The notes under the pieces: model-generated
Database searches by the model: none
What the model was told of the DNA's origin: nothing
The model's input: only the letters and a program-made list of their open reading frames with translations
In this document: one piece after another, positions 1 through 64,000 of the stretch
Layout of the letters: each line of letters starts with the position of its first letter
How positions within the stretch are numbered: position 1 is the first letter of the stretch
From: Bacteroidales bacterium
Lineage (GTDB): Bacteria > Bacteroidota > Bacteroidia > Bacteroidales > Muribaculaceae
Assembly (NCBI GenBank): GCA_014800535.1
Contig: JAAVFW010000003.1
Span: 5,724 to 69,723 of the forward strand
Direction of reading: 5' to 3'
DNA length: 64,000 bases
Translations under genes and position numbers: made by a program

Positions 1-273
1 TTCGATGAGAACATCCCCCGAATCCTCGGTGAAGGAATGGGAGTTGAAGTCGAAGAAGGAAGCTGGGAAATCCTGCCCGTATTCCGTCTGCTTGAAAAAT
101 ATGGCAAAGTTCCTCATCGCGAGATGTTCAATATCTTCAACATGGGCATCGGACTTGTGATTGCCGTAGCTCAAGAAGATGTTGAGAAAACTCTTGAAAT
201 CCTTAATAACAACGGTGAGAAGGCATCTGTCATCGGCAAAGTAATCGAGGGGAAAGGAGTCACTCTGAAATGA
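1..273 (+). CDS. purM: Phosphoribosylformylglycinamidine cyclo-ligase (AIR synthase), C-terminal part
   Basis: The reading frame is open from the first base and ends at 273, so only the last 90 residues are present. The frame reads [17 protein letters not shown], then [14 protein letters not shown] and [16 protein letters not shown], which is the C-terminal half of the PurM fold. PurM closes the imidazole ring of FGAM to give AIR, using ATP. Its stop overlaps the purN start by four bases (ATGA), which suggests translational coupling inside one purine operon. The start lies left of the window, so catalytic N-terminal residues cannot be checked. Confidence 0.93.
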
Positions 274-845
274 AACCGAGGATAGCAGTCTTCGCAAGTG
301 GCAACGGCTCCAACTTCGAGGTGCTTGCCGGAAGTTGTGCCGACGGCACGATAGATGCCGACCTGGTGCTTTGCGTCTGCGACAAGCCGGGAGCCTTCGT
401 TGAAACACGCGCCGAGCGATTCGACATACCCGTGTTGAGTTTCCGTGCCCGCGATTTTGAGTCGAAACGTGACTTCGAGCGTATGATCGCCGACAGACTC
501 GACGAAGAGAAAGTCGATCTCGTGTGTCTTGCCGGCTACATGCGCATCATCGGCGAAGAACTCCTGGAGCGTTATGGAGGCCGAATCATAAATATCCACC
601 CCGCGCTCCTCCCATCATTCCCCGGCGCCCACGCCATAAAGGATGCTTTTGAGTATGGTGTGAAAGTTTACGGAGTTACAATCCATTATGTCAACGATGA
701 GGTTGACGGCGGAAAGATTATCGCTCAGACACCGGTGGAATACACCGGCAGCGACATCGACGAACTGGAAACAATGATTCATGCTGCCGAGCATAAACTC
801 TATCCCGCCACAGTCTCTTCTCTATTATCTAATTTGAATAAATAA
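270..845 (+). CDS. purN: Phosphoribosylglycinamide formyltransferase (GAR transformylase)
   Basis: PurN transfers a formyl group from 10-formyltetrahydrofolate to GAR, the third step of de novo purine synthesis. The 191-residue protein has normal family length. The N-terminal GNGSNFEVL loop (residues 11-19) binds the phosphate. The catalytic triad of the family is present: Asn108 and His110 in [12 protein letters not shown], and Asp146 in NDEVDGGKI. The ATG overlaps the purM stop, and purH follows after ten bases. The formyl donor is regenerated by FolD, encoded four genes downstream in the same run. Nothing is missing or odd. Confidence 0.96.
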
Positions 846-855
846 AAAATATATA

Positions 856-2388
856 ATGAAAGCCCTAATCAGCGTCAGCGACAAAAGAGGAGTGGTTGAA
901 TTTGCCACTGCTCTCGCCTCTCTCGGCTGGGAGATAATTGCAACCGGAGGCACCATGAAGGCACTCCGAGATGCAGGTCTGGAAATAATCAACATCAGCG
1001 ACATCACCGGTTTCCCCGAAATCTGTGAAGGTCGTGTCAAAACTCTTCATCCGAAAGTTCACGGCGCACTGCTGGGACGTCGCGACAAGGAGGAACACCT
1101 TGCACAGCTGAAAGAGAATGGCATCGGTCTGATCGACATGGTGTGTGTCAATCTTTATCCTTTCGAGGCAACCATCGCCAAGGAAGATGTCACCATGGAA
1201 GATGCTGTCGAGAATATCGACATAGGCGGACCTTCGATGCTCCGCAGCGCGGCAAAGAATTTCCGCGATGTGACCGTTGTCTGCGACCCTGACGACTATT
1301 CAGTTGTCCTTGATGAAATCCGAAGCAACGGAAACACCAATCTCGAAACACGCCTTCAGCTTTCAGCCAAGGCTTACACTCACACTGCAATGTATGATTG
1401 CCGCATTGCTGAATACATGCGTCGTCAGGCAGGTCTGAGCGAGATTCTCTTCCTCGATTACGAAAAAATACAGGATTTGCGCTATGGTGAGAACCCTCAC
1501 CAGAAAGCATCTTTCTTCAAAGGGAAAGAGGCTGTGCCTTTCTCAGTGGCTCATGCGCGTCAGCTCGGAGGAAAGGAACTAAGCTACAACAATATCCAGG
1601 ATGCCAACGCTGCGCTGAGCATTGTGCGCGAATTTGACGAACCGTTCTGCGTCGGTCTTAAACACATGAATCCCTGCGGTGCGTCAATCGGCAAGGATCT
1701 TAAAGAAGCCTGGACAAAAGCTTACGAAGCCGACAAGGTGAGCATCTACGGTGGTATCGTTGCGATGAACCGTCCGCTGACCGCTGAAGTGGCTGCCATG
1801 ATGAAGCCGATATTCCTTGAGATAATCATGGCTCCCGCTTTCGAACCGGAGGCTCTTGAAGTGCTTGCAACTAAAAAGAATCTTCGTCTGCTCGAAGTCA
1901 ACATGGATCGCTCTGCCGTTAAAGCCACTCCGATGTATGTCAGTGTCAACGGCGGCATCCTCGCTCAAGACAGCGACACTGCCTGCAAGACAATCACAGA
2001 GGATATGACAGTGACCGAACGCAAACCGTCGGTGCGCGAACTGGAAGACCTCAACTTCGGTTGGAGAATCGTGAAACACGTCAAGTCTAATGCAATCGTA
2101 GTTGTCAAGAATGGCGCGACACTCGGTGTCGGTGCAGGTCAGATGAATCGTGTCGGTTCTGCCAATATCGCTCTCGAAGAGGCTCGCGCAGCCGGTCAGA
2201 CAGAAGGGCTTGTGCTCTGCTCCGACGGCTTCCTGCCTTTCGGTGACACTGTGGAGCTTGCCTCTAAATTCGGAGTGACAGCAATCGTGCAGCCCGGAGG
2301 AAGCATCCGCGATGAGGAATCAATTGAAAAAGCCAACGAAAAGAATATTGCCATGCTCTTCACCGGCATGCGTCATTTCAAACATTAA
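856..2388 (+). CDS. purH: Bifunctional AICAR formyltransferase/IMP cyclohydrolase
   Basis: PurH performs the last two steps to IMP: formylation of AICAR with 10-formyl-THF and ring closure. The 510 residues split into an N-terminal MGS-fold cyclohydrolase (about 1-150, with the conserved RVKTLHPKVHGALLGRRD segment at 60-77) and a C-terminal transformylase. The catalytic Lys-His pair of the transformylase is visible at Lys269-His270 in LKHMNPCGAS. The C-terminus ends in GMRHFKH, as usual for the family. It lies between purN and purD with short gaps, consistent with one transcript. Confidence 0.97.
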   Translation: MKALISVSDKRGVVEFATALASLGWEIIATGGTMKALRDAGLEIINISDITGFPEICEGRVKTLHPKVHGALLGRRDKEEHLAQLKENGIGLIDMVCVNLYPFEATIAKEDVTMEDAVENIDIGGPSMLRSAAKNFRDVTVVCDPDDYSVVLDEIRSNGNTNLETRLQLSAKAYTHTAMYDCRIAEYMRRQAGLSEILFLDYEKIQDLRYGENPHQKASFFKGKEAVPFSVAHARQLGGKELSYNNIQDANAALSIVREFDEPFCVGLKHMNPCGASIGKDLKEAWTKAYEADKVSIYGGIVAMNRPLTAEVAAMMKPIFLEIIMAPAFEPEALEVLATKKNLRLLEVNMDRSAVKATPMYVSVNGGILAQDSDTACKTITEDMTVTERKPSVRELEDLNFGWRIVKHVKSNAIVVVKNGATLGVGAGQMNRVGSANIALEEARAAGQTEGLVLCSDGFLPFGDTVELASKFGVTAIVQPGGSIRDEESIEKANEKNIAMLFTGMRHFKH

Positions 2389-2401
2389 AAGAATAACCCC
2401 G

Positions 2402-3673
2402 ATGAAAGATAAGAAAGTTCTGGTTGTCGGAAGTGGCGGACGCTGCCACGCAATCGTCGACGCCCTTTCTCGCTCACCGCAGGTTGCAGAGATTTTCTGC
2501 GCTCCGGGCAATGCCGGAATAGCCGGGAAAGCAACGTGTGTGCCTGTTGCAGTGACCGACATCGAGGGTTTGGTCAGCTTCGCCAAAGAAAAGGGAATCG
2601 ACCTGACAGTTGTCGGACCGGAGGCTTCCCTAGTCGGAGGGATTGCCGACCGTTTCACTCAGGAGGGGCTGACGATATTCGGGCCTGACCGCTCGGCGGC
2701 TCGCATTGAGAGCAGCAAGGAGTTTGCCAAGCAACTGATGATGCGTCACTCAATCCCTACGGGTGCCTATAAGGTGTTCGACCGCTTTGAGGAAGCCCGC
2801 GACTATGTGTTGGCTAACCCACTTCCTGCCGTAATCAAATACGACGGTCTGGCTGCCGGCAAAGGTGTCGTCGTGGCTCAGAGTTACGACGAAGCTGAAC
2901 AGGCTCTGCGCGACATGCTTCTCGGCGAGTGTTTCGGTAAGGGACGCGTGATTGTCGAGGAATTCCTTGCCGGACCTGAGTTTTCGTTCATGTGTGCAGT
3001 GTCAGGTGATAAAGTCTATCCCCTGGCAATCGCTCAGGACCATAAACGCGCTTTCGACGGCGACAAAGGACCCAACACCGGAGGAATGGGTGCCTACTCC
3101 CCGGTTCCGTTTGTAACAGATGAAATCAGAGAGCGTGCGCTCAACGAGATTATCATCCCCACTGCTAAAGCTCTCGTTGCCGAAGGGGCGCCGTTCAAGG
3201 GTCTGCTTTACGGAGGTCTGATTCTGACTGAGGATGGACCGAAGGTCATAGAGTTTAACGCTCGTTTCGGCGACCCTGAGACTGAGGTTGTGCTTCCACG
3301 CCTAAAGAGTGACATCTACGAATTGTTTGAGAATGTGGCTCTCTCAACCGGCAAAGAGCTCGACCTTGAATGGAGCGACGAAACCGTGCTTGGAATTGTG
3401 CTTGCTGCCGAAGGGTATCCCGGCTCCTACACCAAGGGAATCGTTATCGAAGGCGCAGGCTCCGACTGCGACTCCGACAACAGTTTTGTGTATCAGATGG
3501 GAACATCTCTGAATGACGGCAAACTCGTGAGCGCAGGAGGCAGAGTGCTGATGGCAATCGGTGTCGGAAATGATGTCGCGACTGCCCGCCGGGCTGCAGA
3601 AGAGAGAATCGGCAGAATCAAGGCTGACGGCATGTTCCATCGCACCGACATCGGAAAAGCAGCGATTAAATAA
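2402..3673 (+). CDS. purD: Phosphoribosylamine-glycine ligase (GAR synthetase)
   Basis: PurD is an ATP-grasp ligase that joins glycine to phosphoribosylamine, making GAR for PurN. I start it at the ATG at 2402 (MKDKKVLVVGSGGR), 13 bases after purH; an upstream in-frame start would overlap purH by about 75 bases and add unrelated residues. That gives 423 residues, normal length. Seen motifs include GGRCHAIVDAL at the N-terminus, PAVIKYDGLAAGKGV, NTGGMGAYSPVP and FNARFGDPETEVVLPRL in the ATP-grasp domain. The usual GGREHA is GGRCHA here, a Glu-to-Cys change next to the phosphate-binding loop; its effect is unknown. Confidence 0.95.
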   Translation: MKDKKVLVVGSGGRCHAIVDALSRSPQVAEIFCAPGNAGIAGKATCVPVAVTDIEGLVSFAKEKGIDLTVVGPEASLVGGIADRFTQEGLTIFGPDRSAARIESSKEFAKQLMMRHSIPTGAYKVFDRFEEARDYVLANPLPAVIKYDGLAAGKGVVVAQSYDEAEQALRDMLLGECFGKGRVIVEEFLAGPEFSFMCAVSGDKVYPLAIAQDHKRAFDGDKGPNTGGMGAYSPVPFVTDEIRERALNEIIIPTAKALVAEGAPFKGLLYGGLILTEDGPKVIEFNARFGDPETEVVLPRLKSDIYELFENVALSTGKELDLEWSDETVLGIVLAAEGYPGSYTKGIVIEGAGSDCDSDNSFVYQMGTSLNDGKLVSAGGRVLMAIGVGNDVATARRAAEERIGRIKADGMFHRTDIGKAAIK

Positions 3674-3696
3674 TAAAAACTCAAGTAAACAGATAT

Positions 3697-4575
3697 ATGC
3701 TCATAAGCGGAAAAGAACTGGCAAACGAAGTCAAAGACCAGGTTAGGGAGAGAGTGGAGAAACTGAAGGAGACCTATGGTCGCGAGCCACATCTCGTTCT
3801 TATTCTTGTTGGTGATGACCCGGCAAGCCGAACCTACGTGGCAGGCAAATATAACGATGCAAATTCTGTTGGATTCAGAGTCACCCGTCTGCATCTGTCA
3901 GCAGCGACCACTGAGAAAGATTTGCTCGCGCTGATCGATCGTCTCAACGGCGACCTCACAACAGATGCCATTTTGGTTCAGCTCCCCCTTCCGGATCATA
4001 TTAACGAACAGAAAATCATAAATTCGATCAATCCCCACAAGGATGTCGATGGCTTTCATCCAGAAAATATCGCAGCTCTCTGGCAACGCCGCGAGGGGTA
4101 TGTGCCTTGCACCCCCAGAGGCATCATAAGGATGCTCGATTGGAAGGGAATCGAGATTGACGGAAAACATGCCGTCGTTGTCGGCCGAGGGAATATTGTC
4201 GGATTGCCGGTTTCAAAACTGCTTCTTGACCGCAACGCAACAGTGACGCTGACCCACAGCCGTACACCCGACCTCGGCTCATTGACACGCCAGGCCGACA
4301 TTCTCATCGTGGCTGCCGGCTCAATCGGACTCATCCATGGCGACATGATTAAGCCGGGCGCAATCGTAATTGATGTCGGCATTAACCGTAATCCCGAAAC
4401 CGGAAAGCTCTGCGGCGACGTGATTTTCGAGGAGTGCGAGAAGGTTGCCGGCATGATTACCCCTGTGCCGGGTGGCGTAGGCCCGATGACAAAGGCCTGC
4501 CTGCTCGAAAACACTGTTGAATGTTTTATTGATAATGAAAATAGAAACCGGAACTCTTCCATGATGACAATATAA
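3697..4575 (+). CDS. folD: Methylenetetrahydrofolate dehydrogenase/cyclohydrolase
   Basis: FolD oxidises 5,10-methylene-THF and hydrolyses the product to 10-formyl-THF, the formyl donor for PurN and PurH. The 292-residue protein carries the catalytic YxxxK motif (Tyr47 and Lys51 in YVAGK), QLPLPDHINEQ, the nucleotide loop VVGRGNIVGLPV and the late signature PVPGGVGPMT. Placement between purD and purB makes the functional link direct. The last codons (MMTI) lie inside the left arm of a stem-loop, so the end of the gene and a possible transcription or processing signal overlap. Confidence 0.96.
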   Translation: MLISGKELANEVKDQVRERVEKLKETYGREPHLVLILVGDDPASRTYVAGKYNDANSVGFRVTRLHLSAATTEKDLLALIDRLNGDLTTDAILVQLPLPDHINEQKIINSINPHKDVDGFHPENIAALWQRREGYVPCTPRGIIRMLDWKGIEIDGKHAVVVGRGNIVGLPVSKLLLDRNATVTLTHSRTPDLGSLTRQADILIVAAGSIGLIHGDMIKPGAIVIDVGINRNPETGKLCGDVIFEECEKVAGMITPVPGGVGPMTKACLLENTVECFIDNENRNRNSSMMTI

Positions 4576-4597
4576 AATCATCATGGGAAGAGATTCC
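4550..4597 (+). terminator. Stem-loop across the end of folD
   Basis: The left arm at 4550-4567 pairs with 4578-4597 (CTCTTCC-ATGATGA against TCATCAT-GGGAAGAG, with one bulged base), with GGAA/TTCC extending the base. A short T-run follows. It lies between folD and purB inside a co-directional operon, so it may be a partial terminator or an RNA processing/stability hairpin, not a full stop. The pairing is read directly; the role is inferred. Confidence 0.4.
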
Positions 4598-4616
4598 TTT
4601 TAAATCCAACAACAAA

Positions 4617-5915
4617 ATGATTGAAAGATACGGTAGAGACGTGATGCGTCAGGTCTGGACTGAAAAAAATAAGTTTGATGCTTACCTTAAAGTTGAACTT
4701 CTGGCTGCCGAAGCATGGCGCGAACTTGGTGTCGTTCCCCCGGAAGATATTGAAAAACTTTGGGCTAAAGCCACCTTTGACATCGACAGAATCAAGGAAA
4801 TCGAACTTCAGACACGTCATGATATTGTAGCGTTTACCCGCGCGGTGAGCGAATCGCTCGGAGAGGAAAGAAAATGGGTGCACTATGGTCTGACCTCAAC
4901 CGACGTTGTCGACACAGCAAACGGTTATCTCTTCCGCCAGGCAAACGAAATTATCCGTGAAGACCTCAAGAAGTTTGCCGAAGTGCTGAAACGTCAGGCT
5001 CTGAAATATAAGTACACCCCCTGCATCGGACGCACACATGGCATCCATGCCGACATCACATCGTTCGGGTTGAAATGGGTGCTCTGGCATGAGGAAATGC
5101 GCCGCAACATCGAACGCTTCGACTATGCTGCCCGCGGTGTGGAAGTTGGCAAAATCAGCGGTGCGGTCGGCAACTTCGCCAATATCCCTCCCTTTGTGCA
5201 GGACTATGTGTGCGAACACCTCGGCATCTCAAGTGCTGACATCTCAACTCAGGTTATCCAGCGCGACCGCCACGCCTATTACATGGCGACAATAGCCCTC
5301 ATCGGTGCTACTCTCGAACAGATGGCAATGGAAATCCGCAACCTCCAGCGCACAGAAGTGCATGAAGTTGAGGAATCTTTCGGAAAAGGACAGAAGGGTT
5401 CAAGCGCAATGCCTCATAAGAGAAATCCCATCAGCAGCGAGAACATCTGCGGATGTGCGCGTGTGTTGCGCGGATACATGGCCACAACCTATGATAATGT
5501 CGCTCTCTGGCATGAACGCGACATCTCTCACTCGGCAACTGAACGTATCCTTATGCCCGACGCCACAATCCTGCTCGACTATATGCTTAACCGCATGATG
5601 GGTATCCTTGACAACCTCGTTGTCTTTGAAGACCGAATGAAGCAGAACATCTACATGACAAACGGTGTCATCTTCGCACAGCGCGTCATGAACGCACTGA
5701 TTGGAAAAGGTTTCGTGCGTGAGAAAGCCTACGATACTGTGCAGCCTATCGCAATGAAAGCAATGGCAACCGGCGCAGCATATCAGGATTTGCTCAAACA
5801 GGACCCCACAGTGATGGGTGCGCTCTCGGAAGAAGAGCTTGACGCATGCTTCACTCTTGATTACTACATGAAGAATGTAGATTATATTTTCAAACGTAAT
5901 AAAATCGAGGAATAA
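4617..5915 (+). CDS. purB: Adenylosuccinate lyase
   Basis: PurB cleaves SAICAR to AICAR and adenylosuccinate to AMP, so it acts both before and after IMP. The 432-residue protein has the fumarase/aspartase superfamily signature SSAMPHKRNP at residues 262-271, which contains the mobile catalytic serine loop. Other family features are TSTDVVDTANG near residue 90 and GRTHGIHADITSFG near residue 140. The stop overlaps the first base of purA (TAATG), a sign of coupling. The start follows the folD-end stem-loop by about 20 bases. Confidence 0.96.
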   Translation: MIERYGRDVMRQVWTEKNKFDAYLKVELLAAEAWRELGVVPPEDIEKLWAKATFDIDRIKEIELQTRHDIVAFTRAVSESLGEERKWVHYGLTSTDVVDTANGYLFRQANEIIREDLKKFAEVLKRQALKYKYTPCIGRTHGIHADITSFGLKWVLWHEEMRRNIERFDYAARGVEVGKISGAVGNFANIPPFVQDYVCEHLGISSADISTQVIQRDRHAYYMATIALIGATLEQMAMEIRNLQRTEVHEVEESFGKGQKGSSAMPHKRNPISSENICGCARVLRGYMATTYDNVALWHERDISHSATERILMPDATILLDYMLNRMMGILDNLVVFEDRMKQNIYMTNGVIFAQRVMNALIGKGFVREKAYDTVQPIAMKAMATGAAYQDLLKQDPTVMGALSEEELDACFTLDYYMKNVDYIFKRNKIEE

Positions 5916-7207
5916 TGTCAGAAAGATTAGTAGTCATCGGCTCACAATGGGGCGATGAAGGTAAAGGTAAAATCACCGACTTTTTTGCCTGCCACGCCGA
6001 CATGGTTGTCAGGTATCAGGGTGGAAACAATGCCGGTCACACAGTAGTCTTCGACGGTCATAAGTATTCTCTTCAGAGCATCCCCTCCGGCATTTTCAAT
6101 CCGGCGACAGTGAATGTGATGGGAAACGGCATGGTGGTCAATCCGGAATCGGTCATCGCCGAGCTGGAAAAACTGCATGTTCAGGGAATCACCGATTATC
6201 AACTTAAAATCTCTGACCGCGCAGCAGTCGTAATGCCCTACCACGCTGCCCTCGACGGAGCCTATGAGTCGCTCAAAGGCGGCAAACTTATCGGCACAAC
6301 AAAAAAAGGAATCGGTCCGGCCTACGCCGACAAATACAGCCGAATAGGAATCCGTATGGGCGACCTTCTTGACCCGGAATATTTTGCCGAACGCCTGCGT
6401 GATGCGCTTGAAATCAAGAATCGTGAGCTGAAAATGCTGGGGCTGGAAGAGTTCGACTTCGACACCATCTACAATCGCTACATGGAGCTTGCCGAGAAGC
6501 TTGCTCCGATGATTTGCGACACTTCCGACCTCATCAACAAATATCTGCACGAAGACAAAAAAATCCTGTTTGAAGGTGCGCAGGGAATGATGCTTTGCAT
6601 CGACCATGGTACATATCCTTTCGTAACGTCTTCAACTCCCTCTTCGGCAAGTGTGCCTGTGGGAGCCGGAATCGCACCGCATTGGATCGACACCGTTGTG
6701 GGCGTTGCAAAAGCTTATTGCACCCGTGTCGGTGAAGGTCCCTTCCCCACCGAACTCCACGACGAGAGAGCAACCGAAATCCGCGAACGCGGTCATGAAT
6801 ACGGAACCGTCACCGGACGCCCGCGCCGAATCGGATGGTTTGACGCCGTGGTGGCTCGTTATGTCGGTCGCCTCGCAGGAATCACCAACTGGGCTCTCAT
6901 GCTCTTCGACGTTCTCTCCGGACTCGACAAGGTCTCGATCTGCGTCGGCTACGAATGTGAGGGCGAAGTCCTTCAGTCGCCTCCCTCAACAATCAGCCGC
7001 CTTGCAAAGTGCAAACCGGTGCTGATTGAACTCGACGGCTGGAAAGAAGACATCACCGATATTCACGACTTCGACAGTCTGCCGGAAAATGCAAAGGCCT
7101 ACGTCCGTAAAATTGAAGAAGTGACAGGCATACCCGTGGGTATCATTTCTGTTGGTCCGGATAGAAAACAGACAATTATCATTGATGAAAAACTAAAAAA
7201 ATTTTAA
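5915..7207 (+). CDS. purA: Adenylosuccinate synthetase
   Basis: PurA uses GTP and aspartate to convert IMP to adenylosuccinate, the first step of the AMP branch. The 430 residues match the family length. The N-terminal GSQWGDEGKGKITD (residues 9-22) holds catalytic Asp14 and the GTP P-loop, and His42 is in GGNNAGHTV. EGAQGMMLCIDHGTYPFVTSS and TGRPRRIGWFD are also typical. It is translationally coupled to purB and followed nine bases later by guaB, so AMP and GMP branch enzymes are co-transcribed here. Confidence 0.97.
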   Translation: MSERLVVIGSQWGDEGKGKITDFFACHADMVVRYQGGNNAGHTVVFDGHKYSLQSIPSGIFNPATVNVMGNGMVVNPESVIAELEKLHVQGITDYQLKISDRAAVVMPYHAALDGAYESLKGGKLIGTTKKGIGPAYADKYSRIGIRMGDLLDPEYFAERLRDALEIKNRELKMLGLEEFDFDTIYNRYMELAEKLAPMICDTSDLINKYLHEDKKILFEGAQGMMLCIDHGTYPFVTSSTPSSASVPVGAGIAPHWIDTVVGVAKAYCTRVGEGPFPTELHDERATEIRERGHEYGTVTGRPRRIGWFDAVVARYVGRLAGITNWALMLFDVLSGLDKVSICVGYECEGEVLQSPPSTISRLAKCKPVLIELDGWKEDITDIHDFDSLPENAKAYVRKIEEVTGIPVGIISVGPDRKQTIIIDEKLKKF

Positions 7208-7216
7208 CAGTATATT

Positions 7217-8689
7217 ATGTCATTTTTTGAAGAAAGAATCGCTCAGGAGGGTCTGACCTTTGACGATGTGCTCCTGATCCCGGCATACTCTGAGGTTACT
7301 CCCGACATGGTCAGTGTGAAGAGCCGCTTCTCACGCAACATCAACCTCAACATTCCGGTTGTATCGGCAGCAATGGATACTGTGACTGAAGTGGAAATGG
7401 CAATTGCAATCGCTCGCCAGGGTGGTATCGGTGTAGTTCACAAAAACATGTCGATTGAAGCTCAGGCTGCAATGATTCGCAAGGTGAAACGCGCAGAAAG
7501 TGGTATGATATACGACCCCATAACCATTTCTCCGTCTGAAACAGTCGGCGATGCTCTTCGCCTGATGAAGGAAAATCACATTGGCGGCATACCGGTTGTC
7601 GACGAAAATAAACACCTCGTCGGAATCGTCACAAACCGTGACCTCCGCTTCCAGTCGAACATGAAAATTGCTATCGCCGATGTGATGACAAAAGATAACC
7701 TCGTCACCACAACCAACACCGACCTTGGTGAAGCTTCCGAAACCCTGCTGCGCCACAAAATCGAGAAACTGCCTGTGCTCGACAGCGAGGGAAAACTTAT
7801 AGGTCTGATAACCTATCGCGACATCACAAAAATTCAGGACTATCCCAACGCATGTAAAGATGAGAAGGGTCGTCTGAGAGTGGCTGCCGGTGTAGGTGTG
7901 ACTTCCGACACTCTCAAACGTGTCAACGCATTGGTTGAAGCCGGTGTCGATGCTGTCGTTGTCGACACAGCACATGGTCATAGCGCCAACGTCACCAAGA
8001 CACTGAAAGCAATCAAGCAGGCGTTCCCCAATATTGATGTTGTCGTGGGTAATATCGCGACTGCCGAAGCTGCTGAATTCCTGATCAACGCCGGCGCTGA
8101 CGGCATCAAAGTCGGAATCGGACCAGGCTCAATCTGCACAACCCGAATCGTGGCAGGTGTCGGAGTGCCCCAGCTCTCAGCAATCTTCAATGTGGCGAAA
8201 GTGGCTCACCGTTTCGATGTGCCGGTCATCGCCGACGGCGGACTCCGTTATTCAGGCGACATTGTTAAAGCTCTCGCTGCAGGCGGCGACTGTGTCATGA
8301 TGGGCTCAATGCTCGCCGGCGTGGAGGAATCTCCTGGCGAAACAATCATCTATAACGGCAGAAAGTTTAAGGCTTATCGCGGAATGGGCTCTATCGAAGC
8401 AATGCAGGCAGGCTCTAAAGACCGCTACTTCCAGTCGGCAACTTCCGACTCATCAAAATTTGTGCCCGAAGGTATTGTTGCCCGTGTCCCCTACAAAGGC
8501 ACTCTCACCGAAACTGTCTATCAGCTCATCGGCGGTCTGCGTTCCGGAATGGGTTACTGCGGGGCCGAAAACATCGACAAACTGCACCTCGCTAAATTTG
8601 TCAAAATCACTTCTGCTGCTGTGATTGAAAATCATCCTCACGATGTCACAATCACCAAAGAGGCTCCCAATTACACCCGTGGTGAATAA
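7217..8689 (+). CDS. guaB: Inosine-5'-monophosphate dehydrogenase
   Basis: IMPDH oxidises IMP to XMP with NAD+, committing IMP to GMP. The 490-residue protein is a TIM barrel interrupted by a pair of CBS domains (about residues 95-205, with the repeats [20 protein letters not shown] and [18 protein letters not shown]). The catalytic cysteine is Cys307 in [18 protein letters not shown], and the flap region reads [12 protein letters not shown]. It lies directly upstream of guaA, the next enzyme in the pathway. Confidence 0.97.
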
Positions 8690-8708
8690 TACTCTCTAAT
8701 CAACTGAA

Positions 8709-10244
8709 ATGGAAAAAATATTAATATATGATTTCGGAAGTCAGTACACTCAGCTTATCGCACGCCGTGTGAGAGAATTGAATGTGTATTGCGAAATACT
8801 TCCTTACAAGCGCATCGCGGAGTTTGATTCTGCCGACGACTCTGTCAAAGGAATCATCCTCTCCGGAAGCCCGTTCTCCGTGCGCGACCCGCAGGCTCCG
8901 AAACCTGATTTATCTGCCATCAAATCGAAACTCCCCCTTCTCGGTGTCTGCTACGGCGCACAGTTACTTGCTTCCGAGTTTGGAGGAGAAGTGCATGGCG
9001 CTCCCAGCCGCGAATATGGCAGAGCGATGCTGACAGTGGTCGACCCTGATGACGCGCTGATGAGCAACCTCCCCTCGCCGACACAGGTCTGGATGAGCCA
9101 CGGCGACACCATCACCTCTGTGCCTGACACCTACAAAATCATTGCAAGCACCGACAATGTGCGTGTGGCTGCTTACCACATTGAGAACGAACAGACCTGG
9201 GGAATCCAGTTCCACCCCGAGGTTTATCATTCAACCGACGGGTTGCAGCTCCTCTCAAACTTCGTAATCGGAATATGCGGTTGCAAGGGCGACTGGAGCC
9301 CTGCCTCTTTTATCGAAACAACAGTCGAGGGATTGAAAGAGAAACTTGGCGACGACAAGGTGATTCTCGGACTCTCCGGAGGCGTTGACTCGTCTGTGGC
9401 TGCCGTGTTGCTTCACCGTGCAATCGGCGATCGCCTTCACTGCATATTTGTCAATAACGGTCTGCTTCGTAAAAACGAATTTGAAGATGTGCTCGAGTCT
9501 TACAGAGACCTCGGACTCAATGTGCGCGGTGTTGACGCATCCGAAAGATTCTATGCCGATCTGGCAGGTGTGACCGACCCAGAACAGAAACGTAAGGTCA
9601 TCGGCAGAGACTTTGTTGAAGTCTTCAACGATGAAGCAATGAAGATTGACGGGGCAAGATGGCTTGCACAAGGCACAATCTATCCTGATGTTATCGAAAG
9701 TGTGTCGGTCAACGGACCGTCGGCCACCATCAAGAGCCACCACAACGTGGGAGGTCTGCCCGAAAAGATGAACCTGAAGATTGTCGAACCTCTTCGACTT
9801 CTCTTCAAGGATGAAGTGCGCAGAGTTGGCAAAGAGCTCGGCATGAAGCCTGAACTTCTCGGACGTCACCCCTTCCCCGGCCCCGGACTCGGAATCCGTA
9901 TTCTGGGTGAAGTGACAGCTGAAAAAGTCAGAATACTGCAGGAAGCCGACAAAATCTTCATCGACGGACTTCGCGAAGCCGGACTCTACGACAAAGTATG
10001 GCAGGCCGGAGTGATACTTCTCCCTGTTCAGAGTGTCGGAGTGATGGGCGACGAAAGAACCTACGAGAGCTGCGCTGCCCTTCGTGCAGTCATCTCGACC
10101 GACGGTATGACAGCCGACTGGGTTCACCTCCCCTACGAATTCCTTGCCAACATCAGCAATGAAATCATCAATAAAGTCAGAGGAATCAACCGCGTAGTCT
10201 ACGACATCAGCTCCAAACCACCGGCAACCATCGAGTGGGAATAA
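8709..10244 (+). CDS. guaA: GMP synthase (glutamine-hydrolysing)
   Basis: GuaA aminates XMP to GMP. The 511-residue protein has a class I glutamine amidotransferase domain with Cys81 (LLGVCYGAQ), His169 and Glu171 (QFHPEV). An ATP pyrophosphatase domain carries the P-loop SGGVDS at 223-228, and a C-terminal dimerisation domain ends [10 protein letters not shown]. The final nine codons and stop are duplicated exactly 576 bases downstream. This matches the use of the guaA 3' end as an integration site by mobile elements; the copy kept here leaves GuaA intact. Confidence 0.97.
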
Positions 10245-10260
10245 CCTTTGATTATCTATA
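10215..10260 (+). repeat. Left copy of 46-bp direct repeat at the guaA 3' end (att-like)
   Basis: The 46 bases begin with AAACCACCGGCAACCATCGA and end with TTATCTATA. They comprise the last nine guaA codons, the stop and 16 bases downstream, and are identical to 10791-10836. Flanking bases differ on both sides, so the repeat edges are sharp. This is the pattern left by site-specific integration that restores the target gene. The guaA 3' end is a known integration site for several genomic islands; that this is such a site is an inference. Confidence 0.85.
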
Positions 10261-10278
10261 TTAAGCAATCACCTAATA

Positions 10279-10320
10279 TACAATCGTCTATACTTCCAGT
10301 TGGAAGTATAGACGATTGTA
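10279..10320. repeat. Perfect 20-bp inverted repeat with 2-base centre
   Basis: TACAATCGTCTATACTTCCA at 10279-10298 is followed by GT and then its exact reverse complement at 10301-10320. It lies 19 bases inside the left att-like repeat. It could terminate guaA transcription, since an AT-rich stretch follows, or act as a protein-binding or processing site of the element. Twenty matched pairs are far beyond chance for this length. Confidence 0.8.
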
Positions 10321-10468
10321 ATTCTTAATATCGCGTATAAGTATCACAATTTTTTGAGCAGCCTTGCCAATCTTAAATGAAAGAGTCATGGTTCATTGGA
10401 AACTTTGTTTGCCAGTTGAACCTGCGGGGAAACCTTTGAACTAAAATACACTTTTTTTCGTTATAATT

Positions 10469-10499
10469 TTGTAGATTGCAAAAAAAGGTTATACCTTTG
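10469..10499 (+). promoter_or_regulatory. Bacteroidetes-type promoter inside the mini-element
   Basis: TTG at 10469-10471 is separated by exactly 20 bases from TACCTTTG at 10492-10499, which fits the -33/-7 consensus of Bacteroidetes sigma-ABfr promoters. Transcription would begin near 10505 and run through the alternative hairpins toward the short ORF and, potentially, the restriction gene. Confidence 0.65.
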
Positions 10500-10504
10500 C
10501 AGTT

Positions 10505-10713
10505 GAAAAATATCCTGTCGTGACTGAACGGCTACGTGAAAAGTGCGTAGCTCACAAGTGTAGGTTACGCAGGACTATTTTTTGCCCTTTTGGTTCGTGT
10601 AAGATTGCGCGTGTGATGCTTTGGCTTGAAGCTCCAATGTCCATATTAACACTCATATAGTGGTTAACCGTAAAATGAGACAATATATCAGGATATTAAA
10701 GAAATTTAAATAA
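10505..10713 (+). ncRNA. Candidate structured leader with 12-codon ORF
   Basis: Downstream of the promoter, CTACG (10532-10536) can pair with CGTAG (10546-10550). The overlapping GCGTA (10545-10549) can instead pair with TACGC (10566-10570), which is followed by six Ts at 10578-10583. The two hairpins share bases and exclude each other, as in an attenuator. Further on, ATG at 10675 opens MRQYIRILKKFK and a stop at 10713. No known riboswitch or leader was recognised, and the 3' end is undefined. Confidence 0.4.
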
Positions 10714-10790
10714 TTAACGCCTCAATTTTATTAGTACAATCAAACTCTTGTAATTAACTGAGTGTCCGATTATTAAATGGTATAACTATA

Positions 10791-10836
10791 AAACCACCGG
10801 CAACCATCGAGTGGGAATAACCTTTGATTATCTATA
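10791..10836 (+). repeat. Right copy of 46-bp direct repeat (att-like)
   Basis: This is an exact copy of 10215-10260, including the guaA stop codon context but detached from any guaA reading frame. To its right lies the restriction-modification pair. I looked for a third copy after the methyltransferase gene and found none before yqeY. Confidence 0.85.
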
Positions 10837-10849
10837 CTTACCATCTTAA

Positions 10850-10894
10850 AATCAGTCGACTTTGTATTTTTATTAATCATAAAGTTGACTGATT
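10850..10894. repeat. 14-bp inverted repeat upstream of the restriction gene
   Basis: AATCAGTCGACTTT at 10850-10863 pairs with AAAGTTGACTGATT at 10881-10894 with one G-T pair and a 17-base loop. It lies 13 bases past the right att-like copy and about 35 bases upstream of the promoter of the restriction gene. It could be a terminator isolating the R-M operon or a controller-protein operator; no controller gene is present. Confidence 0.5.
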
Positions 10895-10927
10895 CCATTT
10901 TATAAATGGTGGATTTACAGTCTAAAA

Positions 10928-10958
10928 TTGTAACCTCGAATTTTTTTGACTAATTTTG
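10928..10958 (+). promoter_or_regulatory. Promoter of the restriction-modification operon
   Basis: TTG at 10928-10930 and TAATTTTG at 10951-10958 are separated by 20 bases, the canonical Bacteroidetes spacing. The predicted start near 10964 leaves a leader of about 20 bases before the ATG at 10985. The element therefore carries a promoter suited to its current host phylum. Confidence 0.7.
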
Positions 10959-10984
10959 CGTTATATCATTTATCATTGTAAATT

Positions 10985-11818
10985 ATGGCCAAGAAAAACC
11001 AATCGAAAAGACTCACTCATCAACATAAAAACTCTCACGGTGTCGTTGGGATATTTGGGAAAGAAGCGAAACTGCACGACATGACAGTAGGTCAAGTTTC
11101 GCATTTGGTTTTATCTCAATTACAAACTGATTTCCCAACTCTGTCTTTTCGATATAGAGATAACATTCGTAAGGATGAAATTAATTTGGCACTTCAAAAA
11201 GTGGACAAAGACTTAGGACAAACACTATTTGTACCTAACTCCAGCATTATTCCTGATGGTGGAATTATAGAAGTTAAAGATGACAATGATGACTGGCGCG
11301 TCATTTTGGTTTCTGAAGCTAAGCATCAAGGAAAAGATATAGAGAATATACGGGCAGGGAAATTAGTTGGTAAAAATAATGACCAAGATTTAATGGCAGC
11401 CGGAAACGCTATTGAGAGGTCTCACAAAAATATTTCAGAAATTGCAAACTTTATGCTTGGTGAATCTCACTTTCCGTATGTTCTTTTCCTTGAAGGCTCA
11501 AATTTTCTTACGGAAACAATTCGTATTACACGACCTGATGGAAAAGAAGTAATACTTGAATATAATTCTGGTATGCTGAATAGACTTGATCGCTTAACAG
11601 CAGCCAACTATGGATTGCCTATAAATACAAATTTATGCAAAAATAAATTCGTTCACCATAAGGGCAAAACTATTATGCTCCAAGCTGCCTCCATTTATAC
11701 TCAAGGTAATGGTGCAAGATGGAAAACAGAACAGATGTTTAACATTATGATGGAAATAGCCAAGACGTCCATACAGGTTCTGTATAGCGATTTATTCTAT
11801 CAAGTCCAAAATAAATAA
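10985..11818 (+). CDS. ecoRIR: EcoRI-type type II restriction endonuclease
   Basis: The 277-residue protein has the same length as EcoRI and aligns with the EcoRI sequence I remember, without gaps, across most of its length. The catalytic residues fall on EcoRI numbering: Asp91 (IIPDGG), Glu111 and Lys113 (SEAKHQG). The sequence-reading segment AAGNAIERSHKN keeps Asn141, Ala142, Glu144 and Arg145, and Arg200 and Arg203 are in MLNRLDRLTAANYG. These residues predict recognition of GAATTC and probably cleavage after G. It precedes its methyltransferase by 13 bases. The gene is much more AT-rich than guaA or yqeY, which supports horizontal acquisition. The specificity is inferred from residue identity, not tested. 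Confidence 0.95.
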   Translation: MAKKNQSKRLTHQHKNSHGVVGIFGKEAKLHDMTVGQVSHLVLSQLQTDFPTLSFRYRDNIRKDEINLALQKVDKDLGQTLFVPNSSIIPDGGIIEVKDDNDDWRVILVSEAKHQGKDIENIRAGKLVGKNNDQDLMAAGNAIERSHKNISEIANFMLGESHFPYVLFLEGSNFLTETIRITRPDGKEVILEYNSGMLNRLDRLTAANYGLPINTNLCKNKFVHHKGKTIMLQAASIYTQGNGARWKTEQMFNIMMEIAKTSIQVLYSDLFYQVQNK

Positions 11819-11831
11819 AGTTTCTTTGTGT

Positions 11832-12827
11832 ATGGCTCGAAAAGCAACTAATAACATTCTACATAGGGCAAAAAGCTCAAAAAGTGATGAGTTTTACACA
11901 TTGCTTGAAGATATAGAGAAGGAACTTGCCTATTATAAAGACTGTTTTCGCGAAAAAACAGTCTATTGTAATTGTGATAATCCAAAGGAAAGTAATTTCT
12001 TCAAATATTTTTTTAAAAACTTTAAAACTTTAGGTTTAAAGAAACTCATCGCCTCGTACTACTTACCTTGCACTCAAGACCTTTTTTCTGAAAAAAAAAC
12101 AGAGCATGGAGGTTATATAGAATTCACGTTGGATGATATTGATTTTGATATCTCAGACTTACACTGTAAACAGTTCAATGGCGATGGTGACTTCAGAAGT
12201 CAAGAATGTATATCATTGTTGAAGCAGGCTGATATTATTGTAACTAATCCACCATTTTCACTCTTCAGGGAACATATAGCTCAAATAATACGTTACAAAA
12301 AAGATTTCCTTGTTATTGGCAATATTAATGCCATTACTTATCAAGAAGTCTTTCACCTAATTCAATCTAATAAAGCTTGGTTAGGTGTACATCTTGGGAG
12401 AGGAATATCGGGGTTCAAAGTGCCCGACCATTATGAAATGTATGGAACTGAAACTCACATTTCCGGAAATGGCGATAGAATAATCTCTCCGAATAATTGT
12501 CTTTGGCTAACGAATTTAGACATTCAAAAAAGACATAACCTATTGAAGTTGACTCAAGTTTACAGAGGAAATGAGGATTTATATCCTAAATTTGATAATT
12601 ATAATGGCATTAATGTCAATAAAACTCAAGATATACCAATGGATTATGAAGGTGCTATTGGTGTACCTATTACATTCTTGCACAAATACAACCCCTCTCA
12701 ATTTGAAATCATTCGATTTAGAAAAGGTGATGATGGTAAGGACCTTTCAATTAATGGGAAATGTCCTTATTTCCGAATCTTGATAAAAAATAGGCAACCT
12801 ATCAAAGCATCCGGGAGAGCCGGATGA
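11832..12827 (+). CDS. ecoRIM: EcoRI-type adenine-N6 DNA methyltransferase
   Basis: This protein closely matches M.EcoRI: MARKATN, AKSSKSDEFYT (residues 13-23), GDGDFRSQECISLLKQAD, the catalytic NPPF at 139-142, LGVHLGRGISGFKVPDHYE and the ending LSINGKCPYFRILIKN. It would methylate the adenine of GAATTC and protect the host from the adjacent endonuclease. I start at ATG 11832, matching the M.EcoRI N-terminus; an upstream TTG at 11826 is less likely. The last ten residues (QPIKASGRAG) differ from M.EcoRI and are encoded by GC-richer DNA, so the C-terminal tail may come from flanking DNA. The gene itself contains a GAATTC site at 12120. Confidence 0.94.
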   Translation: MARKATNNILHRAKSSKSDEFYTLLEDIEKELAYYKDCFREKTVYCNCDNPKESNFFKYFFKNFKTLGLKKLIASYYLPCTQDLFSEKKTEHGGYIEFTLDDIDFDISDLHCKQFNGDGDFRSQECISLLKQADIIVTNPPFSLFREHIAQIIRYKKDFLVIGNINAITYQEVFHLIQSNKAWLGVHLGRGISGFKVPDHYEMYGTETHISGNGDRIISPNNCLWLTNLDIQKRHNLLKLTQVYRGNEDLYPKFDNYNGINVNKTQDIPMDYEGAIGVPITFLHKYNPSQFEIIRFRKGDDGKDLSINGKCPYFRILIKNRQPIKASGRAG

Positions 12828-12879
12828 GGGATGGGCTGTTAAAAAATAGAAACTGTAATTTCAAAAATATATAAAACTT

Positions 12880-13329
12880 ATGGATTTATTTGATCAGATA
12901 AGTGAAGACATCAAGAAAGCAATGCTTGCCCGCGAAAAAGTAAGACTTGAAGCTCTGCGCGGAGTCAAGAAAGAATTTCTTGAAGCTAAAACAGCTAAAG
13001 GTGCCAATGGTGAACTCTCTGACGAGACTGCCACCAAGATTATGGTAAAAATGGTTAAACAGCGTAAGGAAAGTGCTCAGATTTACGCTGACAACAACCG
13101 TCCCGAACTTGCCGAAAACGAACTTGCTGAAGCTGCTGTGATTGAAGAATATCTTCCCAAACAGATGACGGCTGAAGAGTTGGAGGCAGAGTTAAAGGCA
13201 ATCATCTCGGAGACAGGCGCAACAAGCATGAAGGAGATGGGAAAAGTCATGGGAATTGCCTCAAAACGTCTTGCAGGACGCGCTGAGGGTAAGGCTATCA
13301 ACGCTAAGGTGAAAGAACTCCTGAGCTGA
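12880..13329 (+). CDS. yqeY: GatB/YqeY domain protein
   Basis: The 149-residue protein is a stand-alone YqeY-type domain, related to the tail domain of the amidotransferase subunit GatB. Typical features are the helical N-terminal half, MVKQRKESAQIYADNNRPELAENELAEAAVIEEYLPKQ and the C-terminal MGKVMGIASKRLAGRAEGKAIN. YqeY proteins are thought to have a tRNA-related role, but the function is not settled. It lies just right of the R-M unit and may originally have followed guaA. A strong hairpin terminator follows. Confidence 0.92.
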   Translation: MDLFDQISEDIKKAMLAREKVRLEALRGVKKEFLEAKTAKGANGELSDETATKIMVKMVKQRKESAQIYADNNRPELAENELAEAAVIEEYLPKQMTAEELEAELKAIISETGATSMKEMGKVMGIASKRLAGRAEGKAINAKVKELLS

Positions 13330-13358
13330 TCCATCCTTCAATAAGAACTAAACTTAAG

Positions 13359-13391
13359 GCGGGGGTGAGTCAGAAAAAGACTCACCCCCGC
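13359..13391. terminator. Bidirectional terminator between yqeY and the aquaporin gene
   Basis: GCGGGGGTGAGTC (13359-13371) pairs perfectly with GACTCACCCCCGC (13379-13391) across a 7-base A-rich loop. The two flanking genes converge, so it can serve both. The loop sequence gives a U-rich stretch on the minus strand only; on the plus strand TACTCTTATATTT follows. Confidence 0.8.
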
Positions 13392-13422
13392 TACTCTTAT
13401 ATTTACTGACAAAAATCAGTCT

Positions 13423-14133
13423 TTATTCTTCTGACAGTCCTTTCCAGACAGCGGCACTGAGAAGAGCACCTGCCATAGGAGCTACGATGAATAGCCAGAG
13501 CTGTGAGAGAGGACCACAATTTCCCTGAATACATTCGAAAATTGCCGGGCCGACGGAACGTGCCGGGTTAACGGAGGTGCCGGTGATAGGAATACATGCG
13601 ATATGCACCAGAACAAGTGTCAGACCTATCGCAAGACCGGCAAAATTTCCGGCTCCTCTCTTGCTGTCGGTCGAGCCGAGCACCACAAGCACAAAAATAA
13701 AGGTGAACACAAACTCTGCGATAAACGCCGGCACAAGATTACCGGGCAGATATGAATTGGCGCCGGTCGTGGTCGTGTCGTTAAACACGGCAATCTCTCC
13801 GGCTGCGTTGCCGGTGTGGACGAGGATGTAAATTACGGCTGAGGCAATGATTGCACCGATTACCTGTGCCACCATATAGCCTCCTGCCTCTTTCCCCTTC
13901 ATGCGTCCGCTTGCCCAGACACCGAAAGTAATGGCAGGATTGATGTGACAACCTGAAATGTCTCCAATCGTGTATGCCATAGCAATCACAGAGAGACCGA
14001 ACGCAAATGCAACGCCGAGAGTTGTGACTCCGAAGCCGGTGGTGCCGAGACCGATGCCGGCAAAGACTGCTGCGCCACATCCCATGAGAGTGAGTACGAA
14101 GGTGCCGAGACCTTCAGCGAGATACTTTTTCAT
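13423..14133 (-). CDS. aqpZ: Aquaporin, AqpZ-like water channel
   Basis: This 236-residue inner-membrane protein belongs to the MIP family. Both pore NPA boxes are present: Asn65-Pro-Ala in GCHINPAITF and Asn189-Pro-Ala in GTSVNPARSVGPAIF. His177, Thr186 and Arg192 keep the spacing of the water-selective filter of E. coli AqpZ (His174, Thr183, Arg189), which favours water over glycerol. Six hydrophobic helices can be traced. It is transcribed alone toward the shared terminator with yqeY. Confidence 0.95.
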   Translation of the reverse strand: MKKYLAEGLGTFVLTLMGCGAAVFAGIGLGTTGFGVTTLGVAFAFGLSVIAMAYTIGDISGCHINPAITFGVWASGRMKGKEAGGYMVAQVIGAIIASAVIYILVHTGNAAGEIAVFNDTTTTGANSYLPGNLVPAFIAEFVFTFIFVLVVLGSTDSKRGAGNFAGLAIGLTLVLVHIACIPITGTSVNPARSVGPAIFECIQGNCGPLSQLWLFIVAPMAGALLSAAVWKGLSEE

Positions 14134-14307
14134 AAAATTGTTATTGTTTAGTTTTGAAATAGCTGTATATAGTGAACCGATAGCTCATGAAAAGAGCATT
14201 TTCCATTCTATAATATGATTCTACAACAACAGACTCCGACAAAAGGTTTATCTCCCCTGATATTTCACAAAAAATGGTCTTAATTGATTATTTTACAGCA
14301 TCAACTC

Positions 14308-14338
14308 TTGACATCGCCCTCTCGATTTATTATCTTTG
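14308..14338 (+). promoter_or_regulatory. Promoter of the ftsX operon
   Basis: TTG at 14308-14310 and TATCTTTG at 14331-14338 have a 20-base spacer. The predicted start near 14344 gives a leader of about 45 bases before ftsX, and this drives ftsX-DUF3098-uppP-truB-queA. Confidence 0.7.
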
Positions 14339-14389
14339 CAACCCGATAAGTGTTTTTTTAAAAGATTAAGCACTCTTCCCCTTTGAGTT

Positions 14390-15268
14390 ATGAAAGAGAA
14401 CAAAGAGGTAAAAATTTCATATTGGGCAGCACATCTGACAACGATTGTCAGTGTCACTCTCGTGTTGCTGATTGTAGGCGTGATTGCAATGGCAGGCATC
14501 GGAGCGCGTTCCGAAACCCAGCGCCTTAAAGAACAGCTTGAGTTAAGTGTTATCATGGCAGACACCGTGGCTGACGCCTCAGCCGCTCAGATTGCCGACC
14601 GCATAAAAAGCGAACCTTACGCTCATTCAGTCAAAGTTATAACCAAGGCACAGGCTCTCGACAACTGGACAAAAGAAACAGGCGAAGACCTTGAAAAGAC
14701 TTTTGGTGTCAATCCCCTTTCGCCGGAGGTTACATTCGGCATAAACGCTGATTATGCCTCTCCGGCATCCATCAAGAAGATTGCCACACAGCTTGAAAAG
14801 TTGCCGGGAGTCGACTCAGTCGGCGCGCCCGACGCCACGATGGTTGAACGGATGAATGAGAATATCGAGAAACTTGCAATCGGGTTGGGCATCATCGCCC
14901 TGGTTATGATTCTCATATCATTTGTGCTGATTAACAACACAGTCCACCTCTCAATCTATGCCCGGCGATTCAGTATTCACACCATGCAGCTTGTAGGCGC
15001 CACAAACGGATTTATCAAACGTCCGTTCATCTCAGACAACATGCTCTCCGGACTGATTGCCGGAGGTCTCGCCTCCGCCATACTTGCTGCCATAATGTGG
15101 TTTGCTCCCGATGCCGGATTTGCTGTGCTTCACTCTGTTATCGGCTGGGAACTGTTTGCAGCCGTAGCCGGTGTACTTATCCTGACAGGCACCCTGCTTT
15201 GTGCCTTTGCAGCATGGATTGCCACAGCACGCTATCTCCATAAAAATTACGATGAATTATTCAAATAA
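14390..15268 (+). CDS. ftsX: Cell division protein FtsX
   Basis: FtsX is the membrane partner of the ATPase FtsE and controls peptidoglycan hydrolases at the division site. The 292-residue protein shows an N-terminal membrane helix (about 18-38), an extracytoplasmic domain of about 130 residues, and three further helices in the C-terminal half. The family segment FVLINNTVHLSIYARRFSI..MQLVGATNGFIKRPF is clear. No ftsE is adjacent. Five genes follow with small gaps in the same direction. Confidence 0.94.
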   Translation: MKENKEVKISYWAAHLTTIVSVTLVLLIVGVIAMAGIGARSETQRLKEQLELSVIMADTVADASAAQIADRIKSEPYAHSVKVITKAQALDNWTKETGEDLEKTFGVNPLSPEVTFGINADYASPASIKKIATQLEKLPGVDSVGAPDATMVERMNENIEKLAIGLGIIALVMILISFVLINNTVHLSIYARRFSIHTMQLVGATNGFIKRPFISDNMLSGLIAGGLASAILAAIMWFAPDAGFAVLHSVIGWELFAAVAGVLILTGTLLCAFAAWIATARYLHKNYDELFK

Positions 15269-15274
15269 TCCATT

Positions 15275-15565
15275 ATGATTCATTCTTCGATTGAAAAACA
15301 CGATGTCACCGATAAAAGTGATATCACAAAAATCCCCTCTGACCGTAAACCATTCGGCAAAATCAACTATATAATGATGCTCATCTGCCTGGCAATGATT
15401 GTTGTCGGCTTCATTCTTATGAGCGGTCCGGGCAGCAGTGCCGAGACGGGATTTAACCCCGACATTTTCAGCACACGCCGCATCGTGGTTGGTCCGACAA
15501 TCTCATTTCTCGGATTCCTATTCATGGCGTTTGCAATTATCTACACCCCAAAAAAGAAAAGATAA
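15275..15565 (+). CDS. DUF3098 family membrane protein
   Basis: The 96-residue protein has two membrane helices (about 32-52 and 69-89) around a short outer loop, SGPGSSAETGFNPDIFSTRRIVVGP, ending in lysines (TPKKKR). This is the DUF3098 layout seen in Bacteroidetes, where the gene commonly lies beside ftsX. No enzymatic motif is visible. The conserved neighbourhood hints at an envelope or division role, but that is inference. Confidence 0.85.
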   Translation: MIHSSIEKHDVTDKSDITKIPSDRKPFGKINYIMMLICLAMIVVGFILMSGPGSSAETGFNPDIFSTRRIVVGPTISFLGFLFMAFAIIYTPKKKR

Positions 15566-15587
15566 CGACAATTCCTGAATTACACTT

Positions 15588-16421
15588 ATGGAAATTATAG
15601 ACGCCCTGATTCTTGGTATTGTTCAAGGTCTGGCAGAATACCTCCCCATCAGTTCAAGCGGTCATCTGGTTATTTTCCGTGAAATACTCGGAGTCGACCT
15701 GCCGGCAAGTCAGGCATTGCAGTTTGACCTGATGCTTCATGCTGCAACAGTCCTTTCGACAATCGTAATCCTCTGGCCCATGTTCAAGGGGTTATGCAAA
15801 AGTTTCTTCACCTTCAGGCTTGACGACAATTTCATGTATGTCTGCAAAATCCTTGTCTCCTGCATCCCCGTGGGTATCGTGGGAGTCTTCTTCAAAGACA
15901 AGGTTGAAGAAGCATTTGGCAGCGGACTCGGACTTGTGGGAATATGCCTTTTCTTCACCGCCATACTTCTCTGCTTCGCTCATTTCTCCGACCGCACGCC
16001 ATCGGGCGGAATAAAGAAAGCCAACAAGGGACGCGACATCGGCTGGTGGGATGCCCTGACAATCGGTGTGGCACAGGCTGTTGCTGTGCTTCCGGGACTC
16101 AGCCGAAGCGGCACTACAATTGCAACCGGCATTGTCATCGGTGACAAACGTGACAAAGTGGCTGCCTTCTCCTTCCTGATGGTCATTATCCCCATCCTTG
16201 GCGAGGCTCTGCTCGACATCAAAGATATGGTTTCGGCTCCCGCCCAGGAAAACAGCGTAGGGGTTACCGCCATGCTCGTCGGATTCATCGCCTCATTTGT
16301 TGTCGGATGTGCCGCTTGCCGCTGGATGCTTAACCTCGTCAAGAAAGGGAAACTCGTATGGTTCGCCGTTTATTGTGCCGTGATGGGCACAGTCTGCGTA
16401 GTCTGGAACTATTTTTGCTAA
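15588..16421 (+). CDS. uppP: Undecaprenyl-diphosphate phosphatase (UppP/BacA)
   Basis: UppP dephosphorylates undecaprenyl diphosphate, so that the lipid carrier can be reused for peptidoglycan and glycan export. The 277-residue integral membrane protein has both catalytic motifs: GIVQGLAEYLPISSSGHL at residues 10-27 (with Glu17) and PGLSRSGTTIATG near 170-182. About eight hydrophobic segments are visible. It follows the DUF3098 gene by 22 bases. Confidence 0.96.
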   Translation: MEIIDALILGIVQGLAEYLPISSSGHLVIFREILGVDLPASQALQFDLMLHAATVLSTIVILWPMFKGLCKSFFTFRLDDNFMYVCKILVSCIPVGIVGVFFKDKVEEAFGSGLGLVGICLFFTAILLCFAHFSDRTPSGGIKKANKGRDIGWWDALTIGVAQAVAVLPGLSRSGTTIATGIVIGDKRDKVAAFSFLMVIIPILGEALLDIKDMVSAPAQENSVGVTAMLVGFIASFVVGCAACRWMLNLVKKGKLVWFAVYCAVMGTVCVVWNYFC

Positions 16422-16451
16422 CATCCCACTTTACACCTCTGACCCCCTTCT

Positions 16452-17201
16452 ATGAACTTTATTTCAGGAGAAATAATCGGTATTGACAAACCCTACGGTT
16501 GGACTTCATTTGATGCTGTCAAACGACTTCGCGGAGCTATTCAACGACGCTTGCATCTGAAGAAATTCAAAGTCGGTCATGCCGGCACGCTCGACCCTCT
16601 TGCTTCCGGAGTGCTCATTGTCTGCACCGGAAAAGCCACAAAGCAGATCGAGCAGCTTCAGAACGGCACCAAAGAATATATTGCCGACATTATGCTTGGA
16701 GCCACAACCCCAAGCTTCGATCTCGAAACGGAAATTGACAACCGCTATCCGTTTGAACATATCAGCAAGGAGATGATTCTTGAAACATTGCCTCGCTTCA
16801 CAGGCTCGATCATGCAGGTCCCCCCGGTGTTCTCAGCCGTCAAAATCGACGGCAAACGCGCCTATAAGTATGCTCGCAAAGGGAAAGAGGTTGAACTCAA
16901 AGCGAAACCTCTTCAGATTGATGAGATGGAATTGCTCGACTGCGAGCTTCCCCTGCTTCGTCTGCGCATCGTGTGCAGCAAAGGCACCTACATCCGCGCT
17001 CTTGCCCGCGATTTGGGCGAAGCCCTCGGAAGCGGTGCTCACCTCGTTGCATTGCGACGCACAAGAGTCGGCAACATTAAAATTGACAATTGTCTCTCTG
17101 TCGACGAGGCCGTCGGCATGATAGGTGAATGTGATCTTGAATTTCCCGAAAACTACACTCCGGCTCCGAATGCCGGGCTGACTGACAACGTAAACACTTG
17201 A
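16452..17201 (+). CDS. truB: tRNA pseudouridine-55 synthase
   Basis: TruB makes pseudouridine 55 in the T-loop of tRNAs. The 249-residue protein has KPYGWTSFDAVKRLR near the N-terminus, the catalytic Asp48 in VGHAGTLDPLASGVLI, and PPVFSAVKIDGKRAYKYAR. RIVCSKGTYIRALARDLGEALGSGAHL is the conserved C-terminal part of the catalytic fold. Its place between uppP and queA puts two tRNA-modification genes together. Confidence 0.96.
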   Translation: MNFISGEIIGIDKPYGWTSFDAVKRLRGAIQRRLHLKKFKVGHAGTLDPLASGVLIVCTGKATKQIEQLQNGTKEYIADIMLGATTPSFDLETEIDNRYPFEHISKEMILETLPRFTGSIMQVPPVFSAVKIDGKRAYKYARKGKEVELKAKPLQIDEMELLDCELPLLRLRIVCSKGTYIRALARDLGEALGSGAHLVALRRTRVGNIKIDNCLSVDEAVGMIGECDLEFPENYTPAPNAGLTDNVNT

Positions 17202-17228
17202 TTTTAAGACAAAGCCATATAACTAATT

Positions 17229-18281
17229 ATGAAACTGTCGCAATTTAAATTCAAACTTCCTGACAATCTTATCGCTCAACATCCGTCTGAAAACCGTGAT
17301 GAGTGTAGATTAATGGTGCTTCACGCCAAAGACGGCACTATCGAACACAAGATATTCAAAAACATCATAGAGTATTTCGACGAAGGCGATGTGATGGTCT
17401 TCAACGACACCAAAGTCTTCCCCGCACGCCTTTTCGGTAACAAAGAGAAAACCGGGGCATGCATCGAAGTCTTCCTCCTCCGCGAGCTTAACCGTGAAAA
17501 TAAATTCTGGGATGTGCTCGTTGAGCCGGCCCGCAAAATCAGAATCGGCAATAAGCTTTACTTCGGCGACGACGATTCAATGGTTGCCGAGGTTATTGAC
17601 AACACCACCTCCCGCGGCCGTACCCTGCGATTCCTCTATGACGGCCCGCATGATGAGTTCAAGGAGGCGCTGTTTGCTCTTGGAGAGACTCCGCTGCCCG
17701 AGTATATCACCCGTCGCGCCGAACCGGAAGATGCCGACCGCTATCAGAACATCTTCGCTGCCAAAGAAGGTGCTGTGATGGCTCCGGCTGCCGGACTCCA
17801 CTTCAGCCGTGAACTTCTGAAAAGAATGGAGATTAAAGGTGTGGAACGCGGGTTTGTGACTCTTCACTGCGGACGCGGCAATTTCAGAGACATTGATGTC
17901 GAAGATCTCACCAAACACCGCATGGACAGCGAAGAGATGTATGTTGAAGAGGAACTTGTTGAAATGGTCAATAATGCCAAAGACCGCGGAGCAAAAGTCT
18001 GTGCCGTCGGCACTTCCACCATGCGTGCAATCTCGACTGCCGTCTGTATGAACGGTCACATAATGACCTACGAAGGATGGACCAACAAGTTTATCTTCCC
18101 TCCCCACGATTTCACCGTCTGCAACGCAATGGTCTCCAACTTCCATCTTCCCCTTAGCACTCTGCTCATGATGGTAGCTGCCTTCGGTGGTTATGAAAAT
18201 GTCATGAAAGCCTACGAAGTGGCTGTCAAAGAAGGTTATAAGTTCGGAGCATACGGCGACGCAATGCTCATCTTGAAATAA
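17229..18281 (+). CDS. queA: S-adenosylmethionine:tRNA ribosyltransferase-isomerase
   Basis: QueA transfers the ribosyl part of AdoMet to preQ1 at tRNA position 34, forming epoxyqueuosine. The 350-residue protein has the family segments [48 protein letters not shown] and [13 protein letters not shown], and the late [32 protein letters not shown]. Its last 14 bases overlap the convergently transcribed DUF2851 gene, so no separate terminator is available between them. Confidence 0.96.
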
Positions 18282-19542
18282 GAAGCAATCTGTGGCCGAA
18301 ACGGCACTGAAGACATTTATTTTTGTCGCAATATTCCCGACGAAGGTGTATAAGAGCCTGGGATCGAAAGGCATTGTCCGGTTCGATTCCCAGGCTTTTC
18401 CATAAGTCAATGATTACGTTCTTCTCCGGACGAAGCCTTTCGAGCACCGACATGGCTGCCTCTGCCCCATCAGGATCGTCACGAAAAGAGAAATAGAGGT
18501 AAGCCAAGGGTGCAACCACATTTATCATGAGAAGCTCCCTTCCGGTCGCACCGATAGCACTCGATGCCGTAACAGGCGACGATCCAAAAGTGTAATGACT
18601 GTTCCAGTAAGCACTTACCCTCCATGCAAACATCTCCTCGATCTTTCTGCGCCCCTTCGCAAAGTCAATAACAGAATCGAAAACAGACTCACCGGAAGCT
18701 ATTGCCGATGCTAAAAGTGCCATTCTCCGGTAAGGCATCCCCTGCGGACGCATCCTTGAAAATTTCCACACCGACGCATCCATGCTCTTCAATCCATACT
18801 TTGCCGAGAGAAAGATATACTCTCTCACAAGAAGCTGATAATATTCATCGTAGGGATAAAGATGCGGCTGCAACAAACCCGCCACTCCGAAAATCATCGC
18901 CTCCAACTGCATCAGATTGTCTGAGTGTCGACGCAGGAAATTCAGCGGAAGCATTCTTCCGAGAATCTCGAAAGGCTCTCCGTTTGTGCCGAATCCCAAC
19001 GCACGGCTCAGAGTTATGAAAGCCGTCTTTTCCCAGTCGCCGTCGGTTTCTCTCAGATAGTCATGAATCCGCTCACTTTTTGATTGCAGTCGCTCAACAG
19101 CCATTCGCTCAATCCAATCGTGGACAATCAGCTCCGGAAGCTCCCTCAATCTCTTTCCACAACGAATCCCCTTCAAGCCGCCTTGCAATTCGGCATGTGT
19201 GCGGACAACTCCGTCAGGCACATTGACCACAATCTGGGGAATGACACTCCCATCGCGTCGTGTTATGCGCACATCATCGTGACCCACAACATGAAGCACA
19301 ATGTTGTCGTAGGCGGAATCCTTGTCGTGTCCATGACGATACCAGTCAGAAGCCCGCACATGAATCTCGATATTGCCGGCCCATTGCTGTCCGTCGATTT
19401 TCACAACTGCCGACGAAAAATCCGGTCCCGAATTGACGTTATGTAGTCCTGCCGAGATTACCTTGACCGAAGTTTCTCCGTCCTTAAAGTCTGTGCCAAA
19501 CATCCGGTACTTCCACAAATACTGATAAAGTTCCTCCATCAA
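18268..19542 (-). CDS. DUF2851 family protein
   Basis: The 424-residue protein starts [16 protein letters not shown] and contains [51 protein letters not shown], the hallmark of DUF2851. The segment from about 40 to 100, with NSGPDF, EIH and DW..H, resembles a metal- or nuclease-like beta core, but I cannot assign a reaction. No signal peptide is seen. A Cys-rich end ([12 protein letters not shown]) lies near the C-terminus. It converges on queA with a 14-base overlap. Confidence 0.88.
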
Positions 19543-19662
19543 GTGGTTTTTTTAACCACAAATTTAACCTTTTTCTTTCTCCCCGACAAAATATTCAAAT
19601 ACCAATCTATAAATCCTTACCCGTTAAGCAAACAAAAAAAATCAATTTAAATGTTAAAAAAT

Positions 19663-19693
19663 TTGGATTTAGTAATGATGGTGATTAATTTTG
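19663..19693 (+). promoter_or_regulatory. Promoter of a short intergenic transcript
   Basis: TTG at 19663-19665 and TAATTTTG at 19686-19693 are separated by 20 bases. The predicted start near 19699 is only about 70 bases from a strong terminator and no ORF lies between them. Confidence 0.65.
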
Positions 19694-19698
19694 CAAAG

Positions 19699-19771
19699 TG
19701 TTTTTCATAGTATTAAATTAAGATTAAGGTTTCGGTCTATCTCTTTGTGAAAAGAGGTAGACTTTTTTTTT
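19699..19771 (+). ncRNA. Candidate small RNA of about 70 nt
   Basis: A canonical promoter and an intrinsic terminator frame this unit, which has no coding potential. It contains GTATTAAATTAAGATTAAGG at 19710-19729, followed directly by the terminator stem. The 26.7-kb intergenic transcript has a similar motif before its own terminator. The rest of the 19543-19867 gap holds only AT-rich sequence and the promoter of the next gene. The unit may be a stand-alone small RNA or a prematurely terminated leader of the pseudouridine synthase gene. Confidence 0.45.
19735..19771 (+). terminator. Intrinsic terminator of the 19.7-kb transcript
   Basis: GTCTATCTCTTT (19735-19746) pairs with AAAGAGGTAGAC (19751-19762) with one wobble pair and a four-base loop. 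Nine Ts follow at 19763-19771. This is a textbook factor-independent terminator. Confidence 0.8.
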
Positions 19772-19803
19772 CTCGTTCTTCTGTCTCCTCATCACTCATA
19801 GGT

Positions 19804-19834
19804 TTGCTCCGACAAATTAAATTTGTTATTTTTG
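19804..19834 (+). promoter_or_regulatory. Promoter of the RluD-like gene
   Basis: TTG at 19804-19806 and TATTTTTG at 19827-19834 have a 20-base spacer. The predicted start near 19840 lies downstream of the in-frame codon at 19823. This rules that codon out and supports the ATG at 19868 as the real start. Confidence 0.7.
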
Positions 19835-19867
19835 CAAATTGATTTTCTTATAAATCACTCAATCATA

Positions 19868-20791
19868 ATGATTCGCAATAACAATCAACGACGCAACTTC
19901 CGAAGCACTCTCCCCGACAAGATAGTATCGCGCACAAACACCTCGGAGGAAGAAGTTCCTCTGATGCAATTTGTTTCTGAAAAATTTCCGGATTCAAAAC
20001 GCAACGATATCAAGAAGTGGCTGAAATACAGCCATCTCCGCGTCAACGGCAATGTAGTGACCGCCTTTGACTATCCGGTTTTGCCCGGCGACACGGTCGA
20101 GTTGAACTTCGCGCGCCCGTTTGTCGTGCTCAAACATCCGCGTCTTAAGATTGTTTATGAAGATGACGACATCATCGTAGTCAACAAGGGGTATGGACTA
20201 CTGTCGGTCGACAATGATTCGAAAAGAACAAAAGAAACGGCCTACAGTATTCTTCGCAACTATGTCAAGGAAGTAAATCCGCTCAACAAGATTTTCATCA
20301 TCCACCGACTTGACCGCGACACCTCCGGGCTGATGATGTTTGCCAAAACAATGCAGGCAAAAGAAGCGATGCAGCATAACTGGAACAATATGGTGCTTGC
20401 CCGGACATACGTTGCCGTTCTCGACGGAACGGTCAAAGAAGACAGCGGTGTCATCAGCAGCTACATCGGCGAGACTTCCGAGCATGAGGTCTTCAGCTCG
20501 CAGAACCCCTCCGACGGCAAAAAGGCTGTGACACGCTTCAAGGTGCTTCGCAGAGCGCATGGAAAAACTCTTGTGGAGTTCTCGCTCGACACCGGACGCA
20601 AGAACCAAATCAGAATTCATGCAGCCTCGGAACTTGGATGTCCCATCAGCGGCGACCGCCGTTATGGAGGCACACACAGTTCGCTCAACCGCCTTGCCCT
20701 TCATGCCCGCTCATTGCGTTTCGCACATCCCGCAACACGCAGGGATATGAATTTTGAAACCCCGATTCCGGCCGGATTCCTCAAACTCTGA
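19868..20791 (+). CDS. RluD-family 23S rRNA/tRNA pseudouridine synthase
   Basis: The 307-residue protein has an N-terminal S4-type RNA-binding region (about 32-90, with KWLKYSHLRVNGNVV) and a RluA/RluD-type catalytic domain. The catalytic signature HRLDRDTSG lies at 146-154 with Asp149. Later segments TGRKNQIRIHAAS and FETPIPAGF also fit. The exact target uridine cannot be told from sequence; the RluC, RluD and RluA groups are close. The start is fixed by the upstream promoter. Confidence 0.9.
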   Translation: MIRNNNQRRNFRSTLPDKIVSRTNTSEEEVPLMQFVSEKFPDSKRNDIKKWLKYSHLRVNGNVVTAFDYPVLPGDTVELNFARPFVVLKHPRLKIVYEDDDIIVVNKGYGLLSVDNDSKRTKETAYSILRNYVKEVNPLNKIFIIHRLDRDTSGLMMFAKTMQAKEAMQHNWNNMVLARTYVAVLDGTVKEDSGVISSYIGETSEHEVFSSQNPSDGKKAVTRFKVLRRAHGKTLVEFSLDTGRKNQIRIHAASELGCPISGDRRYGGTHSSLNRLALHARSLRFAHPATRRDMNFETPIPAGFLKL

Positions 20792-20825
20792 CCTTTCCCT
20801 CCGGACATCAAAAAACTTTGTCTCT

Positions 20826-21659
20826 ATGAAACCCGACACAAGTTCATATTATCCCGAATCTATCGACAACCGGTCTGATAACTCCCGATTCATGCCGGGA
20901 GGTGAAATGCCCGATTTCATCCCCTCTGAGAGGCCATCGGTCATGGAGAACTCAGCCCTTGCCGATGAGCCGAATGAACTCGATAATCATAACGGTCCGG
21001 AGCAGACTCCGGGCGACAATCCGGAAAACAAAGCGGAATGGGAAAGAGTGGTCGACAACGTAAGTCACCTGCTGTCTTGGATTTTCGTTCCTCTGCTGAT
21101 GCCTCTTTACGGCACATTACTCCTTTTCTCCGAATCGTCACTAAGTTTCACTCCGATGTTGACGAAGGTCATAGTGACACTGGTTGTGATCGGTCTGACT
21201 GCTGCAATCCCTATGCTGCTTGTCATCCTCCTGAAAAAACTTGGTCTTATTGAAGACATCGGTCTGAACGGCAGAAAAGAAAGGCTTATCCCTTACATCA
21301 TCACCATCATATCATTCTTCATCACAGCCTTTTATTTTCATCTCAAAGGCGCTCCGGTCAGAGCATCGATGTTTTTTGCAGGTGGAGGAGTGGCTGCCAT
21401 TATCGAACTGCTTATTAACTTCCGGTGGAAAATCAGTGCGCATGCTGCCGGAGCTGCCGGAGTTGTGGCAATGCTGATTCATCTTGCCGAAGATGAATAC
21501 CCCTCTCCCGACATTCTCGGATGGATAATCTTCACCGTCTTCATGACCGGTGCGCTCGGAAGCGCACGATTATGGCTTCGTCGGCACACTCTGATGCAGG
21601 TTCTTGCCGGATATGTTGTCGGCTTCTGCAGCGTCTATCTGATGATGATGATTCATTAA
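20826..21659 (+). CDS. PAP2-like membrane protein
   Basis: The 277-residue protein has a polar, acidic N-terminal tail (about 1-75) and then six or seven membrane helices. Three short motifs echo the PAP2 phosphatase core: GRKERLIPY, SAHAAG and ARLWLRRHTLMQVLAG. The last keeps Arg and His, but the expected Asp four residues later is Gln. It may be a phosphatase with altered chemistry or a relative without activity. I start at ATG 20826; an earlier in-frame ATG overlaps the synthase gene. GTG-started ispG follows by 22 bases. Confidence 0.72.
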   Translation: MKPDTSSYYPESIDNRSDNSRFMPGGEMPDFIPSERPSVMENSALADEPNELDNHNGPEQTPGDNPENKAEWERVVDNVSHLLSWIFVPLLMPLYGTLLLFSESSLSFTPMLTKVIVTLVVIGLTAAIPMLLVILLKKLGLIEDIGLNGRKERLIPYIITIISFFITAFYFHLKGAPVRASMFFAGGGVAAIIELLINFRWKISAHAAGAAGVVAMLIHLAEDEYPSPDILGWIIFTVFMTGALGSARLWLRRHTLMQVLAGYVVGFCSVYLMMMIH

Positions 21660-21681
21660 GTAAGTTTCAAAAATCTATAAA

Positions 21682-23331
21682 GTGACACGATATAACTATC
21701 AACGACGCAAAAGCTCGGTTGCAAAGGCGGGCAATGTCGGAATAGGGGGAGAGAATCCCATACGTCTTCAGTCAATGACCAACACCTCCACCCTCGACAC
21801 CGAAGGGTCTGTGGCGCAGGCAATCAGAATTGCCGAGGCCGGAGGAGAGATTGTCAGACTCACCACTCAGGGTGTGGCTGAAGCCGCCAATATGCTTGAA
21901 ATACGCCGGGGGCTTGAACAGCAGGGTTACACCGTGCCGATTGTCGCCGATGTGCATTTCAACCCCAACGCTGCCATGACGGCAGCCGGGACATGCCATA
22001 AAGTGCGCATCAATCCCGGTAATTTCGTCGATGCCCCCCGCACATTCCGCCATCTCGATTTCACCGATGAAGAATATGAGGCCGAAAAAGAGAAAATCAG
22101 AACCGCCCTGCATCCTTTCATCGAAAAGTGTCGCGAAAACAACACTTGCGTCCGTCTCGGTGTTAACCACGGCAGTCTGAGCGACCGCATAATGAGCCGT
22201 TATGGCGACACCCCGGCAGGGATGGTTGAATCGGTCATGGAATTTCTGCGTGTCTTCCGCGAAGAGAATTTCAATAATATCGTCATCTCGATAAAGGCGT
22301 CGAACACTATGGTCATGATGCAGACGGTGCGCCTTCTTGTCAGTGCGATGGAGGCGGAAGAGATGAATTACCCTCTGCATCTCGGAGTGACTGAAGCCGG
22401 CGACGGTGAAGACGGACGTGTGAAAAGTGCTGTCGGAATCGGCACTCTCCTTGCTGAAGGAATCGGCGACACGATACGCGTCTCATTGAGTGAGGATCCG
22501 GAACTTGAAATACCTGTGGCACGAAAACTTCGCGACTACATAGCCCGGAGGTCAGGCCATGCCCCCATTGTCGAACCTGAAATAATCAAACCCGGAACAA
22601 GTCGTGATTATGCACGTCGGCTCCATGAGTTCGGCAATCCTCCTCATCCCATTGTAAAAAATGTCGACTTCTCCCTCATCCCGGAGTCATGGCACAAAGC
22701 TGACGCGTCCTCCACACCGGTCAGATACTCCGATTCGGAACCGGTGATTCTTTCCTCCTCTCACATCAATGCTCCCGGTGAGATTGCATCGTGGATTGAC
22801 CGTTTTGTCGCGCTTGGAGCCGACAATCCGGTGATTGTCTCATTATCCTACACCACTGCCGATGAAGAGGAACTGATGGTCCGGGCCGGAGCCGATTTCG
22901 GCTTCCTTCTTGCCAACGGCTATGCTTCCGGAATTGCACTTGAGGCACCTTCCTTCTCCGAAGAAGTGACCTCACGCATCGCCATGGGGATTCTTCAGGC
23001 TGTGCGTCTCCGCATAAGTAAAACGGAGTATATAGCATGTCCGAGCTGCGGACGCACCCTCTTCGACCTCCAGTCAACACTTGCCGAAGTGCGTAAGGCT
23101 ACCTCTCATCTGACCGGTCTCAAAATCGGTGTGATGGGGTGCATCGTCAATGGTCCCGGCGAAATGGCCGATGCCGACTATGGATATGTCGGTGCCGGAC
23201 CGGGCAGAGTGAGCATCTATCGTCGAAAGGAACTCATCGAGAAGAATATCCCTGCCGACGAGGCTCTCGGAAAACTTCTCGATTTAATAGAAAAAGATTC
23301 TTCAAAGGACTCAAAAGGTTGTAATGACTGA
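21682..23331 (+). CDS. ispG: 4-hydroxy-3-methylbut-2-en-1-yl diphosphate synthase
   Basis: IspG is the penultimate enzyme of the MEP isoprenoid pathway and uses a [4Fe-4S] cluster. At 549 residues it is the long form found in Bacteroidetes and plants, with an extra domain between the TIM barrel and the cluster domain. The barrel starts NPIRLQSMTNTSTLDTEG. Cluster ligands are Cys453 and Cys456 (CPSCGRT) and Cys487 with Glu494 (CIVNGPGE). The start codon is GTG, and no better ATG lies before the conserved N-terminus. The end overlaps mtaB by eight bases. Confidence 0.95.
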   Translation: MTRYNYQRRKSSVAKAGNVGIGGENPIRLQSMTNTSTLDTEGSVAQAIRIAEAGGEIVRLTTQGVAEAANMLEIRRGLEQQGYTVPIVADVHFNPNAAMTAAGTCHKVRINPGNFVDAPRTFRHLDFTDEEYEAEKEKIRTALHPFIEKCRENNTCVRLGVNHGSLSDRIMSRYGDTPAGMVESVMEFLRVFREENFNNIVISIKASNTMVMMQTVRLLVSAMEAEEMNYPLHLGVTEAGDGEDGRVKSAVGIGTLLAEGIGDTIRVSLSEDPELEIPVARKLRDYIARRSGHAPIVEPEIIKPGTSRDYARRLHEFGNPPHPIVKNVDFSLIPESWHKADASSTPVRYSDSEPVILSSSHINAPGEIASWIDRFVALGADNPVIVSLSYTTADEEELMVRAGADFGFLLANGYASGIALEAPSFSEEVTSRIAMGILQAVRLRISKTEYIACPSCGRTLFDLQSTLAEVRKATSHLTGLKIGVMGCIVNGPGEMADADYGYVGAGPGRVSIYRRKELIEKNIPADEALGKLLDLIEKDSSKDSKGCND

Positions 23332-24646
23332 TAACTCCAACACCCTCCGGGCCGCCTACTTCACTCTCGGCTGCAAACTTAATTTCGCGGAGACTGCCAC
23401 AATCGGCAAAATCCTTCGCGAACACAACATAATGCGTGTCGCAAACGGCGAAACACCCGACATCTGCATCGTCAACACTTGTTCGGTTACAGAAATGGCC
23501 GACAAGAAAGGGCGAAGGCTGTTGCGTCATCTTGCATCAACCTATCCTGATGCCACGATTGTCGCCACAGGATGCTACGCACAGCTGAAGCCTGAGGAAG
23601 TGAAACAGATCGAAGGTGTCGACATCGTACTTGGCAGCGACGAAAAGCTCCGCATGGCGGAATATATTGAGAAATGGCTTGAAACCAAGACTCCCACAAC
23701 CGCTGTGTCCCCTCTGAAAGAGATAAAAGAGTTTCGTGGAAGTTGCGAACGCGGCGACCGCACACGCTATTTTCTCAAGGTGCAGGATGGCTGCAACTAT
23801 TTCTGCACTTATTGCACAATCCCCTTTGCCAGGGGCACATCACGCTCAGGGTCGATCGACGAGCTTGTGGTGGCAGCCGAAAATGTGGCTCGCGAGGGAG
23901 GAAAGGAAATAGTGATTACCGGCGTCAACATCGGATGTTTCGGACTTGACACCGGCGAATCTTTCTTTGAGCTTCTCAAACGTCTCGATGCCGTTGAAGG
24001 AATCGAGCGTTACCGCATTTCATCTATTGAGCCGAACCTGATAACAGAGGAAATTCTGGAATGGATAGCCAATGAATCAAAATCTTTCATGCCTCACTTC
24101 CACATACCCCTTCAGGCAGGTTCCGACGCAGTGCTGAAACTTATGAACCGTCGTTATGACACATCGCTGTTTGCCGAGCGCATCGCCAAGATTCGCTCAT
24201 TGATGCCGGATGCCTTCATCGGCATTGACATCATTGCCGGCGCACGCGGCGAAACTCCGGAGGAGTGGCAGAAATCACTTGATTTCGTGTCGGCTCTTCC
24301 CGTCACACGTTTCCATATTTTCCCCTACTCCGAACGTCCCGGCACGGTTGCCCTCAATATCTCTCATCAGGTGCCACGCGAAGAGCGCCGGCGGAGAGTG
24401 GGAGTTCTGAGCGACGTTTCCGACAGCAAAATGAGAGAGTTTATGAGCAAAGCGATCGGCTCGGTTAGAAATGTCCTCTGGGAACATTCCGACCATAATC
24501 CGGAACGCATGCACGGTTTCACCGATAATTACCTCCGCATCACTGCTCCCGTAAACCTCGATCTCTTCAACACCATAACCCCGACCCGAATCACAGGATT
24601 TGATATGTCTGACAAGGAGAGTCTTGTGGGCGAACCGATAGTCTAA
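23324..24646 (+). CDS. mtaB: tRNA t6A37 methylthiotransferase
   Basis: MtaB adds a methylthio group to N6-threonylcarbamoyladenosine 37 in tRNAs. The 440-residue protein has the UPF0004 domain with cluster cysteines 17, 53 and 84 (LGCKLNFAET, NTCSVTE, ATGCYAQ). The radical SAM triad is Cys157, Cys161 and Cys164 (CNYFCTYC), and a C-terminal TRAM-like region follows. HIPLQAGSDAVLKLMNRRYD is also diagnostic. The ATG overlaps the ispG end, so the two are probably co-translated. Two iron-sulfur enzymes therefore share a transcript. Confidence 0.94.
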   Translation: MTDNSNTLRAAYFTLGCKLNFAETATIGKILREHNIMRVANGETPDICIVNTCSVTEMADKKGRRLLRHLASTYPDATIVATGCYAQLKPEEVKQIEGVDIVLGSDEKLRMAEYIEKWLETKTPTTAVSPLKEIKEFRGSCERGDRTRYFLKVQDGCNYFCTYCTIPFARGTSRSGSIDELVVAAENVAREGGKEIVITGVNIGCFGLDTGESFFELLKRLDAVEGIERYRISSIEPNLITEEILEWIANESKSFMPHFHIPLQAGSDAVLKLMNRRYDTSLFAERIAKIRSLMPDAFIGIDIIAGARGETPEEWQKSLDFVSALPVTRFHIFPYSERPGTVALNISHQVPREERRRRVGVLSDVSDSKMREFMSKAIGSVRNVLWEHSDHNPERMHGFTDNYLRITAPVNLDLFNTITPTRITGFDMSDKESLVGEPIV

Positions 24647-24665
24647 AACATCATCTCACTGACTA

Positions 24666-25664
24666 ATGAAAAAACTTGCCGTCATAATTCTAAACTGGAA
24701 TGGAAGCGGATTGCTCCGACAGTTTCTTCCGGCTGCAATAAAATACACTTCCGGAGATGAAGTCGACCTTTTCGTGGCTGATAATGGCTCGACGGATGAT
24801 TCTCTCGCCGTGCTGAAAGATTCATTCCCGGAAGTGAAGGTTATCGAATTAGACAAAAACTATGGTTTTGCCGAAGGGTACAACCGCGCAATAGCGGCCA
24901 CTCATTACCCCTACACGATTCTTCTTAATTCAGACGTGGAGGTAACTGAAAACTGGTGGCAGCCTTTGCTCCGATTCATGGAGAATAACCCTAACGCCGG
25001 CGCCTGTCAACCTAAAATCAAGTCGTTCAGAAATCGGGAAATGTTTGAATATGCCGGTGCGGCAGGCGGATTGCTCGACCGTCTCGGTTATCCCTACTGT
25101 CGCGGACGTGTCTTCGATTCAATCGAATCCGACAAAGGTCAATATGACAGTCATCCGGAAGAGATTGCATGGGCCTCAGGAGCGGCATTGACAGTCGATA
25201 CCGAGCTATACCTCAAGCTTGGCGGACTCGACCCTCAATTCTTTGCTCACATGGAAGAGATTGACCTCTGCTGCCGGATGCGCGCACAGGGACGTCCTTC
25301 ATTCTTTGTGCCCGATTCGGAAGTGTTTCATGTCGGAGGGGCATCACTGAATCAGGGAAATCCGCAGAAGACCTATCTTAACTTCCGCAATAATCTGCTG
25401 CTCCTTCATAAGAATCTTCCTGAAAAAAGAGGTCGCAAAATTCTTTTTGTGCGCCGCCTTGCCGACACATTAGCCTTCGGCATGTTCCTTCTGAAAGGAG
25501 ACCTCGGCAATGCAAAAGCAATTCTCAAAGCCCACTCCGACTTCAAGAAAATGAGAAAAAATTACACCTCTCTCCCTTCAACCGACTATATGCGGACAAT
25601 CCCCGGAGCTGACCGCTTTATCGTAGCCGACCATTACCTACCGTTCTCAGGACACAAACGCTGA
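24666..25664 (+). CDS. Glycosyltransferase family 2
   Basis: The 332-residue protein starts AVIILNWNGSGLL and contains VADNGSTDDS, LDKNYGFAEGYNRAI and LLNSDVE, which form the nucleotide-sugar site of GT-A enzymes. ASGAALTV and MEEIDLCCRMRAQGRPSFFVP follow, near residue 195. No transmembrane export domain is seen, so it probably acts on the cytoplasmic face. Donor and acceptor cannot be predicted. It is close behind mtaB and ahead of surE. Confidence 0.9.
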   Translation: MKKLAVIILNWNGSGLLRQFLPAAIKYTSGDEVDLFVADNGSTDDSLAVLKDSFPEVKVIELDKNYGFAEGYNRAIAATHYPYTILLNSDVEVTENWWQPLLRFMENNPNAGACQPKIKSFRNREMFEYAGAAGGLLDRLGYPYCRGRVFDSIESDKGQYDSHPEEIAWASGAALTVDTELYLKLGGLDPQFFAHMEEIDLCCRMRAQGRPSFFVPDSEVFHVGGASLNQGNPQKTYLNFRNNLLLLHKNLPEKRGRKILFVRRLADTLAFGMFLLKGDLGNAKAILKAHSDFKKMRKNYTSLPSTDYMRTIPGADRFIVADHYLPFSGHKR

Positions 25665-25742
25665 CAGCTCTTTTCAGATTTCTGACCGAGACCCCGGATT
25701 AAGCTTATATGTAAGTTTCGACTTTCAAAATCTCCACTGATT

Positions 25743-26516
25743 ATGAAGATACTTGTTTCTAACGACGACGGCTATCAGGTACGCGGAGTGCACGAACTGA
25801 TAGGATTCCTCAAAGAGTTCGGCGAGGTCATCGCCGTTTGCCCCGACGGACCACGTTCAGGACAATCAATGGCTCTGACATTCGAAAACCCTTTGCGTAT
25901 GTCAGAATGTCAGCCACCTTTCGATGGCACAAAGTTATACAAAGTGTCAGGTACACCGGTTGATTGTGTCAAATTGTCACTTCAAACGCTGTTTAAAGGC
26001 GAAAAACCCGACCTGATTGTAGCAGGCATAAATCATGGCTCTAACTCAGCTGTCAATGTGTTATATTCAGGCACTATGGGAGCAGTATTTGAGGGTTGCA
26101 CAATCGGTGTACCCTCAGTAGGATTTTCACTGACAACCCACTCAAAAGATGCTGATTTTTCATTTTGCAAGAAATTTGTCAAAGAAATCATCGCCCATAC
26201 CCTCCAAAACGGATTACCCGAAGGAGTCTGTCTGAACGTCAATATCCCTGACAATTGCGAGCCTAAAGGAATGATGCTCACACGTTCATGTCGCGGACAC
26301 TGGACTGAAGAATATAAGCGATATGTAGACCCTAACGGCAGGGATTTCTATTGGCTCACCGGCCATTTCATTAATGAAGAACCCGAAGCAACCGACACCG
26401 ATGAATGGGCGTTAAACCATGATTTCGTGTCAGTTACCCCGACTTCAATCTATCGAGACATCCATTTTGATGAACTCCCGGAATGGATTATAAAAAATAT
26501 AGGCAACAAAAATTAA
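25743..26516 (+). CDS. surE: 5'/3'-nucleotidase SurE
   Basis: SurE dephosphorylates nucleoside monophosphates and is often linked to stationary-phase survival. The 257-residue protein has the metal-binding Asp8-Asp9 in SNDDGYQVRG, SGTPVDCVKLSL, and INHGSNSAVNVLYSGTMGAVFEG, all conserved in the family. CLNVNIP and SVTPTSIYRD mark the C-terminal half. Codon choice and GC content are slightly lower than in mtaB. A structured intergenic transcript follows. Confidence 0.95.
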   Translation: MKILVSNDDGYQVRGVHELIGFLKEFGEVIAVCPDGPRSGQSMALTFENPLRMSECQPPFDGTKLYKVSGTPVDCVKLSLQTLFKGEKPDLIVAGINHGSNSAVNVLYSGTMGAVFEGCTIGVPSVGFSLTTHSKDADFSFCKKFVKEIIAHTLQNGLPEGVCLNVNIPDNCEPKGMMLTRSCRGHWTEEYKRYVDPNGRDFYWLTGHFINEEPEATDTDEWALNHDFVSVTPTSIYRDIHFDELPEWIIKNIGNKN

Positions 26517-26522
26517 CACATA

Positions 26523-26554
26523 TTTGCATCATTTAAAAATTTTTATTACTTTTG
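26523..26554 (+). promoter_or_regulatory. Promoter of the 26.6-kb structured transcript
   Basis: TTTG at 26523-26526 and TACTTTTG at 26547-26554 are 20 bases apart. The predicted start is near 26560, only about 45 bases after the surE stop. Confidence 0.7.
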
Positions 26555-26559
26555 TCAAA

Positions 26560-26773
26560 AATTTAACAGAGGTAATTTTTCCACACATTCAATTTATTCA
26601 TTTTGAATAGGTGTGTTGTAATAAACGAATAATTGTTGCACAAAGGTGACTGTTTTGAGTTCTAAAATTTAGTTCACCTATTAGTTATGGATTGATAAAT
26701 GTATTTAGGATTAGGCAAATTCCCTGAAAAGGGAAGAAAAGAAGATTCGTAGCGATACGAATCTTCTTTTTTT
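26560..26773 (+). ncRNA. Candidate structured non-coding RNA of about 215 nt
   Basis: The region has a canonical promoter, an intrinsic terminator and no credible ORF. Four hairpins can be drawn: CACACATTCAA (26582-26592) with TTGAAT...GTGTG (26603-26615), AGGTGA (26644-26649) with TCACCT (26674-26679), TTCCC/GGGAA (26720-26735), and the terminator. Size and layout are in the range of 6S RNA or other housekeeping RNAs, but I could not match it to a known family. The remainder of the gap to 26905 shows no clear feature. Confidence 0.5.
26739..26773 (+). terminator. Intrinsic terminator of the 26.6-kb transcript
   Basis: AAGAAGATTCGT (26739-26750) pairs perfectly with ACGAATCTTCTT (26757-26768) over a six-base loop, and the T-run extends to 26773. 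It separates the RNA candidate from the next gene. Confidence 0.85.
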
Positions 26774-26905
26774 GGGGAAGCTACGGAAAAGATTGAGCTG
26801 ATTCTTCACCTGATAACCGAACTTATTACGACACTCCTTGTTCTATCACTAAAGAAGAGCTATTGGCATGTTGCCCTCTTCTACCAATTAATAAAACTAT
26901 TCACC

Positions 26906-27265
26906 ATGGAGAACACTACTGAAAAGTTATATATCGTCAGCTTCGGCGACTCCCGAAAGTTCCGCTATCCCTGCACAGTAAAAAACGGAATTGACGCAAT
27001 GCACCATGCAGCCCCGTTTGCAAAAATTGAAAATGAACTACACGATTATCTGAAAACCGTATTCCCGGATCAGACATTCGCCTATTACACTTGTGCCAGA
27101 GTGACGGAAGTCGACCCGGCTCATGCTGATAAATATGCCGACTATCCTTTGCTTGACCAGAAAGCCATCGACGAAATCAAGAAGGAATTGGTCAAGGAAA
27201 TAAAAGATGCCGACGAGACCAAAATGCTTAATGACAACGCACCATTCGCTGATGCACCCGTCTGA
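26906..27265 (+). CDS. Hypothetical protein (119 residues)
   Basis: I do not recognise this family. The protein is soluble and mixed alpha/beta. It starts MENTTEKLYIVSFGDSRKFRY, and the C-terminal third is a charged helix (DQKAIDEIKKELVKEIKDADE). There is no signal peptide, membrane helix or catalytic motif. Codon use resembles the neighbours, and the last 14 bases overlap the start of the next glycosyltransferase, so it is probably a real gene translated together with it. Confidence 0.65.
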   Translation: MENTTEKLYIVSFGDSRKFRYPCTVKNGIDAMHHAAPFAKIENELHDYLKTVFPDQTFAYYTCARVTEVDPAHADKYADYPLLDQKAIDEIKKELVKEIKDADETKMLNDNAPFADAPV

Positions 27266-28223
27266 AAACATTTCCGATTATGAACTTCTGACGGTCGTTG
27301 TGCCCGTCTATAATAGAGAACATCTCGTAGCGAACACTCTGGACAGCATAATTTCCGGAGCGGTTCGCTATCTGCATCTTGTAATTGTCGATAACAATTC
27401 AACCGATAACACTCTGCAAGTCCTTCAGGAATGGAAGAAGGAGCATGAAAATCTGTCATGGCTCAAGACAACCGTCGTAACCGAGAAAACACCAGGTGCG
27501 GCTGCCGCACGCAATCGCGGTCTAAGGGAAGTCTTGACACCCTGGGTGATGTTCTTCGATTCTGACGACACCATGACACAGGGGCATATCCCGGCAATCA
27601 TAAACCACATTTCAGAAACATCCTCGGCTCAGCTTCTCACCTGGCAGATACGCATTCATCTACTGGGTGGAGAAGTGATTCAAACCAAACCGCTATCGGC
27701 GGATACTCTTACCAGCCAACTAATCCATTGTCCCCTCGCCACACAAAACTACGCCGTCAGAACTGACCTCATCAGAGCTGTCGGAGCATGGGATGACTCT
27801 ATTCTACGTTGGGACGACTGGGAATTAGGGGTGCGTCTGCAACTTGCCAATCCTGAGATTGAATCGGTAACGACGTCAGGTGTCGACATCTTCCGACAGG
27901 AAGACTCAATGACCGGCACTTCGTATTTCAGCAAACGCGGAGAATGGGAAAAAGCGATCGACAAAGTGAGCCGATTAGTCAGAGAGTCAGACTTAAAGAC
28001 TGACCACAAATCGGCACTGCTCTTTGCAGCCGATTACCGTAGGACACTCCTCGCAGCCGAGTATTACCGCGAAAATCACAAAAAAGAAGCTGCCGCATTA
28101 CTCAAAAACGCGACAGCACACTATTCTTTCAGAAAAAAAATCCTCTTGAAATGGGCATTTCATCACACCCGCCGAGGATTCAGAGGTGCATGGACAATTC
28201 TGAAGACCCTCTCGCTTGTCTGA
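27252..28223 (+). CDS. Glycosyltransferase family 2
   Basis: The 323-residue protein begins with the GT-A core VVVPVYNREHLVANTLDSI, then VDNNSTDNTLQVL, GAAAARNRGLREV and the metal-binding-type FFDSDDTM. I start at ATG 27252, just before this core; ATG 27231 is also possible. The C-terminal half (about 200-323) is basic and helical. It is the last gene before a convergent His-rich secreted protein. The sugar substrates are unknown. Confidence 0.86.
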   Translation: MHPSENISDYELLTVVVPVYNREHLVANTLDSIISGAVRYLHLVIVDNNSTDNTLQVLQEWKKEHENLSWLKTTVVTEKTPGAAAARNRGLREVLTPWVMFFDSDDTMTQGHIPAIINHISETSSAQLLTWQIRIHLLGGEVIQTKPLSADTLTSQLIHCPLATQNYAVRTDLIRAVGAWDDSILRWDDWELGVRLQLANPEIESVTTSGVDIFRQEDSMTGTSYFSKRGEWEKAIDKVSRLVRESDLKTDHKSALLFAADYRRTLLAAEYYRENHKKEAAALLKNATAHYSFRKKILLKWAFHHTRRGFRGAWTILKTLSLV

Positions 28224-28229
28224 TGAAAT

Positions 28230-28243
28230 AACCCTTCCGGGTT
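28230..28243. terminator. Short hairpin between convergent genes
   Basis: AACCC (28230-28234) and GGGTT (28239-28243) pair across a TTCC loop, in the 20-base gap between two convergent genes. It is short and could be a weak shared terminator. Confidence 0.35.
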
Positions 28244-28870
28244 TCAAGGGAAAGAGATGTTAATGTCTACATCCGGCACCAACGACCAGGGAGAGAGAGG
28301 CCTACCATTGACAAACACATTGAGAATCGAGCCGTTAGAACGGTAACGACGATTACGGTCTGACGCAAGATACCACTCATTAGGTCCGGCAAGGACAATA
28401 CGGCTCACCGGCCCGTACTTACCGGTGTTGGTGTAGAATCTGCGCATGTAGTGATTCTTCCCCTTCTTGTATTTCACAATATACTCAAAAGGACCAATCT
28501 GCCAGACAACAGCACCTTTACCTCCTCCGACGGCATGGCGCAACATCTTATTGAAATTGTCTTTATGACCTTTCTTATGATGATCTTTATGATTGTGATG
28601 TGATGGGTTATGATGATTCCCGTTGCTGAAAATAAACACCGGATTATGCTTGTCATGCTTATCGCCGTGTTTCTTTCCACCCTTATCTTTTTTGTCGTGT
28701 TTATCGCCACCCCAGCCACCGCGATGACTGTTATGCTCACTCCGATGCTCATACTTATGAGACTCGCCATGATGCTTTTTATTCTTCTCAGCACCCACAG
28801 CTGAGAAAGAGAACAGAGAGAACGCCACCGAAGCGGAAAGCAAGATATATTTAAGATTTTTCATAAACAT
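28244..28870 (-). CDS. Secreted His/Lys-rich protein
   Basis: The protein has a clear signal peptide (MKNLKYILLSASVAFSLFSFSAVGA). A low-complexity stretch follows (about 30-110), very rich in His, Lys, Asp and Gly, for example SHKYEHRSEH and HHNPSHHNHKDHHKK. The C-terminal 90 residues are a folded-looking basic domain (WQIGPFEYIVKYKKGKNHYMRRFY). The histidines suggest metal binding in the periplasm or outside the cell, but no family was recognised. The start may be the second Met, at 28864; a TAnnTTTG box at 28879-28886 on the minus strand lies very close and favours it. Confidence 0.75.
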   Translation of the reverse strand: MFMKNLKYILLSASVAFSLFSFSAVGAEKNKKHHGESHKYEHRSEHNSHRGGWGGDKHDKKDKGGKKHGDKHDKHNPVFIFSNGNHHNPSHHNHKDHHKKGHKDNFNKMLRHAVGGGKGAVVWQIGPFEYIVKYKKGKNHYMRRFYTNTGKYGPVSRIVLAGPNEWYLASDRNRRYRSNGSILNVFVNGRPLSPWSLVPDVDINISFP

Positions 28871-28997
28871 AATGATTACAAAGTTATAACCTGAGAGCTT
28901 TTAAATATAGAACTCTCAAATGTCAAATTAGTTTAATCACCTCATCAAGCTCAATCAAGCTTAATCACCCCAACCCCGCCTCAACCCAAAATTTAAC

Positions 28998-29028
28998 TTG
29001 CGCGTATTCGCATAATTTGTTAAATTTG
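28998..29028 (+). promoter_or_regulatory. Promoter of nadB
   Basis: TTG at 28998-29000 and TAAATTTG at 29021-29028 have a 20-base spacer. The predicted start near 29034 leaves a leader of about 44 bases before nadB. Confidence 0.7.
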
Positions 29029-29077
29029 CAAGTTAATCAATAACCACCTGAAGTGGTTAAGACTTTAATCATTTGTC

Positions 29078-30643
29078 ATGACATATAGATATGACTATCT
29101 CGTGATCGGCTCCGGCATTGCCGGCATGAGTTTCGCGCTCAAAGTGGCGCGTCATTCCAAAGTTGCGCTTATATGCAAAACAACTCTGGATGAAGCAAAT
29201 ACATATTTTGCCCAAGGAGGCGTGGCAAGCGTCACCAACCTGAAAGTCGATAATTTTGACAAACATATCGAAGACACCATGATTGCCGGCGACTGGCTCT
29301 CCGACCCGGAAGCTGTGGCGAAAGTGGTCAGAAACGCTCCTTCTCAAATCCAACAGCTCGTTGACTGGGGAGTGGATTTCGATAAAAACGAAGATGGTGA
29401 ATACGACCTCCATAGAGAGGGAGGACACTCAGAATTCCGTATTCTTCACCACGCCGACAACACCGGCGCTGAAATTCAGCTCAGCCTTGTTGACCGCGTG
29501 CGTGCTGACAAAAATATCGACGTCTTTGAAAACCATTTTGCCGTCGAGATTATCACACAGCATCATCTCGGAAAGGTTGTCACCCGCCGCACTCCCGAAA
29601 TTACATGCTATGGAGCATACGTGCTAAATGAAAAAACGGAAAAAGTCGACACATTCCTTGCAAAGGCAACCATAATGGCAACCGGAGGTGTCGGTGCCTG
29701 CTACACCACCACCACCAATCCGCTGATAGCCACCGGCGACGGCATCGCTATGGTCTATCGTGCCAAAGGCACTGTCAAAGACATGGAGTTCATTCAATTC
29801 CACCCGACCGCTCTCTATCATCCCGGCGACCGCCCCTCATTCCTGATTACAGAGGCGATGCGCGGCTATGGCGCAGTCCTGAAAAACGACAAAGGGGAAG
29901 AGTTCATGCAGAAATATGACCCGCGGCTCTCGCTTGCCCCTCGCGATATTGTCGCACGCGCCATCGACTCCGAGATGAAGCAGTCCGGCTCAGACCATGT
30001 CTTTCTTGACGTCACCCATAAAGACGCTGAAGAGACCAAACGTCATTTCCCAAACATCTATGAGAAATGTCTGTCGCTCGGAATTGATATTACCAAAGAT
30101 ATGATTCCGGTTGCTCCCGCTGCCCATTATCTCTGTGGCGGCATTGCAGTCGATTTGAACGGAGAATCCTCAATCAAACGCCTCTATGCAATCGGAGAAT
30201 GTAGCTGCACCGGTCTGCACGGAGGAAACCGTCTGGCATCAAACTCCCTCATAGAAGCTGTGGTTTATGCCGATGCTGCCGCCGAACATTCCCGGAAAGC
30301 AATTGAAGGCTACGACTTCAGAAACGATGTGCCCGAATGGAATGACGACGGCACAACACATCCCGAAGAGATGGTGCTTATCACTCAATCTGCCAAGGAA
30401 GTCAACAATATAATGGGGTATTATGTCGGAATCGTCAGAAGCGACCTTCGTCTCAAAAGAGCCTGGAACCGCCTTGACATCCTGTATGAAGAAACCGAAC
30501 AACTGTTCCGCACCTCAAAACCGACAAAAGCCCTTTGTGAACTGCGAAACATAATCAATATCGGATACCTCATCATGCGTCAGGCCATGGAGCGCAAGGA
30601 AAGCAGAGGTCTTCACTTCACAGTCGATTACCCCCATAAGTAA
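29078..30643 (+). CDS. nadB: L-aspartate oxidase
   Basis: NadB is the FAD-dependent first enzyme of de novo NAD synthesis, making iminoaspartate. The 521-residue protein starts with the dinucleotide fold YLVIGSGIAGMSFALKVA. It has NTYFAQGGVASV, the active-site region EFIQFHPTALYHPG and RGYGAVL, and GECSCTGLHGGNRLASNSLIEAVVYA, followed by the succinate dehydrogenase-like helical C-terminus. The related fumarate reductase family differs in partners; no iron-sulfur subunit gene is adjacent, which supports NadB. nadA and nadC are not in this window. Confidence 0.94.
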   Translation: MTYRYDYLVIGSGIAGMSFALKVARHSKVALICKTTLDEANTYFAQGGVASVTNLKVDNFDKHIEDTMIAGDWLSDPEAVAKVVRNAPSQIQQLVDWGVDFDKNEDGEYDLHREGGHSEFRILHHADNTGAEIQLSLVDRVRADKNIDVFENHFAVEIITQHHLGKVVTRRTPEITCYGAYVLNEKTEKVDTFLAKATIMATGGVGACYTTTTNPLIATGDGIAMVYRAKGTVKDMEFIQFHPTALYHPGDRPSFLITEAMRGYGAVLKNDKGEEFMQKYDPRLSLAPRDIVARAIDSEMKQSGSDHVFLDVTHKDAEETKRHFPNIYEKCLSLGIDITKDMIPVAPAAHYLCGGIAVDLNGESSIKRLYAIGECSCTGLHGGNRLASNSLIEAVVYADAAAEHSRKAIEGYDFRNDVPEWNDDGTTHPEEMVLITQSAKEVNNIMGYYVGIVRSDLRLKRAWNRLDILYEETEQLFRTSKPTKALCELRNIINIGYLIMRQAMERKESRGLHFTVDYPHK

Positions 30644-30654
30644 GATTTTATTTG

Positions 30655-32325
30655 ATGAAACATAATAATTTACTCTCTCTATTTTTTGCAACTGCCGCAT
30701 TGCTGATAGGAGTGACCGGTCTCTCCGCCATAGAGAAAAGCCATGATGCGGCTCTGGCCCGCAATCTCAACACATTCAATCAGATTGTCATGGAGCTGGA
30801 GCAGAACTATGTCGACTCCATACGCACCGATGAGGCTTTCAAAGCCGCCATCGAAGCGATGCTCTCAACCGTCGACCCCTACACGGAATATTTTGATGCC
30901 GACGACAGAGACCGGCTGACACTCATGACGACAGGTGAATATGCCGGAATCGGAAGTTACATCACCGTGCGCGACAGCATCACCTACATACGCCAGCCTC
31001 TCGACGGCTCACCCTCGATGAAGGCAGGTCTTCTTGCCGGCGACAAAATTGTAATGGTCGATTCAATCGACGTCATCGCCGATAAAAAACAGAATGTCAC
31101 TTCTCTGCTACGCGGACAACCCGGAACGACAGTGCGTGTCAAAGTCATTCGCCCCTGGGTTGCCGACAGTGTGCTTGTCTTCGATGTCGTGCGCGAAAAA
31201 GTCAAAGAACCGAGTGTGCCGTATTTCGGCATGGTCGACGACAAAACCGGATATATCGAACTGACCTCCTTCATCAACAAGAGTCAGGACGAAGTGCGCG
31301 AAGCGATTGACTCGCTGAGCAAGAATCCCGGTTTCAGCCGTCTGATTCTCGACCTGCGCGGCAATGGCGGAGGTCTGGTTGAAAGTGCTGTCGACATTGT
31401 GGGTTATTTCGTACCGAAAGGCACCGAAGTGCTCCGCACAAAAGGGAAAGACTCATCGCATGAGCGTGTATACAGAACGACTCATCGCCCGATTCTTCCC
31501 GACATCCCCCTTATAACCTTAATTGACGGAGGGTCGGCATCTGCCTCTGAAATTACCGCCGGTGCCTTTCAAGATCTTGACCGTGGTGTCCTTGTCGGCA
31601 CACGCAGCTTCGGCAAGGGACTCGTGCAGAACACTTCACAACTCCCCTACGGAGGATTGCTGAAAGTGACCGTAGCGAAATATTACATGCCCTCCGGACG
31701 TCTGATTCAGGCCCTCGACTATTCTCACCGTAATCCTGACGGCTCGGTTGCAAGAACACCCGATTCGCTCACCAACGTCTTCAAGACTCTCAACAAACGC
31801 GAAGTGCGCGATGGAGGCGGTCTCACCCCCGATTCTATTGTGGAATGGGAAAAATCAAATTCGCTCCTCTATCAGCTGGTGATGGATAACAAGATTTTTG
31901 ACTATGTCACAAAATATGTAGCCTCTAATCCCGCACCTGCATCAATCAATGATGTCGTCATAACCGACGAGATGTTTGAAGAGTTCTGTAACGGCCTCAA
32001 AGATAGTGGATTCAAATATGACAACGGCAGCGAAGAATATATCAAGAATCTGCGCAACTATGCAAAAGACGAGGGGTATCTGAGCGATGAAGCCGCCTCT
32101 CAACTCGACAGTCTGGCTGCTTCTCTGAAGGTCAACCTTGACCGCGACCTCAAAATCAACGACGACAAGATTCGTTATTACATGGCAAGAGAACTTGCCA
32201 CAAGATGGTTCGGACGCACTGGCGACAGCACCATTCGCCTGCGACGCGATGTCGGCATTGACAAAGCTCTTGAAATCTTCGACGGCGACTATGAAAACAT
32301 TCTGAAAGGAATCAAAAAGAAGTGA
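30655..32325 (+). CDS. S41-family C-terminal processing peptidase
   Basis: The 556-residue protein has an N-terminal signal or anchor segment (NLLSLFFATAALLIGVTGLSA), a PDZ domain (about 85-170) and the S41 serine protease core. The Ser-Lys dyad lies in GGSASASEITAGA (residues 292-304) and at Lys321 of GTRSFGKG. It probably trims periplasmic or envelope proteins from their C-termini. I start at ATG 30655; a TTG three bases earlier is less likely. The last codon overlaps the GTG start of mfd. Confidence 0.93.
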   Translation: MKHNNLLSLFFATAALLIGVTGLSAIEKSHDAALARNLNTFNQIVMELEQNYVDSIRTDEAFKAAIEAMLSTVDPYTEYFDADDRDRLTLMTTGEYAGIGSYITVRDSITYIRQPLDGSPSMKAGLLAGDKIVMVDSIDVIADKKQNVTSLLRGQPGTTVRVKVIRPWVADSVLVFDVVREKVKEPSVPYFGMVDDKTGYIELTSFINKSQDEVREAIDSLSKNPGFSRLILDLRGNGGGLVESAVDIVGYFVPKGTEVLRTKGKDSSHERVYRTTHRPILPDIPLITLIDGGSASASEITAGAFQDLDRGVLVGTRSFGKGLVQNTSQLPYGGLLKVTVAKYYMPSGRLIQALDYSHRNPDGSVARTPDSLTNVFKTLNKREVRDGGGLTPDSIVEWEKSNSLLYQLVMDNKIFDYVTKYVASNPAPASINDVVITDEMFEEFCNGLKDSGFKYDNGSEEYIKNLRNYAKDEGYLSDEAASQLDSLAASLKVNLDRDLKINDDKIRYYMARELATRWFGRTGDSTIRLRRDVGIDKALEIFDGDYENILKGIKKK

Positions 32326-35300
32326 CCGATCTAAAATTATTTGCCACACCAGCCCGCATAAAAGCTCTTAAAGAGCTGATCGATAGTGAAAAGATCAGCA
32401 GAGTGCTTCTCGAAGGTCTTTCGGGGAGTGCTCCTGCTATGCTTTTGGCAGGGTTACCACGGGCGGCAAAACCATACGTTATCGTTGCCGACGATGCCGA
32501 CGCAGCGGGCTACGTCTATCATGACCTCTCCAAAATCATCGATCCCTCGGAAATCGTGTTTCTTCCAAGCGGGTTCAAACGCGCATTGAAATACGGTCAG
32601 GTCGACCCTCCCGCTGAAATAATGCGCACAGAGGCAATCGAAGCCTTCTTCAATAATAAGAAGACAAAATTTCTCGTAACATATCCTGAAGCTCTTGCAG
32701 AGCGTGTCCCAAAGAAAGACACCCTCTCCGAGAACACTCTGACAATCACTCTCAAAACTAAAATAAACCAGAGTGACGTTGTCAAAAAACTTCGTGAACT
32801 GGGATTCCGTGACGCCGATTATGTCTATGAACCGGGGCAATTTGCCCGTCGCGGCTCGATTGTCGATGTCTATTCGTTCAGCAACGAACTTCCCTATCGA
32901 ATCGACTTCTTCGATGATGAAATAGATTCAATCAGAACCTTCGATGTGGAGACCCAGCTGAGTGAGGAAAAACTTGACAGAATCTCAATCATCGCCGCCG
33001 GTGCCGAAATGAACACGAGCGGTGTCTCCTTTCCTGAATATGCCGGCAACGACACCGTTTATTTCATGCAAGGTCTTCCGCTATGTCTTGAAAGAGTCAA
33101 GGGAATCACGGAAGAGAAATTCTCTGCTTCGGCAATGATTGCCGATGAGGGCGACCCGGAAGTGATGAAGCAAGCCGTCGATTACGACAGATTCCGCGAG
33201 GCACTTGAAAAATCGAAAATCTTTGAGTATATGCCCGGAACCGGTCATCTCAGCACGAGCTATGATGCCGTTGTCGCCTACGACACAACTCCACAGGCTC
33301 TCTATCACAAGAATTTCGATATGATTGCCGACTCCTTCACCTCGTTCATTCAGAAAGGGTTTCAGATAATGATTCTTTCCGACACTCCTTATCAGGCCGA
33401 ACGCCTGAAAAGCATCTTCGAGGAAAGAGGCGACGAAATAATTTTCACCCCGATTCAAAACACCATCCACGAGGGGTTTACCGATAATGAACGGAAAATA
33501 TGCTGGTTTACCGACCATCAGATTTTCGACCGTTTCCATAAATATAACCTGCGTGCCGACAGGGCAAGAAGCGGCAAATTGGCTCTCAGCCTGAAAGAAT
33601 TGAATCAGATTGAGCCGGGCGATTTCATTGTCCATATCGACCACGGTGTCGGCAAGTTTGCCGGACTTGTCAAAAGCGACGTCAACGGCAAGCCCCAGGA
33701 GATGATCAAGCTCCTCTATCAGAACGACGACATAATTCTGGTCTCAATCCATGCGCTCCATAAACTGTCGAAATATCGCGGCAAAGAAGGTATCCCGCCA
33801 AAGATAAACAAGCTCGGAAGCGGCGCGTGGAACAAGCTCAAGGAGCGGACAAAAACCAAGATGAAGGATATTGCCCGCGACCTCATAAAACTCTATGCAG
33901 CCCGCAGGGAGGAGAAAGGATTTCCTTTCTCACCCGACAGCTATCTGCAACATGAGCTCGAAGCCAGCTTTATCTATGAAGACACTCCCGACCAGCTGAA
34001 AGCCACTGTCGACATAAAGCATGACATGGAGTCTCCCCGCCCTATGGACAGACTCATCTGCGGTGATGTCGGGTTCGGCAAAACAGAGCTTGCAATCCGC
34101 GCGGCATTTAAAGCCGCCGCTGACAGCAAGCAGACTGCCGTGCTTGTGCCGACCACAGTTCTCGCCATGCAGCATTACCGCACCTTCGCTCAGCGTCTCA
34201 AAGACTTCCCGGTGCGTGTCGAACTCCTGTCAAGAGCCCGGAAACCGAAAGAAGTCAAACAGATTCTCGCCGACCTTGAAGAGGGTAAAATAGATATCCT
34301 TATCGGAACTCACAAGCTGATTGGAAAATCTGTTAAATTCAAAGACCTCGGTCTGCTGATAGTCGATGAAGAGCAGAAGTTCGGAGTCTCTGTCAAGGAG
34401 AAACTTAAACAGATGAAGGTCAATGTCGACACTCTGACAATGAGTGCGACTCCAATTCCGCGCACACTCCAGTTCTCACTCATGGGTGCGCGTGACCTCA
34501 GTTCGCTAAACACTCCTCCTGCCAACCGCCATCCGATTGTGACCAATGTCTCCGGCATTGACGACGATGTCATCAAGGAAGCAGTCAATTTTGAATTGAG
34601 TCGAAACGGTCAGATTTTCTATATCTCAAACCGCATCGAAAATCTCTATCACATTGAAGAGATGCTCAAAAGACTCGTGCCGGGCATCAGAATCGTAATC
34701 GGTCACGGACAGATGTCACCCGACCAACTGGAGAAAAACATTCTCGATTTCGCAGCTCTCGACTACGATGTGCTGCTCTCGACAACTATTGTTGAAAACG
34801 GAATCGACATGCCCAACGTCAACACGATAATGATTGACAACGCTCAGAACTTCGGATTGAGCGAATTGCATCAGTTGCGCGGGCGTGTGGGCCGGAGCGA
34901 CCGCAAGGCGTTCTGTTATCTCCTTGTACCGGGTGGAAAACCTTTAACCGCTGTTGCGCGGCGCCGCCTTCAGGCAATCGAAAGCTTCAGCGACCTGGGC
35001 AGTGGAATACATATCGCAATGCAGGACCTCGACATTCGCGGAGCCGGCAACCTCCTCGGCGCAGAACAAAGCGGCTTTATAGCCGACCTCGGTTATGAAA
35101 CCTATCAGAAGATTTTGAAAGAGTCTGTGCTCGAACTCAAAACAGAAGAATTTGCCGACACCTTCAATGAAGAATCTGAAAACGGCAAAGAGGAAGAGTT
35201 CACATCCGACTGCACAATCGAAAGCGACCTCGAACTCCGTATTCCCCCCTCCTACGTTCCGCAGGAGAGCGAACGAATCCTGCTCTATCAGCGACTCGAC

Positions 35301-35666
35301 AATATGGAACGTCCCGAACAGACCGATGAATTTATCGACCATCTGAAAGACCGTTTCGGAAAACTTCCTCATGTGACGGAAGAACTCGTAAAGGTTGTGC
35401 CATTGCGTCTGATTGCCAAACGCCTCGGCATTGAGCGTCTGACTCTCAAGGGGGGCAAAATGTATCTCTACTTCGTAGGCGACGATAATAAAGCATATTA
35501 TCAGAGCAAAGCCTTCGGAAAGATGCTCACCTTCCTGCAGACACATCCAAACCGCACACACATACGCGAGACCAACGGCAGGCGTTCATTCCTTATCGAC
35601 AATGTGCCGGATGTTTCAGAAGCTCTCTCAATCATGCATGGAATAAGGGAACTCCCCTCAATCTGA
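32322..35666 (+). CDS. mfd: Transcription-repair coupling factor
   Basis: Mfd displaces RNA polymerase stalled at DNA damage and recruits the UvrABC excision system. The 1114-residue protein shows the UvrB-like N-terminal region, the CarD-like polymerase-interaction domain (PGDFIVHIDHGVGKFAG near residue 430) and a RecG-type translocase. Walker A includes Lys587 in CGDVGFGKTE, and the DEEQ box is at 682-685. A C-terminal TRCF domain follows. The start is GTG, overlapping the upstream peptidase stop by four bases, so the two are coupled. Confidence 0.96.
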   Translation: MTDLKLFATPARIKALKELIDSEKISRVLLEGLSGSAPAMLLAGLPRAAKPYVIVADDADAAGYVYHDLSKIIDPSEIVFLPSGFKRALKYGQVDPPAEIMRTEAIEAFFNNKKTKFLVTYPEALAERVPKKDTLSENTLTITLKTKINQSDVVKKLRELGFRDADYVYEPGQFARRGSIVDVYSFSNELPYRIDFFDDEIDSIRTFDVETQLSEEKLDRISIIAAGAEMNTSGVSFPEYAGNDTVYFMQGLPLCLERVKGITEEKFSASAMIADEGDPEVMKQAVDYDRFREALEKSKIFEYMPGTGHLSTSYDAVVAYDTTPQALYHKNFDMIADSFTSFIQKGFQIMILSDTPYQAERLKSIFEERGDEIIFTPIQNTIHEGFTDNERKICWFTDHQIFDRFHKYNLRADRARSGKLALSLKELNQIEPGDFIVHIDHGVGKFAGLVKSDVNGKPQEMIKLLYQNDDIILVSIHALHKLSKYRGKEGIPPKINKLGSGAWNKLKERTKTKMKDIARDLIKLYAARREEKGFPFSPDSYLQHELEASFIYEDTPDQLKATVDIKHDMESPRPMDRLICGDVGFGKTELAIRAAFKAAADSKQTAVLVPTTVLAMQHYRTFAQRLKDFPVRVELLSRARKPKEVKQILADLEEGKIDILIGTHKLIGKSVKFKDLGLLIVDEEQKFGVSVKEKLKQMKVNVDTLTMSATPIPRTLQFSLMGARDLSSLNTPPANRHPIVTNVSGIDDDVIKEAVNFELSRNGQIFYISNRIENLYHIEEMLKRLVPGIRIVIGHGQMSPDQLEKNILDFAALDYDVLLSTTIVENGIDMPNVNTIMIDNAQNFGLSELHQLRGRVGRSDRKAFCYLLVPGGKPLTAVARRRLQAIESFSDLGSGIHIAMQDLDIRGAGNLLGAEQSGFIADLGYETYQKILKESVLELKTEEFADTFNEESENGKEEEFTSDCTIESDLELRIPPSYVPQESERILLYQRLDNMERPEQTDEFIDHLKDRFGKLPHVTEELVKVVPLRLIAKRLGIERLTLKGGKMYLYFVGDDNKAYYQSKAFGKMLTFLQTHPNRTHIRETNGRRSFLIDNVPDVSEALSIMHGIRELPSI

Positions 35667-35757
35667 TAATCCGACACATTACGGCATTGACAGTGTAAAC
35701 AGTTATATTGAATCACACAATATCTTAATAATCTTTCTTTAAAATAATCATCCCGCT

Positions 35758-36543
35758 ATGGCAAAAGACCAGACAGTCCTCTTTCACTCATCAGTTTTCG
35801 GTCCTATTCACAGCCGTCGATTAGGCGTTTCTTTGGGAATCAATCTTCTCCCTGACGACGGCAAGGTTTGCAGCTTCGATTGCGTATATTGCGAGGCGGG
35901 CTACAATGCGCAGGGCACCGGAACGACCGGACTTCCGGCACGTGAGAAACTCCGCAAAGACCTTGAAGCAAAACTGCATCAGATGAAAGCCGCCGGCGAA
36001 CCGCTTGATGTCATAACCTTCTCCGGAAACGGCGAACCGACACTACATCCTCAGTTTCCGGAAATAATCGATGATGTCATTGCCTTGCGCGATAAGGAAT
36101 ATCCGGAAGCGAAAGTGTCGGTGCTGACCAATTCGACACGCATCTTTGATCCGAAAGTGGCAGAGGCTCTTGAAAAAGTCGACAATAACATTCTTAAGCT
36201 CGACTCGGCAATCAACCCGACAATGCGACTCATCGACCAGCCGGCCTCAGGCGACTTTACCGTAGAGAAGGTTGTCGATGCGCTTCGTCGCTTTTCCGGC
36301 ACCGGAATCATCCAGACAATGATTCTCAGAGGGGAGCATAACGGCAAGAAAATCGACAATACTACCCCTGAGGAGATTGATGCGCTTATCGAGGCCTACA
36401 AAGCCATACGTCCGCGCGAGGTTATGATCTACAGTCTCGACCGTTCCACACCTGAAGAGAAACTTCAGAAAGTCTCACGCGAAGAATTGGAAAAGATTGC
36501 CGACCGCATCAGAAGCAACGGCATCCAAGTGCAGGTCAACTGA
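35758..36543 (+). CDS. Radical SAM protein (COG0731-like)
   Basis: The 261-residue protein carries the radical SAM triad Cys38, Cys42 and Cys45 in CSFDCVYCE, preceded by GPIHSRRLGVSLGINLLP. ITFSGNGEPTLHPQF and VLTNSTRIFD follow the usual AdoMet-binding order. This pattern is closest to the COG0731 group, related to wybutosine-type enzymes, whose bacterial role is not established. No auxiliary cluster domain is visible. It stands between mfd and an LD-carboxypeptidase gene. Confidence 0.88.
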   Translation: MAKDQTVLFHSSVFGPIHSRRLGVSLGINLLPDDGKVCSFDCVYCEAGYNAQGTGTTGLPAREKLRKDLEAKLHQMKAAGEPLDVITFSGNGEPTLHPQFPEIIDDVIALRDKEYPEAKVSVLTNSTRIFDPKVAEALEKVDNNILKLDSAINPTMRLIDQPASGDFTVEKVVDALRRFSGTGIIQTMILRGEHNGKKIDNTTPEEIDALIEAYKAIRPREVMIYSLDRSTPEEKLQKVSREELEKIADRIRSNGIQVQVN

Positions 36544-36563
36544 GTTCTTCACATCCGCATTTT

Positions 36564-37508
36564 ATGATAAAGCAACATTCACACCCCGCGTTTCCGGAAC
36601 CTCTCCGGAAAGGAGACACAATAGCGATACTCGCTCCGGCGAGTATCGTCAAAAAGGAATATGTTGAAGAGGCAGCCCGTCTGCTTTCAGCCGAAGGTTA
36701 TGATGTGCGTGTGTTCGGCTCGGCTGTCAGCGAAGGCACAGGGAGCTACTCCGCGCCCAAGGATGTGCGCATCGCCGAATTTCGCGAAGCATGGAAAGAC
36801 CCTTCCGTCAGGTGCATCCTGTGTGCACGAGGCGGATATGGCGCAATCCATCTTCTTGAAGACCTCGACGAGACTCTCTCGTTCGACAATCCCAAGTGGC
36901 TTGTCGGATTCTCCGACATCTCCGCGCTGCACGCACTTATGAATCGCCACGAAATCGTTTCGCTGCACGCTCCGATGGTGAAACATCTCGCCACAAGGGG
37001 TCACGATGCTGCAACCCGCATGTTGCTACGGGCACTCCGGGGTGAACATAACATTGAAATAACAGGACCAGCATCATCTTTCAACATTCCCGGTGAGGCA
37101 ACGGGGCGTCTCGTAGGAGGAAATCTGGCAGTGCTCAATTCGCTTGCTTCAACACGTTTTGATATGCTATCTTCTCCACTCGCCGACGATTGCATATTAT
37201 ATCTTGAAGATATCAGCGAAGCAATCTATGCGGTTGAGAGGATGTTGTTCAGACTCCGCATGTCAGGCGTGTTCAATCACACAAAAGGGATAATCATCGG
37301 ACGTTTCACAGAGTATCGACCTGACCGGAATTTCAAGGATATGGAAACAATGATTGCCACCCGCTTCAAGGAATGGGGCATCGACGACATTCCGGTTGCC
37401 TTCGACTTCCCGATAGGACACATCGAATGTAACATGCCGATTCTAAATTCAGCTCCGGCGAGACTGACGGTTTCTAAAGAGAAATCAACTCTCATCGAAA
37501 GATTGTAA
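36564..37508 (+). CDS. ldcA: LD-carboxypeptidase (peptidase family S66)
   Basis: S66 enzymes cleave the L,D bond of murein tetrapeptides during cell-wall recycling; relatives such as MccF hydrolyse microcin-type adducts. The 314-residue protein has GDTIAILAPAS, CARGGYGAIHLLEDLD and the nucleophile Ser117 in GFSDISALH. The later segments LVGGNLAVLNSLAST and LEDISEAIYAVERML contribute the Glu of the triad. There is no signal peptide, so it is cytoplasmic, which fits the recycling role. Confidence 0.92.
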   Translation: MIKQHSHPAFPEPLRKGDTIAILAPASIVKKEYVEEAARLLSAEGYDVRVFGSAVSEGTGSYSAPKDVRIAEFREAWKDPSVRCILCARGGYGAIHLLEDLDETLSFDNPKWLVGFSDISALHALMNRHEIVSLHAPMVKHLATRGHDAATRMLLRALRGEHNIEITGPASSFNIPGEATGRLVGGNLAVLNSLASTRFDMLSSPLADDCILYLEDISEAIYAVERMLFRLRMSGVFNHTKGIIIGRFTEYRPDRNFKDMETMIATRFKEWGIDDIPVAFDFPIGHIECNMPILNSAPARLTVSKEKSTLIERL

Positions 37509-37542
37509 CAAAGAAAGATTGTAATAAAATACTCTCTTACTT

Positions 37543-37848
37543 ATGGAAATAAAGGAAGCACAGGAAACGGTCGACAATTGGATACGAGAAATCGGAAAAG
37601 GTTATTTTTCCGAGCTGACAAATATGGTTCTTCTGACAGAAGAGGTGGGAGAACTTGCCAGGATAATCGCGCGTGTCTATGGCGATCAGAAGGCAAAACC
37701 CGGCGACCTCCGCAAAGGACTTGAAGAAGAACTTGCCGATGTTCTCTGGGTTACAATCTGCCTTGCCAATCAAACGGGCGTTGACCTTGAGAAAGCTCTT
37801 GTCACATCGCTTAAAAAGAAAACCAACCGCGACCGCGATCGGTTCTGA
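37543..37848 (+). CDS. MazG-like nucleotide pyrophosphohydrolase
   Basis: This 101-residue single-domain protein is of the MazG/all-alpha NTP pyrophosphatase type. Metal-binding acidic pairs are visible in LTEEVGELARII and LEEELADVLWVTICLA. Such enzymes hydrolyse (d)NTPs to monophosphates, in some cases clearing aberrant nucleotides. The short length fits the MazG-like or RS21-C6-type group. It converges on a secreted hypothetical with a 22-base gap. Confidence 0.88.
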   Translation: MEIKEAQETVDNWIREIGKGYFSELTNMVLLTEEVGELARIIARVYGDQKAKPGDLRKGLEEELADVLWVTICLANQTGVDLEKALVTSLKKKTNRDRDRF

Positions 37849-37870
37849 CAGTATTCTCTTACAAATTCAA

Positions 37871-38749
37871 TCAAATCATTATCTTGTAACTATCTCCTCC
37901 TACCTTCAGAATATATACTCCGTTTGCACACAGACTTATTCTTCCGACACCATCAATCAATCGAAAACTTCCGACATGCTTGCCATCGGCAGAATAAACA
38001 TCGCAAAAATCATCGTTTGAGAAGACTTTAATCTCGAGTCCGTCCACCTCAACTCTTGGAGATTTAACAGTCTCCGTTTCATTTATACCGGATGAAGCAA
38101 CATCAAGAACAACCTTTCCATCTTTGTCAACAACGCGTTTCACACTTATACTGACTCCGGCTAAACTTGACAATTGATTCAAAATTACCCCGTATGGTGA
38201 AAGCATACCAATCCCTTTCACCCAGTATAATTTAAAATAATCAGAATAATTTATTTCTTCACAAGTTTCATCCTTATACTGATCAAAAACCATGAGTGGC
38301 GGACTAACTGCCCATTCATGTTTATCGACAATTTCTACACATTTCACATAAACGCTTTGAACATTCCTGTCATCTCTACCATATTCCCTTTTAGATATGG
38401 CACTATAAGCATCATACACATAGCAACCCTCTCCGACATCTAATCCAAAGTCATATAATAAGAACCAATCATCTGTGTCCCATTCCCAAGGATTAAAAAA
38501 AACCTTATCACCATCAACCTTTACATAAACAAGAAAATCCTTCTTTCCGGTATCATCATTTGTCTCATACAACGCCGACCATTTATGATCCTCGTCGGTT
38601 TCAAATGTAATGGAATAATGACCAACCCTTGGATTAGTCGGGTCTATATTTCTCGATTCTAAGAACCAAGTGGTTCCCTCCTTAAAATAATTTTGCGCCT
38701 GCAAAACAAAAGGAAACAATAGAACAATAAGCAAAACCAGTTTCTTCAT
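37871..38749 (-). CDS. Secreted hypothetical protein with Bacteroidales C-terminal segment
   Basis: The 292-residue protein has a signal peptide (MKKLVLLIVLLFPFVLQAQ) followed by a beta-rich domain (WFLESRNIDPTNPRVGHYSITFET). It ends in a roughly 60-residue segment, EVDGLEIKVFSNDDFCDVYSADGKHVGS...NGVYILKVGGDSYKIMI. This tail resembles the beta-sandwich C-terminal sorting or anchoring segments common in Bacteroidales secreted proteins. The gene is AT-rich compared with its left neighbours. The function is unknown. Confidence 0.8.
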   Translation of the reverse strand: MKKLVLLIVLLFPFVLQAQNYFKEGTTWFLESRNIDPTNPRVGHYSITFETDEDHKWSALYETNDDTGKKDFLVYVKVDGDKVFFNPWEWDTDDWFLLYDFGLDVGEGCYVYDAYSAISKREYGRDDRNVQSVYVKCVEIVDKHEWAVSPPLMVFDQYKDETCEEINYSDYFKLYWVKGIGMLSPYGVILNQLSSLAGVSISVKRVVDKDGKVVLDVASSGINETETVKSPRVEVDGLEIKVFSNDDFCDVYSADGKHVGSFRLIDGVGRISLCANGVYILKVGGDSYKIMI

Positions 38750-38819
38750 AAAAACCTCCTCTCATATAGTTCTAAACAAAAATAATCGTTTCATAATAAT
38801 GTGTTTAGAAATTCATTCG

Positions 38820-38848
38820 CAAAGTTATAATATTATATTGAAAAACAA
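38820..38848 (-). promoter_or_regulatory. Promoter of the secreted hypothetical gene
   Basis: Reading the minus strand, TTG at 38848-38846 is followed after 18 bases by TAACTTTG at 38827-38820. The spacing is slightly shorter than the usual 19-20. The leader would be about 65 bases. Confidence 0.5.
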
Positions 38849-39000
38849 AATCTTTTTATAAAAAAAATATGCATTAATGTTTATTTTTATATAATCACAT
38901 ATAATATTATTACTTATTACAATACTTATCATAATTAAAAAAAATACAATATTAAAGAGATGAAAAATATCGCAGTTTCTACCCAAAACATAATAAAAAT

Positions 39001-39028
39001 GGGGTGTGAGTCATAAAACTCACACCCC
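39001..39028 (-). terminator. Terminator of the 178-residue hypothetical gene
   Basis: GGGGTGTGAGT (39001-39011) pairs perfectly with ACTCACACCCC (39018-39028). On the minus strand the stem is followed by ATTTTTATT, so it fits as the terminator of the gene ending at 39058. Confidence 0.75.
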
Positions 39029-39057
39029 AATGTTGTATAGGAATCAGTCTTTTTTTT

Positions 39058-39594
39058 CTATATCAATTGTAAGTTGCGCAATTCATCTATTATCTCTCCT
39101 CCCGTCAGTGAGCGACGACGACTGAGGATTCTGACAAATTCGTCGATTGCAGGATGCACCCGCGGATTATTGAATATGCGGTTGTTATAGGTCATCATCT
39201 TATTGAACAGAGCATCTGTCTCATCCTCTTCGAGTGAGCATGTCTCCCTCCCCTCTTCAATCATCGCATCATGAATCTCTTTGAGAATCTCAAGCGGAAC
39301 CTGACGATGCATCCTGACGATAGAGCGCGACATGACATTGGCAAGAGCCATTGCCGACGTAATCTGAAAATTCTCAACCAGTTTATCCCAGGTGGCTTTT
39401 GGCGACACCGACGGACTTCCTGAAAAATAATATTCGTTGCCGAAAATAACCATCGGTCCATCAGAGTCCAATGAGACGGAAGCAACACGCTGAATGGCAT
39501 TCAGAGCTGCCAGACTAACTGACATCCCTGCCAGGCCGTATGCACGGTCATCTTCATTCAGATATTTTAATGTTAGAATTTCATTTTCCTTCAT
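39058..39594 (-). CDS. Hypothetical protein (178 residues)
   Basis: I do not recognise this family. The protein is mostly helical and soluble, with no signal peptide. It begins MKENEILTLKYLNEDDRAYGLAGMSVSLAALNAI and contains GPMVIFGNEYYFSG and a C-terminal RILSRRRSLTGGEIIDELRNLQ. A canonical terminator follows, and codon use resembles housekeeping neighbours, so it is likely expressed. Conserved Bacteroidales proteins of this type are common, but no role can be given. Confidence 0.7.
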   Translation of the reverse strand: MKENEILTLKYLNEDDRAYGLAGMSVSLAALNAIQRVASVSLDSDGPMVIFGNEYYFSGSPSVSPKATWDKLVENFQITSAMALANVMSRSIVRMHRQVPLEILKEIHDAMIEEGRETCSLEEDETDALFNKMMTYNNRIFNNPRVHPAIDEFVRILSRRRSLTGGEIIDELRNLQLI

Positions 39595-39741
39595 AATTAC
39601 CCGACTTTTCTTTATATCTATAAGGTACTACTATTTCTAAAACCATTACAAGGCGTCTTTTGTTCTGAATTAACACTTTGCAGCATCTTTTAACAATACG
39701 CAGAGAAACCATTGCGGCTAACTGTTTGTTTTATAAAGGTG

Positions 39742-40362
39742 ATGAAAAAATATTTGCTTATACCAATTATGGCCGCAATATTTGCCGTTATCTTTCCTTA
39801 TAATATGAAATCGACCGGAGGCAAATTGGCAGCCGAGACGGAAATCACTCAACAACAAGAGAATAAGTTTGAAACCGCCATTGAAATAATAAAGAAATAC
39901 GAATCTCTCCATTCCTTGCGCCATTGGCCCTTGGTGGGGTATGGTCATAAGATTCTTCCGGGTGAGAAATTCCCCCGTAATCGTGCCTTAACCGAGAAAG
40001 AAGCTGACGCGCTTCTGAGAAAAGACCTGCAAAAATATTGCGCTCTCTTCCGTTCTTACGGGAAGGATTCACTCCTTCTCGCAACCCTCGCTTATAACAT
40101 CGGCAACGGGGCGGTGAACCGTTCGACTGTGGCAAAAAAACTTCAGAACGGCGATCGTGACATCCGTGAGAATTATATCGCTCATTCCCGCTACAAAGGG
40201 AAAGTGCATGCCACTATAAGAAAAAGAAGGATCGAAGAGTTTGACAAACTTTATGTCACAGAAGTTGAAGAGCCTAAGTTAGCTCTAACCTTCCCTTCTT
40301 TCATACCATCAGATAATTACTCCAAACCCTCCCAACTAAAAATATCAGGCACTTCATGTTAA
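39742..40362 (+). CDS. Lysozyme-like glycoside hydrolase (GH24-related)
   Basis: The 206-residue protein starts MKKYLLIPIMAAIFAVIF, a signal or anchor segment; an upstream in-frame codon at 39712 is less likely. The core reads IIKKYESLH...VGYGHKILPGE, LTEKEADALLRKDLQKY and LATLAYNIGNGA, which is a T4-type lysozyme fold as found in Bacteroidetes. The Glu is kept, but the usual Asp and Thr of T4 lysozyme are absent in this shortened loop. It overlaps the next lipoprotein gene by seven bases, suggesting joint action on the cell wall. Confidence 0.8.
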   Translation: MKKYLLIPIMAAIFAVIFPYNMKSTGGKLAAETEITQQQENKFETAIEIIKKYESLHSLRHWPLVGYGHKILPGEKFPRNRALTEKEADALLRKDLQKYCALFRSYGKDSLLLATLAYNIGNGAVNRSTVAKKLQNGDRDIRENYIAHSRYKGKVHATIRKRRIEEFDKLYVTEVEEPKLALTFPSFIPSDNYSKPSQLKISGTSC

Positions 40363-41201
40363 ACAGATTCAGAACATTCGGGATGGCTGTATCCCTTTCC
40401 GGACTTATGATTGCAAGCTGCTCTTGCGGCCCGGGAAAAAACAACAGCAAAAAAAATGATGACAGCATTGACAAGATTCTGAGCTCTGATCATCTGCCGA
40501 AAGCTGTCAAGGATGTTGCTGAATCAATTGCCGGAAAGAATGCCCGCAAATTCGCCGGAATGGTCAGCTATCCTCTCATCCGACCTTACCCTCTACGAAA
40601 TATCGAAGATGTGGAACAGATGGTTGATTACTACCCAGTCATGGTCGATGATTCTCTTCGTCATGTCATCACAACCGGTTCGGTTGAGGATTGGAGCGAC
40701 CTGGGCTGGAGGGGTTGGACTGTTGCCGGAGGTGAATACCTCTGGATTGATGAAAAGATTTACGATGTGCCTTATTTGTCTAATGCGGAAAAGAAGGAAC
40801 GCCAGCGGCTGATAACACTCGACACTCTGTCACTGCATCAGTCGTTGAGGGGAGGCTGGGAGCCTGTAGATTGCCTTCGATCCAATAACCGGGGACGCAC
40901 CTACCGTATTGACCGCAATCCGAAATTACGTTCGCGCGATGAATACCGGCTTTCCATCTGGGAGGGTGATACGCCACTCTCTTCCGAGCCGTCGAAAGTG
41001 CTTTCCGGTCATCGCCAGAGTGAAGGCACAGCCGACATCACCACCTATTTCTTCACATCGTCAGATGGAGCGTCGGCTATTTACAGTCCTGACCCGACCG
41101 ACATCTCGGAACCAAAGAGAATCGTTCTGTCAACACCCGACAACAACACAATCGTCTCTGACACGGTGGCGAGTGTTTACTGGCAAGACATCAGAAAATA
41201 A
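40356..41201 (+). CDS. Putative lipoprotein
   Basis: The 281-residue protein has a lipoprotein signal with lipobox LMIASC near residue 22, then a polar linker (GPGKNNSKKNDDS). The first folded part (about 45-125: LPKAVKDVAESIAGKNARKFAGMVSYP) resembles small periplasmic domains; the rest is beta-rich. No enzyme motif was recognised. It overlaps the lysozyme-like gene, so they are probably co-expressed at the envelope. A bidirectional terminator follows. Confidence 0.78.
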   Translation: MLNRFRTFGMAVSLSGLMIASCSCGPGKNNSKKNDDSIDKILSSDHLPKAVKDVAESIAGKNARKFAGMVSYPLIRPYPLRNIEDVEQMVDYYPVMVDDSLRHVITTGSVEDWSDLGWRGWTVAGGEYLWIDEKIYDVPYLSNAEKKERQRLITLDTLSLHQSLRGGWEPVDCLRSNNRGRTYRIDRNPKLRSRDEYRLSIWEGDTPLSSEPSKVLSGHRQSEGTADITTYFFTSSDGASAIYSPDPTDISEPKRIVLSTPDNNTIVSDTVASVYWQDIRK

Positions 41202-41230
41202 TCAAGATCCCGTTTCCCAATATTTGTTAA

Positions 41231-41262
41231 GACCCGACTGCCATCGAGGTGGCAATCGGGTC
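41231..41262. terminator. Bidirectional terminator
   Basis: GACCCGACTGCCA (41231-41243) pairs with TGGCAATCGGGTC (41250-41262) over a six-base loop. The one imperfect position is a wobble pair on the minus strand. It separates the lipoprotein gene from the convergent nhaD, and a T-rich stretch follows on the plus strand. Confidence 0.8.
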
Positions 41263-41286
41263 TCTCTTATTTTTGTCTCTTATGGA

Positions 41287-42678
41287 TCAGAACAATGATT
41301 TTTCAAGAAGATAGACAAAAGCTCCGGCAAGATAACCGAGCAAAGCAAGCCAACTGAATTTCTTGAGATACCATCCGAAATTGATTTTCTCAAGTCCCAT
41401 AGCTATGACTCCGGCGGCCGAACCGATGATCAGGATACTTCCACCCACACCGGCTGTGTAGCTGAGCAATTCCCAGAAGAAACCGTCAACGACGAAGTTT
41501 GCGGCATACCCTGTGGCTCCAACTTCCGCAACGGGATACATTCCGATTGCTCCGGCAACCATCGGCACATTGTCGACAACCGACGAAAGGATACCGATAA
41601 TAAGGTCAATCAGGAAGATGTTGTGCAGAGTCTCGTCAAGCCAGCTTGACAGTCCTCTCAGAATTCCGGAAGTCTGAAGCACGGCAACTGCCATCAGGAT
41701 TCCGAGGAAGAACAGAATCGACGACAAGTCGATGCGTGAAATAACCTGAGGAAGACGATGCTCCTGGGCGCGCTCAAGATGCTTGCGGTTATAGAACATC
41801 TCCATATATATCCAAAGGATGCCAAGCACAAGCAAGATGCCGACAAACGGGGGCAGATGGGTTATAGATTTGAATATAGGCACAAAAATCAAACCTCCGA
41901 CACCGAGGAAAAATATTGTTGAACGCTCGCGAGAGGTGACAAAACTCTCTTTTGTTTCAATAACCTCCGTATGAGCTAAATTCCCCTTCAGCTGAAGTGA
42001 AATGATTGATATTGGCAAAATCATCGACACGAGCGACGGAACAAGGACGTAAGTGATTAGCGAAGCTGCGGTCACATTTCCCTTCACCCATAACATGATT
42101 GTGGTGACATCGCCGATCGGCGACCATGCTCCACCTGAGTTTGCAGCGATTACAACGGCTCCTGCATAAATCCAACGCTCTTTCTGGTCAGTGATCAGCT
42201 TGCGCAACAGCATTATCATCACAATCGAAGTCGTGAGATTGTCAAGCACAGCCGACATGAAGAAGGTTGTCAGACAGATAATCCAGAGCAGACTCCGCTT
42301 GTTGCGAGTCGTGATTCTGTCGGTGATGATTCTGAACCCTCCGTGCACATCGATTAATTCCACGATTGTCATGGCTCCGATCAGGAAGAACAGAGTTTGT
42401 GTGATCTCACCGAGCTGCTCGATAATGTCGACATTCAGAATATACTCTATCGCCTGCTTGTGAAGAGGTTCGCCGGCAAGAGAGGGGTGTTCGGAAACAA
42501 ACTTACTGAAATGTTCTCCCGACACGACCGGCACGATTGAATCAGCTCCCAAGGCGTATAAGAGCCATAGAATCATGCCAAGAACCAAAGCTGTGGCCGT
42601 TTTGTCAACTTTCAGGGGGTGTTCGAGTGCGATGCACAGATACCCGATGATAAAGACAATTACAATTGCTGTAAACAT
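41287..42678 (-). CDS. nhaD: Na+/H+ antiporter, NhaD family
   Basis: The 463-residue protein has about 12 membrane helices and belongs to the ion transporter superfamily NhaD group. Visible conserved parts are LEHPLKVDKTATALVLGMILW, the region FFMSAVLDNLTTSIVMIMLLRKL, ANSGGAWSPIGDVTTIMLW, and GILSSVVDNVPMVAGAIGMYP. The paired Asp-Asn motifs in two repeats fit ion binding. It exchanges Na+ for H+ across the inner membrane. It is the last gene of the minus-strand run that starts with the TPR gene. Confidence 0.93.
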   Translation of the reverse strand: MFTAIVIVFIIGYLCIALEHPLKVDKTATALVLGMILWLLYALGADSIVPVVSGEHFSKFVSEHPSLAGEPLHKQAIEYILNVDIIEQLGEITQTLFFLIGAMTIVELIDVHGGFRIITDRITTRNKRSLLWIICLTTFFMSAVLDNLTTSIVMIMLLRKLITDQKERWIYAGAVVIAANSGGAWSPIGDVTTIMLWVKGNVTAASLITYVLVPSLVSMILPISIISLQLKGNLAHTEVIETKESFVTSRERSTIFFLGVGGLIFVPIFKSITHLPPFVGILLVLGILWIYMEMFYNRKHLERAQEHRLPQVISRIDLSSILFFLGILMAVAVLQTSGILRGLSSWLDETLHNIFLIDLIIGILSSVVDNVPMVAGAIGMYPVAEVGATGYAANFVVDGFFWELLSYTAGVGGSILIIGSAAGVIAMGLEKINFGWYLKKFSWLALLGYLAGAFVYLLEKSLF

Positions 42679-42700
42679 GGTTTTTATTGATAAGTAGATT

Positions 42701-43303
42701 TTAGGTTAAATTTCTTTCTTTTTTTCTGACAACGCGCGCCGGATTGCCGACAGCAATCGAATCCGACGGAATGTCTTTAACGACAACCGATCCGGCCCCG
42801 ATGGTGACATTATTGCCGATTGTGACCCCACCGACAATAGTGACCCCGGCTCCGAGCGTGACGTCGTCGCCGATTGTCGGTGTCTCTCCCTTGGCATCTC
42901 CAAGGGTTGTGGCATGTATAAACGAGAAGTTTTTTCCTATTTTACGCGCATTCAGAATGGTTGAGTAAGGGTGAGCAAGCAATACCCCCGGACCGATTGC
43001 CGTATCGTTTGAAATGATGAAATAACGGTCGCCCGGACGAATCCAGCTCACAAGGAGCGAGCGAACCGGACCGATGCGATGATAATAAAGCTTCCGGAAG
43101 TATCTGTTTGTATGGAGGAGATAAACAAGTGCCCACAATGGAGGAAGGGAGAGGTCAATGCGGGTCATCATTCTTTCCACATCGGCACGAATGTCGGCAC
43201 GGACGTTCCGCTTAAGTCCGCAAAGCAACGCCGGGACATAAAGCCAACTGAAAAGAACTGCTGAAAAGAATCGGAGAGAGTTGCGTATTTTGCGCTTATT
43301 CAT
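42701..43303 (-). CDS. Hexapeptide-repeat acetyltransferase (serine acetyltransferase-like)
   Basis: The 200-residue protein has a helical N-terminal part with membrane-like character and then a left-handed beta-helix of hexapeptide repeats ([32 protein letters not shown]). It ends with [16 protein letters not shown], as in serine O-acetyltransferases and sugar O-acetyltransferases. Its position in an envelope gene run and lack of cysteine genes nearby make a surface-glycan acetyltransferase equally plausible. Confidence 0.82.
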
Positions 43304-43310
43304 TTTATTT

Positions 43311-44975
43311 TCAGAATTTCAGACCGAGAGTTCCGAGAATTACAATCCCCTCGGAAGGGTTCGACGGTGAGAGAACATTGCGTCTGTTGAGCAGATTACA
43401 TCCCTGTGCGCCCAGATAGAAATTATCGGTTATGGAGAATCTTATCTCAGCACCGAGCATCGACAGGTTCGACATCCGTGATTCAGAATTGATGAAAGTG
43501 AAGCTTCGGCCGCAACGCAATTCGTAATTGATATTGAGCAGCAGACGGTCGAAGGGGCGAATATCTGTCGTCACACCGACAATACCCTTGGCGCGGTCAA
43601 GCCCGTTGAAAAAGCCGGTGGAACCGTTCTGTGGCTGATAAGAGCCGTAGGCTTCAAGTGCGAAACCCGAGGCAGGTTTCCAATTAATACGCATCCCTGT
43701 TGAGAATCCGTGCAGATTATATCTGAGAGCATCGGCAGGCACGTTTTGATAAAGCATCGGGAGATAACCTCCTCCCATAAAGACACCGCGAGAAATCTTA
43801 TATTCACCCCACAGGCTGAATGAGAAACCGGTGAAAGGACCGAACGACAGCTCCAGTCTGCCGTCGAAAGGTGTGTAGACAGGGCGAGTGGTGAGCAAGA
43901 CAGGCGATTGATAATAATCACTGCCCCACTGGTTGGCAAGAGTGTTTTTCTCAGACCCTCCGGTGACATCGAGAGCCAGACGCACACGTCCGAAGTCTGT
44001 CATCAAACGGCAATCAGGGGCTATGTGGAAGAGAGCGTATCTGTTGCCCTCCTCTCCGGCATTGAACGTCAGGTCGACATCAGCACCGACACGGATGAAT
44101 GTTTTTCCTCGCGAGAAGGAATAAGCCGGTGTCAGAGTCACCATCCCGTAGTTATCAGGGCGCACAAGGGCATCGGCATAGACCATCAGATCAAGGTCGG
44201 CATCAAGAGAAAGAGCCGAGCCGCTGCTCCAAGGCATCAGTATTCCACCACCCACGTTGACCGATGTCTCGCGTGTGCCCTTATCGGAAATATATCCTCC
44301 TGACCGATAACCGAAATATCTCACTCCGGCCCCTACATTCCAGTTCAGATTATCCTCTCCTGCCGCTGAGTTCCACGACGCGCGCAGGGCAAAATCATTG
44401 AGTGTCTGCGACTCTGACAGACCATAATAATTGAACGCTCCAAGATGATACTGCACATCGGCCGCAAGCCAATCGGTGTCGGAGAAACGACGTGTGAAGT
44501 CGAAACCTATCACCCCGTCGTAACGCTGGCGACTGTCAGAAGAGGAAAGTGCCCGGCTCAATTCATTATCCTTCCATAAAGATGTTGAATTAAATTGCAG
44601 ACGGGTGGAAAGAGAGGTCTTCTCATCTTTTATAATCCTGTAGCCTGCCGACAGATTGGAGTTAAGCCATGAACCGAGCGAGAAGTCGAGATAACCGCGC
44701 TGCGGCGACCTGCCGTCAGACAAACCCCATGCAGTTGCCGAAAGGGGTGTCGAGAGAGGTGAGAAATCTGCTGTCACTCCTTTCAGCGAATAATCAAGCC
44801 CATGAAACGGTATGTCGGTATCGACAGAGACGGGAAATGTGCCGATACGCTCCATCCTGATAATTTCCGGAAGGTATTTACCATCCACATTCACTGAAGC
44901 GTCGAGTCGGTTCTGTCCGAACGCCGGAAGAACTGACAGCATGAGAGGAAAGATAAGTGTTTTATATGCAGACAT
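43311..44975 (-). CDS. Outer-membrane beta-barrel protein
   Basis: The 554-residue protein has a signal peptide ([15 protein letters not shown]) and then many amphipathic strands with aromatic girdle residues. It ends in a terminal strand ([11 protein letters not shown]) with Phe, typical of outer-membrane barrels. It resembles the barrel part of TonB-dependent receptors but lacks a recognisable plug. It directly follows the TPR gene (44 bases apart) on the same strand, so the pair may work together in the outer membrane. Confidence 0.82.
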
Positions 44976-45019
44976 AAGAATGTTTCAATTTTTCAGCAAG
45001 TTTAGGCGAAATAATCCTG

Positions 45020-48000
45020 TTATTTCTTTTTACCTGACGACAGAGCTTTCAGGCGTGATTCAATTCCATCAATAATTTTCTTGTCGTCGCCGGGATAATT
45101 CTCTTTAAGGCTTTCGAGATATTCCTTTGCCATATAGTCGTTACCTTGTGCCCGATACCCGTCAGACATGAGAAGATACCCTTCGGCAAGACATTCGGCA
45201 CACGGCACTCCGGAGGTTGTGAAACGGCTGAGGAACTCCATTGCCTGACTCACCTTGCCGCTCTTAAGCATATATGAAGCAAGTTCGACCGAAGCCTGTG
45301 AGCCGGGCTCGTTGTTAGGATCAGCTGCAAGAGCTGTCAGCTCCTTGACACCCTCATCTTTCTTTCCTGCCTCCATCCAGCCGAGAGCGCGATAAAGCCG
45401 CGCTTCATTGACACTTTCGGCGGCAAGGCCGCCTGAGCGAAGCACCTTGCCGGCATACTCTATACGTTCTGAGGGATTGTCGGAATTTCTCATTATTCCG
45501 GCGTATGCAACCGGAGCAAGATCAGTCCCGCCGATTTTTTCAAGCATCTTATATGTTGCCAACGCCTCTTTCTTGCGTTCCGGCAAGTATTTTTCAATCG
45601 TTTCTCCCTTAAGCATCAATCCCTCAACAGTTTCCGATGCTCCCGGACGCGTTTCAAGAATCAGATTGACAGCATCGACAGCCTCGGCGGGGTCGCCATA
45701 CCATGCGTTGCTCTTCGCAATCATGAGGAGAGCCGGAGCAAGATGTGTTCCGTCAGGATAATCCTTAACATATTTGAGAAGACCGCTGATCTCCTCAGGA
45801 TTGTCGACAAACGAATTGCGTGCGGCTGCAAACTGCAACGATTCCATTTCATCGGCCGCTATGCCGGGAGCTCCAGGCACGGAAGCAAGGAAATCGGCAT
45901 ACTCCTTCAGAGTGCCATTGGAAGCATGATAGTTGCGCAGTTCAGTGTCAGCTAAAGATGCCTCCTCACTTGAGGGATAGTTTGAAATCAACGCTTTGAG
46001 ATAATTCTCCCCTTTCGATTCGTTGCCCGACTTGAGCAACATCGAGCCGAGAGTCAGACTCCCTTTTCTTGCTCTGGGCGACGAAGGGTAAGTGTTGATG
46101 AGATGTTCGAGTGTCTTTATTGCCTCATTTTCCTTTCCGGAGTCGATATATGTCTGAGCAAGTTCCATCAGGACATCGACATTCCATCGCGAACGGGGAT
46201 AAGTCCTGCTGAACTCCTGCAATTCCACAATCTTGGCATCGCGTCGTCCCTCCAGTCCGAGCATTACGGCATGTCGATAAGCTGCATAATCCGGGTCGCC
46301 GCCACCCCCTGCAAGCGCATCGGCATAGAGCTCGGCGGCAGAGTTATAATCACCTGTATAATAACGGCAATCGGCAAGTCTCACTTTTGCATCACCTCTT
46401 AACTCAGCCGATAATGAACGGTCAGCGTATGCGCGAGCAAACTCGGCAGCTGCCTGACTGTAGTTATCCTGCATGTAGAGAGAGTAGGCAAGATTGTAAC
46501 GGGCCAATGCAGCGTTTGAGCCGGTTAGCTTGCCGGCAAGTGCCTCCCGATAGGCTGAGGTCGCGCCTGAATAGTTCTTAAGCACATAGCGTGCATCGCC
46601 AAGCCAAAGAGCGGTCTCCGCACTCAATGCGTTGCGGGGAGAAATCACCGACACCCCCTCAGCGAGAATCTTCTCTGCATCGGCAGCATGACCGGATGCA
46701 AGCAGCTGGCGTCCCAACTGATAGAGCACTTTCTGTTTTATCTCAAGCACACTTCTTGATGGAGAGTGAATGGCATTGATATTTTCAAGAGCGGCTTTAT
46801 AATCTTTCTCATTGAAATAAGCTGAGGCAAGGTTCTCACGCACAGCCGGGGCGTAGGGAGAATCGGGGAAACGGTCAAGAAATTCGTTGTAGAGATGTAT
46901 GCCCGTAGCAAACGGAACGTTTCCTCCATGAGTGCGAGAGGCTATGTAGTTGAACAGCGAGGCCTGAGTGACGTCGGTGTCGTAGTCCATTGCCGAGGCC
47001 TGACGGAATGAAAGGGCAGCGGCATCATCATTGCCGGATTCAACATAACACTGTCCGAGATAAAGCAATGCTCCCTGACCAACGGCTGAATCACGGTCGG
47101 ATATCCGACGGAACAGCTCGGCGGCCGATTCATATTGCCGGTTGTCATATCGACAGACTCCCAAGGCATAGATAACCTCATCAAGCTCCCCCTCAGTCAG
47201 CTGTGAATCCCTCTGCTCATCAACAACCGGTTTCAGAGCATCTTCAAGATAGGGAACAGCCTCCGAGAGATTACCCTCGCGGAAAAATGAAAGGCCTACA
47301 ACCCTATCCATCTGCTTCACAAGCTCTTCCCGACGGTCATTTCTCAATAGTTTCGCACCATCTTCAGCAGCTTTCCCATAGTTTCCATTAAGAAACTCAA
47401 TCTGAGTCATATACCATTCGGGGGCAAGTTCCTTATCATCTCCGGCAACCGAGGCAACTTCTGAAAATCCTTTGTAGGCGCGATCCAGCTCACCCTCCTT
47501 CAAGTCGATATATGAAAGATAATAGCGTGCCGGGATTCTCCATGTGTTGGAGCTGCGGATTTTATTGAACAGTGAGCGGGATTCATCATAATCACCTGTT
47601 TCAAGCAATGCCAGAGCGAGACGATAAGTGTAAAGGTTTCTCTGTTCAGGCAGAAGGGCTCCTGCGGGTATCGACCGATAGATTGAGGCTGCTTTCCGGA
47701 AATCACCGGAAGCAAAATAACAGTCGGCTGTCAGCAGACGCGCCTCAAGCGCATAGACTGATGCCGGATAATCCGAACAGAACCCGATTAATGCCGATAA
47801 GGCTTCCGGGTCGCCATTCAGAAACATCGCTTTGGCAAGAAGGAAACTTGCCTTCTCACGGATATTTTCATTAAGTCGACCGTCGGCAACAGTGAGTTCA
47901 AGAAGACAGTCGACTGCTCCTTGCCAGTTGCCGGCCTGCATCATATTTTCGGCACGCTCAACATATCCATCCGGAAGAGGAGATAATAACGGACTGACCG

Positions 48001-48088
48001 TCACCGGATTGGCAGATGAAAGTATAGTTATCATCGAGGCTCCCAACGACAGCGAGAGCGCCTTCAGAGAAAATCCTTTGCTTTTCAT
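45020..48088 (-). CDS. Large tetratricopeptide-repeat periplasmic protein
   Basis: The 1022-residue protein has an N-terminal signal sequence and more than a dozen TPR-like helical pairs (for example DYKAALENINAIHS, NYSGATSAYREALAG, DYNSAAELYADALAG), with BamD/YbgF-like spacing in places. TPR scaffolds bring partners together. The next genes encode an outer-membrane barrel and envelope proteins, so an envelope assembly role is likely, but this is inferred. The C-terminus ends SRLKALSSGKKK. The promoter lies so close that the message may lack a leader. Confidence 0.88.
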   Translation of the reverse strand: MKSKGFSLKALSLSLGASMITILSSANPVTVSPLLSPLPDGYVERAENMMQAGNWQGAVDCLLELTVADGRLNENIREKASFLLAKAMFLNGDPEALSALIGFCSDYPASVYALEARLLTADCYFASGDFRKAASIYRSIPAGALLPEQRNLYTYRLALALLETGDYDESRSLFNKIRSSNTWRIPARYYLSYIDLKEGELDRAYKGFSEVASVAGDDKELAPEWYMTQIEFLNGNYGKAAEDGAKLLRNDRREELVKQMDRVVGLSFFREGNLSEAVPYLEDALKPVVDEQRDSQLTEGELDEVIYALGVCRYDNRQYESAAELFRRISDRDSAVGQGALLYLGQCYVESGNDDAAALSFRQASAMDYDTDVTQASLFNYIASRTHGGNVPFATGIHLYNEFLDRFPDSPYAPAVRENLASAYFNEKDYKAALENINAIHSPSRSVLEIKQKVLYQLGRQLLASGHAADAEKILAEGVSVISPRNALSAETALWLGDARYVLKNYSGATSAYREALAGKLTGSNAALARYNLAYSLYMQDNYSQAAAEFARAYADRSLSAELRGDAKVRLADCRYYTGDYNSAAELYADALAGGGGDPDYAAYRHAVMLGLEGRRDAKIVELQEFSRTYPRSRWNVDVLMELAQTYIDSGKENEAIKTLEHLINTYPSSPRARKGSLTLGSMLLKSGNESKGENYLKALISNYPSSEEASLADTELRNYHASNGTLKEYADFLASVPGAPGIAADEMESLQFAAARNSFVDNPEEISGLLKYVKDYPDGTHLAPALLMIAKSNAWYGDPAEAVDAVNLILETRPGASETVEGLMLKGETIEKYLPERKKEALATYKMLEKIGGTDLAPVAYAGIMRNSDNPSERIEYAGKVLRSGGLAAESVNEARLYRALGWMEAGKKDEGVKELTALAADPNNEPGSQASVELASYMLKSGKVSQAMEFLSRFTTSGVPCAECLAEGYLLMSDGYRAQGNDYMAKEYLESLKENYPGDDKKIIDGIESRLKALSSGKKK

Positions 48089-48092
48089 AGTG

Positions 48093-48123
48093 CAAAAATA
48101 CTATTCATTAACAATATATGCAA
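48093..48123 (-). promoter_or_regulatory. Promoter at the start of the TPR-barrel operon
   Basis: On the minus strand TTG (48123-48121) and TATTTTTG (48100-48093) have an exact 20-base spacer. The last G is only five bases from the ATG at 48088, so transcription would start at or beside the start codon. Either the mRNA is leaderless or another promoter is used. Confidence 0.6.
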
Positions 48124-48287
48124 CTTTAATTTGTCATCTTAAGTGATAAATGACTCAACTATATTTTGTAAATTCGCAGTTGCTCCAGATGAACGTTAAT
48201 CTCAAAGCGTATGTCAAAAATGGAATTGCATTATAACCTCCCTCAGAATAAGAGTCGAATCTTCTCGAAAACAAAGCTTTATTAACA

Positions 48288-49292
48288 ATGGATAACGGAA
48301 ATATAATTCTTTTTCAGACACAGGGTGGCGAGACAAAAATTGAGGTCCGGCTTGCCAACGAATCTGTGTGGCTTACTGCTGATCAGATGGCTGAGCTGTT
48401 TCAACGTGACCGTTCAACTATCCAACGACATGTTAAAAAGATATATGAGGAGGGAGAATTGAATTCGGATTCAACTTGTGCATTTTTTGCACAAGTTCAA
48501 ACCGAGGGCAAACGTCAGGTGGAACGTAAAATTCCTATATATAACCTCGACATGATTATCAGTGTGGGTTATCGTGTCAATTCACATCGGGGTGTGCAGT
48601 TTCGTCAATGGGCAACTCAAGTGCTGAAAGAATACATGATCAAGGGGTTTGCTCTGAATGATGACCTTTTGAAAAATGCCGGACAAGGGAATTACTTTGA
48701 TGAGCTGCTTGCGAGAATCCGCGACATTCGCAGTTCGGAAAAGGTGTTCTACCGCAAGGTTCTTGAAATATATGCCCTGAGTATCGACTATGACCCTCGC
48801 GCTGAAACAACCCAACAGTTCTTCAAGACAGTGCAGAATAAAATGCACTTTGCCGCTCACGGTCACACTGCCGCCGAAGTGATTTACAACAGAGCAAATG
48901 CTGAAAACGATTTTATGGGATTGACCTCATGGCGCGGTGCTTTTCCTACCAAACAAGAGGCGAAGATTGCGAAGAACTATCTTTCGGAGGATGAAGTTGA
49001 TATGCTCAACCGAATTGTCAACCTCTACCTTGATTTTGCCGAACTTCAGGCTAAAAGCCATCTGCCGATGTATATGAAAGACTGGATCAAGAAACTCGAT
49101 GACTTCCTTACGCTTTCAGGAAAAGAATTGCTCACACATGCGGGCAGTATATCGGCAGAAGTTGCGAAGCTGAAAGCTGACACTGAGTATGAAAAATTCC
49201 GCAAACGCACCCGGTATCAACTATCCCCTGTCGAAATTCACTTCATCGAAGCCTTCGAAGCCGAGCAAAAGAAACTCAGAAGAAAGCAATAA
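48288..49292 (+). CDS. RhuM-family protein
   Basis: The 334-residue protein matches the RhuM family first named in Salmonella pathogenicity island 3. It has an N-terminal DNA-binding-like helix-turn-helix (WLTADQMAELFQRDRSTIQRHVKKIYEEGEL), then RKIPIYNLDMIISVGYRVNSHRGVQFRQWATQVLKEYM, and the C-terminal conserved region (ARIRDIRSSEKVFYRKVLEIYA...NKMHFAAHGHTAAEVIYNRA). The function is unknown. Homologues often lie near restriction or mobile genes; here it stands alone between unrelated genes. Confidence 0.9.
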   Translation: MDNGNIILFQTQGGETKIEVRLANESVWLTADQMAELFQRDRSTIQRHVKKIYEEGELNSDSTCAFFAQVQTEGKRQVERKIPIYNLDMIISVGYRVNSHRGVQFRQWATQVLKEYMIKGFALNDDLLKNAGQGNYFDELLARIRDIRSSEKVFYRKVLEIYALSIDYDPRAETTQQFFKTVQNKMHFAAHGHTAAEVIYNRANAENDFMGLTSWRGAFPTKQEAKIAKNYLSEDEVDMLNRIVNLYLDFAELQAKSHLPMYMKDWIKKLDDFLTLSGKELLTHAGSISAEVAKLKADTEYEKFRKRTRYQLSPVEIHFIEAFEAEQKKLRRKQ

Positions 49293-49363
49293 TGCCAAAA
49301 AGCGCAGAAAATGAATAGAATTTCTTCATCGTCTCGCCGGACTCATCACACTTCCGAAACGTT

Positions 49364-49393
49364 TTGAACTTCGATCTAATTTAATTATTTTTG
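49364..49393 (+). promoter_or_regulatory. Promoter of murF-alr
   Basis: TTG at 49364-49366 and TATTTTTG at 49386-49393 have a 19-base spacer. The predicted start near 49399 excludes the earliest in-frame codon at 49408 as a comfortable start and favours 49447 or 49456. Confidence 0.65.
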
Positions 49394-49446
49394 CATCTCA
49401 TATTTCGTTGTTCTCTCCCCGACTGATTGTCAGTCAGCTTAAATTA

Positions 49447-51963
49447 ATGACTCTTATGGAATTAACGCTTCGGGAAATTTCTTGTCGCACCGGCATCGAC
49501 ATTGTCGGCAACATATCGGAGAACACTGTCATACGACATCTGCTCACCGATTCCCGCTCTCTATATTCAGCAACCGACACTTTGTTTTTTGCAATTCACA
49601 CTGCAACCGACGATGGTCATCGCTTCATTGAGAATCTTTATCAACGAGGAGTGAGAGCATTTGTCGTCGAGTCTCTTCCGAATAATATCAATCAATTTCC
49701 CGATTGTGCCTTCTTAGTGGTTGACAACAGCATCGAAGCTCTCCGGCAAATCGGAAGTCTCGGCCGAGAAAATGCCGACACTGTTTTGTCAATCACCGGA
49801 AGCCGCGGAAAGACAACCCTTAAGGAGTGGATTTTCCAAATGATGTGGCCTCTGAAAGAGATTGCCCGTTCACCAAGAAGTTATAACAGCAAAATAGGTG
49901 TTCCTCTCTCTCTTTGGGAAATTGAGCCACACACTGAACTCGGAATTATTGAGGCCGGCATATCGCGCAAAGGTGAAATGACTCCCTTAAGCAAGATTAT
50001 ACGTCCCGACATTGTGATAATCACCAATGTCGGCGATGCTCACTCGGAAGGTTTTGCCAACCGACAGGAAAAAATCAGAGAGAAATTACAACTCGCTGAT
50101 TGCGACAAAACAAGGTTACTCATCTTTCCCGCCGACGACAGCGACATCCGGCAGGAAGCTTTGCGCATCTCTGCAAATCATCAGAATCTGAACCTCTTAG
50201 GGTGGTCATTACACAATTCCGAAATGCCTCTCTTTGCCACCGTTAATGACCTGCCGGAAGGAATGAAACATATCAGCTACACCTTCCGACCGCTTGACGG
50301 CTCGACACCTCTGAAGGGTGATTTTATAGCTCCTTTAGAGTCTGCTTCAGATATCGAGAATGGGATGAACACCCTCGCGTTCATGCTTTCGCAAGGTGTC
50401 GACCGACAGACCATCGGCAATAGATTCACAAATCTCCAGAAGCTCGGCACAAGATTAAACGTGCTTGAAGGAGTCAACGGATGCCGGCTGATCCGGGACT
50501 CCTATACCGCTGACCTTTCATCTCTGATTCCTGCAATCGACTTCATGAGAAGGCGCATGACTCCGGGCACAAGTTCTACCGTAATCATGAGCGACCTCCT
50601 GCATGAATCAAACAAGGATGATTCAATCTATGAGCAGATTGCAGCCGCTCTGAAAGCGGGAGGTATAACACGGTTCATCGGGGTGGGAGAAGGACTTTCC
50701 GCCCATCGTGATTGCTTCTCCGGGTCGTCACTTTTTTTCCGTTCAACCGACGAACTGCTTGAGAATCTGACACCATCGGACTTCAACTCGGAAACAATTC
50801 TCATTAAAGGGGCACCCGGAACGGGATTTGAAAAAATACAGGAACAACTTGAAGCACGCACCCACGAAACCGTGCTTGAGGTCAACCTCGACTCAATCAT
50901 CAGAAACTACAATTATTTCAGAAGTCATGTCCCGGCAGGCACCGGCATCGTGGCAATGGTCAAGGCATCAGGCTACGGTGCCGGCAGCTACGAAATTGCC
51001 AAAACCATGCAGGATTGCGGAGCCGCTTATCTGGCTGTTGCCGTGCTCGACGAAGGAATCGAACTGAGACGAAACGGGATTACAATGCCAATTATGGTTA
51101 TGAATCCTCAGGTTGCGAATTACCGTCAGATGTTTGCAAACCGACTTGAGCCTGAAATCTATTCCATGCAGATGCTCCATGATGTGATTCGCGAAGCTCG
51201 CAAAAACAATGTAAGCGACTATCCTGTCCATCTGAAACTTGACACCGGCATGCACCGCATGGGATTTGTGGAGAGCGAGCTGGATGAGGTTATCGACATC
51301 CTGTCAGAATGTAATGAAATCAAGGTGAGCAGCGTCTTCTCTCACCTTGCCACAGCCGATTGTCCGGACATGGACGACTACACCCTCATGCAGCTTAACC
51401 TGTTTGACCGACTGACAGAACGTCTGAAGAGCAACCTACCCTACCCTATCAGACGACACATCCTCAACTCCGCCGGCATCTTGCGGTTTTCCGACTACCA
51501 TTATGACATGGTGCGACTCGGAATCGGATTATACGGTGTGAACACACTGCCTCCGGAAATGGAAAAACCACTTGCCGTCGTTTCAACCCTGCGCACTGTT
51601 ATCATTGCAATCCGAAATTGGAAAGCCGGAGAAAGCATCGGGTATGGACGCCGCACAATCCTGCAACGTGACAGCCGTGTGGCAACCATACCAATCGGAT
51701 ATGCCGATGGAATGAACCGTCATTTCGGCCGAGGTGCAATCTCTGTGCGAGTCAACGGAAAAGATGCCCCCACTTTAGGTAATATCTGTATGGATGCGTG
51801 CATGATTGACGTAACCGACATTGACTGCAAACCGGGTGATTCCGTCGAGATTTTCGGACAGGAGGCATCTGTCGGCCGACTTGCCGACACACTCGACACC
51901 ATCCCCTACGAAATTCTCACATCCGTATCTCCGCGTGTAAAAAGGGTCTATTACCGAGAATAG
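49447..51963 (+). CDS. murF-alr: Bifunctional MurF ligase/alanine racemase
   Basis: The 838-residue fusion joins UDP-MurNAc-tripeptide:D-Ala-D-Ala ligase with the enzyme that makes its D-alanine. The MurF half has the ATP loop GSRGKTT at 118-124 and the ligase central and C-terminal domains. The racemase half (about 470-838) has the PLP lysine Lys506 in VAMVKASGYGAGSYE, HLKLDTGMHRMGF and the tyrosine region ESIGYGRRTI. ATG 49456 (MELTL) is an alternative start. The fusion is known in Bacteroidetes. Its stop lies inside a terminator stem. Confidence 0.94.
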   Translation: MTLMELTLREISCRTGIDIVGNISENTVIRHLLTDSRSLYSATDTLFFAIHTATDDGHRFIENLYQRGVRAFVVESLPNNINQFPDCAFLVVDNSIEALRQIGSLGRENADTVLSITGSRGKTTLKEWIFQMMWPLKEIARSPRSYNSKIGVPLSLWEIEPHTELGIIEAGISRKGEMTPLSKIIRPDIVIITNVGDAHSEGFANRQEKIREKLQLADCDKTRLLIFPADDSDIRQEALRISANHQNLNLLGWSLHNSEMPLFATVNDLPEGMKHISYTFRPLDGSTPLKGDFIAPLESASDIENGMNTLAFMLSQGVDRQTIGNRFTNLQKLGTRLNVLEGVNGCRLIRDSYTADLSSLIPAIDFMRRRMTPGTSSTVIMSDLLHESNKDDSIYEQIAAALKAGGITRFIGVGEGLSAHRDCFSGSSLFFRSTDELLENLTPSDFNSETILIKGAPGTGFEKIQEQLEARTHETVLEVNLDSIIRNYNYFRSHVPAGTGIVAMVKASGYGAGSYEIAKTMQDCGAAYLAVAVLDEGIELRRNGITMPIMVMNPQVANYRQMFANRLEPEIYSMQMLHDVIREARKNNVSDYPVHLKLDTGMHRMGFVESELDEVIDILSECNEIKVSSVFSHLATADCPDMDDYTLMQLNLFDRLTERLKSNLPYPIRRHILNSAGILRFSDYHYDMVRLGIGLYGVNTLPPEMEKPLAVVSTLRTVIIAIRNWKAGESIGYGRRTILQRDSRVATIPIGYADGMNRHFGRGAISVRVNGKDAPTLGNICMDACMIDVTDIDCKPGDSVEIFGQEASVGRLADTLDTIPYEILTSVSPRVKRVYYRE

Positions 51964-51970
51964 ACCCTTT
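51941..51970. terminator. Terminator overlapping the murF-alr stop
   Basis: AAAGGGTCTATT (51941-51952) and AATAGACCCTTT (51959-51970) pair perfectly. The TAG stop of murF-alr at 51961-51963 is inside the right arm, and a convergent gene follows, so it can serve both directions. Confidence 0.8.
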
Positions 51971-52001
51971 CACTCCAAACGTTACCTCTATAACGTTACC
52001 T

Positions 52002-53609
52002 TTATATCATTACTTTCTTTCCTCCGACAATATATAAACCTTTCGGAAGGACATTCTTATCGAATGTATCTGACACCTTTATACCTTGCAGATTATAAAC
52101 GCCATCGTCCGGCACTCTGCAATCTCTTATCTCCTCTACGTCAAGTAAAATATTGTCGTCGATATTAATTGTTGAAGTGGCTACATATTCTTCTCCATTA
52201 TTATCAGTCAAGATACAACGTACCTCTACCTCTCCGGGCTGTAACGAAGTCACTATGCCATTTAGGTCGACTGTCGCTATCGAACTGTCTGATGTCTCCC
52301 ATCTGACCTCCTCAACTGTTGCATTTCCAAACTTGCAGAACTCACAATAATATTTCGACTGACCCTTGACCCATTTGCCGTTTTGAAGTTCCGGATAAAG
52401 GTATATCATATCACGGAACGGTTCTATCCGGGCATTTGCCGGAAAAAGCATTTTCGACTGCAATTCCTTGAATCCATCAACTAGATCCGGGTGAACAAAT
52501 GTCACAATTTCTTTTTCTTCCAACAACTTATCACGATTACTTTCCAGTTGATAATCATACACTTTACTTCTATCAATTTCAGGAAGTACTGACGTGTTCC
52601 ACTGTACGTATTTCAGTGGCTTCATGCTTCTTGAGAGATCGTAAAAATCATATACCTTTTCATAGCCGATTTTTTCATATTCATCTCTGAAAATAATGGC
52701 ATAGATTCCGGTATTACTATAATAAATCTTCCATGCTCCTTCATAATCAGGCATAATATGTCTGCCAAAGGTCCATGGATAATAGATATCCAAACATCTG
52801 TCAGTATTCTCCGGATCAAAATATGGCAATGAATATGCTTTCGGATCATTTAATTCCACTTCCCTATTAAACACAAATGGGATTTCTTGTTTTTTACATG
52901 AATATGGGAGTTCCTCTCTGTATTCAGGATATGTGTCGGATGAACTTTCCACCATAAATGAAGGAGAAACAAACACCGCACCATTTTCATAAGGCCACGG
53001 GAAATAAATTATTTCTGCATCTTTTAAATTTCCATTATCGTCAATCTCACCTTTAAATATAACATCATCATAATACTTCACACAGCGATCATCATACCCT
53101 TCTTCAAAGACAAATTTTCTTGCATAAAAATCCGGGGTGCGAGATTCATCATAATGTATATAGTAGTCTTTGGGAACAAAAATCGTATTGAAAATCCTGC
53201 ATCTATCATCCTCAGGCACACCCAACCTATTAGAATAAGAATAAAAATAATCAGACACCCATGTATTCAACTTAATAACTTCATCAATGTTATATTCCGG
53301 CAGATTAACTCTTAGCTTGGTAGGCAATGTTACAACCTCAGGAATTGAAGCGTCAAGCTCATGCCATATTAAGTCAAAATATGCATCTACCAATTCATGA
53401 TAGATATGGATTTCATCATTTTCATCATGATAACTTCTTTCATGTAGATGTGCTGTATAAACATAATGCACCCCATCCATGAATTCATCAATATACTTCT
53501 CCATACATCCGAATTCATCACATTCATCGCAAAAATTATGTTTTTCTCCAAAGCTACACAGCGAAGACAGCGTAAACACCAACAAAATAATAAATTTACC
53601 AAATCTCAT
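52002..53609 (-). CDS. Secreted protein with bacterial Ig-like domain
   Basis: The 535-residue protein has a signal peptide (MRFGKFIILLVFTLSSLCSFG). A long unassigned region (about 25-400) follows, rich in Tyr, Asp and Glu. Next is an Ig-like Big_2-type domain (about 410-485: VRWETSDSSIATVDLNGIVTSLQPGEVEVRC). It ends GVYNLQGIKVSD...LPKGLYIVGGKKVMI, a C-terminal segment common in Bacteroidales secreted proteins. The gene is AT-rich. It is probably cell-surface or exported; the ligand is unknown. Confidence 0.8.
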   Translation of the reverse strand: MRFGKFIILLVFTLSSLCSFGEKHNFCDECDEFGCMEKYIDEFMDGVHYVYTAHLHERSYHDENDEIHIYHELVDAYFDLIWHELDASIPEVVTLPTKLRVNLPEYNIDEVIKLNTWVSDYFYSYSNRLGVPEDDRCRIFNTIFVPKDYYIHYDESRTPDFYARKFVFEEGYDDRCVKYYDDVIFKGEIDDNGNLKDAEIIYFPWPYENGAVFVSPSFMVESSSDTYPEYREELPYSCKKQEIPFVFNREVELNDPKAYSLPYFDPENTDRCLDIYYPWTFGRHIMPDYEGAWKIYYSNTGIYAIIFRDEYEKIGYEKVYDFYDLSRSMKPLKYVQWNTSVLPEIDRSKVYDYQLESNRDKLLEEKEIVTFVHPDLVDGFKELQSKMLFPANARIEPFRDMIYLYPELQNGKWVKGQSKYYCEFCKFGNATVEEVRWETSDSSIATVDLNGIVTSLQPGEVEVRCILTDNNGEEYVATSTINIDDNILLDVEEIRDCRVPDDGVYNLQGIKVSDTFDKNVLPKGLYIVGGKKVMI

Positions 53610-53833
53610 AATAATAAGTTAAATTAACAGTTTCAATACAATTCGTCAAAGTAAATTTTAACTTCACTCCGAAGATTCTTTCCTATCTGAATTTTATATC
53701 AGTCACTATACATTTAAAGATGATTTTAAACCATCAATATTGCTTAACAACCAACTTCCATAGAAAAAGAATATCACACCTAACTATATTAAAGATACTT
53801 TTTTACAGTTAACAATACATCGTGTAATAATCA

Positions 53834-55690
53834 TTATCTCCAATAAGTTCTACTGAAAATTTTCCAGTTTCCAGGCTCAATTTCCTTTGAGAAAGACTTT
53901 ATTTGCCACTCAGGAAGGACTACTCGAGATTTTTCATCATCCTTATCTAATTCATCATTTGAATTAGATAAAGGTTTTACTATTGGAGGGAAAGGTGGCA
54001 ATATCGGAGATGGAGGATTTATAGGTCCAGAAGGTTTGCGATCTATGTCATCCATCAATTCTTTAAATTCAACTTCAAGCGTCTGTTTTTTCTCCCAGTC
54101 AAGATTAACAAAAATCAAATATTCATCTACCTGCTGCTTATCACCGGAATTTATTCGGTGATACTTTTGTAAAAGTGATACAACCCACCCTTTTCCAGAT
54201 GATTTTAAAGAAGATATCAAATGTCCGTAAGTAGGATTTGTGGGATATGCTGACGCATCTATTCTTATAAGACCGGCAGTATAATAATCCAATTGATCTC
54301 CCTCCGGCCATTCAGTAACTGATGGCTTTACTCTCATCGAAACATCATCAGTTTTCAAAAAAATATCCTGTTTTTTTCGAACTTGCTCAGTAACCGTCTT
54401 TACATATTCGAACATTTGTGTCTTTTTACCCTTTCTGTCAATAGGAGCGTTGGAATATTCTTCCCAATCAGAAACGCTACTTTCTTCATTGTCTGTCCCT
54501 GGAGTCATACGCCAATACATCAAACCTTTAGCACCAAATGCCAATGAACAAAAGACAGCAAATCTTTGCATACCGAGAGATGCGCAAGATTTATAGTTTA
54601 TCTTTGTTTTAACTCCTTTAACTTTTCTATAGGTAGTTACATCACAGGTTTGTATCGTTGCCCAAAATGGCACTCCCGATCTTATTCCGTCCGAATAAAA
54701 ACCTAAAGACTGAAAGAAACCCGGTTGAAGTTTTAACTTTTTATCTCCAACAGTCAGATTCTGCTCAAAAGGATAAGAATCATAGCAAACAACTTGAGGC
54801 TCTAAATTAAAAGTATAGGAATCATAATATTCCTCATAACTTTTGACAGGTCCCCAACCTTGAATCGTATTATCCTTATAATCATTCAGAATACCATTAA
54901 TCTGCTTGAGACGATTGGGGTATTTTGAACCTAAAACCATATAAGGTAATAGGTTACACATCACAATCTTATATTTATCACGATCCTCATCTCCCACTGG
55001 TATCTTTAATAAATCCTTCTCAATATTATCAATAATGACCACCTCTTTTCCCTTAACAACTTCAGAGATAGGTACCTTCTCTACAATACTATTCCAATCA
55101 CATTCCTTTTTCAAAATAACATAGCGGGCATCTCTTAACCCAAGGAACTCACTTAAAGAAGGTTCATCTCTCAGAAACCATCCTGCTACTGCATCATTAC
55201 CCTTGAACTTTGACAGGAGTCTTGCCCATCTATCAAAAAGGTCTTGCCAATTATTAGATGTTGAAGGGACAACATCAGCCAAACTATTGACCTTAGGGTC
55301 TTTAAACCTAACAAAAATCTTTAAACCTACCTCAGCGGCATTAGCAATACTTTCCTTTATCAACATACCGTACTCACCTTCAGGAACACCATCGTTATAT
55401 TTAAAAGATTTAAAATCACATGATGTTCCTTTTTTTTCAGGCTCTCCCTCGTAAGTACATTTAACATCGTCAATTTTAGAAGAATCTCCCAAACTAGCCT
55501 GAACAATATTCAGACCACATTCTTTTACCAATGAAAGATACTCCTTATTGAAATAGGAAAAACCGGAAAGCTTACTACACCCAACAATCGGAAGTTCCCC
55601 CGGTGTAGGATTTTTATATCTGATAACAACCCATTCATTAGGATTACCATTCAAAGAAGACAGTGATTTACTCTCGTTATTCTTATTCAT
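53834..55690 (-). CDS. Glycosidase-fold hypothetical protein
   Basis: I do not recognise a named family. The 618-residue protein has patterns of a clan GH-A TIM barrel: AGWFLRDEPS at 169-178 (Asp175-Glu176, the usual acid/base strand), VVCYDSYPFE near 301-309, PFWATIQT near 341-348 and GAKGLMYWRM near 386-395. A Pro-rich linker near residue 560 precedes a short tail. Unlike most polysaccharide enzymes it has no signal peptide at the annotated start, and no susCD-like partners are nearby. It is AT-rich. It could be a cytoplasmic or unusually exported glycosidase, or an inactive relative. Confidence 0.6.
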   Translation of the reverse strand: MNKNNESKSLSSLNGNPNEWVVIRYKNPTPGELPIVGCSKLSGFSYFNKEYLSLVKECGLNIVQASLGDSSKIDDVKCTYEGEPEKKGTSCDFKSFKYNDGVPEGEYGMLIKESIANAAEVGLKIFVRFKDPKVNSLADVVPSTSNNWQDLFDRWARLLSKFKGNDAVAGWFLRDEPSLSEFLGLRDARYVILKKECDWNSIVEKVPISEVVKGKEVVIIDNIEKDLLKIPVGDEDRDKYKIVMCNLLPYMVLGSKYPNRLKQINGILNDYKDNTIQGWGPVKSYEEYYDSYTFNLEPQVVCYDSYPFEQNLTVGDKKLKLQPGFFQSLGFYSDGIRSGVPFWATIQTCDVTTYRKVKGVKTKINYKSCASLGMQRFAVFCSLAFGAKGLMYWRMTPGTDNEESSVSDWEEYSNAPIDRKGKKTQMFEYVKTVTEQVRKKQDIFLKTDDVSMRVKPSVTEWPEGDQLDYYTAGLIRIDASAYPTNPTYGHLISSLKSSGKGWVVSLLQKYHRINSGDKQQVDEYLIFVNLDWEKKQTLEVEFKELMDDIDRKPSGPINPPSPILPPFPPIVKPLSNSNDELDKDDEKSRVVLPEWQIKSFSKEIEPGNWKIFSRTYWR

Positions 55691-55726
55691 AAATACTATA
55701 ATTTAAATTAGGTTTATTTTCGGTTG

Positions 55727-55734
55727 CAAAAATA
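55727..55734 (-). promoter_or_regulatory. -7 box of the glycosidase-fold gene
   Basis: The minus strand carries TATTTTTG at 55734-55727, matching the Bacteroidetes -7 consensus, about 37 bases upstream of the start codon. No good -33 TTG is found at the expected distance, so the call is weaker than the others. Confidence 0.4.
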
Positions 55735-55833
55735 ATCTATTATTTGAGAATTAAAAAGGCATTTATGTTAAAAAATGTTAACATAAATGCCATCTACTTT
55801 TTACAATCTTATTGTCTTTTTCTTATTTCTCTT

Positions 55834-56037
55834 TTAGGATTGCGGGCGAAGAGAATCGAGGCATGCCTTGACCTCTTCGTCTGTTTTGGTCAGTCTTTCG
55901 CGACAAAATGTCAGAAGTTCAAGTGCCCTGCGGGTATACTCCGACAATCGGTCAATATCACATTCCTCACTCTGCATCTTCGCTACGATTGATTCAAGTT
56001 CCGCAATTGCTGCGGTATAAGTCAATTTACCCTCCAT
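55834..56037 (-). CDS. xseB: Exodeoxyribonuclease VII small subunit
   Basis: The 67-residue protein is XseB: YTAAIAELESIVAKMQSEECDIDRLSEYTRRALELLTFCRERL matches the two-helix family pattern. It forms exonuclease VII with XseA, which degrades single-stranded DNA. It lies 34 bases downstream of xseA on the same strand, as the pair often does. Confidence 0.92.
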   Translation of the reverse strand: MEGKLTYTAAIAELESIVAKMQSEECDIDRLSEYTRRALELLTFCRERLTKTDEEVKACLDSLRPQS

Positions 56038-56071
56038 TACTTCTTAATTTTATTATATATTCTTAGGCAAT

Positions 56072-57448
56072 TTATTCACCTATAACTCTTGATTTTATAA
56101 CACCTTGCATCAAGGTTGTCTCTACAACTGCACCCTCGGCAACTTCCGACGCCGAGGTTACGGCCTTACCGTCGATTCTTGTAATTGAGAATCCGCGCCT
56201 TAAAGTCGAAGCAGGATCAATTGCCGAAACAACAGACCCAATAGACTCCAGATGTCGTGACTCTTTCTCAATTTTTGAGACAATTTCACGCCGAAGATTT
56301 TGCTCGATGTAATCGAGATGTGTACGCTCCACATTCGTGCGGTTGGCAACCGTCATAGGTATCAGCTGCAGCGTAGTGTCAAGCTTTGACCGGGCTGAGG
56401 TCAGAATACGCGCGGCATTGCCGGGAATTGCAGCTGCAATGTCAGCCAAGCGTAACCGGTGGTCTGCAACTCTTTTCTGCACCATTACAGGAACGAGAGC
56501 TTCAAGATTCATGAAGCGACCATATTCCGCCTTGACGATTTCTGCAGCATCGTCAAGCACTTTTTCAGTCAGCAATGCTGCCTTATTCCAGGCTTCACGC
56601 AACGAATCCGTAAGCCATCCTGCAACAGCTGTCGGTGTCTTGCATCTGACGGCTGCTATGTCGTCGAGCACCGTCCGGTCTCTCTCATGACCTATTCCGA
56701 CAACAACCGGAAGGGAGAATGTAGCTACCCTTCTGGCAAGCTCGTAATCGTCAAAACCGTTGAGATCAGTTGTGCTTCCACCTCCTCGGATAATCACCAC
56801 GACATCCCACAGGTCGACACAACTCTCTATGTAGTCGAGTGCCTCCAGAACACTTGATGCCGTTTTGTCACCCTGCATCAACGCCGGGATAAGCACGGGA
56901 TAAAAAACAAACTTCTCAGCCGAGGAATTGAGATGATTAATAAAATCTCCATAACCCGCCGCCGTTGCTGACGATATGACAGCGATTCTCTGAGGAGCAA
57001 TCGGAATAGGGAGTTCCTTGTTTCTTGTCAGCACGCCTTCCTTGTGAAGACGCATAAGAATCTCTCTTCTCAGGCGTTCGAGGTCGCCCATTGTGAACGA
57101 GGGGTCGATGTCGGCAATACTGAATGAGAATCCGAAGTTAGGATGATAAGTTGCGCTGCCATACATCATTACCTTCAATCCTGACGCAAGGTTACGCCCC
57201 GTAGCTGCTTGAAACCGCGGCATGACAGCAGCCGCCGTGTTTGCCCACATATTCGCCCTCATCTTCGCGATTGTCGTACCTCGCGAATCCTTTTCGATAA
57301 GCTCCATATAGCAGTGTCCACCGGCACCGACACGGAAATCGCTCAACTCTGCAAGCACCCATGTGCCTTGAAGCAGAGGGTCACGCCTGACAGCATTTCC
57401 TACCATCGAGGCAAACTGAGAAAGAGTGTAACTCCGGGGTTGATTCAT
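56072..57448 (-). CDS. xseA: Exodeoxyribonuclease VII large subunit
   Basis: The 458-residue protein has an N-terminal OB fold (about 20-110, GTWVLAELSDFRVGAGGHCYMELIEKD) and the catalytic domain with IAVISSATAAGYGDF, VVIIRGGGSTTDLNGFDDYELAR and VVVGIGHERDRTVLDDIA. A coiled-coil region for XseB binding follows. Its start codon overlaps the stop of the preceding DUF4831 gene by one base, which suggests coupling. The C-terminal LRRGFSI segment is typical. Confidence 0.95.
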   Translation of the reverse strand: MNQPRSYTLSQFASMVGNAVRRDPLLQGTWVLAELSDFRVGAGGHCYMELIEKDSRGTTIAKMRANMWANTAAAVMPRFQAATGRNLASGLKVMMYGSATYHPNFGFSFSIADIDPSFTMGDLERLRREILMRLHKEGVLTRNKELPIPIAPQRIAVISSATAAGYGDFINHLNSSAEKFVFYPVLIPALMQGDKTASSVLEALDYIESCVDLWDVVVIIRGGGSTTDLNGFDDYELARRVATFSLPVVVGIGHERDRTVLDDIAAVRCKTPTAVAGWLTDSLREAWNKAALLTEKVLDDAAEIVKAEYGRFMNLEALVPVMVQKRVADHRLRLADIAAAIPGNAARILTSARSKLDTTLQLIPMTVANRTNVERTHLDYIEQNLRREIVSKIEKESRHLESIGSVVSAIDPASTLRRGFSITRIDGKAVTSASEVAEGAVVETTLMQGVIKSRVIGE

Positions 57449-58542
57449 TATTCTGACTCACCGGTTAGGGTTCCGATGCCATCGACAGCTCCGGTGACCG
57501 GATTAAAGGTTGCCCATGACGGTTGTTTCTTGTCGGTGAATAATGCCGGTGCAAGACCGAAATTCATACCCATCTGAGCCATTTCAATTCTATCTTTGAA
57601 GAGGGTCTTGCCATCGAACGTTATTGTCACCATTGCAGAACCGGGAAGCGTGTAAATCACAGCATCCTTAGGTATTTTCTTCTCCTCTCCCTTAGCATCG
57701 ACAGGTATGTCAGGAGCAATGATATCTGATATTTCAATATAAACAGGCGCACCACTCAAATCGTCAGGGTCGACGAAACCGGCAAAATCGCTCATGCGCA
57801 GAAGAGTGAAGCGACCCTCTTCATCGGGAGTGAACGAGAAAGTGCGGCTCACCACAGTTTTTGTTTCAACTCCTGTGAAAGCCTCAGCAATCGAACGCTC
57901 CTGCTCATCGAGTGCTTTCAACATCAATTCCATCTGACGGCCGTCGACCGGCATCGTCTCAGCTGTGCCTCTGGTCAGTTCAAGTTTCGACTCGCGTATC
58001 TCCATCAGACTCTCGGCAAGCATCTCAGCCTGCTTGAATGATGATTGAGACGCAATGAAATCTTCATCTACATATTTAAGGTATTCCTTTCCGCTGCGCG
58101 CACTTTCTTGAGCGCTTTGGTCGGCGCCATCTTTTCTTATTGTCTGAGAGTTGTCGAGTCGCTTGTTTATGGCAAGCAACATTCCGTCGTCAGCGACACA
58201 GAGATAAGTCAGCGCACCCGGTTTAAGCTGCATGAGATAGGAAGCCTCCGTATCGGCAACACCTGTCGGCACCACCTTCAGCGAGGTGATTCGAGCTGCC
58301 GAAGCATCGTTTTTTATCACATCGTCAGTGCCAAGGAATTTACGGGCATACTGATAGTATGGGCCACGTTTCATCGTGCGGATCTCGGCTGTTACCTCGA
58401 CATTCAACACTGTTGTCGGGAGGAAATAGACCAATCCGTATTCATTATGTTTTTCCGCTGTCAGGATTTTTGTCTGCTGTGCGGAAAGCGACATCGGGAT
58501 GCTGACTGCGAGGAGAATAAGAGAAATTATCTGTTTAATCAT
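57448..58542 (-). CDS. DUF4831 family secreted protein
   Basis: The 364-residue protein has a signal peptide (IISLILLAVSIPMSLSAQQ) and DUF4831 features: EYGLVYFLPTTVLNVEVTAE, GPYYQYARKFLG near residue 61 and SLKVVPTGVADTEASYLMQL. It is found mainly in Bacteroidetes and has no established function. Its place in an operon between nnr and xseA gives no clear hint. It is probably periplasmic or surface-exposed. Confidence 0.88.
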   Translation of the reverse strand: MIKQIISLILLAVSIPMSLSAQQTKILTAEKHNEYGLVYFLPTTVLNVEVTAEIRTMKRGPYYQYARKFLGTDDVIKNDASAARITSLKVVPTGVADTEASYLMQLKPGALTYLCVADDGMLLAINKRLDNSQTIRKDGADQSAQESARSGKEYLKYVDEDFIASQSSFKQAEMLAESLMEIRESKLELTRGTAETMPVDGRQMELMLKALDEQERSIAEAFTGVETKTVVSRTFSFTPDEEGRFTLLRMSDFAGFVDPDDLSGAPVYIEISDIIAPDIPVDAKGEEKKIPKDAVIYTLPGSAMVTITFDGKTLFKDRIEMAQMGMNFGLAPALFTDKKQPSWATFNPVTGAVDGIGTLTGESE

Positions 58543-58569
58543 TCTACTGAAGTGATAGGTAAGTATCGA

Positions 58570-60087
58570 TTAAGGATTGAGCACTTTCTTAATGGCGATT
58601 CCGACATGATCGGCAATATCTCCGGCTGTCATTCCAAACTCACCATATTTCTCTTCGGCAAGGTCGCCTGCAAGACCGTGGATATAGACACCAATCAGCG
58701 AAGCTCTTTCCGGCACATAACCCTGAGCGAGGAACCCGGCAATGACACCACACAACACATCGCCTGAGCCGGCGGTCGCCATGCCGGGGTTGCCGGTTGA
58801 GTTGAAATAAACCTTCCCTGTGGGTCGGACCACCATGGTGTGATGACTCTTCAGAACAATGATAATATTGTAATATTTAGCCTTTTCAATTGCTGTCTTC
58901 AACCGGGCTTCTGAATTTGTATGTTCGCCGAACAGACGGTCAAATTCTCCGGCATGAGGAGTGATGATTGTCTTGGGAGGGAGCATTGAAAGCAATGCCG
59001 GGCGGCGAGAGATACAGTTCAATGCGTCAGCATCGAGCACAAGGGGATTCTTGCACGTCTTTATGAGATTTTCAAGCGCTTCGATGGTCAGGTCGTTGCA
59101 TCCGATTCCGCAACCGACAGCAACAGCCTGATGGTCATGATGAAGTGTCATGTCGGAGATGAACCGTTCGTCACGGTCAGGTTCAAACATGGCTTCCGGC
59201 ACCGATGATTGGAGGATTGTGAGCCCGATGCGTGCCGAATGGACCGTCACCAGTCCGGCTCCTGAGCGCAGTGTGGCACGCGCTGCGAGGATTGCGGCTC
59301 CCATCATGCCGATTGACCCGCAGAAAAGCATTGCCGACCCATAATCGCGTTTTGCTGAGAATTTGATGCGCGGATGAATCAACGGCCTGACATTTCTCTC
59401 TTCGACAAGAGTGAAGTCAGACTGAATCTCTTTTATCTTCACAGGGTCGAGACCGATGTCGAGCAACTTCCACTCTCCGACAACCTCGCTGTTTTCTTCA
59501 AAGAAAAATGACAGACGCGGAAACTGGAATGAAAGTGTCAAATCGGCATGTATCATGTTTCGCCGGCTCACATTCTCGTTCCATTCTCCATATAAACCTG
59601 AAGGGGCGTCAATCGAGATTACAAATGCACCTGACTCATTTATCAGTCGGGCAAGCGACTTGAAACCGCTTGCGAGAGGTTTGTTAAGACCTGACCCGAA
59701 AAGACCGTCGATCACAACATCGTCGGGGGTGAGATAAGGGGGAGTGAACTCCTTTACGACCTCAACAAAGTCTATCCCCTCGATGGTCAGAATCCTGCTG
59801 CGCTGCACATTGCAGTCGTGAGATATTCTGCCGTGGATATTGAAAAAATATACTTCAACTTTCTTGTAACCTTGTTCAAACAACATCCGGGCAACTGCCA
59901 GAGCGTCACCACCGTTATTGCCGGGACCGGCAATAATTACAATTCGCTGCGATGGTGTGAACATCGCCATGACTTCTACAGCCACGGCATTGGCGGCACG
60001 ATCCATCAAATCGACAGAATCAATTTGCTGCGCCTCACAGGTTGCATTATCTATTTCTTGTAAAGACTTACTGTTAAAAATTTTCAT
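58570..60087 (-). CDS. nnr: Bifunctional NAD(P)H-hydrate epimerase/dehydratase
   Basis: This enzyme repairs hydrated NADH and NADPH. The 505-residue protein has an N-terminal YjeF-type epimerase (about 1-215, with the loop IIAGPGNNGGDALAVARML) and a C-terminal ADP-dependent dehydratase of ribokinase-like fold. Dehydratase motifs include VLDADALNCISR, TPHAGEFDRLFG, NSTGNPGMATAGSGDVLCGVIAGFLAQG and HGLAGDLA. It is the first gene of the run nnr-DUF4831-xseA-xseB, driven by a canonical promoter. Confidence 0.95.
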   Translation of the reverse strand: MKIFNSKSLQEIDNATCEAQQIDSVDLMDRAANAVAVEVMAMFTPSQRIVIIAGPGNNGGDALAVARMLFEQGYKKVEVYFFNIHGRISHDCNVQRSRILTIEGIDFVEVVKEFTPPYLTPDDVVIDGLFGSGLNKPLASGFKSLARLINESGAFVISIDAPSGLYGEWNENVSRRNMIHADLTLSFQFPRLSFFFEENSEVVGEWKLLDIGLDPVKIKEIQSDFTLVEERNVRPLIHPRIKFSAKRDYGSAMLFCGSIGMMGAAILAARATLRSGAGLVTVHSARIGLTILQSSVPEAMFEPDRDERFISDMTLHHDHQAVAVGCGIGCNDLTIEALENLIKTCKNPLVLDADALNCISRRPALLSMLPPKTIITPHAGEFDRLFGEHTNSEARLKTAIEKAKYYNIIIVLKSHHTMVVRPTGKVYFNSTGNPGMATAGSGDVLCGVIAGFLAQGYVPERASLIGVYIHGLAGDLAEEKYGEFGMTAGDIADHVGIAIKKVLNP

Positions 60088-60118
60088 AGACGTCTCGATG
60101 TCGCGCTTTTATGCGCTA

Positions 60119-60149
60119 CAAATTTAACAAAGGGGAGTGAGAAAAACAA
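60119..60149 (-). promoter_or_regulatory. Promoter of the nnr-xseB operon
   Basis: On the minus strand TTG (60149-60147) and TAAATTTG (60126-60119) have an exact 20-base spacer. The predicted start is near 60113, leaving a leader of about 26 bases. Confidence 0.7.
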
Positions 60150-60320
60150 AGTAAACTTAAAAAAATATTCCTACTTTCCACTCTTTGCAGCCGATTGAAA
60201 CGATTCAATGGAGCGGAAACGACTATTTATGAACAAAACCTTAATCACTAATGTTTATTAATAAATATTAAATACGAAATTTATCTTAACGACATTATAT
60301 AATATTAAAACCAATATATT

Positions 60321-61322
60321 ATGGTAGATTACAAGAAACTGGGTCTTGTAAACACTCGCGAAATGTTTGCAAAGGCAGTGCACGGAGGTTATGCCATCCC
60401 GGCGTTCAACTTCAACAATATGGAACAGTTGCAGGCGATCATCAAGGCTGCAGCCGAGACAAAGAGCCCTGTGATCCTTCAGGTTTCAAAGGGTGCGCGT
60501 AACTATGCAAACCCCATCCTGCTCCGCTACATGGCTCAGGGTGCTGTCGAATATGCTCGTTCGCTGGGTTGGGAACATCCTCAGATTGTACTTCACCTCG
60601 ACCATGGTGATACATTCGAGCTTTGCAAAGACTGTATCGACAATGGCTTCTCTTCTGTGATGATTGATGGCTCTCATCTTCCTTTTGAGGAGAATGTCGA
60701 GCTGACTAAGAAGGTTGTGGATTACGCTCATAAATTTGACGTGACTGTTGAAGGTGAGCTGGGTGTGCTTGCCGGTGTTGAAGACGAAGTTTCAGCTGAC
60801 CACCACACTTATACCGACCCTGAAGAAGTTATCGAATTTGTTGAACGCACCGGCTGCGACAGCCTTGCGATTTCAATCGGCACTTCTCACGGCGCTTATA
60901 AGTTCACTCCCGAACAGTGCACACGCGACCCCAAGACAGGTCTGCTCGTGCCGCCCCCCTTGGCTTTCAACGTGCTTGAGGCTGTTGAAGCTAAACTTCC
61001 CGATTTCCCCATCGTGCTTCACGGTTCTTCTTCTGTTCCTCAGGAATATGTCAAGACCATCAACGAATATGGTGGTAAACTTCCCGATGCGATCGGCATC
61101 CCCGAAGAAGAGCTTCGTAAGGCTGCGAAGATGGATGTCTGCAAGATCAACATCGACTCTGACAGCCGTCTGGCAATGACTGCTGCTGTGCGCAAGGTCT
61201 TCCACGACAAACCTGAAGAGTTCGACCCGCGTAAGTATCTCGGTCCGGCTCGCGACGAAATGGAACGCCTTTACAAGCATAAGATTATCAATGTGCTCGG
61301 TTCTGAAGGTAAAGCTGAATAA
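60321..61322 (+). CDS. fba: Class II fructose-1,6-bisphosphate aldolase
   Basis: This zinc enzyme of glycolysis and gluconeogenesis splits fructose-1,6-bisphosphate. The 333-residue protein has AIPAFNFNNMEQ, the metal site with Asp94 and His95 in LHLDHGD, MIDGSHLPFEENV, EGELGVLAGVED, SIGTSHGAYK and LHGSSSVP, all class II landmarks. Codon use is strongly biased, as in highly expressed genes. The gene is transcribed alone and closed by a strong terminator. Confidence 0.96.
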   Translation: MVDYKKLGLVNTREMFAKAVHGGYAIPAFNFNNMEQLQAIIKAAAETKSPVILQVSKGARNYANPILLRYMAQGAVEYARSLGWEHPQIVLHLDHGDTFELCKDCIDNGFSSVMIDGSHLPFEENVELTKKVVDYAHKFDVTVEGELGVLAGVEDEVSADHHTYTDPEEVIEFVERTGCDSLAISIGTSHGAYKFTPEQCTRDPKTGLLVPPPLAFNVLEAVEAKLPDFPIVLHGSSSVPQEYVKTINEYGGKLPDAIGIPEEELRKAAKMDVCKINIDSDSRLAMTAAVRKVFHDKPEEFDPRKYLGPARDEMERLYKHKIINVLGSEGKAE

Positions 61323-61351
61323 GCTATTGCTTTAATTGAAGATTTATTGAG

Positions 61352-61389
61352 GAGACGTGTCATCTGCATTTTTTGATGACACGTCTCCT
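61352..61389 (+). terminator. Terminator after fba
   Basis: GGAGACGTGTCATC (61352-61365) pairs perfectly with GATGACACGTCTCC (61376-61389) across a ten-base T-rich loop. TCTTTATTTCC follows. The 14-bp stem makes it the strongest terminator in the right part of the window. Confidence 0.85.
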
Positions 61390-61518
61390 CTTTATTTCCT
61401 CTTTTAACTCAATAAAAACGCTGTTTTAAGGTTATAAATATATGTGACAGATTAGTTCCACCACTAATCTGGTGAAAACACATTTATTAACTCCTTTTCA
61501 CTGAATAAGAAAAACGGA

Positions 61519-62622
61519 ATGAGTCAAGTAATGATAATCGGAACAACTGCCATGATGATTTATCATCATCGTCGGGAGTTGATAAAAGCTCTTATCAATG
61601 AGGGACATCAGGTTAGTGTGATAGCTCCTGCCGACGATGAGGCGAAGAATCTCATCAGTCTCGGTGTCAGTTTTTATCCGGCTGAAATTGAGACACGGGG
61701 TACAAGTGTAACAGCTGATCTGTCGCTCCTTCGCAATCTTATCCGAATTATCCGGAAGGCTAAACCGGATGTTGTGCTGACCTTCTACACCAAAACAAAT
61801 ATTTATGGTGGAATTGCATGTCGCCTTACCGGTGTGCCATATATCGAGAATATCACCGGGCTTGGGACGGCTCTGACCGGAGGAGGGATTTTAAGCAAGA
61901 TTATGCACGCTCTCTACGGGTTCGCTGTCAGGAAAGCGTCTGCCGTTTTCTTTCAGAACAGTCATAACCGCGAATATTTCCGCTCTCATAACTTATGGAC
62001 CGGGAAGTCAACTCTTCTCCCCGGTTCAGGTGTAAGCCTTGAACGCTTCAATCCTATCGAATATCCTGCCGAGAATGTCCCTGTCGAGTTCTTATTTGTC
62101 GGAAGAGTGATGAAAGAGAAGGGTATCGAGGAGTATCTGACTGCCGCAAGGCTTGTGAAAGAGAAATATCCTGATACTGTTTTTCATGTTGTCGGACCCT
62201 GCTCTCCGGAGTATGAGGAGATTATCGGGAAGGCCGTAAAAAGAGGTGACATCGAGTTTCATGGGAAAGTGCTTGACACGACCCCTTACATGAAGCGTTC
62301 CCATGCCATGGTTTTCCCTTCATATTATCCCGAAGGAATGGCTAACGTGCTGCTTGAAAGCTCCGCGTCATGCCGCCCTGTAATCACCACTCCCCTGCCG
62401 GGTTGTAAAGATGCCATGGACGATGGAGTCACAGGTCTCCTAACACCGCCTCAAAATGCAGAAGAGCTTGCCCGTACACTCGAAAAATTCATACTCCTCC
62501 CATATCAGCAGAGAAAAGAGATGGGGCTCGCTGCCCGCCGCAAGATGGAAAAGGAGTTTAACCGCGAAATAATCATAAACGCCTACATCAAGGAAATTGC
62601 CGCCGCAACAGCCGCTCACTGA
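61519..62622 (+). CDS. Glycosyltransferase family 4
   Basis: The 367-residue protein has two Rossmann-like halves of GT-B type. The acceptor side reads HHRRELIKALINEGHQVSVIAP and VVLTFYTKTNIYGGIACRLTGVPY. The donor side reads FLFVGRVMKEKGIEEYLTAARLV, FHGKVLDTTPYMKRSHAMVFPSYYPEGMANVLLESSASCRPVITT and a C-terminal helix. The catalytic E-x7-E region is EGMANVLLE. It probably acts in surface glycan or O-glycan synthesis; the sugars are unknown. It overlaps the convergent DUF6056 gene by seven bases. Confidence 0.9.
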   Translation: MSQVMIIGTTAMMIYHHRRELIKALINEGHQVSVIAPADDEAKNLISLGVSFYPAEIETRGTSVTADLSLLRNLIRIIRKAKPDVVLTFYTKTNIYGGIACRLTGVPYIENITGLGTALTGGGILSKIMHALYGFAVRKASAVFFQNSHNREYFRSHNLWTGKSTLLPGSGVSLERFNPIEYPAENVPVEFLFVGRVMKEKGIEEYLTAARLVKEKYPDTVFHVVGPCSPEYEEIIGKAVKRGDIEFHGKVLDTTPYMKRSHAMVFPSYYPEGMANVLLESSASCRPVITTPLPGCKDAMDDGVTGLLTPPQNAEELARTLEKFILLPYQQRKEMGLAARRKMEKEFNREIIINAYIKEIAAATAAH

Positions 62623-64000
62623 GCGAAACGTGCCGATTGCACTTCTATATCATCATAGACCGTAACGTGTGGTGTGAGCAGCGCCCAGTGAGTTGAATCG
62701 GGAGCCTCAAAGAATACGGCCCGGTAACGGCTCGACACTTCTCGCAATTCCTTGTCGATCAGTATTATCATTCCGGGCGACTGCTCATCTATGCGGTTGC
62801 CCTGCACAAGTATCTGACCGTTATAAACAAACGGTTCTGACTGAGAGTTACCCTCCGGAACTGACGAAACTCCGGCAAAATCCTTTAACCCCGACGGAAG
62901 GAGTCGCAACAGCTTTGCCGGCACATCATCTTCCGGTATCCAGGCATGATAATAAGAGAAGTCTTCCGACAGATGGCGAAGATTAAATTGTCCGATACTT
63001 GTCTTCAACAGTGAGATGTCGGGCTTCATCGGATAATTGTCGTAAAAAACTATTCCGTCGGGCGACTCAAGAAACAATTTCTGAATCTCATCACACTCTT
63101 TCTTCAACTTGCTTTGCACCTTAATTGCATAACAGAGATTAACAAGCGGAAGAATAACAGCACACCAGAAGATTATTTTTTGACCGACTCCATTACCCCC
63201 GTCCTGTCGGCTACTTTTTGAAAGAATCATGGCGATGGATATGAAATCCATCAGGTCTGAAAAGAAACATGCTCTTGGACCTCCATAGAATATCGCAGTC
63301 ACCAGCAGGGAGACAACTGAAACTATGACGGCAAGTATCAGAGTCTGCGTTTCGTCAGTGTTCCTTCCAAGATGTTTCCGGCAACATATCATTACGATAA
63401 TAAAAGCCAGCAGAATCAGCACCGGAGGTCCTGTCATCAGACCGACCTCCCACAACGGCATGTCGGTCAGTCTGGTTCCCGACCCTGAGGCGCGCTGATT
63501 GAACATGGGCGACAGGGTGATAATTACTGCCCCGAAAAGATAGGAAAGTATGTAAGCCCATGAGCGTGGTGGCAACGGCAACTTTCTCATTCTGCGCCAA
63601 AGTGCTATCCCTGCGAATCCGCACAGGACAGGAACCGAGAATCCTTCGTGCATCCACCCGACGAAAAAAGAATAGATAACGGTAAGAACTGTTTCTGACG
63701 TCCCTTTCCCTTCTCCCCGCAGACTTTTGAACATCAGCAGTATGAAAAAGAGATTGGCAACCGCTGTCCAGACATAATTTATGGTGAACATTCGGCTGAA
63801 CATGCAGTCATACCATGGCATGAACAGTGTGATGGATGCCACTAAGAGAATCCCGATGTAATCATTTCTGCGGACGCCGGAAACCCGTATTGACAAGCGG
63901 AACAGAAGATAGATGAAAACGCCGCACAGCAAATCCATGATCCATTTCGGAATCAGACCCAGAAAGGGGGGCGAAATCATATTGACAAATCTGCCTGTCT
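62616..64000 (-). CDS. DUF6056 family multi-pass membrane protein, 5' end outside the window
   Basis: The frame is open to the right edge without a stop, and the residues before the first in-window Met (TGRFVN) look like a coding continuation, so this is a C-terminal part. It has about nine membrane helices followed by a soluble C-terminal domain (about 320-454). DUF6056 proteins resemble glucosyltransferase- or mannosyltransferase-like membrane enzymes of unknown role. The pairing with a GT4 gene suggests a glycan locus that continues to the right. Confidence 0.8.
   Translation of the reverse strand, partial: TGRFVNMISPPFLGLIPKWIMDLLCGVFIYLLFRLSIRVSGVRRNDYIGILLVASITLFMPWYDCMFSRMFTINYVWTAVANLFFILLMFKSLRGEGKGTSETVLTVIYSFFVGWMHEGFSVPVLCGFAGIALWRRMRKLPLPPRSWAYILSYLFGAVIITLSPMFNQRASGSGTRLTDMPLWEVGLMTGPPVLILLAFIIVMICCRKHLGRNTDETQTLILAVIVSVVSLLVTAIFYGGPRACFFSDLMDFISIAMILSKSSRQDGGNGVGQKIIFWCAVILPLVNLCYAIKVQSKLKKECDEIQKLFLESPDGIVFYDNYPMKPDISLLKTSIGQFNLRHLSEDFSYYHAWIPEDDVPAKLLRLLPSGLKDFAGVSSVPEGNSQSEPFVYNGQILVQGNRIDEQSPGMIILIDKELREVSSRYRAVFFEAPDSTHWALLTPHVTVYDDIEVQSARFAQ

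Follow-up and report, generated by a model that had tools for sequence, protein, structure and literature searches.

In the Bacteroidales genome studied here (G000), an EcoRI-type restriction-modification (R-M) pair lies beside the 3' end of guaA in the window, that is, the whole stretch of 64,000 nucleotides analysed, and in relatives such pairs form short units without an integrase at the same gene end. These are probably non-autonomous, guaA-specific integrative units that carry a GAATTC system and are movable by an integrase acting in trans. A wider proposal is put forward tentatively and may well prove too broad: that minimal units of 2.2-2.5 kb, with one R-M system each, use the integrases of larger elements and cross genera into the guaA 3' end, and that five or more types of restriction system, among them EcoRI, do so.

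The EcoRI pair by itself is ordinary: such systems are known across many phyla, including a Bacteroidales chromosome. The new part is the guaA-docked R-M unit without an integrase, which varies the known theme of remnant or satellite elements flanked by att sites. Literature searches on EcoRI-like systems, guaA elements and R-M units, of which titles and opening lines of at most 10-20 papers each were covered, brought up no report of such a unit at guaA in Bacteroidales. The earlier note on this DNA overlooked both that 46 bp at the guaA end are repeated and that the position beside guaA recurs. An EcoRI-like system is already in print for the chromosome of Prevotella intermedia (Bacteroidales), where methylation was undetected according to the available text of PMC5608340, and the available text of PMC5896346 gives a REBASE tally of 526 putative EcoRI-like proteins.

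The features of the window locus are as follows.

8709..10244, forward strand: guaA (GMP synthase), intact, with the repeated core ATCGAGTGGGAATAA within its last codons
10215..10260, forward strand: 46-bp exact direct repeat, copy 1 (final 30 bp of guaA including the stop, plus 16 bp)
10261..10790, no strand: 530-bp insert in which no ORF of at least 60 aa is listed, with a palindrome inside
10791..10836, forward strand: 46-bp repeat, copy 2, with the spacing to R that the guaA end bordering R-M has in relatives
10850..10894, forward strand: stem-loop preceding R, with seven units aligned
10928..10958, forward strand: match to the Bacteroidota promoter consensus, TTG-N20-TAATTTTG
10985..11818, forward strand: EcoRI-type restriction endonuclease R, 277 aa (phmmer, Pfam, residue alignment)
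11832..12827, forward strand: EcoRI-type adenine methyltransferase M, 331 aa (Pfam, alignment with relatives)
12808..12879, no strand: right junction, in which the right-hand core is missing and which runs into yqeY (12880-13329)

The EcoRI-type pair and its relatives

The R frame runs from an ATG at 10985 to a stop at 11818, and both the R and M frames are open from end to end. R matched the EcoRI chains 1ckq and 2oxv of the PDB (phmmer, E 6e-129 and 9e-129) and Pfam PF02963 over the entire 257 positions of the model (482 bits), and M matched the EcoRI methylase family PF13651 (418.9 bits), confirming the earlier note's identification of a complete EcoRI-type pair in a chromosome. NCBIfam assigned neither protein to a family, and M had no sequence match among solved PDB structures up to an E value of 1. 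The GC content of the pair is 34.7% vs 47.1% for the window, with 3.4% of equal-length stretches being that low. As judged from these matches, the pair is an EcoRI-type type II R-M system and a further member of a known family.

The length of 277 aa had been said to equal that of EcoRI, and the alignment with the plasmid-encoded R of E. coli (locus L098) is indeed free of gaps, with 200 of the 277 residues identical (72%). The catalytic and contact residues proposed to sit at EcoRI positions also held up: among 19 compared positions (catalytic, contact or neighbouring), 18 are identical to the plasmid R with numbering preserved (D59, D91, E111, K113, Q115, 137-145, E192, G196, R200 and R203), and the sole mismatch is K89, which is I in the window R and in 52 of 100 aligned R sequences. 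D91, E111 and K113 are assumed here to be catalytic, and 137-145, R200 and R203 to serve in recognition. The listed M ORF begins with a TTG at 11826, and the ATG at 11832 is the start that aligns with relatives; with this start the gap between R and M is 13 bases, so that the gap and the R-M gene order noticed before both stand. The last six residues of the window M are ASGRAG, and in the relatives compared by eye the tail is longer and ends in SLFA.

The endonuclease would cut GAATTC and the adenine methylase would protect it; for this specificity, residue identity argues well and the depletion of GAATTC in the window genome argues weakly. Palindromes were counted under a maximal-order Markov model in samples of 224 kb (G000), 160 kb (G215) and 200 kb (G057). 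GAATTC was seen 35 times vs 68 expected in G000 (z -5.3, rank 7 of 59 palindromes, six of which had a lower z), was undepleted in G215 (56 vs 56.5 expected, 0.99) and weakly depleted in G057 (30 vs 38 expected, 0.79). Four EcoRI carriers of the genus group, guaA-linked or not, showed lower GAATTC density among 81 genomes (p 0.003) and a lower GAATTC/CTTAAG ratio (p 0.007), where the p values ignore GC and kinship and 20 of the other 77 genomes were not EcoRI-tested. Both enzymes would be active, and the system may serve a selfish or a phage-defence role; R-M systems are often considered selfish mobile units.

Two further observations were made in these counts. In G139, where EcoRI was not found, the GAATTC/CTTAAG ratio was 0.52, the second lowest of the 81 genomes. 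The palindrome CATATG was nearly missing in the G000 stretches (window, L125-L132; 0.02 of expectation), and the samples of G057, G170, G010 and G401 likewise showed a strong depletion of it.

EcoRI-type R genes are scattered rather than common in the family and phylum. The homologue search in the family that the earlier note had proposed gave 14 positives among 397 genomes with the EcoRI family model, and 3 of 395 phylum genomes exceeded the cut-off, the window's own genome being one of the three. The R protein was matched by 19 of 72,556 plasmid records, and in a one-genome-per-species search an R relative was encoded in 97 of 126 candidate stretches. The best 80 of these 97 loci were kept for comparison; 42 of them are Bacteroidota by title and the remaining ones belong to Patescibacteria, Bacillota, Proteobacteria and others, a composition obtained with search patterns derived from the window R protein, which therefore favour near relatives. 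Endonucleases 65-70% identical, with no EcoRI-type methylase detected in the locus, were observed in L065-L068, L072-L075, L078 and L080, and their partner methylase may perhaps be of another class.

Of 98 R proteins placed in a midpoint-rooted tree (L002 and L003 omitted as duplicates), those of the nine guaA-linked carriers described below, window included, form one group (support 90/86, unstarred). The plasmid EcoRI of E. coli and Klebsiella falls in a separate clade (95/95) that has 49 rows, 26 from Bacteroidota, with two gammaproteobacterial MAGs and one Bacteroidetes MAG as its neighbours. Membership of the window R-M in the E. coli plasmid lineage was excluded by this placement in a different clade, and the suggested exchange with the classic plasmid system was overstated. 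The spread over phyla that had been proposed is plain in the tree; its direction is absent from it, because the root is a midpoint. EcoRI/M.EcoRI of E. coli plasmids and isoschizomers such as LraI (available text of PMC5896346) are alike to the window pair in the ungapped R, the R-M order and PF13651, whereas the window pair differs in being chromosomal, guaA-adjacent and in its own tree group.

The guaA end in the window and in relatives

In the window, the second 46-bp copy lies 576 bp beyond the first and R begins 148 bases after it. The insert between the copies contains a perfect palindrome of two 20-bp arms (10279-10320), and an Rfam scan of 10200-11000 returned nothing above the gathering score. 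Either a unit that lost its content or a duplicated guaA end may lie behind it. As a side observation, this insert, flanked on both sides by the exact repeat, is AT-rich (34% GC). The stem-loop that follows copy 2, read by eye, is terminator-like as judged from its position after the guaA end. A match to the consensus that we take to be the Bacteroidota promoter occurs within 120 nt before R in six of the nine guaA-linked units and in 1.1% of 5000 stretches of 120 nt drawn at random from the window, and the R-M unit seems to carry its own predicted promoter.

On the right side, yqeY begins 52 bases after M. A right core was looked for after the window cargo and none was found, and yqeY was beside guaA, R-M or other window neighbours in none of the 20 relatives listed. 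The window copy is damaged on this side, with an altered M tail and a lost right end; because of this loss it is probably immobile even if the unit type is mobile. The left side is real and not an assembly artefact, since the order guaA-R-M recurs in eight other genomes. The window would be a damaged copy whose left side stands 576 bp from guaA behind the second repeat. The junction of methylase tail and yqeY (12808-12880) was unlike that of the relatives examined, and represents either a true rearrangement or an assembly join.

Among the 14 EcoRI carriers of the family, R-M adjoins guaA in nine, namely the window genome, G396, G057, G210, G215, G170, G101, G376 and G380; in the stretches examined of G010, G035, G165, G056 and G317, no guaA was found beside R. 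The left core at the guaA 3' end is present in the guaA-linked units, window included. A diverged copy of the ATCGAGTGGGAATAA core about 190 bp past M closes the unit in four of the nine genomes, giving units of 2207 bp (G057), 2202 bp (G215), 2212 bp (G170) and 2207 bp (G376); a right core was not seen in the window, G210, G101, G380 and G396 (where the contig is short). R and M were the only ORFs of at least 75 aa in the units of G057, G215 and G170, and the content of the G376 unit was judged from its length and tblastn only. Integrase or mobilization genes of their own, the mark of an IME or ICE, were not found in the two-ended EcoRI units. Two of these four units (G170 and G376) have a broken R. 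Other genes lie beyond the right core, and in G057 a second, tandem unit of 493 bp carries a helix-turn-helix gene. In G396 (L164), the EcoRI pair is separated from the following chromosomal gene by a gene (2625-3230) that resembles, by eye, a phage-type DNA methyltransferase.

The second core was evaluated on 103 guaA 3' flanks, 96 of them picked on guaA alone (some shortened by contig ends) and seven from EcoRI carriers. Within 3 kb of guaA, an exact second core occurred 5 times on the forward and 0 times on the reverse strand, and with at most one mismatch at 8 sites in seven genomes vs 1 on the reverse strand; three of these seven genomes (G054, G002 and G397) came from the 96. The core at two mismatches was discarded as evidence (8 vs 6 reverse within 3 kb; 22 vs 14 overall).

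In relatives the unit would be specific for the guaA 3' end with R-M as sole cargo, in the order guaA stop, stem-loop, promoter, R, M, right end of about 50 bp and 15-bp core copy, and the core copy at the unit end would leave guaA intact.

Other cargo and integrase elements at guaA

The same gene end is occupied by other cargo in further genomes of the family.

G054: C5 methylase and NgoBV-type endonuclease, 2,439 bp, both ends
G228: HindVP-type endonuclease and C5 methylase, 2,401 bp, both ends
G120: N6/N4 methylase and a 379-aa protein without Pfam identity, 2,488 bp, both ends
G119: HindIII-type endonuclease and N6/N4 methylase, contig stops before the right core
G329: XamI-type endonuclease and the start of a methylase, contig ends
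G397: Schlafen/AlbA_2 protein, 1.67 kb
G002: no ORF of 90 aa, 537 bp
Elements with a tyrosine recombinase: G014 (8.15 kb), G244 (11.9 kb), G290 (12.0 kb), G271 (13.0 kb), G102 (15.7 kb)
Elements with a tyrosine recombinase, right end not seen: G031, G099

Units with two ends, a non-EcoRI R-M system and no integrase are thus those of G054, G228 and G120 (2401-2488 bp). In seven genomes one of the first two genes past guaA encodes a tyrosine recombinase, confirmed by Pfam for G031 and G014. The full-size elements of 8-16 kb were found at loci L330 (G014), L334 (G244), L337 (G290), L339 (G271) and L255/L307 (G102), and all except that of G014 have a protein resembling, by eye, the serine resolvase of G031.

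G031, G102, G054, G119 and G002 have a left end of about 170 bp in common, with 145 of 180 positions identical between G102 and G054. The 15 pair scores of the left-end set ranged from 49 to 203 vs an average of 17.6 for 5,550 other pairs, among which some related genomes equal or exceed the set, up to 390. The left-end motif was detected in 12 of the 397 family genomes (reversed control 0), directly after the guaA end in all 11 looked at (G166 left out). This left end was absent from the EcoRI units compared. Their right-end motif was present in five of the 397 genomes at six places (reversed control 1); matching right ends are those of the G014 element and G038. Right ends of units measure about 50 bp. 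Against G057a, G057b and G215, the score of the G014 right end was reached in 0.0005, 0.0000 and 0.0015 of 2000 shuffles, and the match to G376, G170 and G228 was weak or none (p 0.35, 0.075 and 0.05); the G376 right end matches those of G038 and G057. From these ends, the R-M units can be read as non-autonomous members of two guaA element families. The two cores of a unit, which has no integrase of its own, would then be recombined by a tyrosine recombinase encoded in a full-size guaA element, for instance that of G014.

Probable movement between genera and competing explanations

Compared with G057, G210, G215, G101 and G170, the window has an R identity of 85-89% and a guaA identity of 69-70%; for G057, which belongs to another genus, the values are 89% and 70%. 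The R+M distance is 0.18 between G000 and G057 and 0.19 between G000 and G376 of the same genus, whereas the guaA distances of these pairs are 0.87 and 0.20. Since R+M distances are equal across and within the genus while those of guaA are not, the comparison favours transfer from genus to genus, each time into the same site. Other protein pairs between the sampled genomes were of no use as a yardstick, at only 5-9 pairs each. Some forks of the R-only tree are starred against genus groupings; tree conflict was dropped as formal proof of transfer, the AU tests on R+M being non-significant (genus groupings not rejected, p 0.147 and 0.099). In G030 and G100 the gene right after guaA is the one that in G396 follows R-M plus about 0.7 kb. 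Filled and empty sites differ by 1.9 kb between G002 and G070 and by 2.9 kb between G215 and G090, the latter pair not being clean, as G090 also has other sequence. Beyond the observed structure, site and shared ends, movement of the unit in trans is what we infer.

The strongest competitor, which we hold to be rather unlikely, is that the R-M units are remnants (CIMEs), i.e., guaA elements that lost the integrase and were kept by R-M addiction, and were not transferred in the short form. Tandem accretion, and CIMEs that have kept their att sites, are documented in the available text of PMC5704250. Five of the nine units have no right core, two of the two-ended ones have a broken R, and the 576-bp repeat of the window and the 537-bp unit of G002 resemble debris. 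In addition, a search of the nine guaA-linked EcoRI genomes for both integrase types gave no close copy, only matches of 28-34% in G057 and G376; this also weighs against mobilization in trans, though seven of the nine genomes are less than 90% complete. Against remnants stand the near-equal size (2202-2212 bp) and R-M-only content of four EcoRI units in three genus groups, the three other two-ended R-M types of similar length, and an R that is closer than guaA between genera. The units are like CIMEs in being att-flanked, free of an integrase and in tandem with other units, and differ from them by near-constant size, a single kind of cargo across genera and ends that in part of the units match integrase elements.

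An old vertical linkage, in which guaA-R-M arose once in the ancestor of these genera and was mostly lost, is considerably less probable. The single R group and the AU tests, which leave the genus clades unrejected, agree with it, but the R+M and guaA distances given above, the restriction of guaA-linked carriers to nine of 397 genomes, and the G396 neighbour directly past guaA in G030 and G100 oppose it. That an ordinary chromosomal EcoRI homologue came to lie near guaA and the 46-bp repeat by chance is scarcely credible: EcoRI-type systems do occur in many contexts and five of the 14 carriers are off guaA in the stretches examined, but nine are beside guaA, the core distance is fixed in four, ends are shared and several R-M types use one site. 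These counts already contradict chance, short of an identical error in nine assemblies.

Some known systems come close to these units. Song et al. 2012 is said to concern genomic islands at the guaA 3' end. The guaA genomic islands and IMEs (GIsul2, ATE-1 and the IncP island; available text of PMC5704250) use the same gene end and have a tyrosine recombinase in their full-size forms, whereas the R-M units, 2.2-2.5 kb long, encode neither an integrase nor any transfer function. The Listeria immigration control region (available text of PMC10059834) likewise holds varied R-M systems at one chromosomal site, and the guaA site differs from it by repeated cores and end-matched integrase elements.

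The EcoRI of E. coli plasmids appears here as a single branch of a family spanning many phyla. To our knowledge, the way in which a bare R-M pair crosses species has seldom been seen, and R-M movement becomes directly testable with these short units, whose ends and site are defined and for which there are candidate helper integrases. If the proposal is true, the guaA 3' end in gut Bacteroidales would be a dock at which restriction systems of five or more kinds are exchanged.
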